A model generated the notes under the pieces. The model had not been told where the DNA came from and ran no database searches. It saw nothing but the letters and a program-made list of their open reading frames with translations. From the NCBI GenBank assembly GCA_029219465.1, contig JAQXTL010000004.1, forward strand, positions 124,001 to 188,000: DNA of 64,000 bases, in the 5' to 3' direction. The position numbers and the translations under genes are program-made. Origin of the DNA: Methanobacteriaceae archaeon (GTDB lineage Archaea; Methanobacteriota; Methanobacteria; Methanobacteriales; Methanobacteriaceae). Positions 1 through 64,000 of this stretch are shown one piece after another (position 1 is the stretch's first letter; the number at the start of each line of letters is the position of its first letter).

Positions 1-781
1 GCTCTAAATTGTTTAATTCTTCAAACAATCCGAATTTTTCCAAAGTGTTTTTAGTTCTTGGATGAATAGGGAAAATAATGTTCATGTCATCCAATTGCTT
101 TAAAGCATCAATAATATTGACTACTCTTTCTTTAACATCAACATTTTCCGCTCTGTGCATTGTTAAAGTTAAAATATTATCCATTTCATCAATATTCAAT
201 TCTTTAAGGGACTGTTCACTAATTCCTTTTTCTTTAGCCAATTCCAAATGTCTAAAACATGCATCAACAACAGTGTTTCCTGTTACAAACAAGTTTTTTC
301 TTGAAACTCCTTCAGCTAAAAGATTAATTGCAGATTCAACAGTTGGTACAAAATACATTAAAGAAGATACGTCAGCTACACGACGATTTACCTCTTCAGG
401 CATAGTCATATCAAAAGACCTAAGTCCCGCTTCAACATGACCTATTGGAATATGTAATTTAGACGCTACAAGTGCACCTGCTAAAACTGCATTGGTGTCA
501 CCCTGAACTAATACAATATCTGGTTTTTCCTCAAGAAGAACTTCCTCAATACGCTGCATCATCAAACCAGTTTGTTTACCGTGTGTTCCGGAACCAACAT
601 GAATATTATAATCTGGAGTTCTGATATCCAAGTCTTTAAAGAAGTTATCAGACATTTCCGCATCATAATGCTGACCTGTGTGTAAAACAATTTGATCAAT
701 ATCTCTTTTTGAGATTTCATCAATGATAGGAGCCATTTTAATAATCTCAGGCCTGGTTCCTAAAATAGTTGCTATTTTCAT
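1..781 (-). CDS. wecB: UDP-N-acetylglucosamine 2-epimerase (partial, C-terminus outside window)
   Basis: Converts UDP-GlcNAc to UDP-ManNAc for surface polysaccharide or pseudomurein-associated glycan precursors in the cytoplasm. The reverse strand reads from an ATG at 781 as [20 protein letters not shown], the classic WecB N-terminus. [32 protein letters not shown] and PEEVNRR follow, all standard family blocks. The frame stays open for 260 codons to the window edge, so roughly the last 100 residues of a usual 360-380 aa enzyme are missing. It is followed upstream by a short AT-rich gap and truA on the same strand; no functional link is apparent. Family identity is secure, and the precise glycan it serves is not shown. 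Confidence 0.9.
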
Positions 782-865
782 AATTATTAATTTATGTCAT
801 TAATACTTAAAAAATTTTTTAATTTTTAGGCAAATATAAAATTTAAAAAAAAGATTGGATAAAAT

Positions 866-1738
866 TTATTCATCCAAATTATGTAACTCATTTAAGCTTT
901 TTATCATGGATTCTCTTACAGCATATCTTTTTTGTAAATCAGATAAAGAATCAACTAAATCACGCTTAAATCTCTCACATGCATAGTCATCATATCTGAA
1001 TTTGATTCCATCATATTGAATATCCATTAAAATCAAATAATCAGCTTCCATGACTTTGATATTTGCTCTTGGCTCGCCTTCAGCAGGATTTAATAGCTTT
1101 TCTACTTCATCCAAACTCATTTTATCGGTTGCAACATCTACAAATACCCTCATCATTTTTCTTACCATATTCCATAAAAATGATTCTCCATAAATATCAA
1201 CAAAAATTGGAGATAATGTATCGTGAAGATTTGGGAATTCTTTTTTGTGATAATCAGTTAAATCCGCTTTTGTGATTTTTATATCTTCAATAGTTCTTGT
1301 AGTGGTTTTTTGGAATCTTTTAGTGAAGTTAGTGAAATTGTGTGTTCCTTTAAAGACTTCTGCGCATTGTTTTAACTTATCAATATCCAAATCCTGGAAG
1401 AGAACATATCGGTATTGCCTCATTTGAGCATACCTTGGTTTAAATGCATATCTAACAGGAGCGCTTGCAAGAATTTGAATATCATCAGGAAGAGAATTAT
1501 TAATTTCATTTATTCTAACGTCTTTTTCTGACTGAAAACTGATTACATTACCTAAACTGTGAACACCAGCATCAGTTCTGCCAGCTATTCTAAATCTGGA
1601 CTTTTTTAAATCATCTATGTAATTTAGTTTACGTAAATGGTAAATCAATTCTTCTTCAACAGTCCTTAAATCCGGCTGGCGTTGAAAACCGTGAAAATTA
1701 GTTCCAATATATCCTATTTTTAGTGCTGTTCTTTTCAT
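866..1738 (-). CDS. truA: tRNA pseudouridine synthase A
   Basis: Isomerises uridines in the anticodon arm (positions 38-40) of tRNAs to pseudouridine. At 290 aa it is close to the usual family length. The catalytic Asp lies in the motif GRTDAGVHSLGNV around residues 52-64, and the N-terminal GYIGTNFHGFQRQ block and the later WNMVRKMM block are typical TruA. The start ATG at 1738 gives MKRTALKIGYIG, so no further upstream start is needed. It is a stand-alone gene between wecB and a MATE exporter. Confidence 0.92.
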   Translation of the reverse strand: MKRTALKIGYIGTNFHGFQRQPDLRTVEEELIYHLRKLNYIDDLKKSRFRIAGRTDAGVHSLGNVISFQSEKDVRINEINNSLPDDIQILASAPVRYAFKPRYAQMRQYRYVLFQDLDIDKLKQCAEVFKGTHNFTNFTKRFQKTTTRTIEDIKITKADLTDYHKKEFPNLHDTLSPIFVDIYGESFLWNMVRKMMRVFVDVATDKMSLDEVEKLLNPAEGEPRANIKVMEADYLILMDIQYDGIKFRYDDYACERFKRDLVDSLSDLQKRYAVRESMIKSLNELHNLDE

Positions 1739-1784
1739 TAATATAATATTTTATAATCAAATAAAATAAATTTTTAGGAAAAAA

Positions 1785-3158
1785 TTAAGCTTTATTAATT
1801 TTGATAAGTTTTTTGACAAGATAGTTTGCCCAAAGCATTGTAATATTATTTGAAATTATTTCACCCAATACAATTCCCATCCATGCTCCCCAGACACCAT
1901 ATCCAAGAACAACACCAAATAATACTGCAAAAAGTATTGTAAAACCTGTTTCTCTCATAATTGTTTGAAACATTGCAGTAATTCCTTTTCCAACTCCCTG
2001 GAATACATAGGTTGATGCAACTCCAACAGCCATTGTTGGATAATAAAGTACAATCCATGCTAAAAACATTGTAAGTTCACCAGCTATTCTTACACTGCTT
2101 GAAGAAGACGCAAATACTGATGCAATATCTCCTGCAAAAACGTTTGTTAGAATAGCTACAATAACTGCAATCACTATTGAGATTTTCATTGCATATCTGT
2201 GAGCTATTTGAATATTTTTATAGTTTCTAGCACCATAATTTGCTGCAATAACACTAATTAGTGCTGTTCCAATAGCTAGAAGTGGAGTTGTACCGATTGT
2301 TACTATTCTCCAGCCTGTTGAATAAACAGCAACTGAATCAGTAGTTCCGACATATGCAAGAAGAGCAGAAAAAACAGCTGCAAAAAATGCATTGTTTAGA
2401 AGCTGAATACTTGCAGGAATTCCTACACGAACAATATCAAGGGAAATATCCTTTTGGAAGTTGAAATTACTTAAATTAGGTTTTAAAAAAGTGTCTTTTT
2501 TAACATAAAACCAGAAAAGCAAAATCAAGATGACAAATACAGATGAGATAACTGTAGCTATTGCAGCTCCTTTAACTCCCAAATTTAAAGTATAGATAAA
2601 AATTGGATCTAAAATCATATTAATTATTGCAGATGCCCCCATTGCATACATTGGACGAGAAGCATCACCTTCACCTCTAAAAATACCATATAATGCATTA
2701 GAACAAATAATAAATACTGATCCAAGAACTATTACAATTCCATAGTCAAGTGCATATGAAATAGTTGCTCCTGCACCCATAATATTCAAGATAGGAGTTA
2801 ATAACACCCAAAGCAAAACAGTTATGATTAATGAAACAACTATATTAATTAAAATTGAATGAACAGAAGCATTATGTGCTTTTTTAATGTTATTTTCACC
2901 AAGGTATTTGGATATTGCAAAAGTAGCACCTGAACCTAATCCATTTCCAAAACCAACTAAAATCATAAATATTGGAGTGAAAAAACCAACACCTGCAAGT
3001 GCATCTGCTCCAAGACCAGATACCCAAGCTGCATCAACTAAATTATAAAAACTAGTAATGAACAGTGAAATAATAAGAGGTATTGACATTCTTATTAATG
3101 CTCGTTTAGGATTTTCAAGCATCACGTCAAGATTATTCACTGAATCATTTTCTAACAT
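1785..3158 (-). CDS. MATE-family multidrug/toxin efflux transporter
   Basis: A 457-residue, strongly hydrophobic protein with about twelve predicted membrane segments arranged as two similar halves, as in MATE exporters. The N-terminal half contains NPKRALIRMSIPLIISLF and VDAAWVSGLGADALAGVGF, the typical first-helix region. A second block around LNNAFFAAVFSALLAYVGT matches the start of the second half. Members export cationic drugs or metabolites using Na+ or H+ gradients, but the substrate cannot be read from the sequence. It lies immediately downstream of the metal-ATPase gene on the same strand (40 bp gap), so read-through is possible though not demonstrated. Confidence 0.9.
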   Translation of the reverse strand: MLENDSVNNLDVMLENPKRALIRMSIPLIISLFITSFYNLVDAAWVSGLGADALAGVGFFTPIFMILVGFGNGLGSGATFAISKYLGENNIKKAHNASVHSILINIVVSLIITVLLWVLLTPILNIMGAGATISYALDYGIVIVLGSVFIICSNALYGIFRGEGDASRPMYAMGASAIINMILDPIFIYTLNLGVKGAAIATVISSVFVILILLFWFYVKKDTFLKPNLSNFNFQKDISLDIVRVGIPASIQLLNNAFFAAVFSALLAYVGTTDSVAVYSTGWRIVTIGTTPLLAIGTALISVIAANYGARNYKNIQIAHRYAMKISIVIAVIVAILTNVFAGDIASVFASSSSSVRIAGELTMFLAWIVLYYPTMAVGVASTYVFQGVGKGITAMFQTIMRETGFTILFAVLFGVVLGYGVWGAWMGIVLGEIISNNITMLWANYLVKKLIKINKA

Positions 3159-3197
3159 ATCTAAATATTAAACATTAATCAAATATAAAATTAATTA

Positions 3198-5522
3198 TCA
3201 GAATAGTGAATCTTTCACCATTCCAATTCTAAATGAGTTTAAGATTACAAGCATTGTTAATCCTAAATCTCCAAAACCAACAGACATCATCAAAGTAATG
3301 ACACCAAGGATTGCAAATATTACACATAACATTTTAACTGCAATAGCAATGGAAATGTCCTGTTTGATAATTCTCATTGTTTTATTGGATAATGAGAACA
3401 GATATGGGATTTTTGAGATATCATCCTGCATAAGTGCAATATCTGCTGTTTCAATAGCTACATCAGAACCTGCAGCACCCATTGCAATACCAATATCAGC
3501 GCATGCTAAAGCTGGAGCATCATTTACACCATCCCCAACCATTGCAACACTACCGAATTTGTTTCTAATTACTTCAAGGAGATTTAATTTGTCTTCAGGC
3601 ATTAAATTAGAATAAACATAATCTATTCCAATTTCAGATGCAACACTTTTAGCTGCAATCTTGTTATCTCCTGTAAGCATTATAGTTTGAATATTTTGTT
3701 TTTTCAAATCAACAATGATTTCACGTGCATTATCTCTGATTTTATCAGCAACAGTGATAATTGCAAGTAATTTTTCACTATTACCAATAAATACAACTGT
3801 TTTACCTTCAGATGCATACTTATTGATTTCATCTCTTGATAAATCAAATGAACTGCCTTCAATTAAGGATTCATTAGCAGCATAATATTGATTTTGCTCA
3901 ATATTAGCAATAATACCTTTTCCAGGGACATTTTTGAAATCATCAACTTCAACAAGTGAAATATCATTTTCATTTGCATAGTTTACAATAGCCTGAGCTA
4001 TTGGGTGGGAAGACTTATTTTCGATTGATGCTGCGATTTTTATGATTTCTTCTTTTGAGTAGTTTTCATCTAAAACAACAACATCATTTAAAACCAATTT
4101 ACCTTCTGTTAAAGTACCAGTTTTATCAAATATCACTGCTTTAACGCCACGCATCTGTTCAATATATGAACTACCTTTAATCAATACACCATTTCTAGTA
4201 GCTGAAGTAATAGCAGATACCATTCCTACAGGTGTTGAGATTAAAAATGCACAAGGACATGAAATTACCAAAAGAGAAAGTGCCTTATAAACCCAGTCAG
4301 TTAAGTCTTGACCAAAGAATACTGGTGGAATTAAAGCAACACAAAGTGCAGCAACCATCATTATTGGAGTATAGTACTTAGCAATTCTTTCAACCAAAGT
4401 TTCGGTTTGGGATTTGTTAACTTGGGAATTTTTAACAAACTCAACAATCTTTGATATGACAGAATCCTTAGCCTGTTTAGAAACCTTAATTTCCAAATAC
4501 CCATCTTCATTTACAGTACCTGAAAATACTTCATCACCAATTTGCTTTAATACAGGAACACTCTCACCAGTAATAGAAGCTTGATTAATTGATGAAGAAC
4601 CAAAAATAACTTCCCCGTCCAATGGAACTTTATCACCAGGTTTTACAATGACTACATCACCAATTTTAACATAATCAACATTTCTTATCTCTTCTAAGTC
4701 ACCTACTTTAACTCTTGCAGTATCAGGAGCCATTTCAACTAATGATTTAATTGAACGTTTAGCACGATGCTCTGCATAATCTTCTAAAAATTCTGCAATA
4801 AAGTAAAGGAAAGTTACAGCAGCCCCCTCTTCAGGATGACCAATAATAAAAGATGCAATACAAGCAATAGTTACAAGCATTGCAGGACCAACAGTGTGTT
4901 TATTAATCAATGATTTAAATGCTAAAACAGCTATTTCATAACCTGCAAATAGAGCACCAAACATGAAAATTACAGTCACTGCAGTTGGACTAAAAGATAA
5001 ATATTCCATAATTAAACCAGATACAAAACATAATCCACTTGCAGCAATGATTTGAACTGGCCTATTGTATATTAATGGTTCTCCTTCAGCAAATAATTCT
5101 TTATTTTCAGAATCATCACAATCAGAGCAATTACAAAGACTTATATCAACATCATTATGGTCGTGAGAGCAGCATTCATCATGCTCATGTTCATGACTAT
5201 GAGAATGCTCATGACTATGATCATGAGAACAACAATCATCATGCTCATGTTCATGCTCGTGACTATGATCGTGTTCGTGTTCATGACCATGAGAGTGCTC
5301 ATGAGCGTGATCATGAGAACAACAATCATCATGCTCATGTTCATGTTCATAAGCATCCAAATCCATATTTTTACGTAAATCTTTTAATAATTGTTTATTA
5401 TAATGATTGGAATTTGTACATTTAATTTCGTCACAATTTGGATCAAAACATATATAATTATAATGTTTAGGATTAAAACAAGATGTTTGTAGACAATCTG
5501 CATCATAACATCTATTTTCCAT
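3198..5522 (-). CDS. Heavy-metal P1B-type ATPase (CPC type) with Cys/His-rich N-terminal head
   Basis: A membrane pump that expels soft or divalent metal ions using ATP (Zn/Cd/Pb/Co group). Visible motifs are TGES (about 318-321), the ion-binding SCPCAFLISTP (CPC 422-424), the phosphorylated Asp in DKTGT (466-470), SSHPIAQ and GDGVNDAP near 660. The head is unusual: residues 1-42 carry two copies of C-x4-C-x4-C-x4-H (C5, C10, C15, H20 and C25, C30, C35, H40). Residues 58-135 are nearly all His, Glu, Asp and Ser with three CCSHDH blocks and a final CNCSDC. No ordinary HMA domain with GMTC is present. The start ATG is preceded by GGTGGT. It is the second gene after the ArsR-type repressor (18 bp gap), so the two probably form one metal-induced operon. 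Zn or Cd is most likely; the exact metal is not shown. Confidence 0.93.
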   Translation of the reverse strand: MENRCYDADCLQTSCFNPKHYNYICFDPNCDEIKCTNSNHYNKQLLKDLRKNMDLDAYEHEHEHDDCCSHDHAHEHSHGHEHEHDHSHEHEHEHDDCCSHDHSHEHSHSHEHEHDECCSHDHNDVDISLCNCSDCDDSENKELFAEGEPLIYNRPVQIIAASGLCFVSGLIMEYLSFSPTAVTVIFMFGALFAGYEIAVLAFKSLINKHTVGPAMLVTIACIASFIIGHPEEGAAVTFLYFIAEFLEDYAEHRAKRSIKSLVEMAPDTARVKVGDLEEIRNVDYVKIGDVVIVKPGDKVPLDGEVIFGSSSINQASITGESVPVLKQIGDEVFSGTVNEDGYLEIKVSKQAKDSVISKIVEFVKNSQVNKSQTETLVERIAKYYTPIMMVAALCVALIPPVFFGQDLTDWVYKALSLLVISCPCAFLISTPVGMVSAITSATRNGVLIKGSSYIEQMRGVKAVIFDKTGTLTEGKLVLNDVVVLDENYSKEEIIKIAASIENKSSHPIAQAIVNYANENDISLVEVDDFKNVPGKGIIANIEQNQYYAANESLIEGSSFDLSRDEINKYASEGKTVVFIGNSEKLLAIITVADKIRDNAREIIVDLKKQNIQTIMLTGDNKIAAKSVASEIGIDYVYSNLMPEDKLNLLEVIRNKFGSVAMVGDGVNDAPALACADIGIAMGAAGSDVAIETADIALMQDDISKIPYLFSLSNKTMRIIKQDISIAIAVKMLCVIFAILGVITLMMSVGFGDLGLTMLVILNSFRIGMVKDSLF

Positions 5523-5540
5523 ATTACCACCAATTAAAAA

Positions 5541-5915
5541 TTATTCTAATATATGTTCCAAACCTACTTTGTAAATCATTTCTATATGAAGATCAGTTAG
5601 AGAATATCTTGCCATTTTACCTTCTTTTTGATATTTAACAATATTATTTGCACGTAAAATCCTTAATTGATTTGAAACAGTTGTTTGATTCAAATCAAGT
5701 GCTTCACAAATATCACAAACACATAAATCCTCTAAACAAAGTAGGGAAATAATTTTTAATCTTGTTGGATTACCAAATATTTTAAAGAAATCTGATAATT
5801 GTGAAAATTCATCTTCATCAGGAATACGCCCTTTTATACGGTTTACAACATCCTCATGAGAGTCAAAAACTTCACAAACATCATCATTTTTATCATCAAG
5901 ATTACAATTTTTCAT
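5541..5915 (-). CDS. ArsR/SmtB-family metal-sensing repressor
   Basis: A winged-helix transcription factor of about 124 aa. The body carries the ArsR core FGNPTRLKIISLL, then the metal-box DLCVCDICEAL and the recognition helix NQTTVSNQLRILR. The CVC pair in helix alpha-3 is the thiolate site seen in CadC/ArsR-type sensors; extra cysteines near the N-terminus (C4 and about C14) could complete a CadC-like site. Three possible starts exist (GTG 5924, ATG 5921, ATG 5915). The last is chosen because GTGAT sits four bases upstream, the spacing used by neighbouring genes. It precedes the metal ATPase and is itself preceded by strong palindromes at 5941-5996, so it probably represses this operon until metal binds. 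Confidence 0.9.
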   Translation of the reverse strand: MKNCNLDDKNDDVCEVFDSHEDVVNRIKGRIPDEDEFSQLSDFFKIFGNPTRLKIISLLCLEDLCVCDICEALDLNQTTVSNQLRILRANNIVKYQKEGKMARYSLTDLHIEMIYKVGLEHILE

Positions 5916-5940
5916 ATTCATCACATATATTATATATTTA

Positions 5941-5996
5941 CATATTATGATATGTTTATGTATTTAAATGTTTTCATATCATGATATTATGATATG
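5941..5996. promoter_or_regulatory. Probable ArsR-type operator region (two palindromic boxes)
   Basis: Two related inverted repeats lie just upstream of the repressor gene. The box at 5941-5954 reads CATATTATGATATG (12 of 14 positions symmetric). The box at 5975-5996 begins CATATCATGATA and ends TATGATATG (20 of 22 positions symmetric). ArsR/SmtB proteins usually bind AT-rich imperfect repeats of this kind overlapping their own promoter. The boxes sit between the divergent repressor operon and the DUF4012-like gene, so either promoter could be affected. Assignment to this regulator is inferred from position and symmetry. Confidence 0.65.
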
Positions 5997-6091
5997 TTAT
6001 TTTTAAATAAATTTATATAATGTAACATAAATAATATAGTTAAGATTTATTCTTAAGACTAAATCTAAACAAATTTAGGATTGTGAATACT

Positions 6092-6811
6092 ATGAAAAGA
6101 AGCAAAAAATTAATTATTGCAATCCTTCTTGTAATACTCATTGGGTTATTAACATTTATTGCAGGCACATTATTTATGGGTCCAGATTTATCCCAAGAAA
6201 ACAAGAACATCTTAGTATTAGCATCTGACAAAGAGGAGCAACCAAACGGTGGTGTAGACATGGCATTTATGGTACACTTAGAGAATGGTTCTCTTAAAAA
6301 CTTTACTCCAGTTTACCCTGGTGAAATGTCACATCCTTCAAAATCCGCTCCAGGTGGATTATCCGGACCTATGATGCTTCACGACTGTCTTTGGGACGGT
6401 TTAAGTCAAGGTATGCAAAATGCAAAGGAAATTGTAGAAGCTCGTACTGGAATGAAAGCTGATGCAGTAGTTGTTGTTTATGATAAAGCTGTAGATAGTG
6501 TAATTCAGTCTGTAAGTCCACTTAAAATCAAAGGTGTTGAAACAAACCTTAGTGCAACAGACATCATACGTGAAAATGATGCATATAACGGATATAGTGG
6601 AAATGAAAATGTTCCTGGAACTATGTCCAGAGGAGATGCCGTGATGGTATTAGTAAAAGCACTTGCTAATGCTGCTAAAGACCCAGACAAAAAAGCTACT
6701 ATGGTACAAACAGCAATTAATGAGTATTCCAATGGAAATATTGCAATGGAACCTCAAGGTGCATTTACAAGATTACTTGCAACCAAAGGATTTGAAAGCT
6801 TAGCTAAATAA
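6092..6811 (+). CDS. DUF4012-like membrane-anchored protein
   Basis: About 239 aa, with one N-terminal membrane helix (KKLIIAILLVILIGLLTFIA region) and a soluble domain probably outside the cell. The domain resembles DUF4012, a family distantly related to LytR-CpsA-Psr proteins; supporting segments include NILVLASDKEEQPNGGVDMAFMV and the repeated small-residue stretches that follow. Function is unknown. ATG 6092 is preferred to the upstream GTG 6083 because the hydrophobic helix then follows a short basic stretch (MKRSKK). It is divergent from the metal-resistance operon and ends in a strong terminator hairpin at 6811. Confidence 0.6.
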   Translation: MKRSKKLIIAILLVILIGLLTFIAGTLFMGPDLSQENKNILVLASDKEEQPNGGVDMAFMVHLENGSLKNFTPVYPGEMSHPSKSAPGGLSGPMMLHDCLWDGLSQGMQNAKEIVEARTGMKADAVVVVYDKAVDSVIQSVSPLKIKGVETNLSATDIIRENDAYNGYSGNENVPGTMSRGDAVMVLVKALANAAKDPDKKATMVQTAINEYSNGNIAMEPQGAFTRLLATKGFESLAK

Positions 6812-6852
6812 ATCTTTAAAGAAATTTTTATTCTTTAAAGATTCTTTTTTTT
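6811..6852. terminator. Strong hairpin plus T-tract between convergent genes
   Basis: A perfect 13-bp stem, AATCTTTAAAGAA (6811-6823) pairing with TTCTTTAAAGATT (6831-6843), with a 7-base loop and then eight T residues. It begins on the last base of the DUF4012-like gene's stop codon and reaches the stop of the convergent ABC permease. It looks like a terminator for the plus-strand gene and may also act on the other strand. Confidence 0.75.
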
Positions 6853-9109
6853 ATTCAACGTCTTTTAACGCCTCAACCATATTCAAATCGCCAATTTTAT
6901 CTGAAAACATTAAATTTACAAATATTGATATTGTAAATGTTATAAATGCAACTAAAATTATGTTTCCACTTGTCAATTGTGGGACATAATAGAAGGATTC
7001 GCTTGTTGCATCAAGCATTAATGTCATGAAATAATATCCTAATGGAATTCCTAAAATAAATCCAATAGATGTAAATATCAAGTTTTGAGTCAATAACAAT
7101 CTTCTTAGGAAATTAGTTTTAAACCCTAAAACCTTTAAAGTCGCAACTTCCCTTTCCATTTCTGTAAATGACAATAATTGTAAGTTATAAAGAACTAAAA
7201 ATGCCAATAAACCTGCAACAACAGTTACAACAGACACCATCATCAAAACAGACGAAGACATTTCATTCCAGCTCTCACGCATATCATCACGAGTTGAAAC
7301 TGATTTAATTGAATTAATATTTTCACCAAACTTCTCCGAAGTCAAAATACTTGTTGGTGTAAAGTTTAATCCTTGGTCTTCTAAAGTATCCGGAGACATT
7401 ATTAATCCCTGTGAAACAGGTTCTGTGTGGATTTGACCAATTGTAGAGTTAACCCACTTATCACTTCCTACAATGTGCCATTTAATTTTATCCCCAATTG
7501 ATAAATTGAAGTTTTCAGCCATTTTAGCTGAAATAGAAACAACACCTTCCCCAATTTCAATTGGATTTTTATTGCTGTCAGTGTATGAAATCAAATCTGT
7601 ATTGTTTGAAGCTAAAAGTAAGCCCGTTTTTTCAACATCACCTTTTCTCATTTCAATTGGCATTTGCATTATAAAACTACCGTTTGTTCCATTAATAGCA
7701 TAATACAATTCCATTTCAGATGCATTATTAGCAATAGCTAGTTTTGATTCAAAATGAGAGATATTATCATATTCCCATGATTCCAAATCATCAATAGTGT
7801 CATGCATACCAAATGCTGCAATTAATAATGAAACACAACCCATAACACCAACAATAGCCATTAATGCTCTGAATTTGTTTCTTTTAGCATCACGCCAATT
7901 CCAGCGAACATTAAAACTTAAACGCTTCCAGATTTTAGATTTTTCCAACAATCCATTTGATGAAACACTTGGTGCTTTTGATCTTATAGCATCTGCAGGA
8001 TTTTCATTGGAAATTTGTCTACAGGACAAATAGGTAACTCCCACTGAAGATATAACAAGCAATGCTGCAACAAATATGAAACTTATATCAAATCCAGGAT
8101 GCCATGCAGGTAAGGTATACCTAGCAGACATTGCCGGATAAAACATTTGTGGAATAACCATAGGTCCAGTAATTAAACCTAAAACAGATCCAACTAATAC
8201 TGGTAAAAATCCATAAGAAATGTAGTGTAATATAATCTTAGAATCTTTAAAACCAACAGCCTTTAAAATACCAATTTGTGTTCTTTGAGATGCAACAATC
8301 CTTGTCATTGTTGTTAAAAGAGTCAAAAAGGTAACCACCATAAAAAGAACCGGGAAAATGTTACCCATCATCTTGTGTTGAGCCATTTCATCATTGAAAT
8401 TAGATACACTAACATGGTCATCTTTTTTAACAAAGGACAAATAGCTAATTGAATCATCTAATTTTTGTTTAAATTCTTTATCAGACTGATTGTATTTAAC
8501 AAGCATCCTATTATACTCTATACTATCAGGATATGCTTTATAAGATAAATATGCAAATCCAATATCCTCAAAGTTTGGAGTAACTGATGTTGGTGAGGAT
8601 TCATAAACATATTCTGGAGAATAACCAATTCCTTTAATTTCTTTAGTAATGGTCTTGCCATCAAATTCAAAAGAAATATTGTCCCCAACATTTAATTCAT
8701 GGACATCAGCAAAACGCTTATCAAGCCAAACTCCAGATTCATCATTAATATCAAATTCTTTTCCCTGACTAATGGAGAATTTCGAAATATCTCCTTTTTC
8801 AACGAAATGCAGCGTAAAATCAGGATCATTATCAAGACCACCAACAGCCGAAATTACAGCCTGTCTTTCAACTTGTGAGGCAAACTCACTTACTTTATTA
8901 AAATCATTACTGTCAAAATTATCTTTATATATCCAGCCGTCAGCAAGATTTGTTTGATTATAAAAATCACCGCTGGTTTGTTCTAAACCATAATATTCAC
9001 CACAAATACCACAATAAGCAAAAATACCTATAAAAGCCATTAAAAATATTGCAATAAATTGGGCTTTATTGATTTTTATATCTCTCAACATCTTTTTGGA
9101 TAATGACAT
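6851..9109 (-). CDS. ABC exporter permease, FtsX/MacB-like (two FtsX domains)
   Basis: A 752-aa permease for an ABC export or lipoprotein-handling system. It has an N-terminal membrane helix (about residues 14-36), a large extracytoplasmic domain, and three membrane helices in a first FtsX domain at about 250-390, including RTQIGILKAVGFKDSKI. A second half repeats this plan: helix near 415-435, external domain, and a final FtsX domain with MEREVATLKVLGFKTNF at about 655-671. The duplicated plan matches the long FtsX-type permeases. The partner ATPase lies 82 bp upstream on the same strand. The substrate is unknown. Confidence 0.88.
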   Translation of the reverse strand: MSLSKKMLRDIKINKAQFIAIFLMAFIGIFAYCGICGEYYGLEQTSGDFYNQTNLADGWIYKDNFDSNDFNKVSEFASQVERQAVISAVGGLDNDPDFTLHFVEKGDISKFSISQGKEFDINDESGVWLDKRFADVHELNVGDNISFEFDGKTITKEIKGIGYSPEYVYESSPTSVTPNFEDIGFAYLSYKAYPDSIEYNRMLVKYNQSDKEFKQKLDDSISYLSFVKKDDHVSVSNFNDEMAQHKMMGNIFPVLFMVVTFLTLLTTMTRIVASQRTQIGILKAVGFKDSKIILHYISYGFLPVLVGSVLGLITGPMVIPQMFYPAMSARYTLPAWHPGFDISFIFVAALLVISSVGVTYLSCRQISNENPADAIRSKAPSVSSNGLLEKSKIWKRLSFNVRWNWRDAKRNKFRALMAIVGVMGCVSLLIAAFGMHDTIDDLESWEYDNISHFESKLAIANNASEMELYYAINGTNGSFIMQMPIEMRKGDVEKTGLLLASNNTDLISYTDSNKNPIEIGEGVVSISAKMAENFNLSIGDKIKWHIVGSDKWVNSTIGQIHTEPVSQGLIMSPDTLEDQGLNFTPTSILTSEKFGENINSIKSVSTRDDMRESWNEMSSSVLMMVSVVTVVAGLLAFLVLYNLQLLSFTEMEREVATLKVLGFKTNFLRRLLLTQNLIFTSIGFILGIPLGYYFMTLMLDATSESFYYVPQLTSGNIILVAFITFTISIFVNLMFSDKIGDLNMVEALKDVE

Positions 9110-9191
9110 GATATAGTATATGAAATAAATATGATTTAAATATATTAGTATTGAAAAAAAGAATTTGGTATTTAACTAAATTTTGTTAAAA

Positions 9192-9896
9192 CTACCATTC
9201 CAAATCATCAATCTTTTTTGGATTTTCATTAATTACAATGCTTTCAATTTGCCCATTTTTGATTCTAATTACTTTATCTGCAGCTTCTGCTAAAACTGCA
9301 TTGTGAGTAACTATAACAACAGTAGTATTTTTATTATTACTCATATCCTGAAGAAGATTCAAAATCAAAACACCAGTATTTGAATCAAGAGCACCAGTTG
9401 GTTCATCACACAAAAGCATAGTTGGCTGTTTAGCTACTGCGCGTGCAATAGAAACCCTTTGCTGTTCTCCACCAGACAATTGAGCAGGAAATTGATTGGC
9501 ACGTTTTTTAAGACCAACAGAATCCAAAACATCTTCACCTTCAATATCAACATCAACAATATCTTTCATAAGTTCAACATTTTCAAGTGCTGTTAAATTA
9601 GGAATAAGGTTATAGAATTGGAAGATGAACCCAACATTTTTAGCCCGGTATTCTGTTAGCTGATTATCATCAAAAGATTCAATATTTCTACCATCAACAA
9701 TAATTTGGCCTGATGTAACAGTATCCATACCACCTAAAAGGTTTAGTAATGTTGATTTACCTGCACCGGACGGCCCAAGGATTATAACAAATTCTCCTTC
9801 ATCAATTGTAAAACTAATATCATCAATAGCTTTTACAATGTGTTCCCCGGATTGATAGTGTTTATTGACATTTTTAAATTCAATTATTGTGTCCAT
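9192..9896 (-). CDS. ABC transporter ATP-binding protein (MacB/LolD-like)
   Basis: The energy-coupling subunit for the adjacent FtsX-type permease, about 234 aa. Motifs in order are Walker [10 protein letters not shown], the Q-loop in [13 protein letters not shown], the signature LSGGEQQR, Walker [12 protein letters not shown] and the switch His in VIVTHN. Closest resemblance is to the MacB/LolD subgroup, which works with long permeases. A TTG start at 9911 is possible, but ATG 9896 with GGAAG upstream is preferred because [14 protein letters not shown] is the usual beginning. It is divergent from hisA. Confidence 0.92.
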
Positions 9897-10031
9897 AATA
9901 TTTACTTCCAATCAATTAATAATCTCTACTTTAACATATCATTTATTAATTATATATACTATTAAGAAAAACATATAAAAGAACTCAAAACATAATTATA
10001 TTATAATAAATTATTACAGGAAAAATTGTAA

Positions 10032-10769
10032 ATGTCATTCAAAAAAGATGAAATGTTAATAATGCCCGCAGTTGATATTAAGAATGGAAAATGCGTGCAG
10101 CTTGTTCAAGGCGAACCTGGAAGTGAAATGGTTGAAATTGAAAATCCAGAACGTGTTGCAAAACATTGGGAGGATTTAGGAGCTAAAAATATCCACGTTA
10201 TTGACTTAGATGGAACCATCAACGGAGTCGCTAGTTTCGATGTTATTAAAAAAATATTAGACGAAGTTATTGTACCAATCCAACTTGGTGGTGGAATTAG
10301 AAGCCTTGATTATGCTCGCCAATTATTGGATTTGGATATTGAAAGATTGATAATTGGAACCATGGGCATTCAACAACCAGAAACCATTACTCAATTATCC
10401 GAAGAATACGGATCTGAGAGAATAATGATTTCCCTTGACAGTAAAGACAACAAAGTAGTTATTAAAGGATGGCAGGAAAAGATTGACAAAAGCCCTGTTG
10501 AACTTTCAGCGGAATTTAAAGAACATGGTGCAGGAAGCATTCTTTTTACAAATGTTGATGTAGAAGGACTTCTTGGTGGATTTTACACCGACCCTGTAAT
10601 TAATCTTAAAAAATCCGTAGACATCCCAATTGTTTATTCAGGTGGAATTACCACAATCGATGATATACAAAAATTAAATGAAAGTGGTGTGGAAGGTATT
10701 GTAATAGGTTCTGCACTTTATAAAAATAAAATCGATTTAACTGAAGCTTTAAAATATCAAAAGAGGTAA
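10032..10769 (+). CDS. hisA: HisA, 1-(5-phosphoribosyl)-5-[(5-phosphoribosylamino)methylideneamino]imidazole-4-carboxamide isomerase
   Basis: Performs the fourth step of histidine synthesis, an Amadori rearrangement of ProFAR to PRFAR, in the cytoplasm. It is a 245-aa TIM barrel with the expected halves: AVDIKNGKCVQLVQG (catalytic Asp near residue 15), VIDLDGTINGVASF, QLGGGIRS, and the C-terminal VYSGGITTIDD with GIVIGSALYK. No other his gene is in the window, so the pathway is scattered as is common in archaea. It is the first gene of a tight plus-strand run; ribL starts 4 bases after its stop. Confidence 0.94.
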   Translation: MSFKKDEMLIMPAVDIKNGKCVQLVQGEPGSEMVEIENPERVAKHWEDLGAKNIHVIDLDGTINGVASFDVIKKILDEVIVPIQLGGGIRSLDYARQLLDLDIERLIIGTMGIQQPETITQLSEEYGSERIMISLDSKDNKVVIKGWQEKIDKSPVELSAEFKEHGAGSILFTNVDVEGLLGGFYTDPVINLKKSVDIPIVYSGGITTIDDIQKLNESGVEGIVIGSALYKNKIDLTEALKYQKR

Positions 10770-10773
10770 TTTA

Positions 10774-11226
10774 ATGAAAGTAATGGCAACAGGGACATTC
10801 GACATACTTCATCCAGGACACGTATTATTCCTTCAAAAAGCTAAGGAATTAGGTGGAGAGGATGCTGTTCTTGCAGTTGTAATAGCTAGGGATTCGACTG
10901 TTGAACAAAGAAAAAGAATACCCATAATACCTCAAGAACAAAGGCTTGAAATGATTAAAAGCCTTAAACCTGTTGATGAGGCATATCTTGGACATGATGG
11001 AGATATGTTTAAAATTGTCGAAGAAATAAACCCCGACATAATCGCAATAGGTTCAGATCAAGATCATGACGTTATAAAATTACAGTCCGCTCTCGATAAA
11101 AGAGGAATAAACGCAAAAGCTATGCGTGTTGAGGATTATATGTTTGGAGAGCTTGACAGTACTTGTAAAATTATTAGAAGAATAAAACATACTGACTTTA
11201 AAGATAAAACTGGAGAAATAGATTAG
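10774..11226 (+). CDS. ribL: Archaeal FAD synthase (RibL-type nucleotidyltransferase)
   Basis: Adenylylates FMN to FAD. The 150-aa protein is a class I nucleotidyltransferase: [12 protein letters not shown] contains the HxGH active-site motif at about residues 14-17, and [10 protein letters not shown] is the second phosphate-binding region. Size and sequence match archaeal RibL, a cytidylyltransferase-like family shown to make FAD in Methanocaldococcus. A glycerol-3-phosphate or related cytidylyltransferase is the main alternative. It follows hisA by 4 bp and precedes argC by 11 bp, so it is almost certainly co-transcribed with them. Confidence 0.8.
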
Positions 11227-11237
11227 GAGACAATGAA

Positions 11238-12260
11238 ATGAAGAGTGTAGCAATTATAGGAGCAAGTGGATATACTGGTGGAGAACTTTTAAGAATGCTT
11301 AGCGTACATCCTGATGTTGAAGTAGTAGAAGTCACATCAAGGAAATTAGACGGCCAGCCTGTTCATAAAACCCACCCACATATAAGAGACAGTGGACTTG
11401 TTTTTAAAGACAAAAAACCATCTGATTTAGATGTTGATTTGGTATTTACTGCAACACCTCATGGTGCTTCAATGAAGATTGTTCCTGAACTTTTAGAAAC
11501 CGGAAATAAAGTAGTTGACTTAAGTGGAGATTACAGATACCGTGACACAGAAGTTTATGAAAAATGGTATGGAATGGAGCACACTGATAAAGAAAACAAA
11601 GGAGCATTTGGGCTTCCTGAATTATACAGAGATGAAATTAAAAAATCAGATTTAGTAGCAAATCCAGGATGTTTCCCAACCGGTGCAATCTTATCATCTT
11701 ACCCATTAGTTAAAAATGATATTGTTGATAGAATAATCATTGATTCAAAAACTGGAGTAAGTGGAGCTGGAGTAAACCCATCTGCAGTTACACATTATCC
11801 AAATATTGCAGATAACTCAAATCCATATAAAATAACTACACACAGACACTCATCAGAAATCAAACAGGAATTACACGGTTTTGATGATGTAAAAGTTTCA
11901 TTTACACCACATTTAGTACCAGTAATTAGAGGAATACAAACTACAAGCCACAGTTTCTTAAAAGAAGAACACGAAGACATTACTGGTGATGAAATTAAAA
12001 AATTATACGAAAAAGAATATGGAAAAGAATTCTTCATTAAGCTTATGGATGACGGAGAAATACCTCATTTAAGCTCAGTTAGAGGTTCTAACTTTGTACA
12101 TATCGGAGGATATGAAATAGACGATACTGGTAGACTCGTAATGTTATCCTGTATTGACAACCTTGTTAAAGGTGCATCAGGTCAAGCTATTCAAAATATG
12201 AATATTTTACTTGGCCTTGAGGAAAATGCAGGATTAAGACACTTAGGACTCCATCCTTAA
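11238..12260 (+). CDS. argC: N-acetyl-gamma-glutamyl-phosphate reductase
   Basis: NADPH-dependent third step of arginine (ornithine) synthesis. The 340-aa protein starts with the dinucleotide-binding loop [15 protein letters not shown]. It carries the catalytic Cys in [11 protein letters not shown] (about residue 144) and the conserved [11 protein letters not shown] and [10 protein letters not shown] segments. It lies within a mixed amino-acid/nucleotide run (hisA-ribL-argC-flavodoxin-pyrI) with short gaps; no other arg gene is adjacent. Arginine made here would also feed the arginine decarboxylase at 27.5 kb. Confidence 0.94.
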
Positions 12261-12278
12261 AAAAGAGGAGTGAATAAA

Positions 12279-12770
12279 ATGGCTACATTAGTAATTTATT
12301 ATTCCCAAACAGGAACAACAGAATTAGTGGCTCATACTTTGGCTAAAAACTTAAGAACCAGCGTATTGGAAGTAAAAGATTTAAAAAATCGTAACGGATT
12401 AAAAAATAAACTATTAGCATCAATTAGTGCTTTTAGAGAAAGTAAAACTAAAATATCTCCTGCAAGAGTTGATTTAACAGATTATGACACAATAGTATTT
12501 GGAACACCTACATGGTTAGGAAATCCAACACCTGCTATTTTAACAATGATTGACAACTGCAATTTAACCGGAAAGGACGTTATTTTATTTGCTACAATGG
12601 ATTCCAATGCAGATTCAAATATCGAAAGACTTGAAGAAAAAGTTAAAATGCGTGGAGCAAGAGTAATTGAAAGCTTTACAATTTCAACTAAAAATAAATC
12701 AGCAGAAAAGTTAATCAGTGATACTGAAGCTATTATTGAGATGAAAGATTTAAAAATGTATACAAGGTAG
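12279..12770 (+). CDS. Flavodoxin-like protein
   Basis: About 163 aa with the flavodoxin FMN phosphate-binding loop YYSQTGTTELVA at residues 7-18 and the later VFGTPTWLGNPTPAI, which normally covers the isoalloxazine ring. It probably carries electrons or is a flavodoxin-type oxidoreductase. ATG 12279 is chosen over GTG 12270 because a GAGGAG Shine-Dalgarno sits directly against the GTG and at a normal distance from the ATG. It is co-directional with argC (gap 18 bp) and pyrI (gap 5 bp). The partner protein is not evident. Confidence 0.82.
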   Translation: MATLVIYYSQTGTTELVAHTLAKNLRTSVLEVKDLKNRNGLKNKLLASISAFRESKTKISPARVDLTDYDTIVFGTPTWLGNPTPAILTMIDNCNLTGKDVILFATMDSNADSNIERLEEKVKMRGARVIESFTISTKNKSAEKLISDTEAIIEMKDLKMYTR

Positions 12771-12775
12771 ATTAA

Positions 12776-13252
12776 ATGGCTAATGACAAATCTGAATTAA
12801 AAATTAAAGCAATTGAAAACGGTACTGTAATTGACCACATTACTGCAAACAAAACATTGCACATTCTAAAGATTTTAGGATTACCTGACAATGAAACACA
12901 AAATATTACTGTGGCGATGAATGTATCTTCAAAAGAACTTGGTAGAAAAGACATTCTTAAAATTGAAAACAGAGAATTGGATCACGAAGAACTTAATCAG
13001 GTTGCTTTAATTGCTCCAAAAGCTACTATTAACATTATCCGTGATTATAAACCTGTTAAAAAGAATAAAATTGTACTACCTAATAAAATTACATCCATTA
13101 TTAAGTGTACAAATCCAAAATGTATTACTAACTACGAAAATGAGCCAATAACTCCAATTTTTAATGTAGTTACTGAAAACCCACCTGTAGTTAGATGTCA
13201 TTATTGTGAAAAATTAATAGAAACAGAAGATATTTACAAACAATTTGAATAA
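12776..13252 (+). CDS. pyrI: Aspartate carbamoyltransferase regulatory subunit
   Basis: Binds the nucleotide effectors CTP and ATP and controls the catalytic PyrB chain in pyrimidine synthesis. At 158 aa it matches PyrI length. The N-terminal allosteric domain begins [15 protein letters not shown], and the C-terminal zinc domain carries the four ligands as CTNPKC followed by CHYC. The catalytic partner pyrB is not in the window. It is the last gene of the hisA-to-pyrI run, ending 4 bp before the convergent oxidoreductase. Confidence 0.93.
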
Positions 13253-13256
13253 TCTT

Positions 13257-14462
13257 CTATTTTTTTAAATAGTCTGCTAATCTTTTAGATAATGCAAGTA
13301 TTGTTAATATTGGTGGTTTTCCAGGAGATATTGGCAATACACTTGCATCACAGACAAATAAATTTTCAATTTCTGTTTCTAAGTTACTGTCAACTATTTC
13401 ACCGATTTTTGCAGTTCCACCAGGATGTGCTCCTCTGTAAACAGTTGAACAGATTGTATTTGGGTCAACACCTGCTTTTTGTAAAACAAAACCTGCTGTA
13501 GCAACTCCTTCTGCAAGATAGCGAATATCCTGAATTGTATTTATTTTAACAACATCCCCATCGTCAGTCACATACCCTTTACATTCATCAGAGGTTTTTA
13601 CCATAATACTGAGAATGTCTTTTTCTGTAACTTCTTCATCATCAATGTTTCCTGGAATAAATGAGGAATAATGTGGTGCTAAAACAAAGTTTTTACCAAC
13701 AATAAGACCAGCCATTTGAACTTCGGTGTTGTAGTTTATGTCTTTGATAAATCCTCCGACACTTACGAAAGGATCAAAGAATATTTCACGACCAGCTTCT
13801 TCAAATCCGGATTTTCTTAAAATTAAAGTAGAACCAATAGCTCCAGCAGACAATACAACTTTATCAGCAAATAATGTTTCTTCTTTGCCGTCTTTAATGT
13901 ATTTAACACCTTTTACCTGACCATTTTCAGATATTACTTCAAAAACATCAGCATCACAGATTAATGTTGCACCATTTTCAACTGCTTCATCAACAAAATC
14001 TTTTCCGGTAAATTTAGCATCAACAGGACATCCAAATGCACACTTACCACATTGGATACACTCTTCTTCACGAATAGCTTTAGGCATTTTCATAGTCTGA
14101 AGACCAAGTTCATAACCTGCATCCAAAAATGCCTGGGTTCCTTTTCCAATATGAGAATCATCAAGTGGATGAACATTTATTAAATCTTCAACATAATCAT
14201 ATGCATCAGATAAATCAATATCATAATCTAACAACTCATCTGTGAGTGCACGCACCATATTGGACATTGATACTGCTGTTGCACCACCAATACAAGTGGT
14301 TGTAAGTAAATCTACATCTTCACTGTATTTATCATAATAGTTAAACGCATCTTTAGGATGTGTATAAGGTCCTTTTTCTAAAATAGTAACATCAATACCT
14401 TCCCTAGCAAGTTCACGAGCTAATATTGCTCCACCTGCACCGGTACCTACAATAATAATCAT
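13257..14462 (-). CDS. FAD-dependent GMC-type oxidoreductase
   Basis: About 401 aa with an N-terminal FAD-binding Rossmann motif (IVGTGAGGAILARELA) and the C-terminal GMC signature region GAHPGGTAKIG plus CDASVLPISPGKPP. In the middle, CIQCGKCAFGCP near residue 136 resembles part of a ferredoxin 4Fe-4S motif, with four Cys visible. The substrate is unknown; GMC relatives oxidise alcohols or sugars, and this archaeal subgroup has no firm role. GGTGAT abuts a double ATG, and the second (14462) has the usual spacing. It is convergent with pyrI. Confidence 0.75.
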   Translation of the reverse strand: MIIIVGTGAGGAILARELAREGIDVTILEKGPYTHPKDAFNYYDKYSEDVDLLTTTCIGGATAVSMSNMVRALTDELLDYDIDLSDAYDYVEDLINVHPLDDSHIGKGTQAFLDAGYELGLQTMKMPKAIREEECIQCGKCAFGCPVDAKFTGKDFVDEAVENGATLICDADVFEVISENGQVKGVKYIKDGKEETLFADKVVLSAGAIGSTLILRKSGFEEAGREIFFDPFVSVGGFIKDINYNTEVQMAGLIVGKNFVLAPHYSSFIPGNIDDEEVTEKDILSIMVKTSDECKGYVTDDGDVVKINTIQDIRYLAEGVATAGFVLQKAGVDPNTICSTVYRGAHPGGTAKIGEIVDSNLETEIENLFVCDASVLPISPGKPPILTILALSKRLADYLKK

Positions 14463-14581
14463 CATATCACCTATTATAAAAATATATCAATTGTTATATT
14501 TATATATTTTTTTAAATATAAAAAACTTTTATTTAATATGTAATTCATAACTAATAATGAATAATCTTTTTGAGTGATAAA

Positions 14582-15952
14582 ATGGAAGAATATATCGATT
14601 TATTCGAAAAAGTCATTGCAAAAACAAGCTCACAGGTAGACTACATTGATATTAGAGCAGGAGCAGGAAATGCAACCTCAATTTTAATGAAAGATAGTAA
14701 TGTAGACGAAATTAACACTGGAATGAGCCTTGCTGCAACAGTAAGAGTGTTAAATAATGGAGCATGGGGTTTTGCACATACTACAGATTTATCTAAATTA
14801 AATGAAATAACAGATACTGCAATCAAATTTTCAAACTCATTAAAAGGAGACGTTCAATTAAGTGAAACAGACATTATTAAGGACAAAGTAGCAGTTGATG
14901 TGAAAATTCCATTTAATGACATTTCTATTGAAGAAAAAAAGGACATAATGAAACAGGCAAATGATGCAGCACTTATTGATAAAGTCAACAGTACAACAGT
15001 AAGCTATTCTGACAGCGAAGTTGATTCTATATTTTTAAACAGTGAAGGCAGTGAAATTCAAGTCAAAACCAGTAGAGTAAGAATGGCTCTTAATGCATCT
15101 GCAACTGACGGTGAAATTATACAGTTCGGACATGGAAGTCTTGGTGGAGTAAAAGGATTTGAAGCAATAGCTGAAACTGACATAGAACAATTTGGAAGAA
15201 CCATCGGTGAAAAAGCAGTCAGATTACTTGATGCTAAACCTGCACCATCTGGAAACTTCCCAGTAATAGCTGACCCTGAACTAACTGGTGTTTTAGTTCA
15301 CGAAGCATTGGGACATGCCGTTGAAGGTGATTTGATTTTACAAAACGATTCTATTCTTAAAGACAAAATGGGATGTAAAATTGCATCAGATATCGTTAAC
15401 ATTTTTGATGATGCAAGTCTCAAAGAAGGATTTGGATACTATCCTTATGACGTAGAAGGAGTTAAAACAGCACCTAATCAATTAGTAAAAGATGGAGAGC
15501 TAGTATCACTTTTAAATTCAAGAGAAACAGCATCCAAATTAAATATGAAATCTTCCGGAAATGCAAGATCAGCAATTTCAGACCAACCCATTGTTAGAAT
15601 GAGTAACACATACTTGCAGCCTGGAGACAACACCTTTGAAGAATTAATAGAAGATATTCCTGACGGAATCTATCTTAAAGGTTCAAGAGGAGGACAAGTG
15701 GACACAGGTAAAGGAATATTCCAGTTCAATGCTGCTGAAGGTTATTTAATCAAAGACGGAGAAATTACAACTCCTCTAAGAGACGTTTCATTATCTGGAA
15801 ACATATTAGAAACATTAAAAAATATTGACGCTATTGGAAATGACTTCAAATTAAGCGTAGGATTTTGTGGAAAAGACGGCCAGACTGCACCAGTAGGTGA
15901 CGGAGGACCTCACACTAGAATCTTAAATTCACTTGTTGGGGGAATGGGATAA
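14582..15952 (+). CDS. tldD: TldD/PmbA-family metalloprotease
   Basis: About 456 aa, with the TldD zinc motif HEALGHAVEGD near residue 243 and the conserved GSRGGQVDTGKG and GKDGQTAPVGDGGP near the C-terminus. TldD works with TldE/PmbA in bacteria to process small peptides; archaeal members are of unknown substrate. A TTG at 14570 opens the frame, but ATG 14582 is preferred because GTGAT lies three bases before it. AMMECR1 starts on the base after its stop codon, so the two are co-transcribed. A TldE partner is not seen. Confidence 0.9.
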   Translation: MEEYIDLFEKVIAKTSSQVDYIDIRAGAGNATSILMKDSNVDEINTGMSLAATVRVLNNGAWGFAHTTDLSKLNEITDTAIKFSNSLKGDVQLSETDIIKDKVAVDVKIPFNDISIEEKKDIMKQANDAALIDKVNSTTVSYSDSEVDSIFLNSEGSEIQVKTSRVRMALNASATDGEIIQFGHGSLGGVKGFEAIAETDIEQFGRTIGEKAVRLLDAKPAPSGNFPVIADPELTGVLVHEALGHAVEGDLILQNDSILKDKMGCKIASDIVNIFDDASLKEGFGYYPYDVEGVKTAPNQLVKDGELVSLLNSRETASKLNMKSSGNARSAISDQPIVRMSNTYLQPGDNTFEELIEDIPDGIYLKGSRGGQVDTGKGIFQFNAAEGYLIKDGEITTPLRDVSLSGNILETLKNIDAIGNDFKLSVGFCGKDGQTAPVGDGGPHTRILNSLVGGMG

Positions 15953-16510
15953 ATGATTAGTGACAAAGCAGGACAATATTTGGTTGATTTAGCAAAAGAA
16001 GCAATTAAACAATATTTAAAAACTGGTGAAAAAATAGCAAAAGGCGAAGATTATCCTATTGAATTAGATGAAAAATTAGGAGTCTTTGTAACTTTAAACA
16101 AAAATGAAGAACTAAGAGGATGTATTGGGTATGCAGAACCAATCATGAGTGCCATTGAAGCAACAATTGATGTAGCTATTGCTGCAAGTGTTAACGATCC
16201 AAGATTTCCGAAAGTTGCTTTAGATGAATTGGAAAACATTGATTTGGAAGTAACAGTTCTTACAAAACCAGAAATGATTATTGTTGCACACTACGAACAG
16301 TACTTTGATGAAATTGAAATTGGTGAAGATGGCCTAATAATCCAAAAAGGATACTCCAGAGGTTTATTATTACCTCAAGTAGCAACAGAAAACGGATTTA
16401 ATGTGGAAAACTTTTTAGAACACACATGTATGAAAGCAGGAATAAGTGCAGACAGCTGGATGGATGAAAGTTGTGATGTATACAAATTCCAAGGCCAAAT
16501 TTTTAAATAA
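15953..16510 (+). CDS. AMMECR1-domain protein
   Basis: A 185-aa protein of the AMMECR1 family, recognised by LRGCIGYAEPIMSAIEA (the LRGCIG signature), NDPRFPKVALDELENI, and the WMDESCDVYKFQGQ ending. The family is widespread in archaea and eukaryotes with no settled biochemical role. The ATG immediately follows the tldD stop (TAA then ATG), indicating translational coupling with tldD. Confidence 0.9.
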   Translation: MISDKAGQYLVDLAKEAIKQYLKTGEKIAKGEDYPIELDEKLGVFVTLNKNEELRGCIGYAEPIMSAIEATIDVAIAASVNDPRFPKVALDELENIDLEVTVLTKPEMIIVAHYEQYFDEIEIGEDGLIIQKGYSRGLLLPQVATENGFNVENFLEHTCMKAGISADSWMDESCDVYKFQGQIFK

Positions 16511-16546
16511 TTTAAAATAATAAAAATAAGATAAATTGGTGATTAT

Positions 16547-17006
16547 ATGGTAAAATGCAGCGAATGTAATACTGAATTAGAAGAAAAATGCTAAATTTTG
16601 TCCAGATTGTGGTGCAAAAGTAGAAATAATTGAAGCAGAAGTAGTAAACGAAGAAACACAAGCAATTAGAGGTACTAAGTTTTGTGAAAACTGTGGTAAA
16701 GAAATAGATTATAATGCAGTAATCTGTCCTAAATGTGGAGTTTAAATAGCAAAAACTGCTGAAGAAAAAAATCCATTTTTAGCTTTAATTTTATCATTCT
16801 TTATTCCAGGAGTAGGTCAATTCTATAATGGCCAACCAAAAAAAGGAATTATGATTATTATTGCAGGAGCAATATCCGTTTTCTTATGTCTCCTTTTAAT
16901 CGGAGCACTTTTATACTTAATCGTGTAGTTATACTCATTATATGATGCATACACCACTGCAGAAGCACTCAATAGAGGAGAAATCCTTGAAGACAAACTC
17001 TTCTAA
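16547..17006 (+). pseudogene. Decayed double zinc-ribbon / TM2-domain membrane protein
   Basis: A gene with a good start (GGTGAT, then ATG at 16547) opens as MVKCSECNTELEEKC and stops at 16592. Deleting one T at 16592 restores KFCPDCGAKVEII and a second ribbon KFCENCGKEID...CPKCG. The frame then meets TAA at 16743, continues as a TM2-like membrane hairpin (PFFALIL-like segment, FIPGVGQFYNGQPKKG, two hydrophobic helices), meets TAG at 16926, and ends at TAA 17004-17006 after DAYTTAEALNRGEI. The TAG sits where Trp is plausible and the TAA where Gln is plausible. One frameshift and two stops make a functional product unlikely unless these are sequencing errors. Confidence 0.8.
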
Positions 17007-17268
17007 ATTTTTTTAAAAAAATAGTTTAAATGAAGAAAAATATTAATTATAATATTTTTTTATTTTATTCTATTTCTCTATATTTTAAAACTTCCAAAGC
17101 CCTATTTTTTTACTAGAACATTTTTTCATACAAATAATTAATTCTAAAACAGTTTTAACTTCATAAATTTATAGCATTATCCACAAATTTAATTAACTAT
17201 CCCAATCAAAAACTATTACATAAACGTTCTGAGAAAAACAACATAATTATATTTAAATAGTGATTAAA

Positions 17269-18297
17269 ATGATGATTCCAACAATACCTACACCACAAGA
17301 ATTACTTGATAAAGGATTTAGTAGGGGTAAAAAACAGGCAGACCTATTGAGAGGTCAAAAAATACCTAAACACTTAAAAGGTAAAAGAATTGAAGAAAGA
17401 AGAGTAGTAACCTCATGTCAGGTTATTAAAGATAAATTAAAATCCATTTTGGATGCAGTTCCGGAAATTGAAAGTCTCCACCCATTCTATCAAGACTACA
17501 TTGATATTACAGTTGGTGTAGATGATATGAAACAGGCATTAGGTGCTCTTAACTGGGCATTTGGTATTATTACCCAGCTTGAAAAAGAATACGGAGCAAA
17601 AATTAGAAAAAATCCATCTGAAAGAGCAACCAGCATTCAAAAACAGGCATATGGAAGAATTGCATCTGTTGTAAATAAAATCGAAAAGGATTTAGATTTC
17701 CTCGATTTTGCAAAACAAAACTTAAGAAACATGCCAACAATTGATTTTGATGCAACAACTATTGTAATTGCAGGATTCCCGAATGTAGGTAAATCAACAT
17801 TACTTAGACAAATTACCGGAGCAGATCCTCAAGTTGCAAACTATCCATTTACAACAAAAGGTATTCAAATCGGACATACTGAAAGACACTGGAAAAGCAT
17901 ACAGATTATCGACACTCCAGGTTTACTTGACAGACCTGTTTTAGATATGAATGATATTGAAATGAATGCGATTGTAGCTTTAGAACACTTGGCTGATGCA
18001 ATTTTATTTATTTTTGATGCTTCAGAAACCTGTGGATTCCACTTGGAAAACCAATACAATCTCTTAAAACAAATCGAAAAGATCTTTTCAGAAATTCCAG
18101 TTGTTTACTTATTTAACAAAATGGACTTAATTGAAGATACTGAATATCTTAACGAATACATTGACGATGAAGAAAATTCCATTTTCATATCTGCAATTGA
18201 AGGAGAAGGTATTGACAAAATCAATAAAAAATTCGATAAAATTAAAAAAATAGACCGTAGCGTTAAAGAAGATGAAGATGACGACGAATATTATTAA
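17269..18297 (+). CDS. NOG1-family GTP-binding protein
   Basis: A ribosome-associated type GTPase of about 342 aa. The N-terminal 160 residues form the helical NOG1 domain ([20 protein letters not shown] start). G motifs follow: [10 protein letters not shown] (G1), DTPGLLDRP (G3) and NKMDL (G4). Archaeal NOG1 relatives are inferred to act in large-subunit assembly, as the eukaryotic nucleolar protein does. A GTG at 17260 is part of the GTGAT Shine-Dalgarno; ATG 17269 or 17272 is the start. The C-terminus is acidic (EDEDDDEYY). It stands alone between a pseudogene and a secreted protein. Confidence 0.88.
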
Positions 18298-18421
18298 ATA
18301 TTTGTCAAACACCACTTCTTTTAATCCATTACATTAATTTTTTTATAAAAACCATCTCACCACAGATTAAATAATAAATCATTATATATTTTTGATAAAA
18401 TATTATTAATCAGTGATTATA

Positions 18422-18886
18422 ATGAGAGTAAAATTAGCATTGTTTTTAATAATACTGCTTATTGCCATACCACATATATCTGCAGTCGATACAAGTGATT
18501 GGATAGAACTTACAGTAAATAATGTAGACTTTAAAATTCCAGACAAATATTTTAATGAAAGCAAAGGTAAAAATCATATCAAATCATATCGTTATAGTAA
18601 TCAATTTGCCATTATTTCCTGTGTGGATTATAATACTTTAAAAAAAGAATATGGTTATGACTCAACATCTGAAGGACTTGTTGACATTACCCAAACTTCA
18701 GTTTCAGGCCATGATTTGATCCATATTTATGATAATTATAAATCCAGATGGGACTCTACAGGTTTTAATACATCTTATGTGTTTTTTTCAACCGGCACTA
18801 AAATATTTAAAATTTCATATAAAGGAGATAAAATAACAAATGAAATAAAAGAAATCATTAAAAATACTCCTAAATCAAATGTCTGA
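18422..18886 (+). CDS. Secreted or membrane-tethered protein of unknown function
   Basis: About 154 aa with a clear N-terminal signal sequence (MRVKLALFLIILLIAIPHISA) followed by a roughly 130-residue soluble domain beginning VDTSDWIEL. The domain has alternating beta-rich segments and no recognised motif. The sequence resembles small exported proteins common in gut methanogens, which often share a VDxxxW start. ATG 18422 is chosen because GTGAT lies four bases upstream (GTG 18413 belongs to it). A small reading frame starts inside its last codons at 18879. Confidence 0.65.
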   Translation: MRVKLALFLIILLIAIPHISAVDTSDWIELTVNNVDFKIPDKYFNESKGKNHIKSYRYSNQFAIISCVDYNTLKKEYGYDSTSEGLVDITQTSVSGHDLIHIYDNYKSRWDSTGFNTSYVFFSTGTKIFKISYKGDKITNEIKEIIKNTPKSNV

Positions 18887-19067
18887 AGAAACATTTATAA
18901 CTAAATTAGATAATGCTCAAAGAGATTATTTAACAGAAGAATATAATAAAAACCTAGAATTAGATCTAGAAGATTATTACAGAACATATAACGATGAACA
19001 TGACCGTGGACACTTCTATTATTGGGGAACTAATGGATTTGGTGTTGGTGGAACTCATAGGTACTAA
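18879..19067 (+). CDS. Small acidic/aromatic hypothetical protein
   Basis: A 62-codon frame starting MSEETFITKLDN and overlapping the end of the secreted protein by 8 bases in another frame. It is rich in Asp, Glu and Tyr and ends in a Gly-rich GFGVGGTHRY tail. No Shine-Dalgarno is visible, so translation would depend on coupling with the upstream gene. It could instead be the displaced C-terminus of another protein or a chance frame. No function is suggested. Confidence 0.35.
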   Translation: MSEETFITKLDNAQRDYLTEEYNKNLELDLEDYYRTYNDEHDRGHFYYWGTNGFGVGGTHRY

Positions 19068-19171
19068 CCTATGACCCAATACCCATCTATTTTTTTAAAA
19101 TCATAATAACAATCAATTTAATCAATTTCGCATTAAAACCCATGAAATAAACTTTTAAATGAGGAAAAATT

Positions 19172-19258
19172 ATGTATGGAACAATTATTATATTTCTTAT
19201 TATTGCAATTTTTGTATGTTTAATAGCTATTTATTTGAATAGTGCAAAAAAAGAATAA
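19172..19258 (+). CDS. 28-residue single-helix membrane microprotein
   Basis: A very short frame beginning MYGTIIIFLIIAIFVCLIAI and ending in NSAKKE before TAA. A GAGGA Shine-Dalgarno lies six bases upstream of the ATG. The translation is one hydrophobic helix with a short basic/acidic tail, as in known regulatory or toxin-like microproteins. It is not supported by a neighbour of known function. Confidence 0.4.
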   Translation: MYGTIIIFLIIAIFVCLIAIYLNSAKKE

Positions 19259-19301
19259 TAAAAATAAAAAAACCTTTTAATCACCATATAACATATACAA
19301 G

Positions 19302-19948
19302 TTATCTTAAAAGAGATTCACAATTAGGACATTTTAATTCATCAAACTTAGTATTAATTTCATTACCACAATCAGGACAACATACTTTTTCTAAAGAATA
19401 TGATTCCGCATCAGATTTATCAATAATTAAATAAATTGAATTTACATATTTATAATAAATTTCCTCATAATGTTTTATTGATTCACCAATATCTCTATAA
19501 AATTTAGCTAGAATATATTCTGCTGTTTTTTCATTATTCAAATCAGAATCTGACAAATATAAATAAAATTCATCATAACCCGGAATATGATGATCCAAAT
19601 TCATTTTTCTCAATTGAGTAATTAGGATTTTGCCTGATTTGTTTTAATTCATCAATTTTTCTTTGATATTTTTTAATATAATTTTTTATCCCTTCTCTAA
19701 CAATATTACATGAATCAGAAATATTACATTCTTCAATAACATAGACTTTTAGATATTTTTTACATTCACTGCAATAAGTTTCACTAACCTTTCCTTTAAT
19801 CTTTGATTCAGACCCCCCAATTTGCAGTTATAAAAGTAATAATGAAATCAACTGTCTGATTTAATTCCTCATCATAATAAAAACATCTTCCATCATCATA
19901 AAATTTCAAACCGCAATTAGTACATTTATATTCAGTTACAGAAACCAT
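19302..19948 (-). pseudogene. Frameshifted zinc-ribbon protein (two or three fragments)
   Basis: The reverse strand has a well-signalled start at ATG 19948 (GTGAT upstream) reading MVSVTEYKCTNCGLKFYDDG. It terminates at 19808-19810 just after a run of six G (plus-strand C 19813-19818). Removing one G restores GSESKIKGKVSETYCSECKKYL and about 80 further codons to TGA at 19573-19575. In a third frame, MNLDHHIPGYDEF (ATG 19604) runs to 19302 and ends with a zinc ribbon, CCPDCGN...CPNCESLL. The fragments together give paired CxxC motifs at both ends, so one original gene of roughly 210 codons with two frameshifts is likely. A separate intact downstream gene (19302-19604) is the alternative. Confidence 0.6.
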
Positions 19949-20081
19949 ATTATCACACATTTAATATTATCATCAAAATAAAACAATGCACGAATATCTA
20001 AAACTTTTTGAATAGGTGAGGTTTTAAATTGGTGAATAAATAAGTTGTTAATAAAATGTTAGTACGTTATACTTTATAAAT

Positions 20082-20294
20082 TTATCCAACATTATTTAAA
20101 TAAGTATGATACAAAATATCTTTTAAAAAAAGCATTGAATCTTCCTTATTATACTCATATTCCTTTTCTATGCTTTCCAATAATCTATTTATTTCATTAG
20201 AATACTTATCTGTGTCCACTTCGTTTTGATAAGTGTCTAAAATATTGTATTTTTTAGCCCACACTTTAGTCCAGTTAACATCTTTATTTTCCAT
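20082..20294 (-). CDS. Small hypothetical protein, helical and acidic
   Basis: About 70 aa starting MENKDVNWTKVWAKKYNILD, with charged, probably helical sequence throughout and no membrane segment. The frame opens at 20306, but ATG 20294 with GGGGAT about five bases upstream is preferred. No family is recognised. It lies in a gene-poor AT-rich stretch between the broken zinc-ribbon gene and hsp20. Confidence 0.45.
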   Translation of the reverse strand: MENKDVNWTKVWAKKYNILDTYQNEVDTDKYSNEINRLLESIEKEYEYNKEDSMLFLKDILYHTYLNNVG

Positions 20295-20553
20295 AATAAT
20301 CCCCATTATATGAAATTATAATATCAACAAAATAATAAATATTTGCAAAATACAATTAGCAAATCCAAAAAACACCCTTTATTAACAAATCAAAATAAAA
20401 TCCAAATTATCCAAAAATAACAATTTAAAATAGCTAATTTAAAAAAACAACAAAATTAATTCAAAAAATCATAAAATAAAGAATTTATCAAAAGAAAAAT
20501 AAAATATTAAAGAAAATACTTTTTAATAACCTTTAGTAAATTTAATAGAAAAC

Positions 20554-20561
20554 TTTAAATA
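20554..20561 (+). promoter_or_regulatory. Candidate TATA box for hsp20
   Basis: TTTAAATA sits 53 bases before the hsp20 ATG. An archaeal start site about 25 bases downstream would leave a leader of roughly 30 bases with the GGAGTG Shine-Dalgarno at 20600. The 298-base gap from 20307 otherwise shows only AT-rich sequence. Confidence 0.35.
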
Positions 20562-20613
20562 GTAACAGAATATAAGCATATATACTCATAAAAAACAAAG
20601 GAGTGTGAAAAAT

Positions 20614-21225
20614 ATGGTAAACTCAGAAACTATTGAAGCGGAATTTAGCGAAACAAAAGAAAAAATTGAAGAAAAAAGAGAAGAAACCAAAGAAAAAATC
20701 GATGAGAAAGAAGAAACCAAAGAAAAGTTAAATGAACAAAAAGAGAAATTTAACGAAAGAAGAGAAAAAGGAAAAAACATTGCTGACAATGTAGTTAACG
20801 ATTTGTATAAAACCATTGATGAGTTCAAAGAAAACCTCAAAAACATGCAAAAAAATGCAGATCAAAAATATGCAGAATACAAAAAATCAACCGTTCAAAC
20901 TATTGATGTTGATTTAGTAGAAACCAAAGATACTTACTTCATTAAAGCAGCAGTTCCTGGTGCTAAAAAAGAAGAAATCTCCATTGAAGCAGGAGACAAT
21001 GATATTACCATCGAAACTACCTTCAAACCATTTATTGAAGAATTCAATGAAGAAGATGAAGCTGAAGTAATTATTTCCGCAATTAAATCCGGAAGATGTG
21101 TTAAAACTGTAAGATTCTCCAACAGTATTGACATAGAACAAATTACTGCAAAATTCACAAACGGAATTATTAAAATAACTATTCCAAAATTAATTATACC
21201 AAAACATAAAGTAAATGTAGAATAA
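20614..21225 (+). CDS. Small heat-shock protein, Hsp20/alpha-crystallin family
   Basis: An ATP-independent chaperone that holds unfolding proteins, about 203 aa. The alpha-crystallin domain occupies about residues 100-200, with VDLVETKDTYFIKAAVPGAKKEEISIEA and the later IKITIPKL, whose I-x-I-like end is typical. The first 70-90 residues are an unusually long Glu/Lys coiled-coil-like stretch with repeated ETKEKI/EEK units, making it longer than the common 140-160 aa archaeal sHsp. ATG 20614 follows GGAGTG; GTG 20605 overlaps that site and is rejected. It is monocistronic with a terminator hairpin over its stop. Confidence 0.9.
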   Translation: MVNSETIEAEFSETKEKIEEKREETKEKIDEKEETKEKLNEQKEKFNERREKGKNIADNVVNDLYKTIDEFKENLKNMQKNADQKYAEYKKSTVQTIDVDLVETKDTYFIKAAVPGAKKEEISIEAGDNDITIETTFKPFIEEFNEEDEAEVIISAIKSGRCVKTVRFSNSIDIEQITAKFTNGIIKITIPKLIIPKHKVNVE

Positions 21226-21248
21226 TTTTTCTACATTTTTTCTCTTTT
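21213..21248 (+). terminator. Hairpin terminator of hsp20
   Basis: A perfect 10-bp stem, AAATGTAGAA (21213-21222) with TTCTACATTT (21229-21238), has a 6-base loop that contains the hsp20 stop codon. It is followed by T-rich sequence including a run of six T. The SIS gene converges from the other side. Confidence 0.65.
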
Positions 21249-21266
21249 TTAAAAAAAAATTAAAAT

Positions 21267-22277
21267 TTAATATCTGACCTTACCAATGTGTCTTGTTGCA
21301 CCTGGATCTTCACCATTGAAATGAGCCAAATAATATACAAACCATTCTAATGGAACTACCAAGATGAATGGAGATAATAATTTATCTAGAGTTACATAAT
21401 AATCCATATCATAGACCATGTAATTTAAATCTAGATTTTTAGAAAATTCAATAGCTTTATCAGTCATTTCATCTGATTCTAAGCCAGATTTTAAAAATAT
21501 TGCAGGAACATCCTTTTCAGCACGTTCAATTAAACCATGTCTGAATTCAACAGAATATAATGGACAAGCATGTTTAACAGCACCTTCCATAAGCATGGTC
21601 ATAGCCAATTTATATGCAAGACCGAAATTAGGACCGCTTCCTAAACAGTAGAAAATATCTTCATCTTTGAATTTTTCAGCTAAAGCCTTATTTTCCTCTT
21701 CAGTTGTAAGCAACAACTTTTCTAGAATTTCAGGCAAATCATATAATTCAGCTAATAATTCATTTTTATCTTCATAATCACTAGCTGCGAATAAAATTTG
21801 ATAAAGACAAGCTAATTGTGTAATGTAAGTTTTAGTACCTAAAATTGCAGTTTCAGTTCCACATTGAGTTATAATCGGAGTAATAGCTTCCTTAGTCATG
21901 GAACTTTCAGGTTCATTTGAAATAGATACAGTATGAATTCCTAATTCATTACATCTTCTTAAAGATGCTAATGTATCTGCAGTTTCACCAGATTGAGAAG
22001 CAAATATTGCAATAGAATTCTCGTTTTCGATTAATTTTTTATTATAGCAGAATTCGTATCCAGTGAATACTTCAATATTAATATTAGTACTAGACATGCG
22101 TATTGCATCACGTACACTATAACAGGTTGAAATAGAACTACCGCAACCAATTAAATATACTTTATCCACATCCTCAACCAAATTAGAAACCATTTTTAAT
22201 TTAGGCATCTCTGATTTGAATGTATTACTAAGAGACTCTGGTTGCTCCATCATTTCATCATACATTTTATAGTTCAT
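21267..22277 (-). CDS. SIS-domain sugar-phosphate isomerase or deaminase-like protein
   Basis: A 336-aa protein with two SIS folds like the C-terminal half of glucosamine-6-phosphate synthase. Segments include [18 protein letters not shown] (first sugar-phosphate site), [17 protein letters not shown], and [21 protein letters not shown] with EFRHGLIE. The glutaminase half is absent, so it is related to GlmS C-domain, FrlB or AgaS-type enzymes acting on aminosugar or fructosamine phosphates. AAGGTGT precedes the ATG. The exact substrate is unknown. Confidence 0.8.
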
Positions 22278-22357
22278 AAGTAAACACCTTAAAAATAAAT
22301 AATATTACTAATATATTGTTAATTAACATATAAATGTTTTATTAAAAAAATAACCGA

Positions 22358-22993
22358 ATGATAGATATGCAAATAGATTTAGCATCAGTTGGAATGGAAA
22401 AAGGAAAGCAATATGAGACAATTATTACAACAACTAGCTGTGATGATATTAAAAATGCAGCTCCAATTGGAGTAATTTGTGCAGGCCAGGATAAAGTTTT
22501 AAACCGTATCTTTAAGGGAAGTCGAACTTTAGAAAATATCATATCAAAAAGAGAGTTTATTGTAAATATAACTCACAATCCTGAAGTTTTTACACTATCC
22601 ACTGTTGGAAATCTTCCAGAAGACTATTTTAATGAAGATAATTCACTTAAATGTGCTGATGCTTATTTTAAATGTGAAGTAATAAGTCTTAAAGAGGCTG
22701 TAAAGCAAAGTGATCCTGTTAAAAGTAATGGTGAAGCTATTGTAATTAAATCAAAAGTTACTCAATTAGTCATTAATAAACAAACACGTCCAATCAACAG
22801 AGGCTTTGGATATGTTATTGAGTCATTATCTAATTTAACACGTGTTGATATTGTTGGTGAAGAGCAAAAAGAAGAGTATTTTGAAAGATTTAGAGAAGCA
22901 AATCGTATTGTGACAAAAGTAGGTTATAAACAGGATATTGAAGCTATGCAAAAAATAAAAAAAGAATTAATAAAAAAAGGTTTTAAACCTTAA
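22358..22993 (+). CDS. DUF447-family flavoprotein-like protein
   Basis: A 211-aa archaeal protein resembling the DUF447 family, which has a flavin-reductase-like split barrel ([21 protein letters not shown] near the start and [14 protein letters not shown] in the middle). The C-terminal third is helical ([17 protein letters not shown]). The biochemical role is unknown; an FMN-binding role is inferred from the fold. ATG 22358 or 22367 could be the start; no strong Shine-Dalgarno separates them. Its stop codon overlaps that of the convergent adenine deaminase within TTAA. Confidence 0.7.
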
Positions 22994-24705
22994 TTTTTAA
23001 TTACATCAATAAATTCGAATGAATCTCCATCAAAAAGACCCATATCCGATATTTTAATAGATGGGATAACAAGTAGTGCCATAAATGCCATTGTCATAAA
23101 TGGAGAGTCAAGTTCACATCCTAATTTTTTAGCGCTTTTATGTAAAACAGCTAATTTTTCAGATACTTCAAATGCATCTTCATTACTCATTAAACCTGCA
23201 ATAGGTAATGATAATGATTCACAGGACTCATCATCAACTATTACGAATCCACCTTTGTTGTCAATGATTTTGTTTACTGCACGAGCCATCAACTCTTCAT
23301 CACATCCAACAACAATAATGTTGTGTGAGTCATGAGCTACAGATGATGCAATAGCTCCTTTTTTAAGGCCAAATCCTTTAATAAATGCATTTGCAATGTT
23401 GTTTTTACCATACCTTTCAACAACAGATATTTTCAATATGTCATTATCCAAATCAGCTTTAACAACACCATCTTCAACTTTAAGATTTGCACTAGCTTTG
23501 GAAGTTATTAATTCACCGTTGTAACACTCAATTACATTAACTTCGCACTCATCACCATCATAGTTTATTTCAAAGTCTTTTGATGTCTTTTTGGTTGCAT
23601 TAATTGAGTTTAACTCGCTGACTTGCGGTGCATCAAATAAGATATTTTCGCCGTCAAATACACATTGTCCGCCAACGTATGTTTTTTGAATATTAAAGTC
23701 AACTAAATTGTCAACTACGACAAAGTCTGCTTTTGCACCTCTTACAATAGCTCCTGTTTTCAAGTTATAGTGTGATGCAGGATTTAATGTAACAAGTTTA
23801 ATAGCTTCAATAATGTCTACTCCCATATCTACAGCTTTTTTAATTGAGCTATTTAAATGGCCTTTAATTAAGTCATCAGGATGTTTATCATCACTTACGA
23901 TAAAATCAAAGATCGGAGAGTGGATTCTTCTTTGCATGATTTCGCTAGGAACTAATCCAAAACCGTTTTGGTTTTCGAAGAACTTCTTACGTTCGGATAA
24001 ATCAAAAATAGCTTCCATATTTTTAGCAGATGATCCGTCACGAACCATAATTTTTACACCTTTCCATTTTTTAACAACAGCTTCTGTAAAACTACTGCAT
24101 TCATGGTCGGTAAATACATACTGCTCGACATATTTATCCAATTCCTTACCAGAAATCAATGGAGCATGACCGTCAATCGGTTTGTTGTATTTTCTGGCAA
24201 GTTCAAGTTTTCTTAAAACTTCTTCATCTCCGTTAATAACACCTGGGAAATTCATCATCTCAGCAAGTGCAACGATTTCATCTTTTTTAAGTAAAAATTC
24301 TACATCATTTGAATCTAAAATAGCACCAGATGTTTCAAATGGAGTAGCAGGAACACATGAAGGAGCAGCAAAGTAAAAATTAAAAGGAACTTTACTTGCG
24401 TTTTCCATCATAAAGTCAATTCCTTCAATTCCACATACATTAGCAATTTCATGAGGATCACATACAACAGAAGTTGTACCGTGCATTACTGCCATTCTTG
24501 CAAATTGAGCTGGAGTAAGCATTGAACTTTCAATGTGAATGTGAGCATCAATAAAACCTGGAACCAACAAGCCTTCAATATCTAATTTAGTATCCTTTTC
24601 AACTTTAATAGGTTCTATTTCTTTAAATACTCCATCTTCAATTTTAATTCTTGCACCGTAAACTGAATCAGTTAATACATCAAGAATTTGAGCTGTAAAT
24701 TCCAT
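22990..24705 (-). CDS. ade: Adenine deaminase
   Basis: Converts adenine to hypoxanthine and ammonia in purine salvage. The ~571-aa amidohydrolase carries the metal-binding [11 protein letters not shown] block (about residue 55), [25 protein letters not shown], and the C-terminal [13 protein letters not shown] typical of Ade. The frame extends upstream into the preceding gene, but ATG 24705 has GAGGAAT upstream and starts one base after that gene's stop, so it is the real start and shows tight coupling. The overlapping pair with the ornithine cyclodeaminase is on one transcript. Confidence 0.92.
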
Positions 24706-24706
24706 T

Positions 24707-25927
24707 TTATTCCTCATGTAAAGCATTATAAAGAAGTGGTAAGAATGTACCGATATCAGTTACAATTCCAACAACCTGTGCACTTCCACGATCAGACAAT
24801 TTAGTAACTGTTGATGGGTTGATATCTACACAGATACTTTTTACTCTTGAAGGAAGCAAGTTACCTGTTGCAATTGAATGAAGCATAGTTGCAATCATGA
24901 TTACCATATCAACTTCTTGAGCATAATGTCTCATTAGCTTTTGTGACTCTGCTGTGTCAGTTATTACATCAGGAAGAGGTCCGTCATCACGAATTGAACC
25001 TGCAAGAACATATGGAACATCATTTTTAATACATTCATACATAATTCCTCCGGTTAAAGTTCCGTCTTCTACTGCGTTTTTAATTGAACCTGACTGGTTA
25101 ATTCTGTTGATTGTTCTCATGTGGTGAGTGTGTCCGTGAGCTACAATCTTACCTGTGTCAACTTCAATACCTAAAGAAGTACCATACAAATTGGATTCAA
25201 TATCGTGAGTTGCAAGTGCATTACCTGCCATAATAACGTCAATATATCCTTCTTTAATAAGTGCAGCCAAGTATTTTCCAGAACCAGTGTGAACAATAGC
25301 TGGTCCACCGACAATACCTATTTTTCCACCTTTTGCCTTAATTTCTTTCATTTCTTTTGCAATACCGTTAATTAAGTTCATTAAAGGTTTTTCTGATGAT
25401 ACTTCACTGTTCATGAATTCAAATACTTGTTGTTCGTCTCTTGATCTGTGTGGTGGAGTAACTTTAACTCCGTCAAGACCTACAACAATTTTGTCTCCAG
25501 CTTTAACATCAGCAATAGGTTTTACAAAAGCACGTTTTTCATCTTCATCAACAACTACCAAACAGTCCATTTCGATTTCTTCAACAGGAATCCAGTTCCC
25601 ATCATAGAAAATGTGAGTAGTGTGATTGGATGATGAATAAAAACCTTCAGGAGCAACTTTATCCTTAACAGATGCAACGAGATTAACTTCTTTAATATCA
25701 TCAATTGCTGCACCAAGTACAGATAATTCATCTAAGATTGATTCTAACAATTCAGGAGAATCTGCTGAAACTTCAATTTTTGCACGACTAACGTCTGATT
25801 TTTTACGTCCAACATCAATTTCCAATATATCAAATTCTCCGCCTTTGTCCATAATTATTCCCATTGTCTTAGTTAAAGTCAATGAATCAATAATATGGCC
25901 TGAAAGCTCAATAGTTCTTTTATTCAT
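24707..25927 (-). CDS. Archaeal ornithine cyclodeaminase (LOR/SDH-type, TIGR00300 family)
   Basis: Likely converts ornithine to proline and ammonia with NAD. About 406 aa: an N-terminal LOR/SDH domain beginning [20 protein letters not shown] and a C-terminal NAD-binding domain with [18 protein letters not shown] and [13 protein letters not shown]. The archaeal family was linked to ornithine cyclodeaminase by work in Methanococcus; that role is inherited from the family, not proven here. A 36-codon upstream extension is hydrophobic and unlike the family; ATG 25927 with GGAG nine bases upstream is preferred. It is co-transcribed with ade. Confidence 0.82.
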
Positions 25928-26027
25928 AACAATATGCTCCATTTTTTTAGTTAATATTATAAATTTAGTTTTGGTGATATTTAATGGTATTGTTATAATA
26001 AAAGATAATAAAAAAAAGTAATTAACA

Positions 26028-26894
26028 TTATTCAATCAATGTTAAAAAGTCATATATTAATTTAGCAGCTACAACTGCAGTATTATCCCCTAATCTATCA
26101 CTTGCAGTTTCAACAACATCAAAACCAACAATGTTTTTGTTAGATAATGTTTTAAGCAATGTTTCAACTTCAGAAATGAATAAACCACCAGGGGTTGGGT
26201 TTCCAACACTAGGTGCAATAGCTGGGTCAATAACATCCATATCTATGGAAATATAAATCGGACCGTCAATATTTATCAAATAGTATTCAATTGCATCCAT
26301 ATGCTTGTGAACATCATTAATTTTAAATGTCTGAATATTATAGGTTGATTTTACAAATTCCTCTTCTTCATAAGAAGAAGATCTGATTCCGATTTGAACT
26401 AAATCAACACCTGCTTCGTGTGCTCTTCTCATAACTGCAGCATGAGAATATTTTTCTCCGATAAATTCAAATGCCAAATCTCTGTGAGCATCAAAATGAA
26501 CTACAGTTAGATTTTCATACTTTTTGGATAATGCATTGATTGCACCAATTGATGCTGAGTGTTCACCACCAATTATAAGTGGTTTAAGGTTCAAATCAAT
26601 TAGTTCATTAACTGTATCTTCAATTATTTGACATGTCTTTTCACAGTTTCCAGGAACTACGTTAACATCCCCGAAATCATAAAAAGTAGCATTCAAATCT
26701 TTATTAAAATTAGTATTGTATTTTTCAAAACCAAATGAAGCTTCACGTACAACAATTGGTCCTAAACGTGCACCGGCATGATAAGAAGTAGTACTGTCAA
26801 ATGGAACACCGATTATTCCAAATGAATTTTCACAAATTTCGTCATTTTCACTAGAAAATGCAAATTTCCATGGTTCGTAAGTATTTAAAAGCAT
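26028..26894 (-). CDS. speB: Agmatinase
   Basis: Hydrolyses agmatine to putrescine and urea, using a di-manganese centre. The 288-aa ureohydrolase shows [18 protein letters not shown], and [22 protein letters not shown], which carry the Asp and His metal ligands. It lies immediately downstream of aIF5A on the same strand and opposite the arginine decarboxylase gene, so this locus makes the polyamine precursor of hypusine. Confidence 0.93.
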
Positions 26895-26934
26895 AATTAA
26901 TCTTTAAAAGGAAAAATAAATAAGAGAAAAGAAT

Positions 26935-27333
26935 CTAGTTAGATCCTCTGGTTCTCATTATTTTCATATTTCCTAAAGCTACGATGTATTCTACTTCAAC
27001 ACCTTCAACGATAGAGTCTTTTAAGTCTTCAGGCATTGGTAAATCGATAGTATCGTAGTTTTCCATGTCCATTAATTGAACGTTAGCGCCTTGGATAGAG
27101 ATAACTTGTCCTAATCTTTTGTCGATAATAGGGATATCTACTTTGTTATCTACAGGTTTAACTAAACTTCTTTTTTGGTTGTCGAAAACACCTACTGCTT
27201 CAATTCTTGCTTTTGCAGCTCCGTGTTTACCAGGAGATGAAGTAGTGTAACTGATAATTTTACAAGCTTCTCCACCTAAAACAATGTACTTTCCAACTTT
27301 TAATGTTTTAATTTCTACAACTTTTGTTGACAT
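26935..27333 (-). CDS. Translation factor aIF5A
   Basis: An archaeal homologue of eIF5A/EF-P that relieves ribosome stalling. From ATG 27333 (GGAGGAA upstream) the protein is 132 aa; the longer upstream frame is spurious. The N-terminal SH3-like domain carries the hypusine loop [12 protein letters not shown], with the modified Lys at about residue 36. The C-terminal OB domain follows ([20 protein letters not shown]). Deoxyhypusine needs spermidine, made from putrescine supplied by the adjacent agmatinase and decarboxylase. Confidence 0.95.
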
Positions 27334-27545
27334 ATAATTTTTCCTCCATAAATAAAAACCGGTTTTTAATCTATGTAATAGGAATATTACTAGATTAATA
27401 TAAACTATCTTTTCCATTTTATATAAACTATTCGAAAAAATATGTAAAATCAACAAATAAAAATTTTTTAAAAAATAATTAACCTAAAAATTATAATCTG
27501 TTAATTTATTTAATATAAAATACAAATTTATGAAACAGTGATAAA

Positions 27546-28007
27546 ATGAAAATAGCTATTGTATCTGGAAAAGATGAAGGACCAAGTAAATTAAACGCGT
27601 TTGATAATGCCTTAAGCGATGCTGGAATAGGCGACGTTAATCTAATAAAAGTATCAAGTATGCTTGCAGGCAATGCAGAGATTAACACACTACCTAAACT
27701 CAAACCAGGAGCTATGGTGAACTGTGTTTTATCAGAAGTAACTTCAGATAAACCAGGTGATGAAATAACTGCAGTTATTGCACTAGCTATTGGTGAAGAA
27801 TTAGGATGCGTTGTTGAAACATCAGGTATTAACAGAAATCTAGACGAACTAATCGAAGAGGCAAAAATGATGGTCAACTATATGATGGACAAACGTGGAG
27901 TTGAAAAAAAACAAGACATTATTGTTGAATATGCAACCACCACTGTTCGTGAAATTGCATCTGTAGTTGCATCAGTTGTTTATTTGAAAGATGAAATCAT
28001 AGAGTGA
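27546..28007 (+). CDS. pdaD: Pyruvoyl-dependent arginine decarboxylase
   Basis: Makes agmatine from arginine. The 153-aa proenzyme has the self-cleavage site in LIKVSSMLAGNAEI (Ser37-Ser38), where the second serine becomes the pyruvoyl cofactor. The GEELGCVVETSG and TTTVREIASVVASVVY blocks match the family. GTGAT lies three bases before ATG 27546. It diverges from aIF5A/speB and is followed 4 bp later by the NADP phosphatase/NAD kinase gene, so those two share a transcript. Confidence 0.93.
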   Translation: MKIAIVSGKDEGPSKLNAFDNALSDAGIGDVNLIKVSSMLAGNAEINTLPKLKPGAMVNCVLSEVTSDKPGDEITAVIALAIGEELGCVVETSGINRNLDELIEEAKMMVNYMMDKRGVEKKQDIIVEYATTTVREIASVVASVVYLKDEIIE

Positions 28008-28011
28008 TAAC

Positions 28012-29865
28012 ATGGATGCAAAAGACAAAAAAATCGCAACAGATTTGTCTTATAAGATAATTAGCGAAGTTTCAAGAGCTATTAGACCATATGTTGGAAA
28101 ACCAGAATCCGGTGAAAAAGTAAAAATGGGTGCTGACGGAACTCCAACATCTCTAATTGATATAATTGCAGAAGAAAAATTAATCAATATTTTAAAAAAT
28201 GCACCAGTACTCACATACCTTATTAGTGAAGAAATTGGTGAATTAAAACTTGGTCAGGGAACCAAAAGAAGCATAAAACTTACAGATGAACTTAGACGTG
28301 ACGATTTAGAAGAAGATGAAATTCCAAAATTCATATTTTTAGTTGATCCAATCGACGGAACAAACAATGCAATTAAGGAAATTCCTGCTTTTGGAATTTC
28401 AATAGCAATAGCCAGTGTAAATCAGGGACGTCTTGCAACATTAAATGATGTTGAGTTAGGATTTGTAAGTAATTTTGCTAACGGAAACTTTTTTGAAGCT
28501 GAAAAAGGAAACGGTTGCTACTTAAACAACAAAAAGGTAAACCCTAGTAAAATTATAAACATAAGCAACATGACCCTTGGAGGTTTTACAAAAAGTGACA
28601 CCTCACAGGCATCCAAATTAGTAGACAATGCACGTCGTATGAGAGTTTTGGGAAGTGTAGTTTTAGAACTATCTTATGTTGCTAGTGGAAGATATGATGC
28701 GTTTTTAGATCTTAGAGGAAGTAGAATCATCGATATTGCAGCATCCAAATTAATTCTCGAAGAAGCAGGATGTATAATTACCGATAAATTCGGCGGAAAA
28801 CTAAACAACATTTTAAGCATCTATGAAAAGGCAATTATTGTTGCTGCAAACAATGAAATTCTCCACAAACAGATGATTGACATCTTAAACGACAATCAGA
28901 CAGACTTTATAGGAAAAGTTGGAATAATTTCAAGAATTGATCAATCAAGACCAATATTGTTTTCTGCAAAAATAATTGATTATTTACTAACACAGGGAAG
29001 AGAAGTTCAAATTGAACAGTCCCTAGCTTATAAATTAACTGAATTAAAAGAAAATCCTAATTTAGACAATATAATCAAAGAAATCCATGAAAACTACCCT
29101 GAGATGAAAGAGGACTTTGAAGATATCAACTTAAATATTGATTTTAATCAGTTATCCAAAAACACATTTGATTTTGACTGTGATATGGCAATGATTCTTG
29201 GAGGAGACGGAACACTTCTAAGAGCTCAATCACAGCTAAACCCTGAAATTCCATTACTTGGAATAAATATGGGAACTGTAGGATTTTTAACTGAAATTGA
29301 AGCGCCAGACACATTTAAAGTGCTAAACACAATTCTTAAAGGAGATTACTACAAAGAAAAAAGAAGCAAACTTGTTGTTTCACACGAAAACAATAAACAC
29401 TCCGTAATGAATGAAGTTGTCATAATGACTGACAAACCTGCAAAAATAATGCACTTTGAAATTCAAATTGACGGAGAAGTAATTGAAGAAGTTCGTGCTG
29501 ACGGATTGATTATTTCAACACCTAGTGGTTCAACAGCTTATGCAATGTCTGCTGGAGGCCCAATTATTGATCCGAAAGTTGCAGGATTTTTAATTATCCC
29601 AATTTGCCCATACAAACTTGGAGCAAGACCGTTTGTAGTGTCTGATACTAGTGAAATTACAGTAAGACCTCTTAAAAAAGGTAAAAAAGCAGTGTTTGTT
29701 ATTGATGGACAAATCAATGAAGAAGCAGAATATGAAGAGGAAATTAAATTTAAAAAATCCGATAAACATGCATACTTCATCCGTACATCAACAAAATACT
29801 TCTACAAAAAGGTTAAAGACAAATTGATTGAAGGCGGACTTCCTAAAAACTCAAGGTGCGAATAA
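28012..29865 (+). CDS. Bifunctional NADP phosphatase / NAD kinase fusion
   Basis: A 617-aa fusion. Residues 1 to about 290 form an inositol-monophosphatase/FBPase-like domain with VDPIDGTNNA (metal site, about 111-120) and GSRIIDIAASKLILEEAG. From about residue 300, an NAD kinase domain has DMAMILGGDGTLLRAQ and ADGLIISTPSGSTAYAMSAGGP. The same architecture is known from Methanocaldococcus (NADP phosphatase plus NAD kinase), giving control over the NAD/NADP ratio in one protein. It ends by overlapping the next gene's ATG by one base (TAATG). Confidence 0.92.
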   Translation: MDAKDKKIATDLSYKIISEVSRAIRPYVGKPESGEKVKMGADGTPTSLIDIIAEEKLINILKNAPVLTYLISEEIGELKLGQGTKRSIKLTDELRRDDLEEDEIPKFIFLVDPIDGTNNAIKEIPAFGISIAIASVNQGRLATLNDVELGFVSNFANGNFFEAEKGNGCYLNNKKVNPSKIINISNMTLGGFTKSDTSQASKLVDNARRMRVLGSVVLELSYVASGRYDAFLDLRGSRIIDIAASKLILEEAGCIITDKFGGKLNNILSIYEKAIIVAANNEILHKQMIDILNDNQTDFIGKVGIISRIDQSRPILFSAKIIDYLLTQGREVQIEQSLAYKLTELKENPNLDNIIKEIHENYPEMKEDFEDINLNIDFNQLSKNTFDFDCDMAMILGGDGTLLRAQSQLNPEIPLLGINMGTVGFLTEIEAPDTFKVLNTILKGDYYKEKRSKLVVSHENNKHSVMNEVVIMTDKPAKIMHFEIQIDGEVIEEVRADGLIISTPSGSTAYAMSAGGPIIDPKVAGFLIIPICPYKLGARPFVVSDTSEITVRPLKKGKKAVFVIDGQINEEAEYEEEIKFKKSDKHAYFIRTSTKYFYKKVKDKLIEGGLPKNSRCE

Positions 29866-31283
29866 TGAACAATCTTGTAATTGATTTGACTCACGGCGGA
29901 GTTAAAATTGCAATCAGCCTTGCAAAAAAAGGAAAAAATGTTCTTGCATATGATATCTATAACACATTAAATGATATTGATGCAAAAATGCTTGCAATCT
30001 ACAATGTGGACTTAATACAACTGGATGAACTTTCAGACTTTAGGGGAGATATGAATATTATCTACCCTATCCACATGCCTCTTGATTTTAGTGACATCAC
30101 CAAAAACAACCCTGATTTAAACTACACATTCCAAACTCATCACGAAGCAATTAAAGAACTTTTAGATGATTGGGCAAGAGATATCCCAAAAATTGAAGTT
30201 ACTGGTGTTAAAGGAAAAACATCAACTGTTTTTATGTTAAAAGAAATTTTAATTGATGAAAATCCTTTAATTTTATCAAGTCTTGGTGCGATGCTTTTTG
30301 AAGATGATAAAAAAATCATGCTTAAAAGAGATATTTCAATAGCACCATCAAACATTAAGGAAACTATTGATCTTGCATACAAAATAGCCAATCCTGTTTG
30401 TTTGATTGCTGATGGTGTTGTACAAAGTGAAAACCTAAGAAAATACAATTCAGCTATTTTTGAATCTTCTCTTGGAGTAAGTGGAATCGGAGATGTTGGA
30501 GTATTAACAAATATTATTGAAGACTACCCTATTGCAAAATCAAAAAGCAGTGCAAGCGAGGCTAAAAAACAGGTATTTAGATGCAATACTGTTGTATGTC
30601 AAAAGGAAGCATATGATAAATTTTACAGTGATATAACACATGATAAAGTCAATACATTCTCACTTACTGATAAATCTGCAAATTTATATCCTGGTGAAAT
30701 TAATTACTCATTAGATGAAACTACCATTAATCTATCATTTAGAGATGTAAAAACAATTAATGATAATTTAGTTTCAGGAGATATGACATTAACTGTATTT
30801 ACACCTGGAAAATACAATGTAAGTAATGTTCTTGGAATTGTATTAACTGCAATAAGTCTTGAAATTCCAAAAGAAAAAATCATCCAAGGACTTGAAAACT
30901 ACAAAGGAATTCCTGGAAGAACAAACAAAAGAAAAATAGAAAACATTACAGTAATTGAAGAAATCAATCCAGGAATAAATACAAAAGCTATTGAAGAGTC
31001 AATTAACATGATAAGCAACATGGATGACTATTTAATAGCTATCGGCGGAGATTATGGAATAACCTGTGAAGAAATTGATGAGAAGAAAGTTAGCAAGTAT
31101 TTGGACAATTTAGAAAGTGAAATCATATTAACAGGAGAAGTTGGAAGTTCAATAAATGAACAAATGAAAAACAAATGTAAAGTTATTGAAAACTACAACG
31201 ATGTTTATGATATAGCTCTTAAAAACAATAAAAACCTTTTATTTATTTATAGGTCAGATTACCGTAAGTTAAAACAAAGATAA
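29865..31283 (+). CDS. cfbE: Mur-ligase-like coenzyme F430 synthase (CfbE)
   Basis: An ATP-dependent ligase-like enzyme of about 472 aa. It has a short N-terminal domain, then the Mur-ligase P-loop VTGVKGKTSTVF (about residue 113) and the later FTPGKYNVSNVLGIVLTAI, where Mur proteins bind the substrate. Methanogen-specific MurE-like proteins of this type catalyse the final cyclisation in F430 synthesis, the nickel cofactor of methyl-CoM reductase. hemC nearby supports a tetrapyrrole context. ATG 29865 follows a GGTG site; a pseudomurein peptide ligase role is the main alternative. Confidence 0.7.
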   Translation: MNNLVIDLTHGGVKIAISLAKKGKNVLAYDIYNTLNDIDAKMLAIYNVDLIQLDELSDFRGDMNIIYPIHMPLDFSDITKNNPDLNYTFQTHHEAIKELLDDWARDIPKIEVTGVKGKTSTVFMLKEILIDENPLILSSLGAMLFEDDKKIMLKRDISIAPSNIKETIDLAYKIANPVCLIADGVVQSENLRKYNSAIFESSLGVSGIGDVGVLTNIIEDYPIAKSKSSASEAKKQVFRCNTVVCQKEAYDKFYSDITHDKVNTFSLTDKSANLYPGEINYSLDETTINLSFRDVKTINDNLVSGDMTLTVFTPGKYNVSNVLGIVLTAISLEIPKEKIIQGLENYKGIPGRTNKRKIENITVIEEINPGINTKAIEESINMISNMDDYLIAIGGDYGITCEEIDEKKVSKYLDNLESEIILTGEVGSSINEQMKNKCKVIENYNDVYDIALKNNKNLLFIYRSDYRKLKQR

Positions 31284-31415
31284 CCTATATTAAACAAGTT
31301 TTAAAAATACTATATGTAAATTGATTATAAACATTTAATAATTATTACTTACAAAAATTCACAATGTAATAAAATAATATAAGTTATAACTTATAAAATG
31401 AACTGGAGATAACAA

Positions 31416-32285
31416 ATGATTGTCGGAACACGTGGAAGTCAATTAGCATTAACCCAAACCAAACAGGTTTGCGGATGGTTAGAAAAAATAACTGGACAAA
31501 AAATTGACTTGGAAATAATTAAGACAAAAGGAGATAAAATTACAACATCACAATTGTACAATATGGATTCTAAGGGTTTATTTACTAAAGAATTAGATAT
31601 TGCGCTTTTAGAAGAGGAAGTTGATTTTACAGTACATAGTTTTAAGGATTTGCCAACAGAACTAAATGAAGATTTAGAGATTGTTGCTGTACCAAAACGT
31701 GAATCCCCAAATGAAGTGTTAATCTCAAAAAAATCATGGGCAGAACTTGGACCTGGATCAAAGCTTGGAACAAGTAGCCTTAGAAGAGAAGCATTTTGCA
31801 ATCATTATGAAAAAGAGTTTGAACTCAAACCAATCAGAGGAAACATTGAAACTAGAATTGACAAAGCACTCAACAGTGACTTGGATGCTACAATTATGGC
31901 AGAAGCGGGAATTAAAAGATTAAACCTTGCAAAATACATTAAAGAAGTATTTCCAGTTAATTATATTACCCCACCAGCAGGTCAAGGTGCTCTTGCAATC
32001 ATTACAAGAAAAGACTCTGATAAAAAAGAAATCATTCAAAAGATAAATGATTACGTTTCAATGCAAGAAGTATTTGCTGAGAAAATGGTTCTAGAAGAAC
32101 TTGGAGTAGGTTGTCAATGGCCTATCGGAGCTATTGCTCGTATGAATGATAAAGAATTTGAAATTTATTCAATATTATTAACTAAAGAGGGAGAAATCCT
32201 CAAAGAGGAAACCCAAAAAGGTTCTATCAGAAATGCAGTTGAACTTGGCAGACGCATTGGAGAACATTTTCAAGATTATGTTTAA
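31416..32285 (+). CDS. hemC: Hydroxymethylbilane synthase
   Basis: Polymerises four porphobilinogens to hydroxymethylbilane, the precursor of F430, corrinoids and other tetrapyrroles. The 289-aa protein opens IVGTRGSQLALTQTKQV and contains VDFTVHSFKDLPTE. The dipyrromethane cofactor Cys is in GVGCQWPIGA (about residue 235). GGAGAT lies upstream of the ATG. It precedes a Gfo/Idh-type gene by 14 bases on the same strand. Confidence 0.95.
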   Translation: MIVGTRGSQLALTQTKQVCGWLEKITGQKIDLEIIKTKGDKITTSQLYNMDSKGLFTKELDIALLEEEVDFTVHSFKDLPTELNEDLEIVAVPKRESPNEVLISKKSWAELGPGSKLGTSSLRREAFCNHYEKEFELKPIRGNIETRIDKALNSDLDATIMAEAGIKRLNLAKYIKEVFPVNYITPPAGQGALAIITRKDSDKKEIIQKINDYVSMQEVFAEKMVLEELGVGCQWPIGAIARMNDKEFEIYSILLTKEGEILKEETQKGSIRNAVELGRRIGEHFQDYV

Positions 32286-32299
32286 ATGGAGGAATTTAA

Positions 32300-33256
32300 T
32301 TGAAAACTGTTAACGTAGGAGTTATAGGTGTAGGTGCAATGGGTGAAAACCACGTTCGTGTCTATCACAAAATAGAAGAAGCAAATTTGATGGCAGTAAG
32401 TGATGTAAGTGAAAAAGCACTTAAAAAAATCGAAAAGAAATATGGTGCTAAAGGATACACCGAATACAGTGCATTACTCGAAAACCCAGAAATTGAAGCT
32501 GTAAGTGTATGTGTTCCAACTACATTCCACCACGCAGTAGTAATGGAAGCAATCAAACATGGAAAACATGTTTTAGTTGAAAAACCAATTGCATTCACAT
32601 TACAAGAAGCAGAAGAAATGATTGCAGCTGCTAAAGAAGCAGGAGTAATCCTTGCAACAGGACACGTTGAAAGATTCAACCCAGCTGTACAAAAAGCTAA
32701 AGAACTCGTTGAAGATGGAGTTATCGGAGATATTGTATCTGCATTTGCAAAAAGAGTAGGACCACTCCCACCAAGAATCAAAGACGTTGGTGTATCCATC
32801 GATTTAGCTATTCACGATTTAGACATTATGAATTACTTATTTGAAGAAGAAGTTACACAAGTTTACGGTACTATGAACAGTATCTTAGATGACTGTGACT
32901 TTGAAGACCATGCAGAAATTATGGTCAGCTTTGATAACGAATCAACCGGTATTATTGAAGTAAACTGGTTAACTCCATACAAACGTAGAGAATTAGAACT
33001 TACCGGTACTGCAGGAATCATCTCTGTAGATTACATGAAACAAAGTATCGAAGTTTACGGTAAATTTGCTAAAGATATTCAAATTAAACATGAAGAACCT
33101 TTAAAAGGAGAATTAATCTCATTTTTAAACTCAGTAGTCAATGGAACTGAACCAGAAATTACTGGTGAAGATGGATTAAAAGCTCTCAAAATGGTTATTG
33201 CTGCAAACAAATCCTCCAAAGAGCATAAACCAATTAGTTTTGATGAATTATACTAG
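32300..33256 (+). CDS. Gfo/Idh/MocA-family NAD(P)-dependent oxidoreductase
   Basis: A 318-aa enzyme with an N-terminal Rossmann fold ([17 protein letters not shown]), the [14 protein letters not shown] motif typical of the family, and a C-terminal substrate domain. Substrates in the family are usually sugars or their nucleotides; this one is unknown. The start is TTG at 32300: GGAGGAA is spaced correctly before it, while the nearest upstream ATG reaches a stop within six codons. It is co-directional with hemC and followed 8 bases later by a GfcR-like regulator. Confidence 0.85.
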
Positions 33257-33264
33257 GTGATAAT

Positions 33265-33873
33265 GTGAAACAAAAACTCATCGAAAAAGCACAAGAATTA
33301 AGACACCATGGATTTACCACTGGAGAAATTGCTGATGAACTTAACGTAAGTATGGATACAGCAAGATGGTTAACACTTCAAAAAGCAGAAGTAAAAACCG
33401 ATGCACCAGTAGACTTTGCTATCAACTGGAAAAGCATTGGTGGAAATTCCACTCGTTTAAGCTACGTTTCAGGTGCTTTAAGTGACATGGCATTATCCCA
33501 TGGAGAAGCAGATACTGTTGTAGGTATTGCAGTTAGTGGAGTTCCATTTGCAACTGTAATGGCTGATTTCATTGAAGATATGACTGGAGTAGATACTTCC
33601 TTAGCTATTTTCCACCCAAACAAACACAGAAAAGATCACGATGAAACCGATGACGAAGGTGCAATAAGTACCAACTTCGGTAGTGTTGAAGGAAAAAGAG
33701 TTGTTATTGTAGACGACGTTATTACCAGTGGAAAAACAGTAAAAGAAGTAATTCATACAGTAAAAGATTTAGGTGGAGAACCTACCTGTGTTACTGTATT
33801 AATTGACAAAGCAGGACTTTCTGAAATTGAAGGAGTGCCTGTTGAATCCTTAATTAAAATTAGTAGATTATAA
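33265..33873 (+). CDS. GfcR-like orotate phosphoribosyltransferase-type regulator
   Basis: A 202-aa protein joining an N-terminal helix-turn-helix ([22 protein letters not shown]) to a phosphoribosyltransferase domain with the PRPP loop [13 protein letters not shown] near residue 150. Archaeal proteins of this build (GfcR) are transcription factors of sugar metabolism rather than working pyrimidine enzymes. The start is GTG 33265, three bases after GGTGAT. It is probably co-transcribed with the Gfo/Idh gene, which could be a target. Confidence 0.8.
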
Positions 33874-33905
33874 AAAATCTACTTCTAATCTTTTTTTTAA
33901 AAATA

Positions 33906-34241
33906 TTATTGATATAATACATCAACATCATCAAGTGTTAATTTATCATCACAGGAATCTACTTTTTCAGCACAAACCCCTCCGATAACACCAATACTTT
34001 GAATATTATTTTTTAAAACAGTTGTAGAAATAATTCCATGACCTTTTGAAGATAAAACAAATAAATCAAGAAATGTTTCATCTTCCCCTACAATAAATGC
34101 AGGTTCAATAGACTCACAGGCATTGGTTTGGACTTTGATTAAAACATGTTTCATTTTATCATCATCCTCAATTCCAATTTCACGTCTGATATTCTCATCT
34201 AATTTTTTTACTTTTTTACTCCAGTTAATCTGATTGTTCAT
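33906..34241 (-). CDS. Hypothetical protein (111 aa)
   Basis: An acidic soluble protein with a charged N-terminus (NWSKKVKKLDENIRREIGIEDD) and a compact remainder containing GVIGGVCAEKVDSCDD. There is no signal peptide or membrane segment. No family is recognised. The frame is open, starts at ATG and has codon use like its neighbours. Its 3' end lies 32 bases from the end of the convergent regulator, across a T-rich stretch that could terminate transcription. Confidence 0.55.
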   Translation of the reverse strand: MNNQINWSKKVKKLDENIRREIGIEDDDKMKHVLIKVQTNACESIEPAFIVGEDETFLDLFVLSSKGHGIISTTVLKNNIQSIGVIGGVCAEKVDSCDDKLTLDDVDVLYQ

Positions 34242-34441
34242 ATTCTCACCTGTTTTTTATAAAATAAACTCAATAGTGTGGTTTTAAAAGAAAATAGCTA
34301 TTTTAAATAAAAATACACCAAAAAAGTGTAATATATACTATGGATTAATTCATATTTGAAATTTTTGAGAATTAAAAAAAGTTAAAAAATGCAGATATGC
34401 AAATAAAAAAAGAAGAAAAAATGTAAAAACAAAAAAATTAT

Positions 34442-34738
34442 TTAATCTTTGAAATACAAGTCAGATGGTCTTCCAATATATTCAAAATCATCTTTATTGT
34501 TTAAGTATTTAACACCAATAACTTTTTTGCTTGGGAATAGAGTTACAACACTCATTCCATCATCAACATCAATGTTAATAAATCTTGGATGTTTACCATA
34601 TTCAGTTTTAATTTTAATTATTTTATCATTTTCAATAAGTTCAGCATGTTCAAATTCATCACTTATATCGGTAGAATACCAATGTTGAGGAAGTTTAACT
34701 CTAATATCTAACATATCTAATAACTCTTTAACATGCAT
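34442..34738 (-). CDS. Hypothetical protein (98 aa)
   Basis: A small soluble protein starting MHVKELLDMLDIRVKLPQHW, with a beta-rich middle (FINIDVDDGMSVVTLFPSKK) and no recognised motif. It lies 18 bp downstream of the nitroreductase on the same strand, so the two may be co-transcribed. The preceding 200 bases toward 34242 are AT-rich with no visible gene. No function is proposed. Confidence 0.55.
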   Translation of the reverse strand: MHVKELLDMLDIRVKLPQHWYSTDISDEFEHAELIENDKIIKIKTEYGKHPRFINIDVDDGMSVVTLFPSKKVIGVKYLNNKDDFEYIGRPSDLYFKD

Positions 34739-34756
34739 TTAAATCACCATATTTAA

Positions 34757-35275
34757 TCAAACTAAAAAATGAATTTTGTTTTTATCAATATCTCCAATAT
34801 TATGAGGCTCCGGAATATCATCAGAATGACCAATAGCCAAAATGCCGACAATTCTATAATGAGAGTCGACTTTTAGGATATCACGTACAATTTCTTCTGA
34901 ATTTTTACCATCACGATTTCTCAAATGGACCTGAACCCAACAGCTTCCCAAATCCAATTCTGTTGCCATTAGATGCATATATGTTAGTGCAATAGATGAA
35001 TCTTCACACCATGTATCAGCAATCATTGTATCTGCTAGAACAACAATAGCTTTATTTGCATTTGCAATCAAATCAGCACCATGATCTTTGCATTTGGAAA
35101 GTTCTTCTAAAGTTTCTTTGCGATTGACAACCATAAAGTTACACGGCTTTCTGTTCATGCTTGTTGGAGCAAGAAGTGCTGCTTGTAATATTTTACCAAG
35201 CTCTTCTTTTGTAACAGGCTCGTCAGTAAATGTCCTTGTACTTCTTCTTTTAAGCATGGTGTCAATTAACCTCAT
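34757..35275 (-). CDS. Nitroreductase-family FMN protein
   Basis: A 172-aa flavoprotein of the short nitroreductase type. The N-terminus has the FMN-phosphate motif RRSTRTFTDEPV; AALLAPTSMNRKP and the C-terminal YRIVGILAIGHSDD complete the fold. Such proteins transfer electrons from NAD(P)H to quinones, nitro compounds or other acceptors; the natural substrate is unknown. It is followed by the 98-aa hypothetical gene and diverges from aspartate kinase. Confidence 0.88.
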   Translation of the reverse strand: MRLIDTMLKRRSTRTFTDEPVTKEELGKILQAALLAPTSMNRKPCNFMVVNRKETLEELSKCKDHGADLIANANKAIVVLADTMIADTWCEDSSIALTYMHLMATELDLGSCWVQVHLRNRDGKNSEEIVRDILKVDSHYRIVGILAIGHSDDIPEPHNIGDIDKNKIHFLV

Positions 35276-35397
35276 AATTTAAAGTTTGTATTTCACATAT
35301 AAAAAATATTTGATATAATTTTAGAAAAAATACTGGCGAAATATGTAAACATTTAATAGAAATATCATACATACATTATTACATTAGGTGAATTTTA

Positions 35398-36591
35398 ATG
35401 GATTTAATAGTAGCAAAATTTGGTGGTACCTCTGTTGGAAATGGAGGAAGAATTAAAAAAGCTGCCGAATCAATAGCAAAAGAATATAAAAAAGGAAAAC
35501 AAGTAGTTGTTGTTGTATCTGCAGTCAACAAAACAACAGATGACTTAATAAAGCTCGCTGATGATGCAATTACTTGTAACCTCACGGACAGACAACATGC
35601 TGAAATTGTTGGTATGGGTGAGAGAACCTGCGTTAGATTATTCTCTGCTACTTTAGAATCATTAGGAGTCAAATCAACATATATTGACCCATATTCAGAT
35701 TTATGGCCAATTATTACCGATTCCAACTACCTTGAAGCAAAAATTGATTTTGATAAGACAAATGAAAAAGTAAATAAACTTAGAAACTTATTAGATCAAG
35801 GAATTGTTCCTGTTGTATGTGGATTTCTTGGAAAATCAGGCAATCACATGACCACATTAGGTCGTGGAGGAAGTGACATTACTGCATTTTTAATTGGAGA
35901 ATGTTTAAATGCAAATGAAGTAATCATTGTAACTGATGTTGATGGAGTTTTATCAACTGATCCAAGAAAAATATCTGATGCAAAGCTTCTTGAAAGCATT
36001 ACTGTTGATGAGATGAAAACTCTTGCAACACACGGAGCTCAGGTATTGCATCCTAATGCACTTGACTATAAACATCCAAAAATTGATGCTAAGATTATTA
36101 ACTTTGAGCACGGTGATTTAAGTTCAAAAGGAACCAAAATTATTGGACCTAAAGACTACAAACCAATTGATTTGTATGAAAATCCTGTTGCATCAATAAC
36201 AATTGTTGGAAAAAGTTTATTAAACAAAGTCGGAATTGTATCCACACTTTCAAATATTCTTTTGGAAAATGGAATCAATCTCTTTAAGATGAATCCTCAC
36301 CATAACTCAATTACTGTTTTTATTGACAGTAAAGATGCAAATAAAGCATATGAGTTATACCACGATCATGTTATTGAAAATGAAGATTTAAGCTCAATTT
36401 CACGTGATAAGGATACTGCAATGTTTAGTATAACAACTCCTGAAATCAATGAAATTACTTTGACACATCTTTTAGTTGAAAATGACATTGAACCTGTCTT
36501 AATCAACTATACTAAAACTGAAATTTTATTATTTGTTGAGTGGGAATTCAAGTACGAAGTTTCCAAATTACTCAACACTTACAAAAATTAA
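35398..36591 (+). CDS. Aspartate kinase
   Basis: Phosphorylates aspartate at the head of lysine, threonine, methionine and isoleucine synthesis. The 397-aa enzyme has VAKFGGTSVGNGGR (ATP and aspartate site, residues 5-18), LGRGGSDITAFLIG and VTDVDGVLSTDPR, and a C-terminal pair of ACT-like domains likely for feedback control by amino acids. GGTGA precedes the ATG by seven bases. It is followed by a 370-base gap and is not clustered with other genes of its pathway. Confidence 0.93.
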   Translation: MDLIVAKFGGTSVGNGGRIKKAAESIAKEYKKGKQVVVVVSAVNKTTDDLIKLADDAITCNLTDRQHAEIVGMGERTCVRLFSATLESLGVKSTYIDPYSDLWPIITDSNYLEAKIDFDKTNEKVNKLRNLLDQGIVPVVCGFLGKSGNHMTTLGRGGSDITAFLIGECLNANEVIIVTDVDGVLSTDPRKISDAKLLESITVDEMKTLATHGAQVLHPNALDYKHPKIDAKIINFEHGDLSSKGTKIIGPKDYKPIDLYENPVASITIVGKSLLNKVGIVSTLSNILLENGINLFKMNPHHNSITVFIDSKDANKAYELYHDHVIENEDLSSISRDKDTAMFSITTPEINEITLTHLLVENDIEPVLINYTKTEILLFVEWEFKYEVSKLLNTYKN

Positions 36592-36961
36592 TTAATTGAT
36601 GTAGATTACACAATTCTAAAAACTAATTTTTAAAATTTACATCAATATTCTTAACTTTTTAATTCAAATTCTTGAAGAAATAATCTTAAGTTTCATTTTA
36701 ATTAACCGAAGAATTGATTTAATTAAATGAGAACTCATAGCAAAAAATAAGATAATCTATTTTTTAAAATTTCAAACAAAAAAAGACAGAATTATAAAAA
36801 GTTCTATAATGTTGCAGTTTGCAACAATATAGACTTGTACAAAAATTCAAAGTGCGGCAGGCACTTTGAATGGCATTTTTCACGACTTATTATTAGCCAT
36901 CATTATTTATTAATTTTCTATAATATAAATTAAATGGTTTTGTTCTGAAGGTTTATGAAAC
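36592..36961. other. Gene-free interval with strong hairpins
   Basis: No credible coding frame is present. Two hairpins stand out. The first is GTTGCA (36811-36816) with TGCAAC (36820-36825) around a 3-base loop. The second is a perfect 11-bp stem, ATTCAAAGTGC (36845-36855) with GCACTTTGAAT (36861-36871), around the loop GGCAG. A third small repeat, AGGTTT/AAACCT (36949-36963), overlaps the stop of the thioesterase gene and may be its terminator. The GC-rich loop contrasts with the AT-rich background, so a structured RNA or element remnant is possible. Confidence 0.5.
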
Positions 36962-37360
36962 CTATAATTTAAAACCAGTACCTACAAACTGAGCAACATC
37001 ACGACCGACATCATCACTGACATCTACAATAATAATAGAGGATGTTCTTCCGTTTTTACGACAATAAGCCTCAGCAGTTAGTTTATTTCCTTTAGGTGCA
37101 GACAAATAATTAATGCTTACTTGTTGAGCAACAGTCGGTTGATGGAGCTGATTAGATAAAACAGCAAATGCAAAATCAGACAATGTGAAGATTACACCAC
37201 CCATAACACCACCATAAGCATTTTTATGAATATCAGTTATCTCTAGAGAACAAATAGCTTTATCTTCGGTTAATTCATCTAGAGTAACACCAGTTTCAAC
37301 TGCAAATTTATCCTTATAAAAAAATTCTCTTGCTTCTTCCAATGAATTAAAATTAGCCAT
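36962..37360 (-). CDS. PaaI-type hotdog-fold thioesterase
   Basis: A 132-aa acyl-CoA thioesterase-like protein. The hotdog core shows ITDIHKNAYGGVMGGVIFTLSDFAFAV, with the Asn/Gly-rich and Asp positions typical of the PaaI group, then VSINYLSAPKGNKLTAEA. The substrate is unknown. GAGGTAG lies upstream of the ATG. It diverges from the acetyltransferase gene and its 3' end abuts the hairpin-rich gap. Confidence 0.85.
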   Translation of the reverse strand: MANFNSLEEAREFFYKDKFAVETGVTLDELTEDKAICSLEITDIHKNAYGGVMGGVIFTLSDFAFAVLSNQLHQPTVAQQVSINYLSAPKGNKLTAEAYCRKNGRTSSIIIVDVSDDVGRDVAQFVGTGFKL

Positions 37361-37435
37361 AAAACTACCTCAATTTATAAATTAGTAATAGTATTAAATA
37401 AAGTATTGCCCAAATATTAACTAAGGAGAAATATT

Positions 37436-37912
37436 ATGTCCAAATTAACATTTAAAATAGCTGAAAGAACAGATTCAAAATTAATTTTAGAATACATTAA
37501 AAAGCTTGCAGATTATGAAAAAAGATCAGATGAAGTAATTGCAACCGAAGAGTCTATTGAAAAATGGGTATTTGATGAAAAACAAGCAGAAGTAATATTT
37601 GCTCTTGAAGATGATATTCCAATTGGATTTGCATTATATTTCTTAAGTTTTTCAACATATCTCGGTAATGTAAATATGCATTTGGAAGACTTATTTATCG
37701 ATCCAGAATACCGTGGAAACGGATACGGAAAAGCATTACTCAAAGAACTTGCAAAAATAGTGCTTGAGAGAGGTTACGGTCGTTTTGAATGGACCTGTCT
37801 TTCATGGAACCAACCAAGTATTGATTTTTATGAATCAATCGGAGCTAAACAAAAAGACTGGAATGTATTCCACTTTACCGGTGATGAACTTAGAAATTTT
37901 GTAGATGAATAA
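37436..37912 (+). CDS. GNAT acetyltransferase, SSAT/thialysine-acetyltransferase-like
   Basis: A 158-aa acetyltransferase. The acetyl-CoA loop is YRGNGYGKALL, preceded by LEDLFIDPEY and followed by GRFEWTCLSWNQPSIDFYESIGA; this arrangement closely resembles spermidine/thialysine N-acetyltransferases. A polyamine or lysine-analogue substrate is therefore plausible but unproven. AAGGAGA precedes the ATG. The polyamine synthesis locus is 10 kb away, so no direct operon link exists. Confidence 0.8.
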   Translation: MSKLTFKIAERTDSKLILEYIKKLADYEKRSDEVIATEESIEKWVFDEKQAEVIFALEDDIPIGFALYFLSFSTYLGNVNMHLEDLFIDPEYRGNGYGKALLKELAKIVLERGYGRFEWTCLSWNQPSIDFYESIGAKQKDWNVFHFTGDELRNFVDE

Positions 37913-38029
37913 ACCCATTTACTTTCTTTTTTTAAACAATTTAATAAAATAAAAAGATATTTAAATCCAGATTAATAAAATTGTTAAGTGAAAGATAATT
38001 CTTTCATGAAGAGATAAAATGTGATTTAA

Positions 38030-38876
38030 ATATCTGAAAAATACCCAGATTTTATAACATATCCTAGACAGTTAAAAGGATACACATGGTATAAACCATT
38101 ATTAACCATAATCCTTGCAGGAATCTTAACTAGTGTCCTTTACAATGATTCTTGTCATTGTTGTTTCAGGAGGAAGCACTTCTGCAATGGCAATGTTAAA
38201 CGGAGGATATGATGGATTAAACACATACTCTTTCAGAGGTCTTGTATCATTGGCATGTACTGGAATGTTAGTACCTGCAACATTAATAGCTGCAAGACTT
38301 GTTGGAGGAAGACCAATTTCTTCATACTTACATTCTAGAGAAAGCTGGAACTGGAAATTGTTTATTTATCCATTGATAATAACAGTATTAGTTCTTATAA
38401 TCCCGTCAATATATCTTATATACACACATAAGTTAACATTTGACAATCATTTTACAATTGTAACATTATTACTTACTTTGATTCTTGCACCACTACAAAC
38501 CTGTGGTGAAGAACTCTTATACCGTGGAGTAATAATGCAGACCTTAGGATCCTGGTTTAAAATACCAATTTTAGCAATTATCATACAATCATTGCTTTTC
38601 GTAGTTATACACCCATATAACTTAATTGGAATGGTTGACATCTTATTCTATGCTCTTTTCTATGGTATTGTTTCCTGGAAAACAAAAGGTCTTGAAGCTT
38701 CAATGGCTATGCACACAGCAAATAACACTTTCTTATTTATCTTGCTTGGTGTAGGATTAAACTTCTTTGGAAAAGATACAAGTATGGAAATTTTCTTATT
38801 AAATGCAATATTTACTGGAATTATTACAGTAATTGTATTGTTCTTAAATAAGAAATATAACTGGTCAGAAAATTAA
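38030..38876 (+). pseudogene. Decayed CPBP-family (CAAX/Rce1-like) membrane protease
   Basis: The second part, open from 38133, has the CPBP signature: EELLYRG (EExxxR), LLFVVIHPYN and HTANN, among about six membrane helices. The N-terminal part, SEKYPDFITYPRQLKGYTWYK, lies in another frame from 38033 and joins the first near 38130, so one frameshift is needed. No start codon precedes it: GTGAT at 38021-38025 is followed at the right distance by ATA (38030-38032), where ATG would be expected. A start-codon G-to-A change plus a frameshift suggests an inactive gene. A shortened product from GTG 38133 is the alternative. Confidence 0.72.
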
Positions 38877-38958
38877 ATAAAAGGAAAATATTTACTTTCC
38901 CAATTCTTTTTTTATTGAAAGAAACATGTTTTAAAAAATATTACAGGAGAAAACAATA

Positions 38959-40354
38959 ATGGAACACCCAAGGATTTTACATGTTATCTTCAGCAACAAT
39001 GCTAGAAAGTTTCAGTTATTTTGTATTCGCAGTGATACTAGTACTTTATATGACTGATGTATTGCATTTTACAGATTCATTTTCAACATATTTCTTTGGA
39101 ATAGCTTATGGTATGACTTATTTATTCCAAATAGTTGGAGGATATCTAAGTGACAGATATTTAGGAAACAGAAAAGTAGTATTGATCGGAATAATTTTAA
39201 TAGCAATTGCACAGTTGATTTTTACATATGATGCAAGTCCATATCACATATCAGCAAATATGGCAAATCATTCCACATTTTTATACACAAATCAAGAAAT
39301 ATTATTCCTCATTGCAGTAATTGTAATGTCAATTGGAGTGAGCTTTTTTACAGTAAGTATAACTTCATTTATTAGTTTATTTTACAAAGAAGACTCAAAA
39401 CTTGTTGATTCAGCATTTTCAATATTCTACTTATTCAGAAATATTGGAGGATTTCTTGCACCAGTAGTTGTAAGCAGTGTTGTAGGTATTCACGACCCTA
39501 AATTATATCAGTATGGATTTTTATATGGCTTTATTGCAATAATCGCATGTTTAATTCTATTTTTAGCATTTAAAAACAAAACTTTTGTATCTGTTGATGG
39601 AAAACCACTTGGAGTTACACCATAATTTAAACTTCAAAAAGAAAATAAGCAAAAAAGTAGTGCTAAATTAAGCAAATCAGAAATCAGTAATTTAAAAGCA
39701 ATTGCGTTAATATTAATGGCAGTTATTGTATTTTTAATGTTCAGCCAACAGATATTTACAACAATTATTCTTTTTGCAAAACAGCACGTAAACAATATAC
39801 TTCCAATTATTAATTCACAAATATCCCATTCACTTTATGTATCTATAAATCCACTGTTTATCATAATCCTTACTCCAATTTATCTTAAATTATTCCATAA
39901 ACTCAGTGAAAAGAATATGGCAGTTAATACATATACAAAAATAGGAATAGGATTGTTATTAACAGGAATTGCATTTTTAGTTCTATTTATTGCAACACAT
40001 GATTTAAATGCAAATACAAAAATAAACATGGTTTGAATCATATTATTCAGTTTCTTTTTAGATAACGCAGAACTACTTATAATACCAGTTTCTTTAAGTT
40101 TAACTTCGAAATTAGCACCAAAAAAATATGCTTCATCAATAATGGGGATATTTTATGTTTCATTCAGTATTGCTTCAATAATTGGATGAGTTCTAGCATC
40201 AGCATTCCCGAATAATAGTGCAACAATGCTACTCAATACAATTCCAATTGCAAATATTCAAACATATTTCATGATATTTGCAATAATAGGGCTTCTTTGT
40301 GGAGCGTTATGGTTATTATTTAGAAAGAAAATTGAAAACCTTACCACAATATAA
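38959..40354 (+). pseudogene. Decayed POT/PTR2-family peptide transporter
   Basis: Reconstructed, this is a 12-helix proton-dependent oligopeptide transporter of about 460 codons. ATG 38959 reads MEHPRI, but the expected EHPKGFYMLSSATMLESFSYF needs a frameshift near 38975. The main frame then runs through TAA 39623, TGA 40034 and TGA 40187 to TAA 40352-40354. Both TGA codons sit where Trp would be natural (NMV-x-II and IIG-x-VLA). Sequence on both sides of each stop remains transporter-like, with hydrophobic helices, so decay is recent. It directly follows the decayed CPBP gene. Confidence 0.8.
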
Positions 40355-40355
40355 T

Positions 40356-40392
40356 AATGGTTAAAGTCAGTGAAACTGGCTTTACAACCATT
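40356..40392. terminator. Long hairpin between convergent genes
   Basis: AATGGTT (40356-40362) pairs with AACCATT (40386-40392). Inside it, AAAGTCAGT (40363-40371) pairs with ACTGGCTTT (40375-40383) with one G-U pair, around a GAA loop. It starts one base after the POT pseudogene's stop and lies before the convergent alkyltransferase-like gene, so it is a likely terminator for one or both. Confidence 0.6.
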
Positions 40393-40417
40393 TCACCATT
40401 ATAAAACTAAAAAAGAG

Positions 40418-40903
40418 CTATTCTAAATCAAATAGCTTATCTTCATAGTTTTCAACAAAATATCTTAAATTTTTTCTACCCCTTACAGTAAAAGTGTGGC
40501 CTTCTTTTTCAAGCATTTCTTTTTGATATTCTATTCCACCAGGAAACTTCGGATTTAATTCCCCATCTTTTTTAAGAGTTCTCCAGAAAGCTATTTTATT
40601 ATCATCACGCTCTTCACTAGCTTTTGATGCTAATGATATAAATATTCCTGCGGTAAGTGGGCAAGTAAATTCTGCATTATACTTTTTAGCCAAGTATTCT
40701 CTTATTTCAACCATTGTAATTACTTTTCCTTCAGGAATTTTAGACATGATTTCATGATATTCAATTGGTGGTGCAAGAAGCATGTTTTCTCCACCATAAC
40801 GTTTAATAGACTTTTCATCTTCAATTTTGATTACTTTTGGCATGTCCTTTGAATCATGCAATTTCTCATTAAAACTTTTAAGTGCAATAGTTTTAAATTT
40901 CAC
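40418..40903 (-). CDS. MGMT-fold alkyltransferase-like protein lacking the catalytic cysteine
   Basis: A 161-aa protein whose C-terminal ~90 residues match the O6-alkylguanine-DNA alkyltransferase DNA-binding fold: IPEGKVITMVEIREYLAKKY, then AFWRTLKKDGELNPKFPGG and EMLEKEGH. Where active enzymes have PCHR, this has AFWR, so the alkyl-acceptor Cys is replaced. That is the pattern of alkyltransferase-like (ATL) proteins, which bind damaged DNA without repairing it. The N-terminal 50 residues are of unknown origin. Confidence 0.65.
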   Translation of the reverse strand: MKFKTIALKSFNEKLHDSKDMPKVIKIEDEKSIKRYGGENMLLAPPIEYHEIMSKIPEGKVITMVEIREYLAKKYNAEFTCPLTAGIFISLASKASEERDDNKIAFWRTLKKDGELNPKFPGGIEYQKEMLEKEGHTFTVRGRKNLRYFVENYEDKLFDLE

Positions 40904-41020
40904 TTCAAAAGTATAAAATATTATTCTAATAATTGGAATAATGTTAAAAAAAGTAGTTTTAATTGAATGAAGATTATCTTGTTAATTGATAAGATTAAAA
41001 ATTAGTGTATTTAAGAGGGT

Positions 41021-41071
41021 GAGAGAAAGATTTTCCCATCACAAAATGTGATGGAGAATTTATCTTCTCAA
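41021..41071 (-). other. Extended hairpin downstream of gdhA
   Basis: A perfect 8-bp stem, CCATCACA (41036-41043) with TGTGATGG (41047-41054), has an AAA loop. It is flanked by weaker outer pairing between GAGAAAGAT and ATCTTCTC. It lies 54-72 bases after the gdhA stop. No T-tract follows on the gdhA strand, so it may be an mRNA 3'-end structure or a small RNA rather than a standard terminator. Confidence 0.5.
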
Positions 41072-41107
41072 TGATGTTTTCTCTATTTAATTTAAATATG
41101 GCTGAAT

Positions 41108-42445
<1,338 letters not shown>

Positions 42446-42504
42446 TTATTCCTCCAAAATTAAATTTCTAATTTATTTGAGAATATTATTAAATTAAATT
42501 TTTT

Positions 42505-42567
42505 TGCTGACTTTGCAGCAGATTTAACAATATAATTAATTATATGGATGTTCTCATATTTAAATAT
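42505..42567 (-). promoter_or_regulatory. gdhA promoter with inverted-repeat candidate operator
   Basis: On the gdhA strand an AT palindrome (42556-42567, core TATTTAAATA) and a second TATA-like palindrome near 42530-42545 could position transcription. Between these and the gene lies TGCTG-N6-CAGCA (42505-42520), an inverted repeat with a 6-base spacer. Methanogen nitrogen repressors use repeats with the same spacing but a different sequence, so this may be a nitrogen or other metabolite operator. This is inferred from position only. Confidence 0.45.
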
Positions 42568-42878
42568 TATTCAATTTTTAGTAAAATATTAAATCAAATC
42601 CCATATATTTTAATAATTATATTAAACAATGTACAATAAAATATAACAAATAATAATTAATTGAACATAACTTTTAAGATAAAAATTTAAAATGTCTAAC
42701 TAAAATAATCAAAAAATGGACAAAGTCGGAAAATCATTGCCAACCAACAAATTCCGAAGTCATGAAAAATACAAAAACCACATTTTCAAACTAAAAAATC
42801 ATGAAAATCCGAACAATATATAACAGTATTTTTAAAAAAAATAAACAAAAATATATAGAAAATAAAAAAGCACATTGC

Positions 42879-42939
42879 TTTATATACCATTATCGACAAT
42901 ATACAATATATCATACACTGAAAATTAAATTTTAGTGTA
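42879..42939 (+). promoter_or_regulatory. TATA box and inverted repeat before the 72-aa gene
   Basis: TTTATATA at 42879-42886 is a canonical archaeal TATA box. About 28-53 bases later comes TACACT (42914-42919) matched by AGTGTA (42934-42939), with the AT-rich centre also largely symmetric. The repeat falls about where transcription should begin, a usual place for a repressor site. Confidence 0.5.
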
Positions 42940-42959
42940 CAAACTAGCAAGGTGATTTA

Positions 42960-43178
42960 ATGAACGGGGACAAAGTAACAAAAACACAATATGATAAATT
43001 AAAAAACAGCTATCTTGCAAAAAACAGAACACTACACTCATTGTATGTAGAAATTAACGAGGAAACACCAGTAAACCAACAGTTATTTTTTAAATTAATC
43101 AACAAGATCCGCCAAGAAGAAGGATTAAGTGATTATTATACAATAGATAAAAAGAAAAAAAGAGAAGCAATATTATAG
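42960..43178 (+). CDS. Small basic hypothetical protein (72 aa)
   Basis: Starts MNGDKVTKTQYDKLKNSYLA, is Lys-rich and probably helical, and ends KKKKREAIL. GGTGAT lies four bases before the ATG and a strong TATA box lies upstream, so it is very likely expressed. Charge and size would fit a nucleic-acid-binding protein, but no motif is recognised. It is convergent with aRF1. Confidence 0.6.
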   Translation: MNGDKVTKTQYDKLKNSYLAKNRTLHSLYVEINEETPVNQQLFFKLINKIRQEEGLSDYYTIDKKKKREAIL

Positions 43179-43210
43179 AAAAATTTGGAATTTATTCCAA
43201 AATTCTATAA

Positions 43211-44455
43211 TTAGTATTCAACATAATATCTTAAAACAGCAGCAATACCACCAAATGCTCTGAAAAGTTGCATACCTTCTTCAGTTTCAGTGGAAATGAA
43301 TTCTACAACAGTATTCATTTCTTCTGCTTTTTCAACAAATTCATCAGCTAAATCTTTAGACGCTACTTCTTTAAAAGTATCATTACAGTTAGGACATTTT
43401 TCATCGAATTTATCTGCTTCAGCCTGAGTTTTAACAGTTGCTTCAATTTGAGTACCACAGTTGGTACATTCAAATGTTTTACGCATGCTGGATAAATCTT
43501 CAGAGATAAGTAAAGTGTCTACAGCACCCATAATCAAGTTAGTTCTAACCTGATTTTCACCGTAGGAACATAATCCTTTGTCTTTGGTTAATTCTTTTAA
43601 GAATCTTTGAACTTGTTTTTTCTCATGCATTACATCTAAGTTATCTAAGATGTCTGCAGATTTATCAATAACTTCACGAATACCCGGTTCTCCAGTATAT
43701 GAAGTATCTACTGTTGCAATTATTTTGTCTTTAAGTTCATATTGGAGGTAATCTCCTTGAATGAATTCTTCTTTGGTAAAACCAGGTCCACCAACAATAA
43801 TTCCTTTTAAATCATCTTTGAGATCTAAAAAGTCATCATTCATATGTTCTCCAACACGTTTTTTAAACTCGTGAGCAGCAAGGTCAATTACACGGTCAAA
43901 CCTTCTTTGTGATTGTCCCCCAGCCTTGTGCTTACCTGGAACACCACTGGTCAAGTGAGATAAAATATTAACTTTTTTACCTTTTAATGTAGCAATAGTA
44001 GCTTCTTTTCTGTCAACTACTGCAAGACCGTAGGTATCTCTTTCTTCAATGATTTCTTCTAAAGGTTCAACGAAAAATTCGTTGTTACATTTATACCAGT
44101 AGGTTGTAATTGGTTCAGGTGGTTCTAAAACGAATTTTTCCATCTTTTCAGTACCCGGACCACCTTTAGGAATCATACCTACAAATAAAACTAAACCATT
44201 TGCAGGAGGTTGTTTGTATAAACGTATGCTTTGTAAGATTACTTCAATTGCAGATTGTACATTTTTTCTTGTTTGTTTACTCTTAATGTTAGCACTTTGT
44301 CCGAGTTCATCTCTCATGTGCTTACCAACATCACTTAATTGTTTATCAGGCGGAATGTAAACGGAAACAAGCTCTGTACCTCTACCTCTTTTTCCAGATA
44401 ATTCTTTTAAAGTTTTTTTGAATTCATATAATTCTTTTGATGATACTTCAGCCAT
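43211..44455 (-). CDS. prf1: Peptide chain release factor aRF1
   Basis: Recognises all three stop codons and releases the peptide. The 414-aa protein carries the stop-reading motif in [10 protein letters not shown] (NIKS), the peptidyl-hydrolysis loop [13 protein letters not shown] (GGQ), and a C-terminal domain with a zinc-type CTNCGTQ ... CPNCND pair. Length and order match archaeal/eukaryotic eRF1. It is monocistronic. Reading TGA as stop is consistent with TGA-ended genes elsewhere in the window. Confidence 0.95.
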
Positions 44456-44593
44456 GTTATCCCTTATAATAATTAAATCAGTATAATAGTATAAATTATC
44501 TTTTTTTATATATAAATAATTAATGAAAAAATAGCCTAATTTTGACTAAATCACCAAAAACAATAATATATAATTAAAAGAAATAAGAATGTA

Positions 44594-45592
44594 ATGAAAT
44601 GGAAAATTGGTAATGTTAAAATAGCAAATCAGATAGTTCTAGCCCCAATGGCAGGAATATGTGACCATGCATTCAGAAGTATAATTAAAACCATGGGTTG
44701 TGGTTTAATTGAAACTGAAATGGTTTCAGACAAAGCAATAATGTACAATAACTTCAAAACCCAAGAAATGCTATTTATGAAAGATGAGGAAAGACCTATT
44801 TCACAGCAAATCTTTGGCTGCGGCACAGAATCATTTAAAGTAGCTTCACAATACATTTATGAAAATATGAAACCTGACATTATCGATATCAATATGGGAT
44901 GTCCTGTTAAAAAAGTAGCTATTAAATCAAAGGCAGGAAGTGCTCTTTTAAAAGATCCAGACAAAGCAAGAAAGATTGTTGAGACTGTTGTAGATACAGT
45001 TCCAATACCAGTTACTGCTAAAATTAGAAGTGGATGGGATGAAAGTAGCATTAATGCAGTTGAAATGGCTAAATTAATAGAAGATGCAGGTGCATCAGCA
45101 ATTACTGTTCATCCACGTACCCGCCATCAAAGATATGATGTTCCAGCAGACTGGTCTTTAATCAAAGAAGTTAAAGATAGTGTTTCAATCCCAGTTATTG
45201 GAAATGGAGATGTTCGCTCCTGCTATGATGCTAAAAGAATGCTTGATGAAACTGGCTGTGATGCGGTAATGATTGGAAGAGCAACTCTTGGAAATCCATG
45301 GCTTATAAAACAATGTATTGACTATATTGACCATAATATTGAGCCTGAGAGAATTTCAGTTGAAGAAAAAATAAAAATGGCAAAAAGACATGCAGATATT
45401 CTTGAAAAGACACTGCCTGAAAAATTAGCAATTTCAAGAATGAGAACCCAGACTGCATATTATATGAAAGGAATGTATAGAACTGTTGATATAAAGCCAA
45501 GATTATTCAAAATGAACACAAAAGAAGAAATATTTGATTTATTGGATGAATATTTATCAACCCATAAAGATGATTTTGTAAGAATGTTCTAA
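44594..45592 (+). CDS. dus: tRNA-dihydrouridine synthase
   Basis: Reduces specific tRNA uridines to dihydrouridine with an FMN cofactor. The 332-aa TIM-barrel protein shows VLAPMAGICDHAFR, QIFGCGTESF, the catalytic DINMGCPVKKV (Cys near residue 100) and NGDVRSCYDAKRML with GRATLGNPWL for FMN phosphate. No strong Shine-Dalgarno is seen before ATG 44594. It diverges from aRF1 and precedes a zinc-ribbon membrane gene by 51 bases. Confidence 0.93.
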   Translation: MKWKIGNVKIANQIVLAPMAGICDHAFRSIIKTMGCGLIETEMVSDKAIMYNNFKTQEMLFMKDEERPISQQIFGCGTESFKVASQYIYENMKPDIIDINMGCPVKKVAIKSKAGSALLKDPDKARKIVETVVDTVPIPVTAKIRSGWDESSINAVEMAKLIEDAGASAITVHPRTRHQRYDVPADWSLIKEVKDSVSIPVIGNGDVRSCYDAKRMLDETGCDAVMIGRATLGNPWLIKQCIDYIDHNIEPERISVEEKIKMAKRHADILEKTLPEKLAISRMRTQTAYYMKGMYRTVDIKPRLFKMNTKEEIFDLLDEYLSTHKDDFVRMF

Positions 45593-45643
45593 TTAAAAAA
45601 CTTTATAAGACATTATAAGTTAATTATTAAAGTAAGTGATAGT

Positions 45644-46153
45644 ATGGTTTTAAGAAGATGCCCACAATGTGGTTCAACAAGTGACGACCAATATGGTTTT
45701 TGTATTAAATGTGGTTATGAATTTCCAAAAATAGACCCAACAAAAAAACAATGTCCGTTATGTGGAGTAGAAAATCCTGACGAAGCAGAATTTTGTGTTA
45801 AATGTGGAACACCATTAGTATTGAATAATTTTAATGCTCAAGGAAAAATAAATCCAATTATAATTAATAAAAATGCTGGAGCACCTGTTTCAGCACCAGC
45901 CCAAGGAAAATGGACTAGATTGATTATCATATTTGGATATGTTTTCTCAATTTTAGGTGGTCTTATAGGATTAATCCTTGCACTTTATTTAGTTACAAGA
46001 AAAGACCCAAGCCTAAGAAAACACGGAATTATCCAGCTTGCAATATTCGGATTCTATGTTGTAGTAATTGCTGCACTATACGCAAGTGGAATGATACCGC
46101 CTGAATTAATAACTAACTATACTCAACTACTCGCTGGAAACTTTACCCGCTAA
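45644..46153 (+). CDS. Double zinc-ribbon membrane protein
   Basis: A 169-aa protein with two N-terminal zinc ribbons, RRCPQCGSTSDDQ...CIKCGYEF and QCPLCGVENPDEAEFCVKCG, a linker, and two membrane helices (about residues 90-115 and 128-150). The build resembles the decayed gene at 16.5 kb, without the TM2 motif. Function is unknown; such proteins are common in methanogens. GTGAT lies upstream. Its last 27 bases overlap the convergent acetyltransferase gene. Confidence 0.75.
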   Translation: MVLRRCPQCGSTSDDQYGFCIKCGYEFPKIDPTKKQCPLCGVENPDEAEFCVKCGTPLVLNNFNAQGKINPIIINKNAGAPVSAPAQGKWTRLIIIFGYVFSILGGLIGLILALYLVTRKDPSLRKHGIIQLAIFGFYVVVIAALYASGMIPPELITNYTQLLAGNFTR

Positions 46154-46579
46154 AGGTAAATACATAACAATAGCACCATCACCATTTGAATAATACTTAG
46201 GAACAACCCTATCCTGTTTAAAATTAAATTTTTTGTAAAATTCAATAGCTCCAGTATTGTTTTCATTAACTTCAAGAAAAATTGTATCTAAATTAAGTAA
46301 GGACAATATTGAGATCGCCTTAACCAAAAGCTGGGTTCCAGCTCCCAAACGTCTGTATTTTTCATCAACAGCTATTGAAATAATATGTCCGTTAAACTCA
46401 TATTTAACCCAAAACATTACATAACCAATTACATACCCTTCATGTTCAGCTACTAGAAATCCTATACCCATTTCATATAACTGCTGAAACATTTTCATCC
46501 CGTATGATTGGTCAAAAGATGAATTTTCTATTTCAAAAACTCTTTTTAAATCATTTGGATTAAATTTTCGTATAATCAT
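46127..46579 (-). CDS. rimI: Ribosomal-protein-alanine/N-terminal acetyltransferase (RimI-like)
   Basis: A 150-aa GNAT enzyme acetylating protein N-termini; archaeal members have broad specificity. The acetyl-CoA motif is YRRLGAGTQLLVKA, followed by LEVNENNTGAIEFYKKFNF. ATG 46579 is preferred to TTG 46585. It overlaps the zinc-ribbon membrane gene tail to tail by 27 bases; the frames are clearly different and both are credible. Confidence 0.85.
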   Translation of the reverse strand: MIIRKFNPNDLKRVFEIENSSFDQSYGMKMFQQLYEMGIGFLVAEHEGYVIGYVMFWVKYEFNGHIISIAVDEKYRRLGAGTQLLVKAISILSLLNLDTIFLEVNENNTGAIEFYKKFNFKQDRVVPKYYSNGDGAIVMYLPLAGKVSSE

Positions 46580-46648
46580 AATCAATAACTATAAAAAACA
46601 ATGTATTTAATACTTTGGTTATATTAATATTCTATTGAGGATTAAATT

Positions 46649-47038
46649 ATGTGGCAAGATTTTGGAGATTATATTTTAAGTCAAGCTGGAGATAAACCAG
46701 TCAAAATTGCAGAAATAGGTGTTGGAAAGTTTGATCAGATTTCAAACCTTTTATCTGAAAAGGAAAATGTAACAATAATAAAAACAGACATCATTCCTAA
46801 AGATGAAAGTGTAATAAAAGACGATGTTACAAACCCAAATTTAGAATTATATGATAGTGTAAGCATTATCTATTCAATCAGACCTCCAAGTGAGCTTCAG
46901 CCCCACATAATAAATCTTGCACAAAAAATCAATGCACAGCTAATCATAAAGCCACTTACAAATGAAGATTTGAATACTGGCAGAGTAAAAATGAAATTAA
47001 AGAATCATAAAAAAGCTAGTTTTTATATTCTAAAATAA
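46649..47038 (+). CDS. UPF0146-family protein
   Basis: A 129-aa archaeal protein matching the UPF0146 pattern: VKIAEIGVGKFDQISNLL, TDIIPKDESVIKDDVTNP and YSIRPPSELQPHIINLA. The fold resembles a small SAM-methyltransferase core (acid after AEIGVG), but activity is unknown. GAGGAT precedes the ATG. It is divergent from rimI and upstream of cobK. Confidence 0.82.
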   Translation: MWQDFGDYILSQAGDKPVKIAEIGVGKFDQISNLLSEKENVTIIKTDIIPKDESVIKDDVTNPNLELYDSVSIIYSIRPPSELQPHIINLAQKINAQLIIKPLTNEDLNTGRVKMKLKNHKKASFYILK

Positions 47039-47212
47039 TAAAAAACTTACAACTCATGTAGATTAAACAATATAAATCAAATTATTTCAAATAAATATAC
47101 AATATAAATGATTTTAGAATGAATTAAATATATGAGTTTAATACAAAGTGCAATAATTTTTAATGATAAAACAAAGAATTTTATATTTAGAAAATCCCTG
47201 AAAAGTGATAAA

Positions 47213-47998
47213 ATGAAAATCCTGTTACTTGGCGGTACAAAAGACTCCATCAACATCATAGAGTTTATCAAAAAAAACTATGATGCATACATTCTAACAA
47301 CAACCACAACCGAATACGGAGCAAAACTTGCAAATGAAGGTGGAAGTGATGCTACAATTGCACGCCCAATTCCAAAAGATGAGTTAATTGAAATAATAAA
47401 AAATGAAAACATTGATTTACTTATTGATGCAACCCATCCATTTGCAAAACACATAACTCAAACCAGCACAAGTATTGCAAAAGAGTTAAAATTACATTAT
47501 ATGCGCTTTGAAAGACCTACCACCAACTTAGAAAACATTGATACAAGTAACGTGCATTATGTAAATTCATTTGAAGATGCAGGAAAACTAATTGCAAAAG
47601 AGTATAGCAAAGGAAATGTATTACATTTTGCAGGAGCAAACACCATGGAAGACATTCTAAAAAATGTTTCTACAGACAGATTCTACCCAAGAATTTTAAA
47701 AGTGGAAAAATCTATTGAAAAATGCAAACAGTTAAATGTAAATCCTAATCACATAATTCCAATGAATGGCGCTGCAAGCACCCAAGAAAATATTGATCTA
47801 ATTGAAAAATATGATGCAAAAGTAATGATTACAAAAGAAAGTGGTGAAATTGGGGGCGTAATTAATAAAATCGAAGCAGCAAATGCAAAAGATATTGCAA
47901 TAGTAATGATTCAAAGACCACAAATTGAAGGATTAAATAAAAACGATATTGTATCTAATTTAGATGAATTAGATGCAAAATTAAAAAACTTTTTTTAA
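47213..47998 (+). CDS. cobK: Precorrin-6A reductase (CobK/CbiJ)
   Basis: NADPH-dependent reduction in anaerobic corrinoid (B12) synthesis. About 261 aa from ATG 47213, which has GTGAT three bases upstream; the longer frame from 47132 is not family-like. It opens KILLLGGTKDSINIIEF and contains IDATHPFAKHITQTS and YMRFERPT, all typical of CobK. No other cob/cbi gene is in the window, but hemC and cfbE share the precursor pathway. Confidence 0.88.
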   Translation: MKILLLGGTKDSINIIEFIKKNYDAYILTTTTTEYGAKLANEGGSDATIARPIPKDELIEIIKNENIDLLIDATHPFAKHITQTSTSIAKELKLHYMRFERPTTNLENIDTSNVHYVNSFEDAGKLIAKEYSKGNVLHFAGANTMEDILKNVSTDRFYPRILKVEKSIEKCKQLNVNPNHIIPMNGAASTQENIDLIEKYDAKVMITKESGEIGGVINKIEAANAKDIAIVMIQRPQIEGLNKNDIVSNLDELDAKLKNFF

Positions 47999-48008
47999 AA
48001 TTATTAAC

Positions 48009-48090
48009 GCCGAGACTGGGATTTGAACCCAGGCGGAGAGACTCCACAGGATTTCAAGTCCTGCGCCTTACCAGACTAGACTATCTCGGC
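48009..48090 (-). tRNA. tRNA-Ser (UGA), copy 1
   Basis: An 82-base cloverleaf with a 7-bp acceptor stem (GCCGAGA/TCTCGGC), an anticodon loop CTTGAAA giving UGA, a long variable arm as expected for tRNA-Ser, and a GGTTCAAATCC T-arm. It is identical to copy 2. Confidence 0.93.
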
Positions 48091-48158
48091 ATACATGAAA
48101 AAGAATATTAAAAAATAATTGTTTAAAAAATATTTATAAAAAATAGATATAAAATAAC

Positions 48159-48240
48159 GCCGAGACTGGGATTTGAACCCAGGCGGAGAGACTCCACAGG
48201 ATTTCAAGTCCTGCGCCTTACCAGACTAGACTATCTCGGC
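48159..48240 (-). tRNA. tRNA-Ser (UGA), copy 2
   Basis: Identical in all 82 bases to the copy 150 bases away, with partly conserved 5' flank (about 20 bases). It lies 37 bases beyond the S10 stop codon on the same strand and could be processed from that transcript. Confidence 0.93.
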
Positions 48241-48277
48241 ATATATGAAAAGGAATATTTAGAAAAAATCTAAATAT

Positions 48278-48586
48278 CTATCCTTTAAGTTCAATTTCAA
48301 TACTTACATTATCAGGAACGTTAATTTTCATAACTTGTCTCATAGCACGTTCGTCAGCCCCAATACCGATTAAACGTTTATGAATTCTAAGTTCCCATTT
48401 TTCCCAAGAAGCTTTTCCTTCTCCATCTGGAGATTTTCTTGTAGGTACTACTAATTTTTTAGTAGGTAATGGGATAGGACCAGACAAGTCAACACCAGTT
48501 CTTTCAGCAATTTTTTTGAGTTGATCACAAACGTATGCTAATTTTTCTGGGTCTGTTCCTGTAAGCTTAATTCTTGCTTGATTCAT
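48278..48586 (-). CDS. rpsJ: 30S ribosomal protein S10
   Basis: A small-subunit protein of 102 aa. It opens [20 protein letters not shown] and contains the loop [21 protein letters not shown], which reaches into the 30S head. It is the last protein gene of the str-type cluster, as in other archaea where S10 follows EF-1alpha. A GGAGGA site precedes the ATG. Confidence 0.96.
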
Positions 48587-48654
48587 TTAGTATCCTCCAA
48601 TAAAACAAAAAGAAAAGAAAGTAAAAGATTACTTTCTAATTATTGTTTACAAAC

Positions 48655-49896
48655 TTATTTTGCTGGGGTAACGTTGAGACATAATCCAGCTGCAACAGTT
48701 TGACCCATATCTCTGATAGCAAATCTACCCATTTGTGGGATTTCTTTTGCGTTTTCGAGACACATTGGTTTGGTAGGTTTAATTTTAACGATAGCTGCGT
48801 TACCAGTTTTTAAGAAGTCTGGGTTTTCTTCGTCAACAGCACCGGTAGCAGGGTTTAATTTTTTAGATAATTCTAAGAAAGTACATGCTACTTGGGAAGT
48901 GTGACAGTGGAATACAGGAGTGTATCCAACGGTGATTACACCAGGGTGTTGTAAAACAACAACTTGTGCGTCGAATTCTTTAGCAACGGTAGGTGCGTTG
49001 TCAACGTGTCCAGCTACGTCTCCTCTTCTGATATCGTTTTTACCAACACCTCTTACGTTGAATCCGATGTTGTCACCAGGTTCAGCGAGATCGAATACTT
49101 CGTGGTGCATTTCGATAGATTTAACTTCTCCGGAAGCTCCAGCAGGTTCAAAGATAACGTTTTCACCTTTTCTCATGATACCGGTTTCAACTCTTCCTAC
49201 AGGTACGGTTCCTACACCAGTGATGGAGTAAACGTCTTGAATAGGTACTCTTAAAGGTAAGTCGGTAGGTTTTTCAGGTGGGGTTAATTTGTCTAAAGCG
49301 TCAATTAAGGAGTCACCTTTGTACCAGGAAGTGTTTTCACTAGCTTCTTTAATGTTGTCTCCTTCAAATGCGGATAATGGGATGAAAGGTACTTCATCAG
49401 GTTTGAATCCTACGGTTTTGATTAAGTTGGAAACTTCTTCTTTTAATTCGTTGAATTTGTCTTCGGAGTAGTCTACAACATCGATTTTGTTAATTGCAAC
49501 GATTAATTGGTTAATACCTAAAGTTTTGGATAAGAATACGTGTTCTTTGGTTTGAGGCATTACACCGTCGTCTGCAGCAACTACTAATACACCAGCGTCA
49601 GCTTGGGAAGCACCAGTAATCATGTTTTTAACGAAGTCTCTGTGTCCAGGACAGTCTACTACAGTGTAGTCGTATTTTTTGGTGGAGAATTTTTGGTGAG
49701 CTAAGTCGATAGTTACTCCTCTTTCTCTTTCTTCTCCTAATTTGTCCATAACAAATCTGAATTTGTTTTCTCCGTCGTCTAATTGTTGTTCAGCGATTGC
49801 ACCAGCTTTTAATAATAAGTGTCCAACTAAAGTGGATTTTCCGTGGTCAACGTGTCCAATAAATGCTAAGTTAAGATGTTCTTTTTCTTTTGCCAT
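48655..49896 (-). CDS. tuf: Elongation factor 1-alpha
   Basis: Delivers aminoacyl-tRNA to the ribosome. At 413 aa it has the G1 motif GHVDHGKST (about 14-22), DCPGHRDF (G3), NKID (G4), and the beta-barrel domains 2 and 3 ([27 protein letters not shown]). It sits between EF-2 and S10. An AAGAGGT site lies upstream of the ATG. Codon use is highly biased, fitting strong expression. Confidence 0.97.
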
Positions 49897-49974
49897 TATA
49901 ATAACCTCTTTGTAATATTAACAAACAATATCTATAAGCTTAAATGATAGCTTAAATGTACATTTATAATTCAA

Positions 49975-49985
49975 CATATAAATAG
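49975..49985 (-). promoter_or_regulatory. Candidate internal promoter for EF-1alpha
   Basis: On the minus strand, CTATTTATATG is a TATA-like box about 80 bases before the EF-1alpha ATG, in the 145-base EF-2/EF-1alpha gap. Downstream is a direct repeat of CATTTAAGCT. An extra promoter here would let EF-1alpha exceed EF-2 levels. Confidence 0.4.
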
Positions 49986-50041
49986 ATAATGTTTTTTTAT
50001 GAATTTTAATAAAAAAATATAAAAATTAAAAAATTTTAATT

Positions 50042-52243
50042 TTATAAATCTCCTAAGTAGTGGCTTGCAGGGAATGGTTCTGCAGATAAGCCTTTTCTTT
50101 GTCTGATTTCTCTTACGATTTGATTTTGCATCTCACGTGGGAGTGGTTCAAATCCAGCGATTTCAGTAGACCATAAACATCTACCTTCAGCAGCAGATCT
50201 GATATCTCCAGCGAAACCGAACATTTCAGCTACAGGAACTTTGGATTCGATTCTAGCCATATCACCAGTTTCTTGACCCATGTTTACGATTTGACCTCTT
50301 CTGTTTTGGATCTCACGAGTACAGGAACCCATGTAATCGTTAGGAGTGTCAATAACTACTTTTTGCATTGGTTCAAGTAAAGCTGGTTCAGCGAGCATCA
50401 TGGAACCTAAAACTGCGTTTCTGATAGCAGGTAATACTTGAGCAGGTCCTCTGTGAACTGCGTCTTCGTGAAGTTTTGCATCGTGGAGTTTGAATTTTAA
50501 TCCCATAGCGATTTCGTTACCTAAAGGACCGTTTTCTAAAGCGGATTCAAATCCTTCGATTAAGAGTTCTTTAACTTCGTCTAAGTATTGGATACCACGA
50601 GTCATGTTAAGGAAGATACTTCTGTTGTGAACAGCCCATACTCTTCTAGCTTCTTCTTTATCTAAACCGAATTCCATGAAGTCAGCAGCAGATTCTTTAC
50701 CTTTAACTTTACCTTCTTTTAAGTCACCATTTTGGATAGCATCGAATAATTCTTGTTCGATAGGTTCAACGGTAAGGTAGAATCTGTTGTGTTTGTTAGG
50801 GGATTTACCTTCAACTTGTGGAGATAATTGTCTTACAGTTTCTCTGTATACAACAATAGGTTCGGAAGTAGTAATGTCTACACCTTTTTCTCCAATTCTG
50901 TAACCGATAACTTCTAAGTGAAGTTCTCCCATACCTGATACTAAGTGTTCACCAGTTTCTTCGTTAATATCGATTTTAACGGTAGGGTCTTCTTTACCTA
51001 CTTGTCTTAAAACTTCAATTAATTTTGGTAAATCTTTAGTGTTTTTAGCTTCTACAGCAACAGTAACTACAGGTTCGGAAATGTGTTCTAATCCTTCGAA
51101 TTCAACAATTTTGTGTTCAGGATCACATAAAGTTTCACCAGCAATAGCTCCTTTTGCACCAGCTACATATACAATGTTACCAGCAGGAACTTTGTCAGTG
51201 TTAACTCTTTCAGGTCCGAAGTAGACACCTACTTGTTGTACTCTGGATTTTCCGTGAGAACCAACGAGGTATACTTCTGAACCTTTTTCGATAGCTCCTC
51301 CGTAAACCCTACCAGTTGCAATTTCACCAGCATGTTTATCTACAGATACGTTGGTAACCATTACAGCTAAAGGTCCGTCAGGGGAAGTGGAAACCATACA
51401 TTCACCAGCAGGTGATTCGATGTCTCCGTCCCATATGTTAGGTACTCTGTAAACTTGTGCTTCTTTAGGAGAAGGTAAGTGTTCTACTACCATACCCAAT
51501 AATACATCGGATAAAGGTACTTTTTGTGCTAACTCTTTTTGTTTTTCATCGTTACAGTATTGGATGATGTCGTTGAAGTTAACACCGGTTTCTTGCATAG
51601 TTGGTACGTTAATCGCCCAGTTGTGGTATGCTGAACCGAAAGCTACACTACCATCAGTGAAATCTAAAGACCATTCTTCTTTTTTATCTTCAGGAGCCAT
51701 GTTTTTGATTAACTTGTTAGCTTCCATGTAGATGTTGATGAATCTTTTTTGTAATTCTTCTGGTTCTAATTTTAACTCGTTGATTAATCTGTCAACTTTG
51801 TTAATGAATAAAACAGGTTTTACGTTTTCTTTTAAAGCTTGTCTGAATACAGTTTCAGTTTGAGGCATGATACCTTCTACAGCACAAACTACTACTACTG
51901 CACCGTCTACAGCCCTCATAGCACGAGTTACGTCCCCACCGAAGTCAACGTGACCTGGAGTATCGATTAAGTTGATTAAGTATTCTTTTTCTTTGTAATC
52001 GTGTACCATAGATACGTTAGCTGCATCAATAGTAATTCCACGAGCTTGTTCTTGTTCGTCGAAATCTAAGAATCTTTGGTCACCAGCAAGTTCTTCGGAA
52101 ATCATTCCTGCACCTGCAAGTAAGTTATCAGATAAAGTGGTTTTACCGTGATCAATGTGAGCACAGATACCAATGTTTCTGATTTGTTCTGGTTCATACA
52201 TTAATTCTTTGATTTTTGCAATCATTTTGTCTCTTCTACTCAA
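50042..52243 (-). CDS. fusA: Elongation factor 2
   Basis: The translocase of the archaeal ribosome, about 733 aa. G motifs are [10 protein letters not shown] (G1), [11 protein letters not shown] (G3) and NKVD (G4). The diphthamide site is in [15 protein letters not shown]. The likely start is TTG 52243 ([17 protein letters not shown]), with AGGTGGT at normal spacing; the GTG at 52252 lies inside that Shine-Dalgarno. It follows S7 in the cluster. Confidence 0.96.
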
Positions 52244-52272
52244 AATAACCACCTAAAAAACATTAAATATGA

Positions 52273-52833
52273 TTAGTGTGCTGCTTTAGCAACTCTTTCT
52301 TTCTCTTCAGCTTTTCTTAAAGCAAAGCTTCTTGAATCTTCTTCAGATGCAAGGATTAATTCATCAGCTAAACATTCTGCAACAGATTTTCTATTTTTGA
52401 ATGAAGATTGTAAAGTACCTCTGGTTAAGAAACCTAAGGAAAGGTCAACTCTTCTTTGTGGAGAAATATCTACAGCTACTTGGTATCCAATACCACCGTA
52501 TTTTACACGAGTGATTTCTTCACGAGGTGCGGTATTTTCAACAGCTTTAACTAAAACTTGAACAGGGTTTTGTTTAGTTCTTCTGTTGATGATTTCTAAA
52601 GCTTCTTTAACGATTAAGTAAGCTTTATTTTTCTTACCGGAGTTGAGATGGGTTCTCATGATTTTGTTCATTAATCTTTCAACAATAGAAATTTTAGATT
52701 TTGCAAATTGTCTTTTTACGTGTCTACCAGAAGTATGTGGAACTAAAGTTTCATCTAAGCAGATATATTTTACTAAACCTAAGTCCTCAACTTTTACTTC
52801 ATCGAGATCCCATTTATCGAATAATTTACTCAT
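52273..52833 (-). CDS. rpsG: 30S ribosomal protein S7
   Basis: An RNA-binding protein of the 30S head, about 186 aa. It opens MSKLFDKWDLDEVKVEDLGL, and the core includes RRTKQNPVQVLVKAVENTAPREEITRV. ATG 52833 follows AGGTGGT; the GTG at 52845 overlaps that site. It lies 13 bases downstream of S12, in the standard archaeal order. Confidence 0.96.
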   Translation of the reverse strand: MSKLFDKWDLDEVKVEDLGLVKYICLDETLVPHTSGRHVKRQFAKSKISIVERLMNKIMRTHLNSGKKNKAYLIVKEALEIINRRTKQNPVQVLVKAVENTAPREEITRVKYGGIGYQVAVDISPQRRVDLSLGFLTRGTLQSSFKNRKSVAECLADELILASEEDSRSFALRKAEEKERVAKAAH

Positions 52834-52846
52834 AAAAATAACCACC

Positions 52847-53272
52847 TTATCTTACAGGTTTTTCAATTTTTCCACTTACCATTTCGGATAAAGCAACGTT
52901 GTTTACTTTGGAAACTTTCCAACGAACTCCAGGAATATCTCCCATAGATCTTCCGGATGGTCCACCGATTCCTTCAATCATTACTTCATCGTGTTCATCG
53001 ATAAATCCAATAGCTCCGTCACCTGGTGCGAAAGCAGTTAATTGTTTACCGTTTTTAATTAATTGAACACGTACACATTTACGAATAGCAGAGTTAGGTT
53101 GTTTTGCTTCTATCCCTACTTTCTCGATTACAATACCTCTAGCTTGAGGAGCTCCTTCGAGAGGATCTGCTTTAACATCTAATCTTAAAGCTCTTCTTTT
53201 GTAATCTACATCTTTCCACTTAAAATTTTGTCTATTTTTTTTAAGTTTTTTTGCAGCAAAAAGTCCTGGCAT
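52847..53272 (-). CDS. rpsL: 30S ribosomal protein S12
   Basis: A decoding-centre protein of 141 aa. It has [20 protein letters not shown] followed by the universally conserved loops near the A site and the [14 protein letters not shown] end. It is the first gene of the S12-S7-EF2-EF1a-S10 group, after a 322-base gap that probably holds its promoter. Confidence 0.96.
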
Positions 53273-53594
53273 ATTTTTTTCCTCGAATTTTGTCTTAAAA
53301 ACATATCTAAGAATCCACCGCTGCGATTTATACTATAAACTATAGTACAATCTAAATTCTAAGATATAAATCAGTAATAATAAAAGTTAGATAAAAAAAT
53401 TTATCTAAAAAAGATATCATGAAATAATATTAAAAACATTGACAAAAAGCACACATAGTCAAGTTATAACCAGTACAGATATCTTATGGTAATTTATATA
53501 TTTTAACCTTTATAAAGGTATGTATTTAGTTAATTAATAAATAAAAAAAAGTAATTTATAAAAAAAATAAATTAAAATAAAATAGCTAAAAAAG
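53273..53594 (-). promoter_or_regulatory. Promoter and leader region of the S12 (str) operon
   Basis: No gene fits in this 322-base gap. On the minus strand it holds several TATA-like elements: a perfect 14-bp palindrome ACCTTTATAAAGGT (53506-53519), AAAATATATAAATT just beside it (about 53491-53504), and TTTATAGTATAAATC near 53325-53340 close to S12. The distal ones would imply a leader of about 200 bases, long enough for autoregulation. Which promoter is used is not known. Confidence 0.45.
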
Positions 53595-54026
53595 CTATTT
53601 TAAAATAATATTATCAATATCGTGTTGTCTATTAGCTAATAATTTAGCTCTTTCGATATTAATTCCGTTTTTACCGATAGCAATACGTTTGTTGGTATTG
53701 TCTGCTGTGACAATAGCTATTTTTTCACCTGACTGTTTTTGACTTATTTTAACAAACTGTAACTTTGCAGGGGATAAAACATTTTTGATAAATTGTGCTG
53801 GGTCATCGTTTAATTCAATGATTTCAACACTTTTATCTACTGCTCTTTGAACTTTAGAAACGGAACTTCCACCTTTACCGATAGCGAGTCCCATGTCACC
53901 ATTTTTCACAATGAAAGTGACTTTTCCATGTTCATCATCGATAATGCAATCTTTAACCATTGCTCCAGTCATACTTTCGAAAAGAGCTATGAATCTTATT
54001 TCATTTGCACTAAGTTTAATAGACAC
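53595..54026 (-). CDS. nusA: Archaeal NusA-like KH-domain transcription factor
   Basis: A 143-aa protein with two KH RNA-binding domains. The GxxG loops are in GLAIGKGGSSVSKVQ and RIAIGKNGINIERAK. It corresponds to the KH part of bacterial NusA and is conserved between L30e and S12 in archaeal rpo-str clusters. Its role in archaeal elongation or termination is inferred. It starts 6 bases after L30e. Confidence 0.93.
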   Translation of the reverse strand: MSIKLSANEIRFIALFESMTGAMVKDCIIDDEHGKVTFIVKNGDMGLAIGKGGSSVSKVQRAVDKSVEIIELNDDPAQFIKNVLSPAKLQFVKISQKQSGEKIAIVTADNTNKRIAIGKNGINIERAKLLANRQHDIDNIILK

Positions 54027-54032
54027 GTAAAT

Positions 54033-54332
54033 CTACCTCAAATCGTCTAATATTGTAGAATCTCCTGGATCGTTAACGATTAATGTAGCAACTGTGAAAG
54101 GTTTACCACAAACAGACCCTAAATCTACACTAGTTCCATCATATACGATAGATGGGATTTCGGAAAGATTTGCATAATATTCAACATCTTCAATAATTTC
54201 TTTAGGAGCGTTAGCAGCAACAACAACGAGTTGGCCTTTTCCTAATTTTAAAGATTGAATTGATTTTTCAGAACCTAAAGTTACATCACCAGTATCGACA
54301 GCTACTCTGATTCCTCTATCTACGTCCATCAT
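54033..54332 (-). CDS. rpl30e: 50S ribosomal protein L30e
   Basis: A 99-aa L7Ae-related fold protein found in archaea and eukaryotes. It contains GSEKSIQSLKLGKGQLVVVA and SIVYDGTSVDLGSVCGKPF. The start is one of two adjacent ATGs after GGAGG. It is co-transcribed between RNA polymerase A'' and NusA, the usual archaeal place. Confidence 0.94.
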   Translation of the reverse strand: MMDVDRGIRVAVDTGDVTLGSEKSIQSLKLGKGQLVVVAANAPKEIIEDVEYYANLSEIPSIVYDGTSVDLGSVCGKPFTVATLIVNDPGDSTILDDLR

Positions 54333-54340
54333 CTAGCCTC

Positions 54341-55519
54341 CTATTCTTTTTTATAATCCATTTTGACACCGATAGAACCGGTACCAAGAGGTATTGGTTG
54401 TCCAATAATAATATTTTCGATGATACCTGTTAACTCATCTACTTCACCACGAATACTTGCGTGAAGTAAATGTTTACCAGTTTCTTCAAAAGCTGCACGA
54501 GCTAAAACACTTGATTTTTCACCACTAATACCATGTCTTCCAATAGATTTTACAACACCTTCGGAAGTCATAATATCTGCAACTAACATAATGTGTCTTA
54601 CATCCACACTAAGACCTTGTTCGGAAAGGGTCTTTTGAGCTTCGTTAATAATTGATCTACGAGCTGCTTCAATACCCAAAACTTGGCCAATTTCGTGAAT
54701 ATTATTGGTAGTAGTTCTTACTTGGTCAATACCATCCATAGAAAGAACTTCTTTAAGATTTGATCCTTCAGTGTGGATAATCCACTCATCATCACGACGG
54801 ATGATAACTCTTCCAATATTTTTAATACCACTAATTTGTAAATCACGGAATTTGTCTGCTAAGAGACGAAGTTCTCTGATAATAAAATCAGAATCTTCTG
54901 CATTGCTAGATAAGACAATGTGGTCACCATTAATGACCGCTTTTTTAAAGGTTTTTAAGATTTTCTTATCAATCTCTTCCCTATCAAGTCTTTTTTCAGC
55001 AATCTTTTTATTATCTAAAACTGCTTCTACTTCCATGGTTCCGTAGTTTAAATTGAAATCTGAAAGGATATCGTTAATAGTACTTTTACCAATCTTGTTA
55101 GCTAAAGTTCTAACAAACTCTTCATCATCACGTTTGTCTTCAGTGAAATAAATATCCATAGTTGGAGTTTTAATTTTTTCTCTAGCGTCCACAATTTCAA
55201 TAAGTCTCGGAAGACCTAATGTTACGTTTAACTCAGTTACCCCTGCATAGTGAAAAGTACGCATAGTCATCTGAGTACCCGGTTCACCTACAGATTGTGC
55301 AGCTACTGTTCCAACAGCCTCTCCAGCTTCAACATAAGCTCGGTCATAGGCCTGTTTAAGTTTAATGATGAGTTTGCGTAATTCATCATCAGTTAATTCT
55401 CTACTGACATAATGTTTAGCTAAATCTTCGATATAACTATCTGCAAAATCAATACCAAGACCTTCACTTTCATTAATCTCAGCAATCATTTCTCTAATTT
55501 TAGTTATAATTTCATCCAT
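54341..55519 (-). CDS. rpoA2: DNA-directed RNA polymerase subunit A''
   Basis: The C-terminal part of the largest RNA polymerase subunit, separated from A' in archaea. The 392-aa chain contains [20 protein letters not shown] and [20 protein letters not shown] (trigger-loop region), and ends with the jaw and cleft segments [19 protein letters not shown]. The A' stop lies 8 bases upstream. Confidence 0.96.
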
Positions 55520-55527
55520 AGTTACAC

Positions 55528-58500
55528 CTACTTACCTTCCATTCTAATTTCATCTATAAGAGTATCTAAGTTTGCTGGTTTACCAAAGTCAGATTTCGCT
55601 GGATCTACACCGTCTTCACCAAACATAGTTTGGATAACGTTACCTTGGTTGTCAGTAACAAGACCAGTAGATTTAACTTGTAAATCTTGTAAAGCGTTAA
55701 CAAGTCTTCTTTGCATGTAACCGGATTGAGCGGTACGAATCGCTGTATCTACAAGACCTTCTCTACCCCCCATAGCGTGGAAGAAGAATTCAATTGGGTC
55801 AAGTCCAGATTTGTAACTTGAGTGAACAAATCCTTTCGCTTTTGCCCCTAACTCTCCTTTCTTGAAGTGAGGTAAGGTTCTGTTAATGTATCCTCTTTCG
55901 ATACGTCCACCCCTAACTGCTTGTTGTCCTACACAAGCAGTAATCTGAGTAAGGTTCAACATAGATGCCCTAGCACCAGTACGTGCCATTACTACAGAGT
56001 GGTTTTCTACAGCCATTACATGATCGTAAGGGTCATCAGGATATTGTTTACCCATATTGAGGTAATGTTCTGCAATTTGACCAGACATATCCCTAGCTTC
56101 CCCGAGAACTTGCATGATTTTCATCTCTAAAGTTTCTTTGAGACTTCTACCAGGTAAAGCTTCAAGATAACCTTCTTCGTAAGCTTCAACAAGCTTATCT
56201 ACTTCAGCCATCTTGTTTTGTAAGTGCTCATTAATACGATCTTGAGCTTCTTCAGGAATTTCTTCATCGTTTAAGGAAGTGGTAATTCCTGTTTTCATAA
56301 TTCCACAGATAGCAAGGTCAGTAGACCTGTCTAAGAATTCTTTAGCTCTTCCAGGACCGTATTCTTTAACAATTTTATCCAAAATTTGACCTGAGAAAGA
56401 ACCGTATGCACTTTCGTCAATAGCACCTTGTACAAGAATACCGTTTTTAATTACAACTTCAGCATCTTCAGGTGGGTAAACTACAGGACATTTGGAAATT
56501 TCAGCACTGTAAGCTAAGTTTAAGTCATTAGGTAATAATAAAGAGAATAACTCTTTACCAGTCCATTTTTCACCTTTGTCTTTGTAGATGAATGACTCTT
56601 CACTTTCATCAGGATCATATTTTAAAATCCACTGATTAGATTTGAATTTAGGGATTTTAAGGTGTGATTTTCTGATAATTTGTAAAGCTTGTTCTTCACT
56701 AAATTCAACACCATCACGTGTTAAGAGATAAGCACCACTAATGTGGTCGTGAATAGCACCGATAATAGGTCCACCAAACCTTGGAGATAAAATGTGTTCT
56801 TGTACACGCATTAATGATTTAGCCTCAGCACGAGACTCATCAGTTTGGAAAACGTGCATGTTCATTTCGTCCCCATCGAAATCTGCGTTGTATGGAGGAC
56901 AGACACATAAGTTTAACCTGAAAGTTTTATATGGTAAAACTCTTACTTCGTGTGCCATCATACTCATTCTGTGAAGGGAAGGCTGACGATTGAATAAAAC
57001 CATATCTCCATCTTTCAAATGTCTTTCAATAATAACACCTGGTTCTAAAGTTTCAAGGATGTATTCTTTAGTATCATCAGTAACTCTTCTTTTCCTACCG
57101 TTACTGATTACATAGTTTGCACCAGGGTGTATTTCAGGACCATTTTCGATGTATTGTTTCATTTCATCCATGTTCCATTCGTTAACGTAAGCAGGTACAG
57201 TAACTTCTTTTGCAATCATTTCTGGAACACCAACTTCGTTAATACTGATGTTAGGGTCCGGAGAGATTACGGTACGAGCAGAGAAGTTAACCCTTTTACC
57301 GGAAAGGTTGGATCTGAACCTTCCTTCTTTTCCTTTTAACCTTTGAGTTAAGGTTTTAAGTGGTCTACCTGATCTGTGTCTTGCAGGTGGAACACCACTA
57401 GCTTCGTTATCAAAGTAAGTGGTTACGTGATATTGTAATAACTCCCATAAATCTTCAACGATTAATTGTGGAGCACCTGCTTCCATGTTTTCAAGTAAAC
57501 GTTGGTTAATACGTAAGATATCAACGAGTTTGTGAGTTAAATCGTCTTCTGAACGTTCACCAGTATCTAAGATAATAGATGGTCTTACAGTTACTGGAGG
57601 AACTGGAAGAACAGTTAAAACTAACCATTCAGGTCTAGCTACTTCAGGGTTTACACCCAATACGAAAGAGTCTTCATCAGAAATTCTTTCGAGTCTTTCA
57701 CGAACTTCAGATGCAGTTAACTTGTAATCTTCATTTAAATTGTTTTCTTTGATAGCGTTTTTAAAGATGTTGTTTAAACGAGTGTTGTTTAATTCGTAAG
57801 AGCCATCAACATCATCATCTAAGTCAAATACTCTTTTTGCAAGTTTGCATAAGTAATCAACATCAACTAATTTTTCGCATAAACGTTCTAAGAGATTACT
57901 GTTAATTAAAAGCTTGTTTTGGAAGTATACCTCTTTTCCTTCAACAATGCTTTCTGCGATAGGTCCAATTTCTTCAATTGAAATGGAATCTGAACCGTAA
58001 ACTTCATTGAATACTTTTTTGAACTCGAAAAGTGGGTCAATACGTTGAACGATTGAAACTGGTTTATCTAAAACAATTTTGTCTTGGATAGTACCACAGT
58101 GAGGACATTCTTCCCCATCTTTTTTAGCAACTTCGTAAATCTTTTTGAGAATGTCACTAATGCTCTCATTTTGAGCTTTGAGTTCCATAATTTTAGTAGT
58201 GTACTCTTCGATTTCTTCATCAGTTAAAAGAGCACGACCACATTCGTTACAAGTTGAACGTAAAATTTTATGAATAACTTCCCCAAAACCAACATGAATA
58301 ACTGGTCTAGCTAATTCAATACTACCGAAGTGTCCTTGACAAACTCCACCTTTAGAACCACAGGTTCTACAAACTAAACTAGGATCAATAATACCTAAAT
58401 GAGGGTCCATTAACCCTTTGTCAATAGGAAAACCATCATCACCGTAAGTATCAGGATATTCAACAGTAACAACAGACATTTTACGAATATCCTCAGGAGA

Positions 58501-58548
58501 CATTAAACCAAAGTTAATTTTTTCAATTTTTTTAATAAATGCTTTCAT
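55528..58548 (-). CDS. rpoA1: DNA-directed RNA polymerase subunit A' with large clamp-region insertion
   Basis: The catalytic largest-subunit N-terminal part. The active-site loop [10 protein letters not shown] lies at residues 554-563, and the zinc site is [16 protein letters not shown] (60-75). At 1006 aa it is well over the usual archaeal ~870-900 aa. The excess lies in one block, residues about 166-275, between DKPVSIV and [13 protein letters not shown], which are adjacent in ordinary archaeal A'. The insert is helical and acidic, not low-complexity, with no motif I recognise. The rest aligns by eye to archaeal A'. It follows B' after 12 bases. Confidence 0.95.
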
Positions 58549-58560
58549 GTTTTTTGCTCC

Positions 58561-60825
58561 TTATGCTTTGTCTCCTAAAACTAATTTAGGGAAAATACAT
58601 AAACTCTTAAGTTCGTCTAATAATAATTTGAATGCATATGAAATTTCAACAGGATATGTTTCTACATCTCCACAGATAGGACAATACTTTTTGTGTTTAC
58701 TAGTATCTTCTACTGCTAACATACCACAGTTTTCACATACAACAGCTTCATACTTGTCAGATTCATCAAGTAATCTTTCTTTTAATGTTAATGCTGCACC
58801 GTGAGCAATAAGACAGTCTCTTTCCATTTCTCCAAATCTTAAACCACCTTCACGTGCTCTACCTTCGGTAGGTTGACGTGTGAGAACTTGTACTGGTCCT
58901 CTGGAACGAGCGTAAACTTTATCAGTAGTCATGTGGTGTAATTTTTGGTAGTATGCAACACCAACGAAAATTTCAGCATCGATTCTTTCACCAGTTACTC
59001 CGCTGTATAAGGATTCACATCCTGCAGATTCAAATCCGTTATCAAGGAGTAATTGTTGAATTTCTGCTTCGAGAGTTTGGTTGAATGGAGTAGCATCGAC
59101 TCTTTCACCTTCGAGACATCCTGCTTTACCTGCAACCATCTCAAGTACCTGTCCGATAGACATCCTGGATGGAATCGCGTGAGGGTTAACAATTAAATCT
59201 GGCACTACACCAAATTCAGTGAATGGTATGTCTTCAGGAGATAAGATTAAACCAATAACCCCTTTCTGACCGTGCCTGGACGCAAATTTGTCCCCAAATT
59301 CAGGTTGTCTTGTATCTCTTACTCTGATTTTAGCTAATTTGGAACCTTCAACAGTTTCAGATAAAAGAACTGCATCAACGATACCTTTTTCACCGTGTCT
59401 TACAGTAACAGAAGTTTCTCTTCTTCTATCTGCAACACTTCCGAAGTTTTCTTCTAAGAATCTTGGAGGTGAAGTTTTACCTATTAATACATCACCGGAA
59501 GTTACATATGATTCAGGGTTTACAACACCGTCACTGTCTAAGTTTCTGTAAGCTTCTTCAGATCTGTAACCTTTGACGTTCTTATCAGGAACTTCAAATT
59601 TGTCAACTTGACCACCAGCATATTTCTTTTCAGAAGTATCGTATGCTCTGAAGAATGAAGATCTTGCAAGACCTCTTTCTAAAGCACCTTTGTTAATAAC
59701 CATTGCGTCTTCCATGTTATATCCTTCGTAAGACATCAATGCAACAACAAAGTTTTGACCGGAGGGTCTTAAGTCGTAATTGGTTGAATCAATAATACGT
59801 GTTTTAACAATAGGAGTTTGAGGGTGGTGTAACAAGTGTGCTCTGGTATCAGTACGTAATGCGTAGTTAGATACATATAAACCTAAAGCCTGTTTTGTCA
59901 TACCTGCTTCCATTGTGTTCCTTGGAGAGGAGTTGTGATCGGAGAATGGAATAATTCCTGCACAAATACCTAACATGGTAGCTGGGTCAATTTCTAAATG
60001 AGTGTGTTCTTCACTTAAATCAGCTAAACTCATTGCAATATATGCATTTTCTTCTTCTTCAGCATCTAAGTATTCAATAAGACCATCATTAATTAAATTA
60101 TCCCAGGTTAATTTACCGTTAGCAACCTTATTCATGTGATCATCAGTTAAAAGAGGAACTCCGTTTTTAACGATGATTAAAGGTCTTCTTGCTCTTCCAG
60201 GATCGTTGAATATGTAAATCTCATCATTTTCTTCATAGTAAGTAATGTTCATTTCATGAGAAATTACACCATTTCTTCTTTTTTCTCTCATTTCTTGAGT
60301 GAAGCTAATAGGGTCTTCACAAAAACCTAAGAGTTTTCCGTTAATATAGATTTTAGTTTGAGGATGTTGGTTGTTAAATACAGGAGGTTGTTCATTAGTT
60401 TTAGTTTCAACAACATCTTCAACGATTTCTTCCACAGTTTCAGTCTCTTCAATAGTTTCAACAGTTTCTTCTTCAACAAACTCGATTTCTTCAACTTCTT
60501 CAACTGCTTCTTCAACAGTTTCAGTTAAATCTACTTGAGGGAAATCTTTTTTGTATGATTCCCATTTAGCTCTACGTTTGTCTTTTTTAAATGGAACATT
60601 TAAACTATCATCTGCTTTTAATTCCTCATCATCGAAATAAGATTCGATAAATTCTGCATGAGTATTAATTTTTTCTAATGCTTCTTCATCACCAGCAAGT
60701 TCTTCTTTTAATTGGTTGATTACTGCATCAACTTCACTAAAAGGAGCTAATCTTTCAAAACCAAAGTAGAAGAATGCTTTTTTCTCATCAGTTTCAGGTT
60801 TTTTATAATCAGACAAACATTTCAC
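58561..60825 (-). CDS. rpoB1: DNA-directed RNA polymerase subunit B' with N-terminal acidic extension
   Basis: The C-terminal part of the second-largest subunit. Conserved blocks include GQNFVVALMSYEGYNMEDAM, KFASRHGQKGV and a zinc ribbon CENCGMLA...CPICGD near the end. The usual archaeal B' is about 600 aa and begins near KIYINGKLLGFCEDP; here about 156 residues precede that. Residues 1-95 look like a folded, charged segment (AFFYFGFERLAPFSEVDA), and 99-145 are a Glu/Val/Thr-rich acidic linker. ATG 60825 overlaps the B'' stop by four bases. The extension is in the same strong operon, so it is a real part of the protein. Confidence 0.94.
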   Translation of the reverse strand: MKCLSDYKKPETDEKKAFFYFGFERLAPFSEVDAVINQLKEELAGDEEALEKINTHAEFIESYFDDEELKADDSLNVPFKKDKRRAKWESYKKDFPQVDLTETVEEAVEEVEEIEFVEEETVETIEETETVEEIVEDVVETKTNEQPPVFNNQHPQTKIYINGKLLGFCEDPISFTQEMREKRRNGVISHEMNITYYEENDEIYIFNDPGRARRPLIIVKNGVPLLTDDHMNKVANGKLTWDNLINDGLIEYLDAEEEENAYIAMSLADLSEEHTHLEIDPATMLGICAGIIPFSDHNSSPRNTMEAGMTKQALGLYVSNYALRTDTRAHLLHHPQTPIVKTRIIDSTNYDLRPSGQNFVVALMSYEGYNMEDAMVINKGALERGLARSSFFRAYDTSEKKYAGGQVDKFEVPDKNVKGYRSEEAYRNLDSDGVVNPESYVTSGDVLIGKTSPPRFLEENFGSVADRRRETSVTVRHGEKGIVDAVLLSETVEGSKLAKIRVRDTRQPEFGDKFASRHGQKGVIGLILSPEDIPFTEFGVVPDLIVNPHAIPSRMSIGQVLEMVAGKAGCLEGERVDATPFNQTLEAEIQQLLLDNGFESAGCESLYSGVTGERIDAEIFVGVAYYQKLHHMTTDKVYARSRGPVQVLTRQPTEGRAREGGLRFGEMERDCLIAHGAALTLKERLLDESDKYEAVVCENCGMLAVEDTSKHKKYCPICGDVETYPVEISYAFKLLLDELKSLCIFPKLVLGDKA

Positions 60826-62378
60826 CTCCTTATTTCAATTCCGTCCATTTGTTCAATGACATCGATAATTTCTTGATCGTCAGAACCTTCTGAAATATTA
60901 CATAATAATGCTAAGTTCTTTACCAAACCACAGTTAGGTCCCTCTGGAGTTTCGTTTGGACATATTTTACCAAATTGAGTTGGGTGCAAATCTCTTGCTT
61001 CGAAGTGAGGTTGACTTCTGGTTAAAGGAGATACAACACGTCTTAAATGAGAAAGGGTTCCCATGTAACTTGTTCTATCTAATAACTGACTAACCCCAGC
61101 TCTTCCACCTACCCAATTACCGGTAGCAATAGCATGTTTAATATTTTCAGTTAAAACATCACTACGAACAGCTTGTTTAATAGAAAGTTCTTTACCACGT
61201 GAAAGACTTCTTTCAAGTTGATAACTCATATCTCTGGTTAAGTTAGTAAAAGCAACTCTGAATAAATCTTCCATTAAGTCACCAGATACTCTAAGTCTTT
61301 TGTTAGTGTAGTGGTCCTTATCGTGTGGATCTCTTTTTTCTTCGATAACTTCTAATAACATTTCAGTCATTTCAGCAAGATAAATCGCTTTATCGTGACA
61401 TTTATCTTCCTCAATACCCATGTGAGGTAATAAATAACGATTGATTACGTCTTTAGCACGTTTATAACGGTAATCTTTAGGCATGTTTTTAGCTACTCTG
61501 TTACCGATGTATTTGATAGCAGCATCTTGTAAGTGTTGTCTTACTTCATCTTTATCCCCATTTCTAATGATGGATTGGTCAATGAAGTTATTCAATTCTT
61601 CAGAAGAAACTTGAATATCATCCGCAATCATCATTTGGAAGTTATTATCATCGGAAATAGCAGTAATTATTTCTTGATCAGTGGATAAACCAAGTGCTCT
61701 TAACAAAATAACTAATGGAATTTCTCCAGGAAGGTATGGGAATGAAATTCTTAAAAACGCTTTGTTTTTACGTGGTTTTTTGTATTCTAAAGTAATTCTA
61801 GCTTTGAAACCACTTTTAATAGAAGTTACAACAGCTTTTGCATGTCTGTCTTCAACTTCACCAATACGTTCAAGAATAATTTTATTCGGTGCAATTTCTT
61901 CCATAGTAACAACAGCTCTTTCAGAACCGTTTACAATGAAATATCCTCCTAAATCTTGAGGGTCTTCGTGTTTTTTAATTAATTCTTCATCACTAAGACC
62001 ATTAAGATGACAAATATCAGATTTAAGCATAACTGGTAATTCACCAATGTATACTTCTTCTAACGGATTATCTTCTCCTTCTTCATTTAATGCCATTTCA
62101 AGATACATATCTGCAGAATAATTTAAATTCCTAAGTCTTGCTTCAGTAGGGTCAATAATGCTTCTAGAACCATCAGCTTCTTTGTTAGATGGTTTTTCAA
62201 TGCGTATTTTCCCAGTCTTTAAAGTGTATTTACCATCATCTAAGGAAATAGGGTCAGTAATATCAATAATATTTTGAATCCTATTATTTACAAAATCATT
62301 GTAGGATTTTATATGATGGTCGACTAAATCATATTTATCGAAAAATGCATCAACTAATTTCCAATTATTCACTGTCAT
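60822..62378 (-). CDS. rpoB2: DNA-directed RNA polymerase subunit B''
   Basis: The N-terminal part of the second-largest subunit, split from B' in methanogens. From ATG 62378 (GGAGG at proper distance) it has about 518 aa. It opens MTVNNWKLVDAFFDKYDLVD and contains GGYFIVNGSERAVVTMEEIAPN. It ends soon after PNETPEGPNCGLVKNLALL, the point where the second gene takes over. The next gene overlaps it by four bases (ATGA). Confidence 0.95.
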   Translation of the reverse strand: MTVNNWKLVDAFFDKYDLVDHHIKSYNDFVNNRIQNIIDITDPISLDDGKYTLKTGKIRIEKPSNKEADGSRSIIDPTEARLRNLNYSADMYLEMALNEEGEDNPLEEVYIGELPVMLKSDICHLNGLSDEELIKKHEDPQDLGGYFIVNGSERAVVTMEEIAPNKIILERIGEVEDRHAKAVVTSIKSGFKARITLEYKKPRKNKAFLRISFPYLPGEIPLVILLRALGLSTDQEIITAISDDNNFQMMIADDIQVSSEELNNFIDQSIIRNGDKDEVRQHLQDAAIKYIGNRVAKNMPKDYRYKRAKDVINRYLLPHMGIEEDKCHDKAIYLAEMTEMLLEVIEEKRDPHDKDHYTNKRLRVSGDLMEDLFRVAFTNLTRDMSYQLERSLSRGKELSIKQAVRSDVLTENIKHAIATGNWVGGRAGVSQLLDRTSYMGTLSHLRRVVSPLTRSQPHFEARDLHPTQFGKICPNETPEGPNCGLVKNLALLCNISEGSDDQEIIDVIEQMDGIEIRR

Positions 62379-62607
62379 GAACATCCTCCAATTATATAAA
62401 CGCAATAAAAATAATAAACTAAATAAAAATAAATAAAAAGGAAAACCTAATAACTAAATCATTTAATCATTATTCTTAATTTACTCCTAACTATCTCTTT
62501 TAAGATAATTCCTCTCAAACTAAGTTCAAATTTATTATAAATGAATTTCTAAAAAACAAAAAAAATACAGAAATTAAATATATAAACTTCACTAATTCTA
62601 ATCTATA

Positions 62608-62844
62608 TTATTGTTCAACAATCCTATAAGTGACAAAAACACCCGCAGTTTGACTTTCACGAGTTATTCTTAAAACATCACCAGGTCTTGCACCAATTGA
62701 ATCTGCAACAGGATCATCAACTTTAATTTTAGGAAGATTCTTAAAATTATAATCAACATCACCAAATTCAGTTAAAATCTCATCTTCAGTCATGATTTCA
62801 TGCTTTGGTACAAGCATATGTTTTTGAATATCAAATTCACTCAA
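62608..62844 (-). CDS. rpoH: DNA-directed RNA polymerase subunit H (Rpb5-like)
   Basis: A 78-aa small subunit matching the C-terminal half of eukaryotic Rpb5. It opens MSEFDIQKHMLVPKHEIMTE and has VADSIGARPGDVLRITRESQTAG. It is the first gene of the rpoH-B''-B'-A'-A'' order found in archaea. GGAGGAA lies upstream. The 229 bases to rpoB2 are AT-rich and may contain a second promoter. Confidence 0.95.
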   Translation of the reverse strand: MSEFDIQKHMLVPKHEIMTEDEILTEFGDVDYNFKNLPKIKVDDPVADSIGARPGDVLRITRESQTAGVFVTYRIVEQ

Positions 62845-62888
62845 AATAATTTCCTCCAGATAGAAAAGTTAAAATATAAAATTAGAAA

Positions 62889-62962
<74 letters not shown>

Positions 62963-62996
62963 ATGAGATAAGTTAACACCATTTAAGTTTCAGGAG

Positions 62997-63068
62997 CGCC
63001 CTGGCCGGGATTTGAACCCGAGTCGCGGGCTCGACAGGCCCACATGATAGCCCCTACACCACCAGGGC
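62997..63068 (-). tRNA. tRNA-Asp (GUC)
   Basis: 72 bases with acceptor GCCCTGG/CCAGGGC and an anticodon loop CTGTCGA giving GUC. A TATA box at 63123-63130 is correctly placed upstream. Confidence 0.92.
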
Positions 63069-63122
63069 ATAGAATCTCAAACAGTATAACAGTACACTAT
63101 TCAATTATTATGTTTCTCATCA

Positions 63123-63130
63123 TATATAAA
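63123..63130 (-). promoter_or_regulatory. TATA box of tRNA-Asp
   Basis: On the minus strand, GAAACCTTTATATATG contains TTTATATA about 55 bases before the tRNA-Asp 5' end. The sequence and distance match the box before tRNA-Pro, which supports both. Confidence 0.65.
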
Positions 63131-63193
63131 GGTTTCGGAAAAACATATTTTTTTCCAAAATTTTAATATGATTTCAAATTAATAACTGAAAAA

Positions 63194-63267
<74 letters not shown>

Positions 63268-63271
63268 TAAA

Positions 63272-63346
<75 letters not shown>

Positions 63347-63401
63347 ACACACATAATAATGTATGCAGATAACATACTAATTATAAGTATATACGAAGTA
63401 G

Positions 63402-63409
63402 TATATAAA
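63402..63409 (-). promoter_or_regulatory. TATA box of the tRNA-Pro/tRNA-Tyr unit
   Basis: The minus-strand AAACCTTTATATAC places TTTATATA about 56 bases before the tRNA-Pro 5' end, with the same preceding AAACC as at tRNA-Asp, a likely BRE element. Confidence 0.65.
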
Positions 63410-63464
63410 GGTTTTGGTTTTTCACCATATAGATGAAAAAATTTTGTCAACAATATAAAATTGA

Positions 63465-63538
<74 letters not shown>

Positions 63539-63655
63539 AATAATCCTACATTATAGAACAAAATTAAATATGTTAAAAGTCACTTAAATAGTTTACTATA
63601 AAACAAATAAATTCTCAATAAAATTTAAATAACAAAAATTTTATAATTAATAATC

Positions 63656-64000
63656 ATGACAAATAACGAAACTGAATTATTAAATAATATTGAAAAAAAT
63701 TTAACAAAAATCAAACAAAAAAATGCATTAACTCATTGTATCACTAATTCAGTTACAATTAATGATTGTGCTAATGCTATTCTTGCAATTGGAGGTTCAC
63801 CATTCATGGCAGAAGATGCAGAAGAACTAGAAGAAGTTGTAAGTATAAGTGACACATTAGTAATTAATATTGGAAAATTAAGCAAAACCCAAATTGAAGC
63901 TATGGAAATAAGCTGTGAAACTGCAAATAAAACCAACACTCCAATTATTTTAGATCCTGTAGGAGTAGGAGTAACACAGCTAAGAAATAAAGTAACAATG
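63656..64000 (+). CDS. thiM: Hydroxyethylthiazole kinase (partial, C-terminus outside window)
   Basis: Phosphorylates the thiazole alcohol in thiamine salvage. The 115 visible codons include ALTHCITNSVTINDCANAIL, GGSPFMAEDAEELEE, LVINIGKL and PIILDPVGVGVTQLRN, all typical ThiM blocks. The frame is open to the window edge; the usual length is about 260-270 aa. It diverges from the tRNA cluster. An AT-rich stretch at 63620-63650 probably holds the promoter. Confidence 0.92.
   Translation, partial: MTNNETELLNNIEKNLTKIKQKNALTHCITNSVTINDCANAILAIGGSPFMAEDAEELEEVVSISDTLVINIGKLSKTQIEAMEISCETANKTNTPIILDPVGVGVTQLRNKVTM

Follow-up and report, generated by a model that had tools for sequence, protein, structure and literature searches.

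Large RNA polymerase subunits can carry lineage-restricted extra domains, as illustrated by the BEAN and HABAS insertional domains (PMC11515920). The Hsp70 machinery may also serve polymerase function: in Salmonella, DnaK and DnaJ are reported to act in trans on the formation of the polymerase-DksA complex (PMC8262869). In class C (type III) J-proteins, a J-domain located on an unrelated protein fixes where Hsp70 acts. The J fold also occurs without its HPD tripeptide, as in Tim16/Pam16, a separate mitochondrial subunit pairing with Tim14. To our knowledge, no cellular RNA polymerase has a core subunit that incorporates a chaperone co-factor domain.

The B' subunit encoded in the window, i.e. 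the whole stretch of 64,000 nucleotides analysed here from a Methanobacteriaceae archaeon, carries an N-terminal extension that shares features with each of these systems. As in class C J-proteins, a putative J-derived domain is attached to an unrelated protein, with an HPD retained in a sister clade; the fused partner, however, is a catalytic core subunit of RNA polymerase, and the window protein has no HPD. A predicted J fold devoid of HPD is common to Tim16/Pam16 and the window, and the model of an HPD-bearing relative (L110) also matches the HPD-less Tim16 chain 2guz_B (TM 0.67/0.76); Tim16, however, is a separate subunit paired with Tim14, whereas the B' domain is part of the polymerase chain. 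As a lineage-restricted addition to a large polymerase subunit, it recalls BEAN and HABAS but has another fold and is fused N-terminally at the archaeal B''/B' split. In the Salmonella case, DnaJ is a separate protein, whereas the J-domain considered here lies within the polymerase chain. A recent paper that surveys such insertional domains in polymerases (PMC11515920) has a main text containing none of the terms 'DnaJ', 'J-domain' and 'Methanobrevibacter', and no earlier description of the fusion was found in the open full-text literature searched, absence there being no proof of absence elsewhere.

The polymerase genes of the window are directly adjoining on the minus strand, in the order B'', B', A', as follows:

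60822-62378, minus strand: B'', Rpb2 domains 1-3, with a complete C-terminus (Pfam; 4qiw_B alignment)
58561-60825, minus strand: B' frame, 754 aa counted from GTG
58561-60354, minus strand: B' core, Rpb2 domains 4-7, from KIYINGK (Pfam Rpb2_4, Rpb2_5, Rpb2_6 and Rpb2_7; archaeal B chains in PDB)
55528-58548, minus strand: A', 1006 aa; an insertion confined to one clade follows DKPVSIVQ

With Rpb2 domains 4-7 encoded after B'', the window protein is an archaeal RNA polymerase B'. The original prediction counted about 156 extra residues before the usual B' start, which agrees with the domain boundaries: Rpb2_4 starts at residue 159 of the 754-aa frame, and archaeal B chains in PDB align with the window protein only from residue 157/158. 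About 154 residues without counterpart in ordinary B stand ahead of the universal Rpb2 core. That they could be ordinary B sequence, a normal lobe displaced by a different split site, deserves practically no credence. Indeed, on 4qiw_B (an archaeal B of 1123 residues), B'' matches positions 18-508 and the B' core positions 521-1122, leaving a gap of about 12 residues only, and extension-free species split B at the same place as the window. B'' and the B' core therefore cover archaeal B almost completely, and the displaced lobe is rejected. In several Methanobacteriaceae, including L116, L132, L136 and L140 as well as other frames longer than 1000 aa, B'' and B' form one unsplit gene; no J-domain is present at the junction in these four unsplit B genes read.

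The signals for translation of B' overlap the end of B'':

60822-60830, minus strand: rpoB' Shine-Dalgarno sequence AGGAGGTGA, which includes the B'' stop TGA at 60824-60822 (sequence; 16S 3' end; relatives)
60814-60816, minus strand: probable true B' start TTG (MSDYKK...), five bases after the Shine-Dalgarno sequence and conserved

B'' ends with AGG AGG TGA, the stop codon itself belonging to AGGAGGTGA, and the 3' end of the 16S of the same genome (...GGATCACCTCC) is complementary to this sequence. The region had been said to start at the exact four-base overlap with B'', i.e. at the GTG at 60825-60823. This GTG sits within the Shine-Dalgarno sequence, whereas five bases beyond that sequence comes an in-frame TTG (60816), which has an equivalent in 46 of the 46 extension-bearing sequences examined; the GTG is therefore rejected as the start for the TTG. 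The Shine-Dalgarno/stop/TTG arrangement is common to most relatives, while the upstream in-frame ATG and GTG codons come and go among them. Judged from the sequence, the window B' most likely begins MSDYKKPETDEKKAFFYFGF, which shortens it by three residues only.

Translation of the extension, also part of the original prediction, is borne out by selection at the codon level. Comparison of the three closest genomes gives a dN/dS of 0.09-0.17 for the domain formed by the first residues versus 0.45-0.69 for the linker that follows it; the domain being below the linker, the extension is therefore translated and selected as a protein. A B' starting near residue 156 behind an untranslated extension would fit with the non-ATG start codon, but is very improbable in view of this purifying selection, of the strong Shine-Dalgarno sequence ahead of a conserved TTG, and of the internal codons of the extension, which include no ATG and a single GTG, located 27 codons before the core.

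Three parts can be distinguished in the extension, residues being numbered from the TTG:

60631-60816, minus strand: J-like core, residues 1-62 (AlphaFold; HPD-clade profile; hhalign)
60541-60591, minus strand: tail FKKDKRRAKWESYKKDF at residues 76-92, conserved and restricted to the HPD-less clade (alignment of 24 sequences)
60355-60531, minus strand: acidic Glu/Val/Thr linker, residues 96-154 (composition; dN/dS; microrepeats)

The first ~95 residues were expected to be foldable, and AlphaFold models them with a mean pLDDT of 84 and a pTM of 0.73. A short helix I (9-17) and antiparallel helices II (26-39) and III (44-60) are predicted, at a pLDDT of about 90, in the order found in J-domains. 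The HPD tripeptide is missing between helices II and III of the window protein, which reads LAGDEE where the HPD clade has HPDNGGDEE, and the basic character of helix II has disappeared in the window lineage. Pfam DnaJ (PF00226) gives no match to the window protein. The top four Foldseek matches of the model are J-domains, all weak (E>1), so that the fold match is supportive and not conclusive. In the tail, F76, R82 and W85 are invariant among 24 sequences of the HPD-less clade, and K78 and D91 are conserved in at least 90% of them.

The linker has the composition foreseen from its VEE-type units, with 37% Asp/Glu versus 2% Lys/Arg, and its DNA contains weak 9- and 18-base repeats. In L069, L082, L084, L098 and L101, the linker includes one or two carboxypeptidase-regulatory/prealbumin-like beta-sandwich domains, which follow the J-like domain and precede the B' core; PF13620 (CarboxypepD_reg) scores in L069 and L101 (up to 5.6e-23), the three others being assigned by sequence likeness. 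Short N-terminal extensions of about 35-56 residues devoid of J-domain are found in L093, L097, L115 and L117. In L097, which lies within the HPD clade, all that is left is a Glu/Val/Thr-rich repeat, as though the J-domain had been removed and the linker spared.

The identity of the window domain is best seen through a sister clade including Methanobrevibacter millerae, where the corresponding B' extension is a J-domain that retains the complete HPDNGGD. J-domain spacing together with this motif is found at the B' N-terminus in eight genomes (L099, L103, L106, L107, L108, L110, L111 and L112), one of them a single contig of 2.54 Mb, with the pattern AYKFFGF....KIRDAFEELxxxHHPDNGGDEEKMxEIN. HPD is present in 8/8 of them; in a genome-wide DnaJ scan, two exceed the PF00226 cut-off of 27.8 bits (29.3 and 28.0 bits) and others fall just under it. 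In helix II of this clade, alignment inspection indicates that the R22-equivalent is kept, while the equivalents of K26 and R27, two basic positions that contact DnaK in E. coli, are often acidic.

Searched against PDB, the profile of the HPD family retrieves E. coli DnaJ chains (E 7.7e-6) plus many other J-domains. By hhalign, this family matches canonical J-domains, represented by seven sequences, at 97% (E 2.4e-11); between the window-type and HPD families, the match is likewise at 97% (E 1.1e-10). The window-type family alone has no significant match to the canonical J-domains (hhalign 0.4%) or, as a profile, to PDB sequences, and E. coli DnaJ scores only 2.9 bits against the window-type profile; the identification is therefore transitive and rests on the HPD-clade intermediate. 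In six-frame searches of 139 whole genomes, the HPD-family profile finds B' N-termini, DnaJ and very little else; it detects the window domain in its genome at E 7.1e-7, and DnaJ, recovered from almost all of the genomes, at about 1e-4 to 1e-7. With this profile, the window domain reaches 31.5 bits, the highest score among 20,000 shuffles being 15.2; for E. coli DnaJ, the corresponding values are 29.7 and 12.1 bits. The AlphaFold model of L110 (pLDDT 82) points in the same direction, as J or J-like domains make up nearly all of the best 50 Foldseek matches listed, with 5nro (a J-domain on DnaK, probability 0.99) and Tim14 (probability 1.00, TM 0.67) at the top; no Foldseek E-value below 0.001 was obtained for either the window or the L110 model. 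By two linked profile steps through the HPD clade, common descent of the window domain with J-domains is thus transitively supported, and very probable.

The genome of the window also encodes, at L244 449-1081 (G000:C17), a distinct protein of 210 aa in which a J-like motif reads KLHPDLHPD, and weak DnaJ matches occur at frames similar to L244 in several genomes of the genus. This protein is not an obvious source of the fusion, its HPD context being different.

The comparison of B' N-termini across relatives that had been proposed was carried out by searching 139 genomes of the family with the B' core for the junction, and 80 loci were read. Within the window's genus, taken as the one assigned to its genome in GTDB and including MAGs of Methanobrevibacter millerae and M. 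thaueri, a homologous N-terminal domain is present in 43 of the 60 loci read (window included), plus one partial locus. The remaining 17 comprise 16 short or non-homologous N-termini and one unsplit B. The profile search, with the domain in 44 genus genomes, agrees with this count. Other genera of Methanobacteriaceae do not carry it (0/16). Searches for a free-standing homologue in 152 genomes of the phylum gave only a weak chance-like match in an unrelated frame (G015, L251), and a search for a phage homologue gave none. The domain is also lacking in the M. smithii-like L102 and in L072 and L078; these related species live well, so the domain is not essential across the genus. Two different B' loci (L156/L231) occur in the metagenome-assembled genome RUG823 (G069), which suggests contamination.

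A tree of 71 B' core sequences, built with the extension left out, places the gain of the domain on one branch, after the separation of the M. smithii-like lineages and of L093. The presence of the domain requires four changes on this tree, read as one gain and three losses: in L097, in L072 and L078, and in the group of L068, L071, L073 and L104. Within the sister clade of the other carriers, the eight HPD genomes group together; the loss of HPD is placed at the base of the large clade containing the window, and HPD also disappeared in L114 and L120. The genus thus acquired the fusion a single time and lost it on about three occasions, a number that is provisional since many inner branches are weakly supported.

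Such losses could mean that the exposed B''/B' split merely gathers foreign segments and that the grafted J-domain drifts without an important role. The linkers, ranging from about 33 to 172 residues among relatives and in some cases housing CarboxypepD_reg domains, would fit with tolerated accretion of this kind, as would the unrelated 54-residue N-terminus of L093. Selection speaks against it. Over 14 genome pairs, dN/dS is 0.09-0.30 in the first 95 residues, 0.19-1.0 in the linker and 0.009-0.08 in the core, and the J region is below the linker in 14/14 pairs. Besides, H, P and D are fixed in the eight HPD genomes while their codons vary synonymously, and F76, R82 and W85 do not vary in the HPD-less clade. 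The B' domain is under purifying selection while the linker drifts, and the accretion reading is unlikely.

The original prediction saw in the extension a docking arm for an elongation or regulatory factor, or an interaction partner of the A' insertion. Its translated, foldable arm and acidic linker are retained here, and docking is possible; the J-domain-derived identity was missed. As a partner, the A' insertion does not match the distribution of the domain. This window-type insertion, about 100 residues long and flanked by DKPVSIVQ and YKLTASEVR, is confined to the window and its four closest relatives (L062, L063, L064 and L070), whereas over 30 genomes carry the B' domain with an A' that is either free of the insertion or was not readable; the insertion is therefore rejected as a general partner. 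A different, longer A' insertion, located before DKP, is seen in other members both with the B' J-domain (L076, L083, L091, L099 and L103) and without it (L071, L073, L081 and L104), which also argues against pairing. A factor unrelated to chaperones, possibly paired with A', would account for a folded domain tethered on an acidic arm, for the loss of HPD in most members and for their new conserved tail; given these distributions, we regard such an arm as rather improbable.

DnaK is found in 67/67 genomes of the genus and DnaJ in 63/67. The best overall explanation, which appears reasonably probable, is a single fusion of a J-domain to B', the domain being a co-chaperone in the HPD clade and a pseudo-J docking module in the window. 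The J-domain would have been added to the B' N-terminus at the B''/B' split, a point that presumably tolerates a chain end as judged from the natural split, and would be joined to the core by the acidic flexible linker. In the HPD clade, B' could then behave as a class C (type III) J-protein, holding DnaK at RNA polymerase and triggering its ATPase locally, e.g. during enzyme assembly or rescue under stress. The chances that the domain of this clade is still Hsp70-active seem evenly balanced. More tentatively, and on slightly less than even terms, the RNA polymerase core of the HPD clade may itself be an Hsp70 co-chaperone recruiting and activating DnaK, from which the window lineage would have made an HPD-less scaffold.

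In the window lineage, both HPD and the basic face of helix II are gone, so the domain should not stimulate Hsp70. It may rather hold a protein partner beside the polymerase in a way comparable to Tim16/Pam16, the first candidate being a member of the DnaK/DnaJ system. A docking role of the HPD-less domain is suggested because purifying selection continues and the tail is conserved; that the domain serves for docking in the window and does not stimulate Hsp70 could equally prove right or wrong.

Little attention has been given to domains added to the archaeal core enzyme at the B''/B' split, and the carriers of this one are common gut and rumen methanogens. If true, the co-chaperone reading would tie the assembly or rescue of polymerase to protein quality control. 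With the fusion, whether Hsp70 and transcription are directly linked can be put to the test. With lineages that have no domain, an HPD J-domain or an HPD-less J-like domain, or that have lost it again, one genus offers a natural experiment in the recruitment and repurposing of a J-domain.
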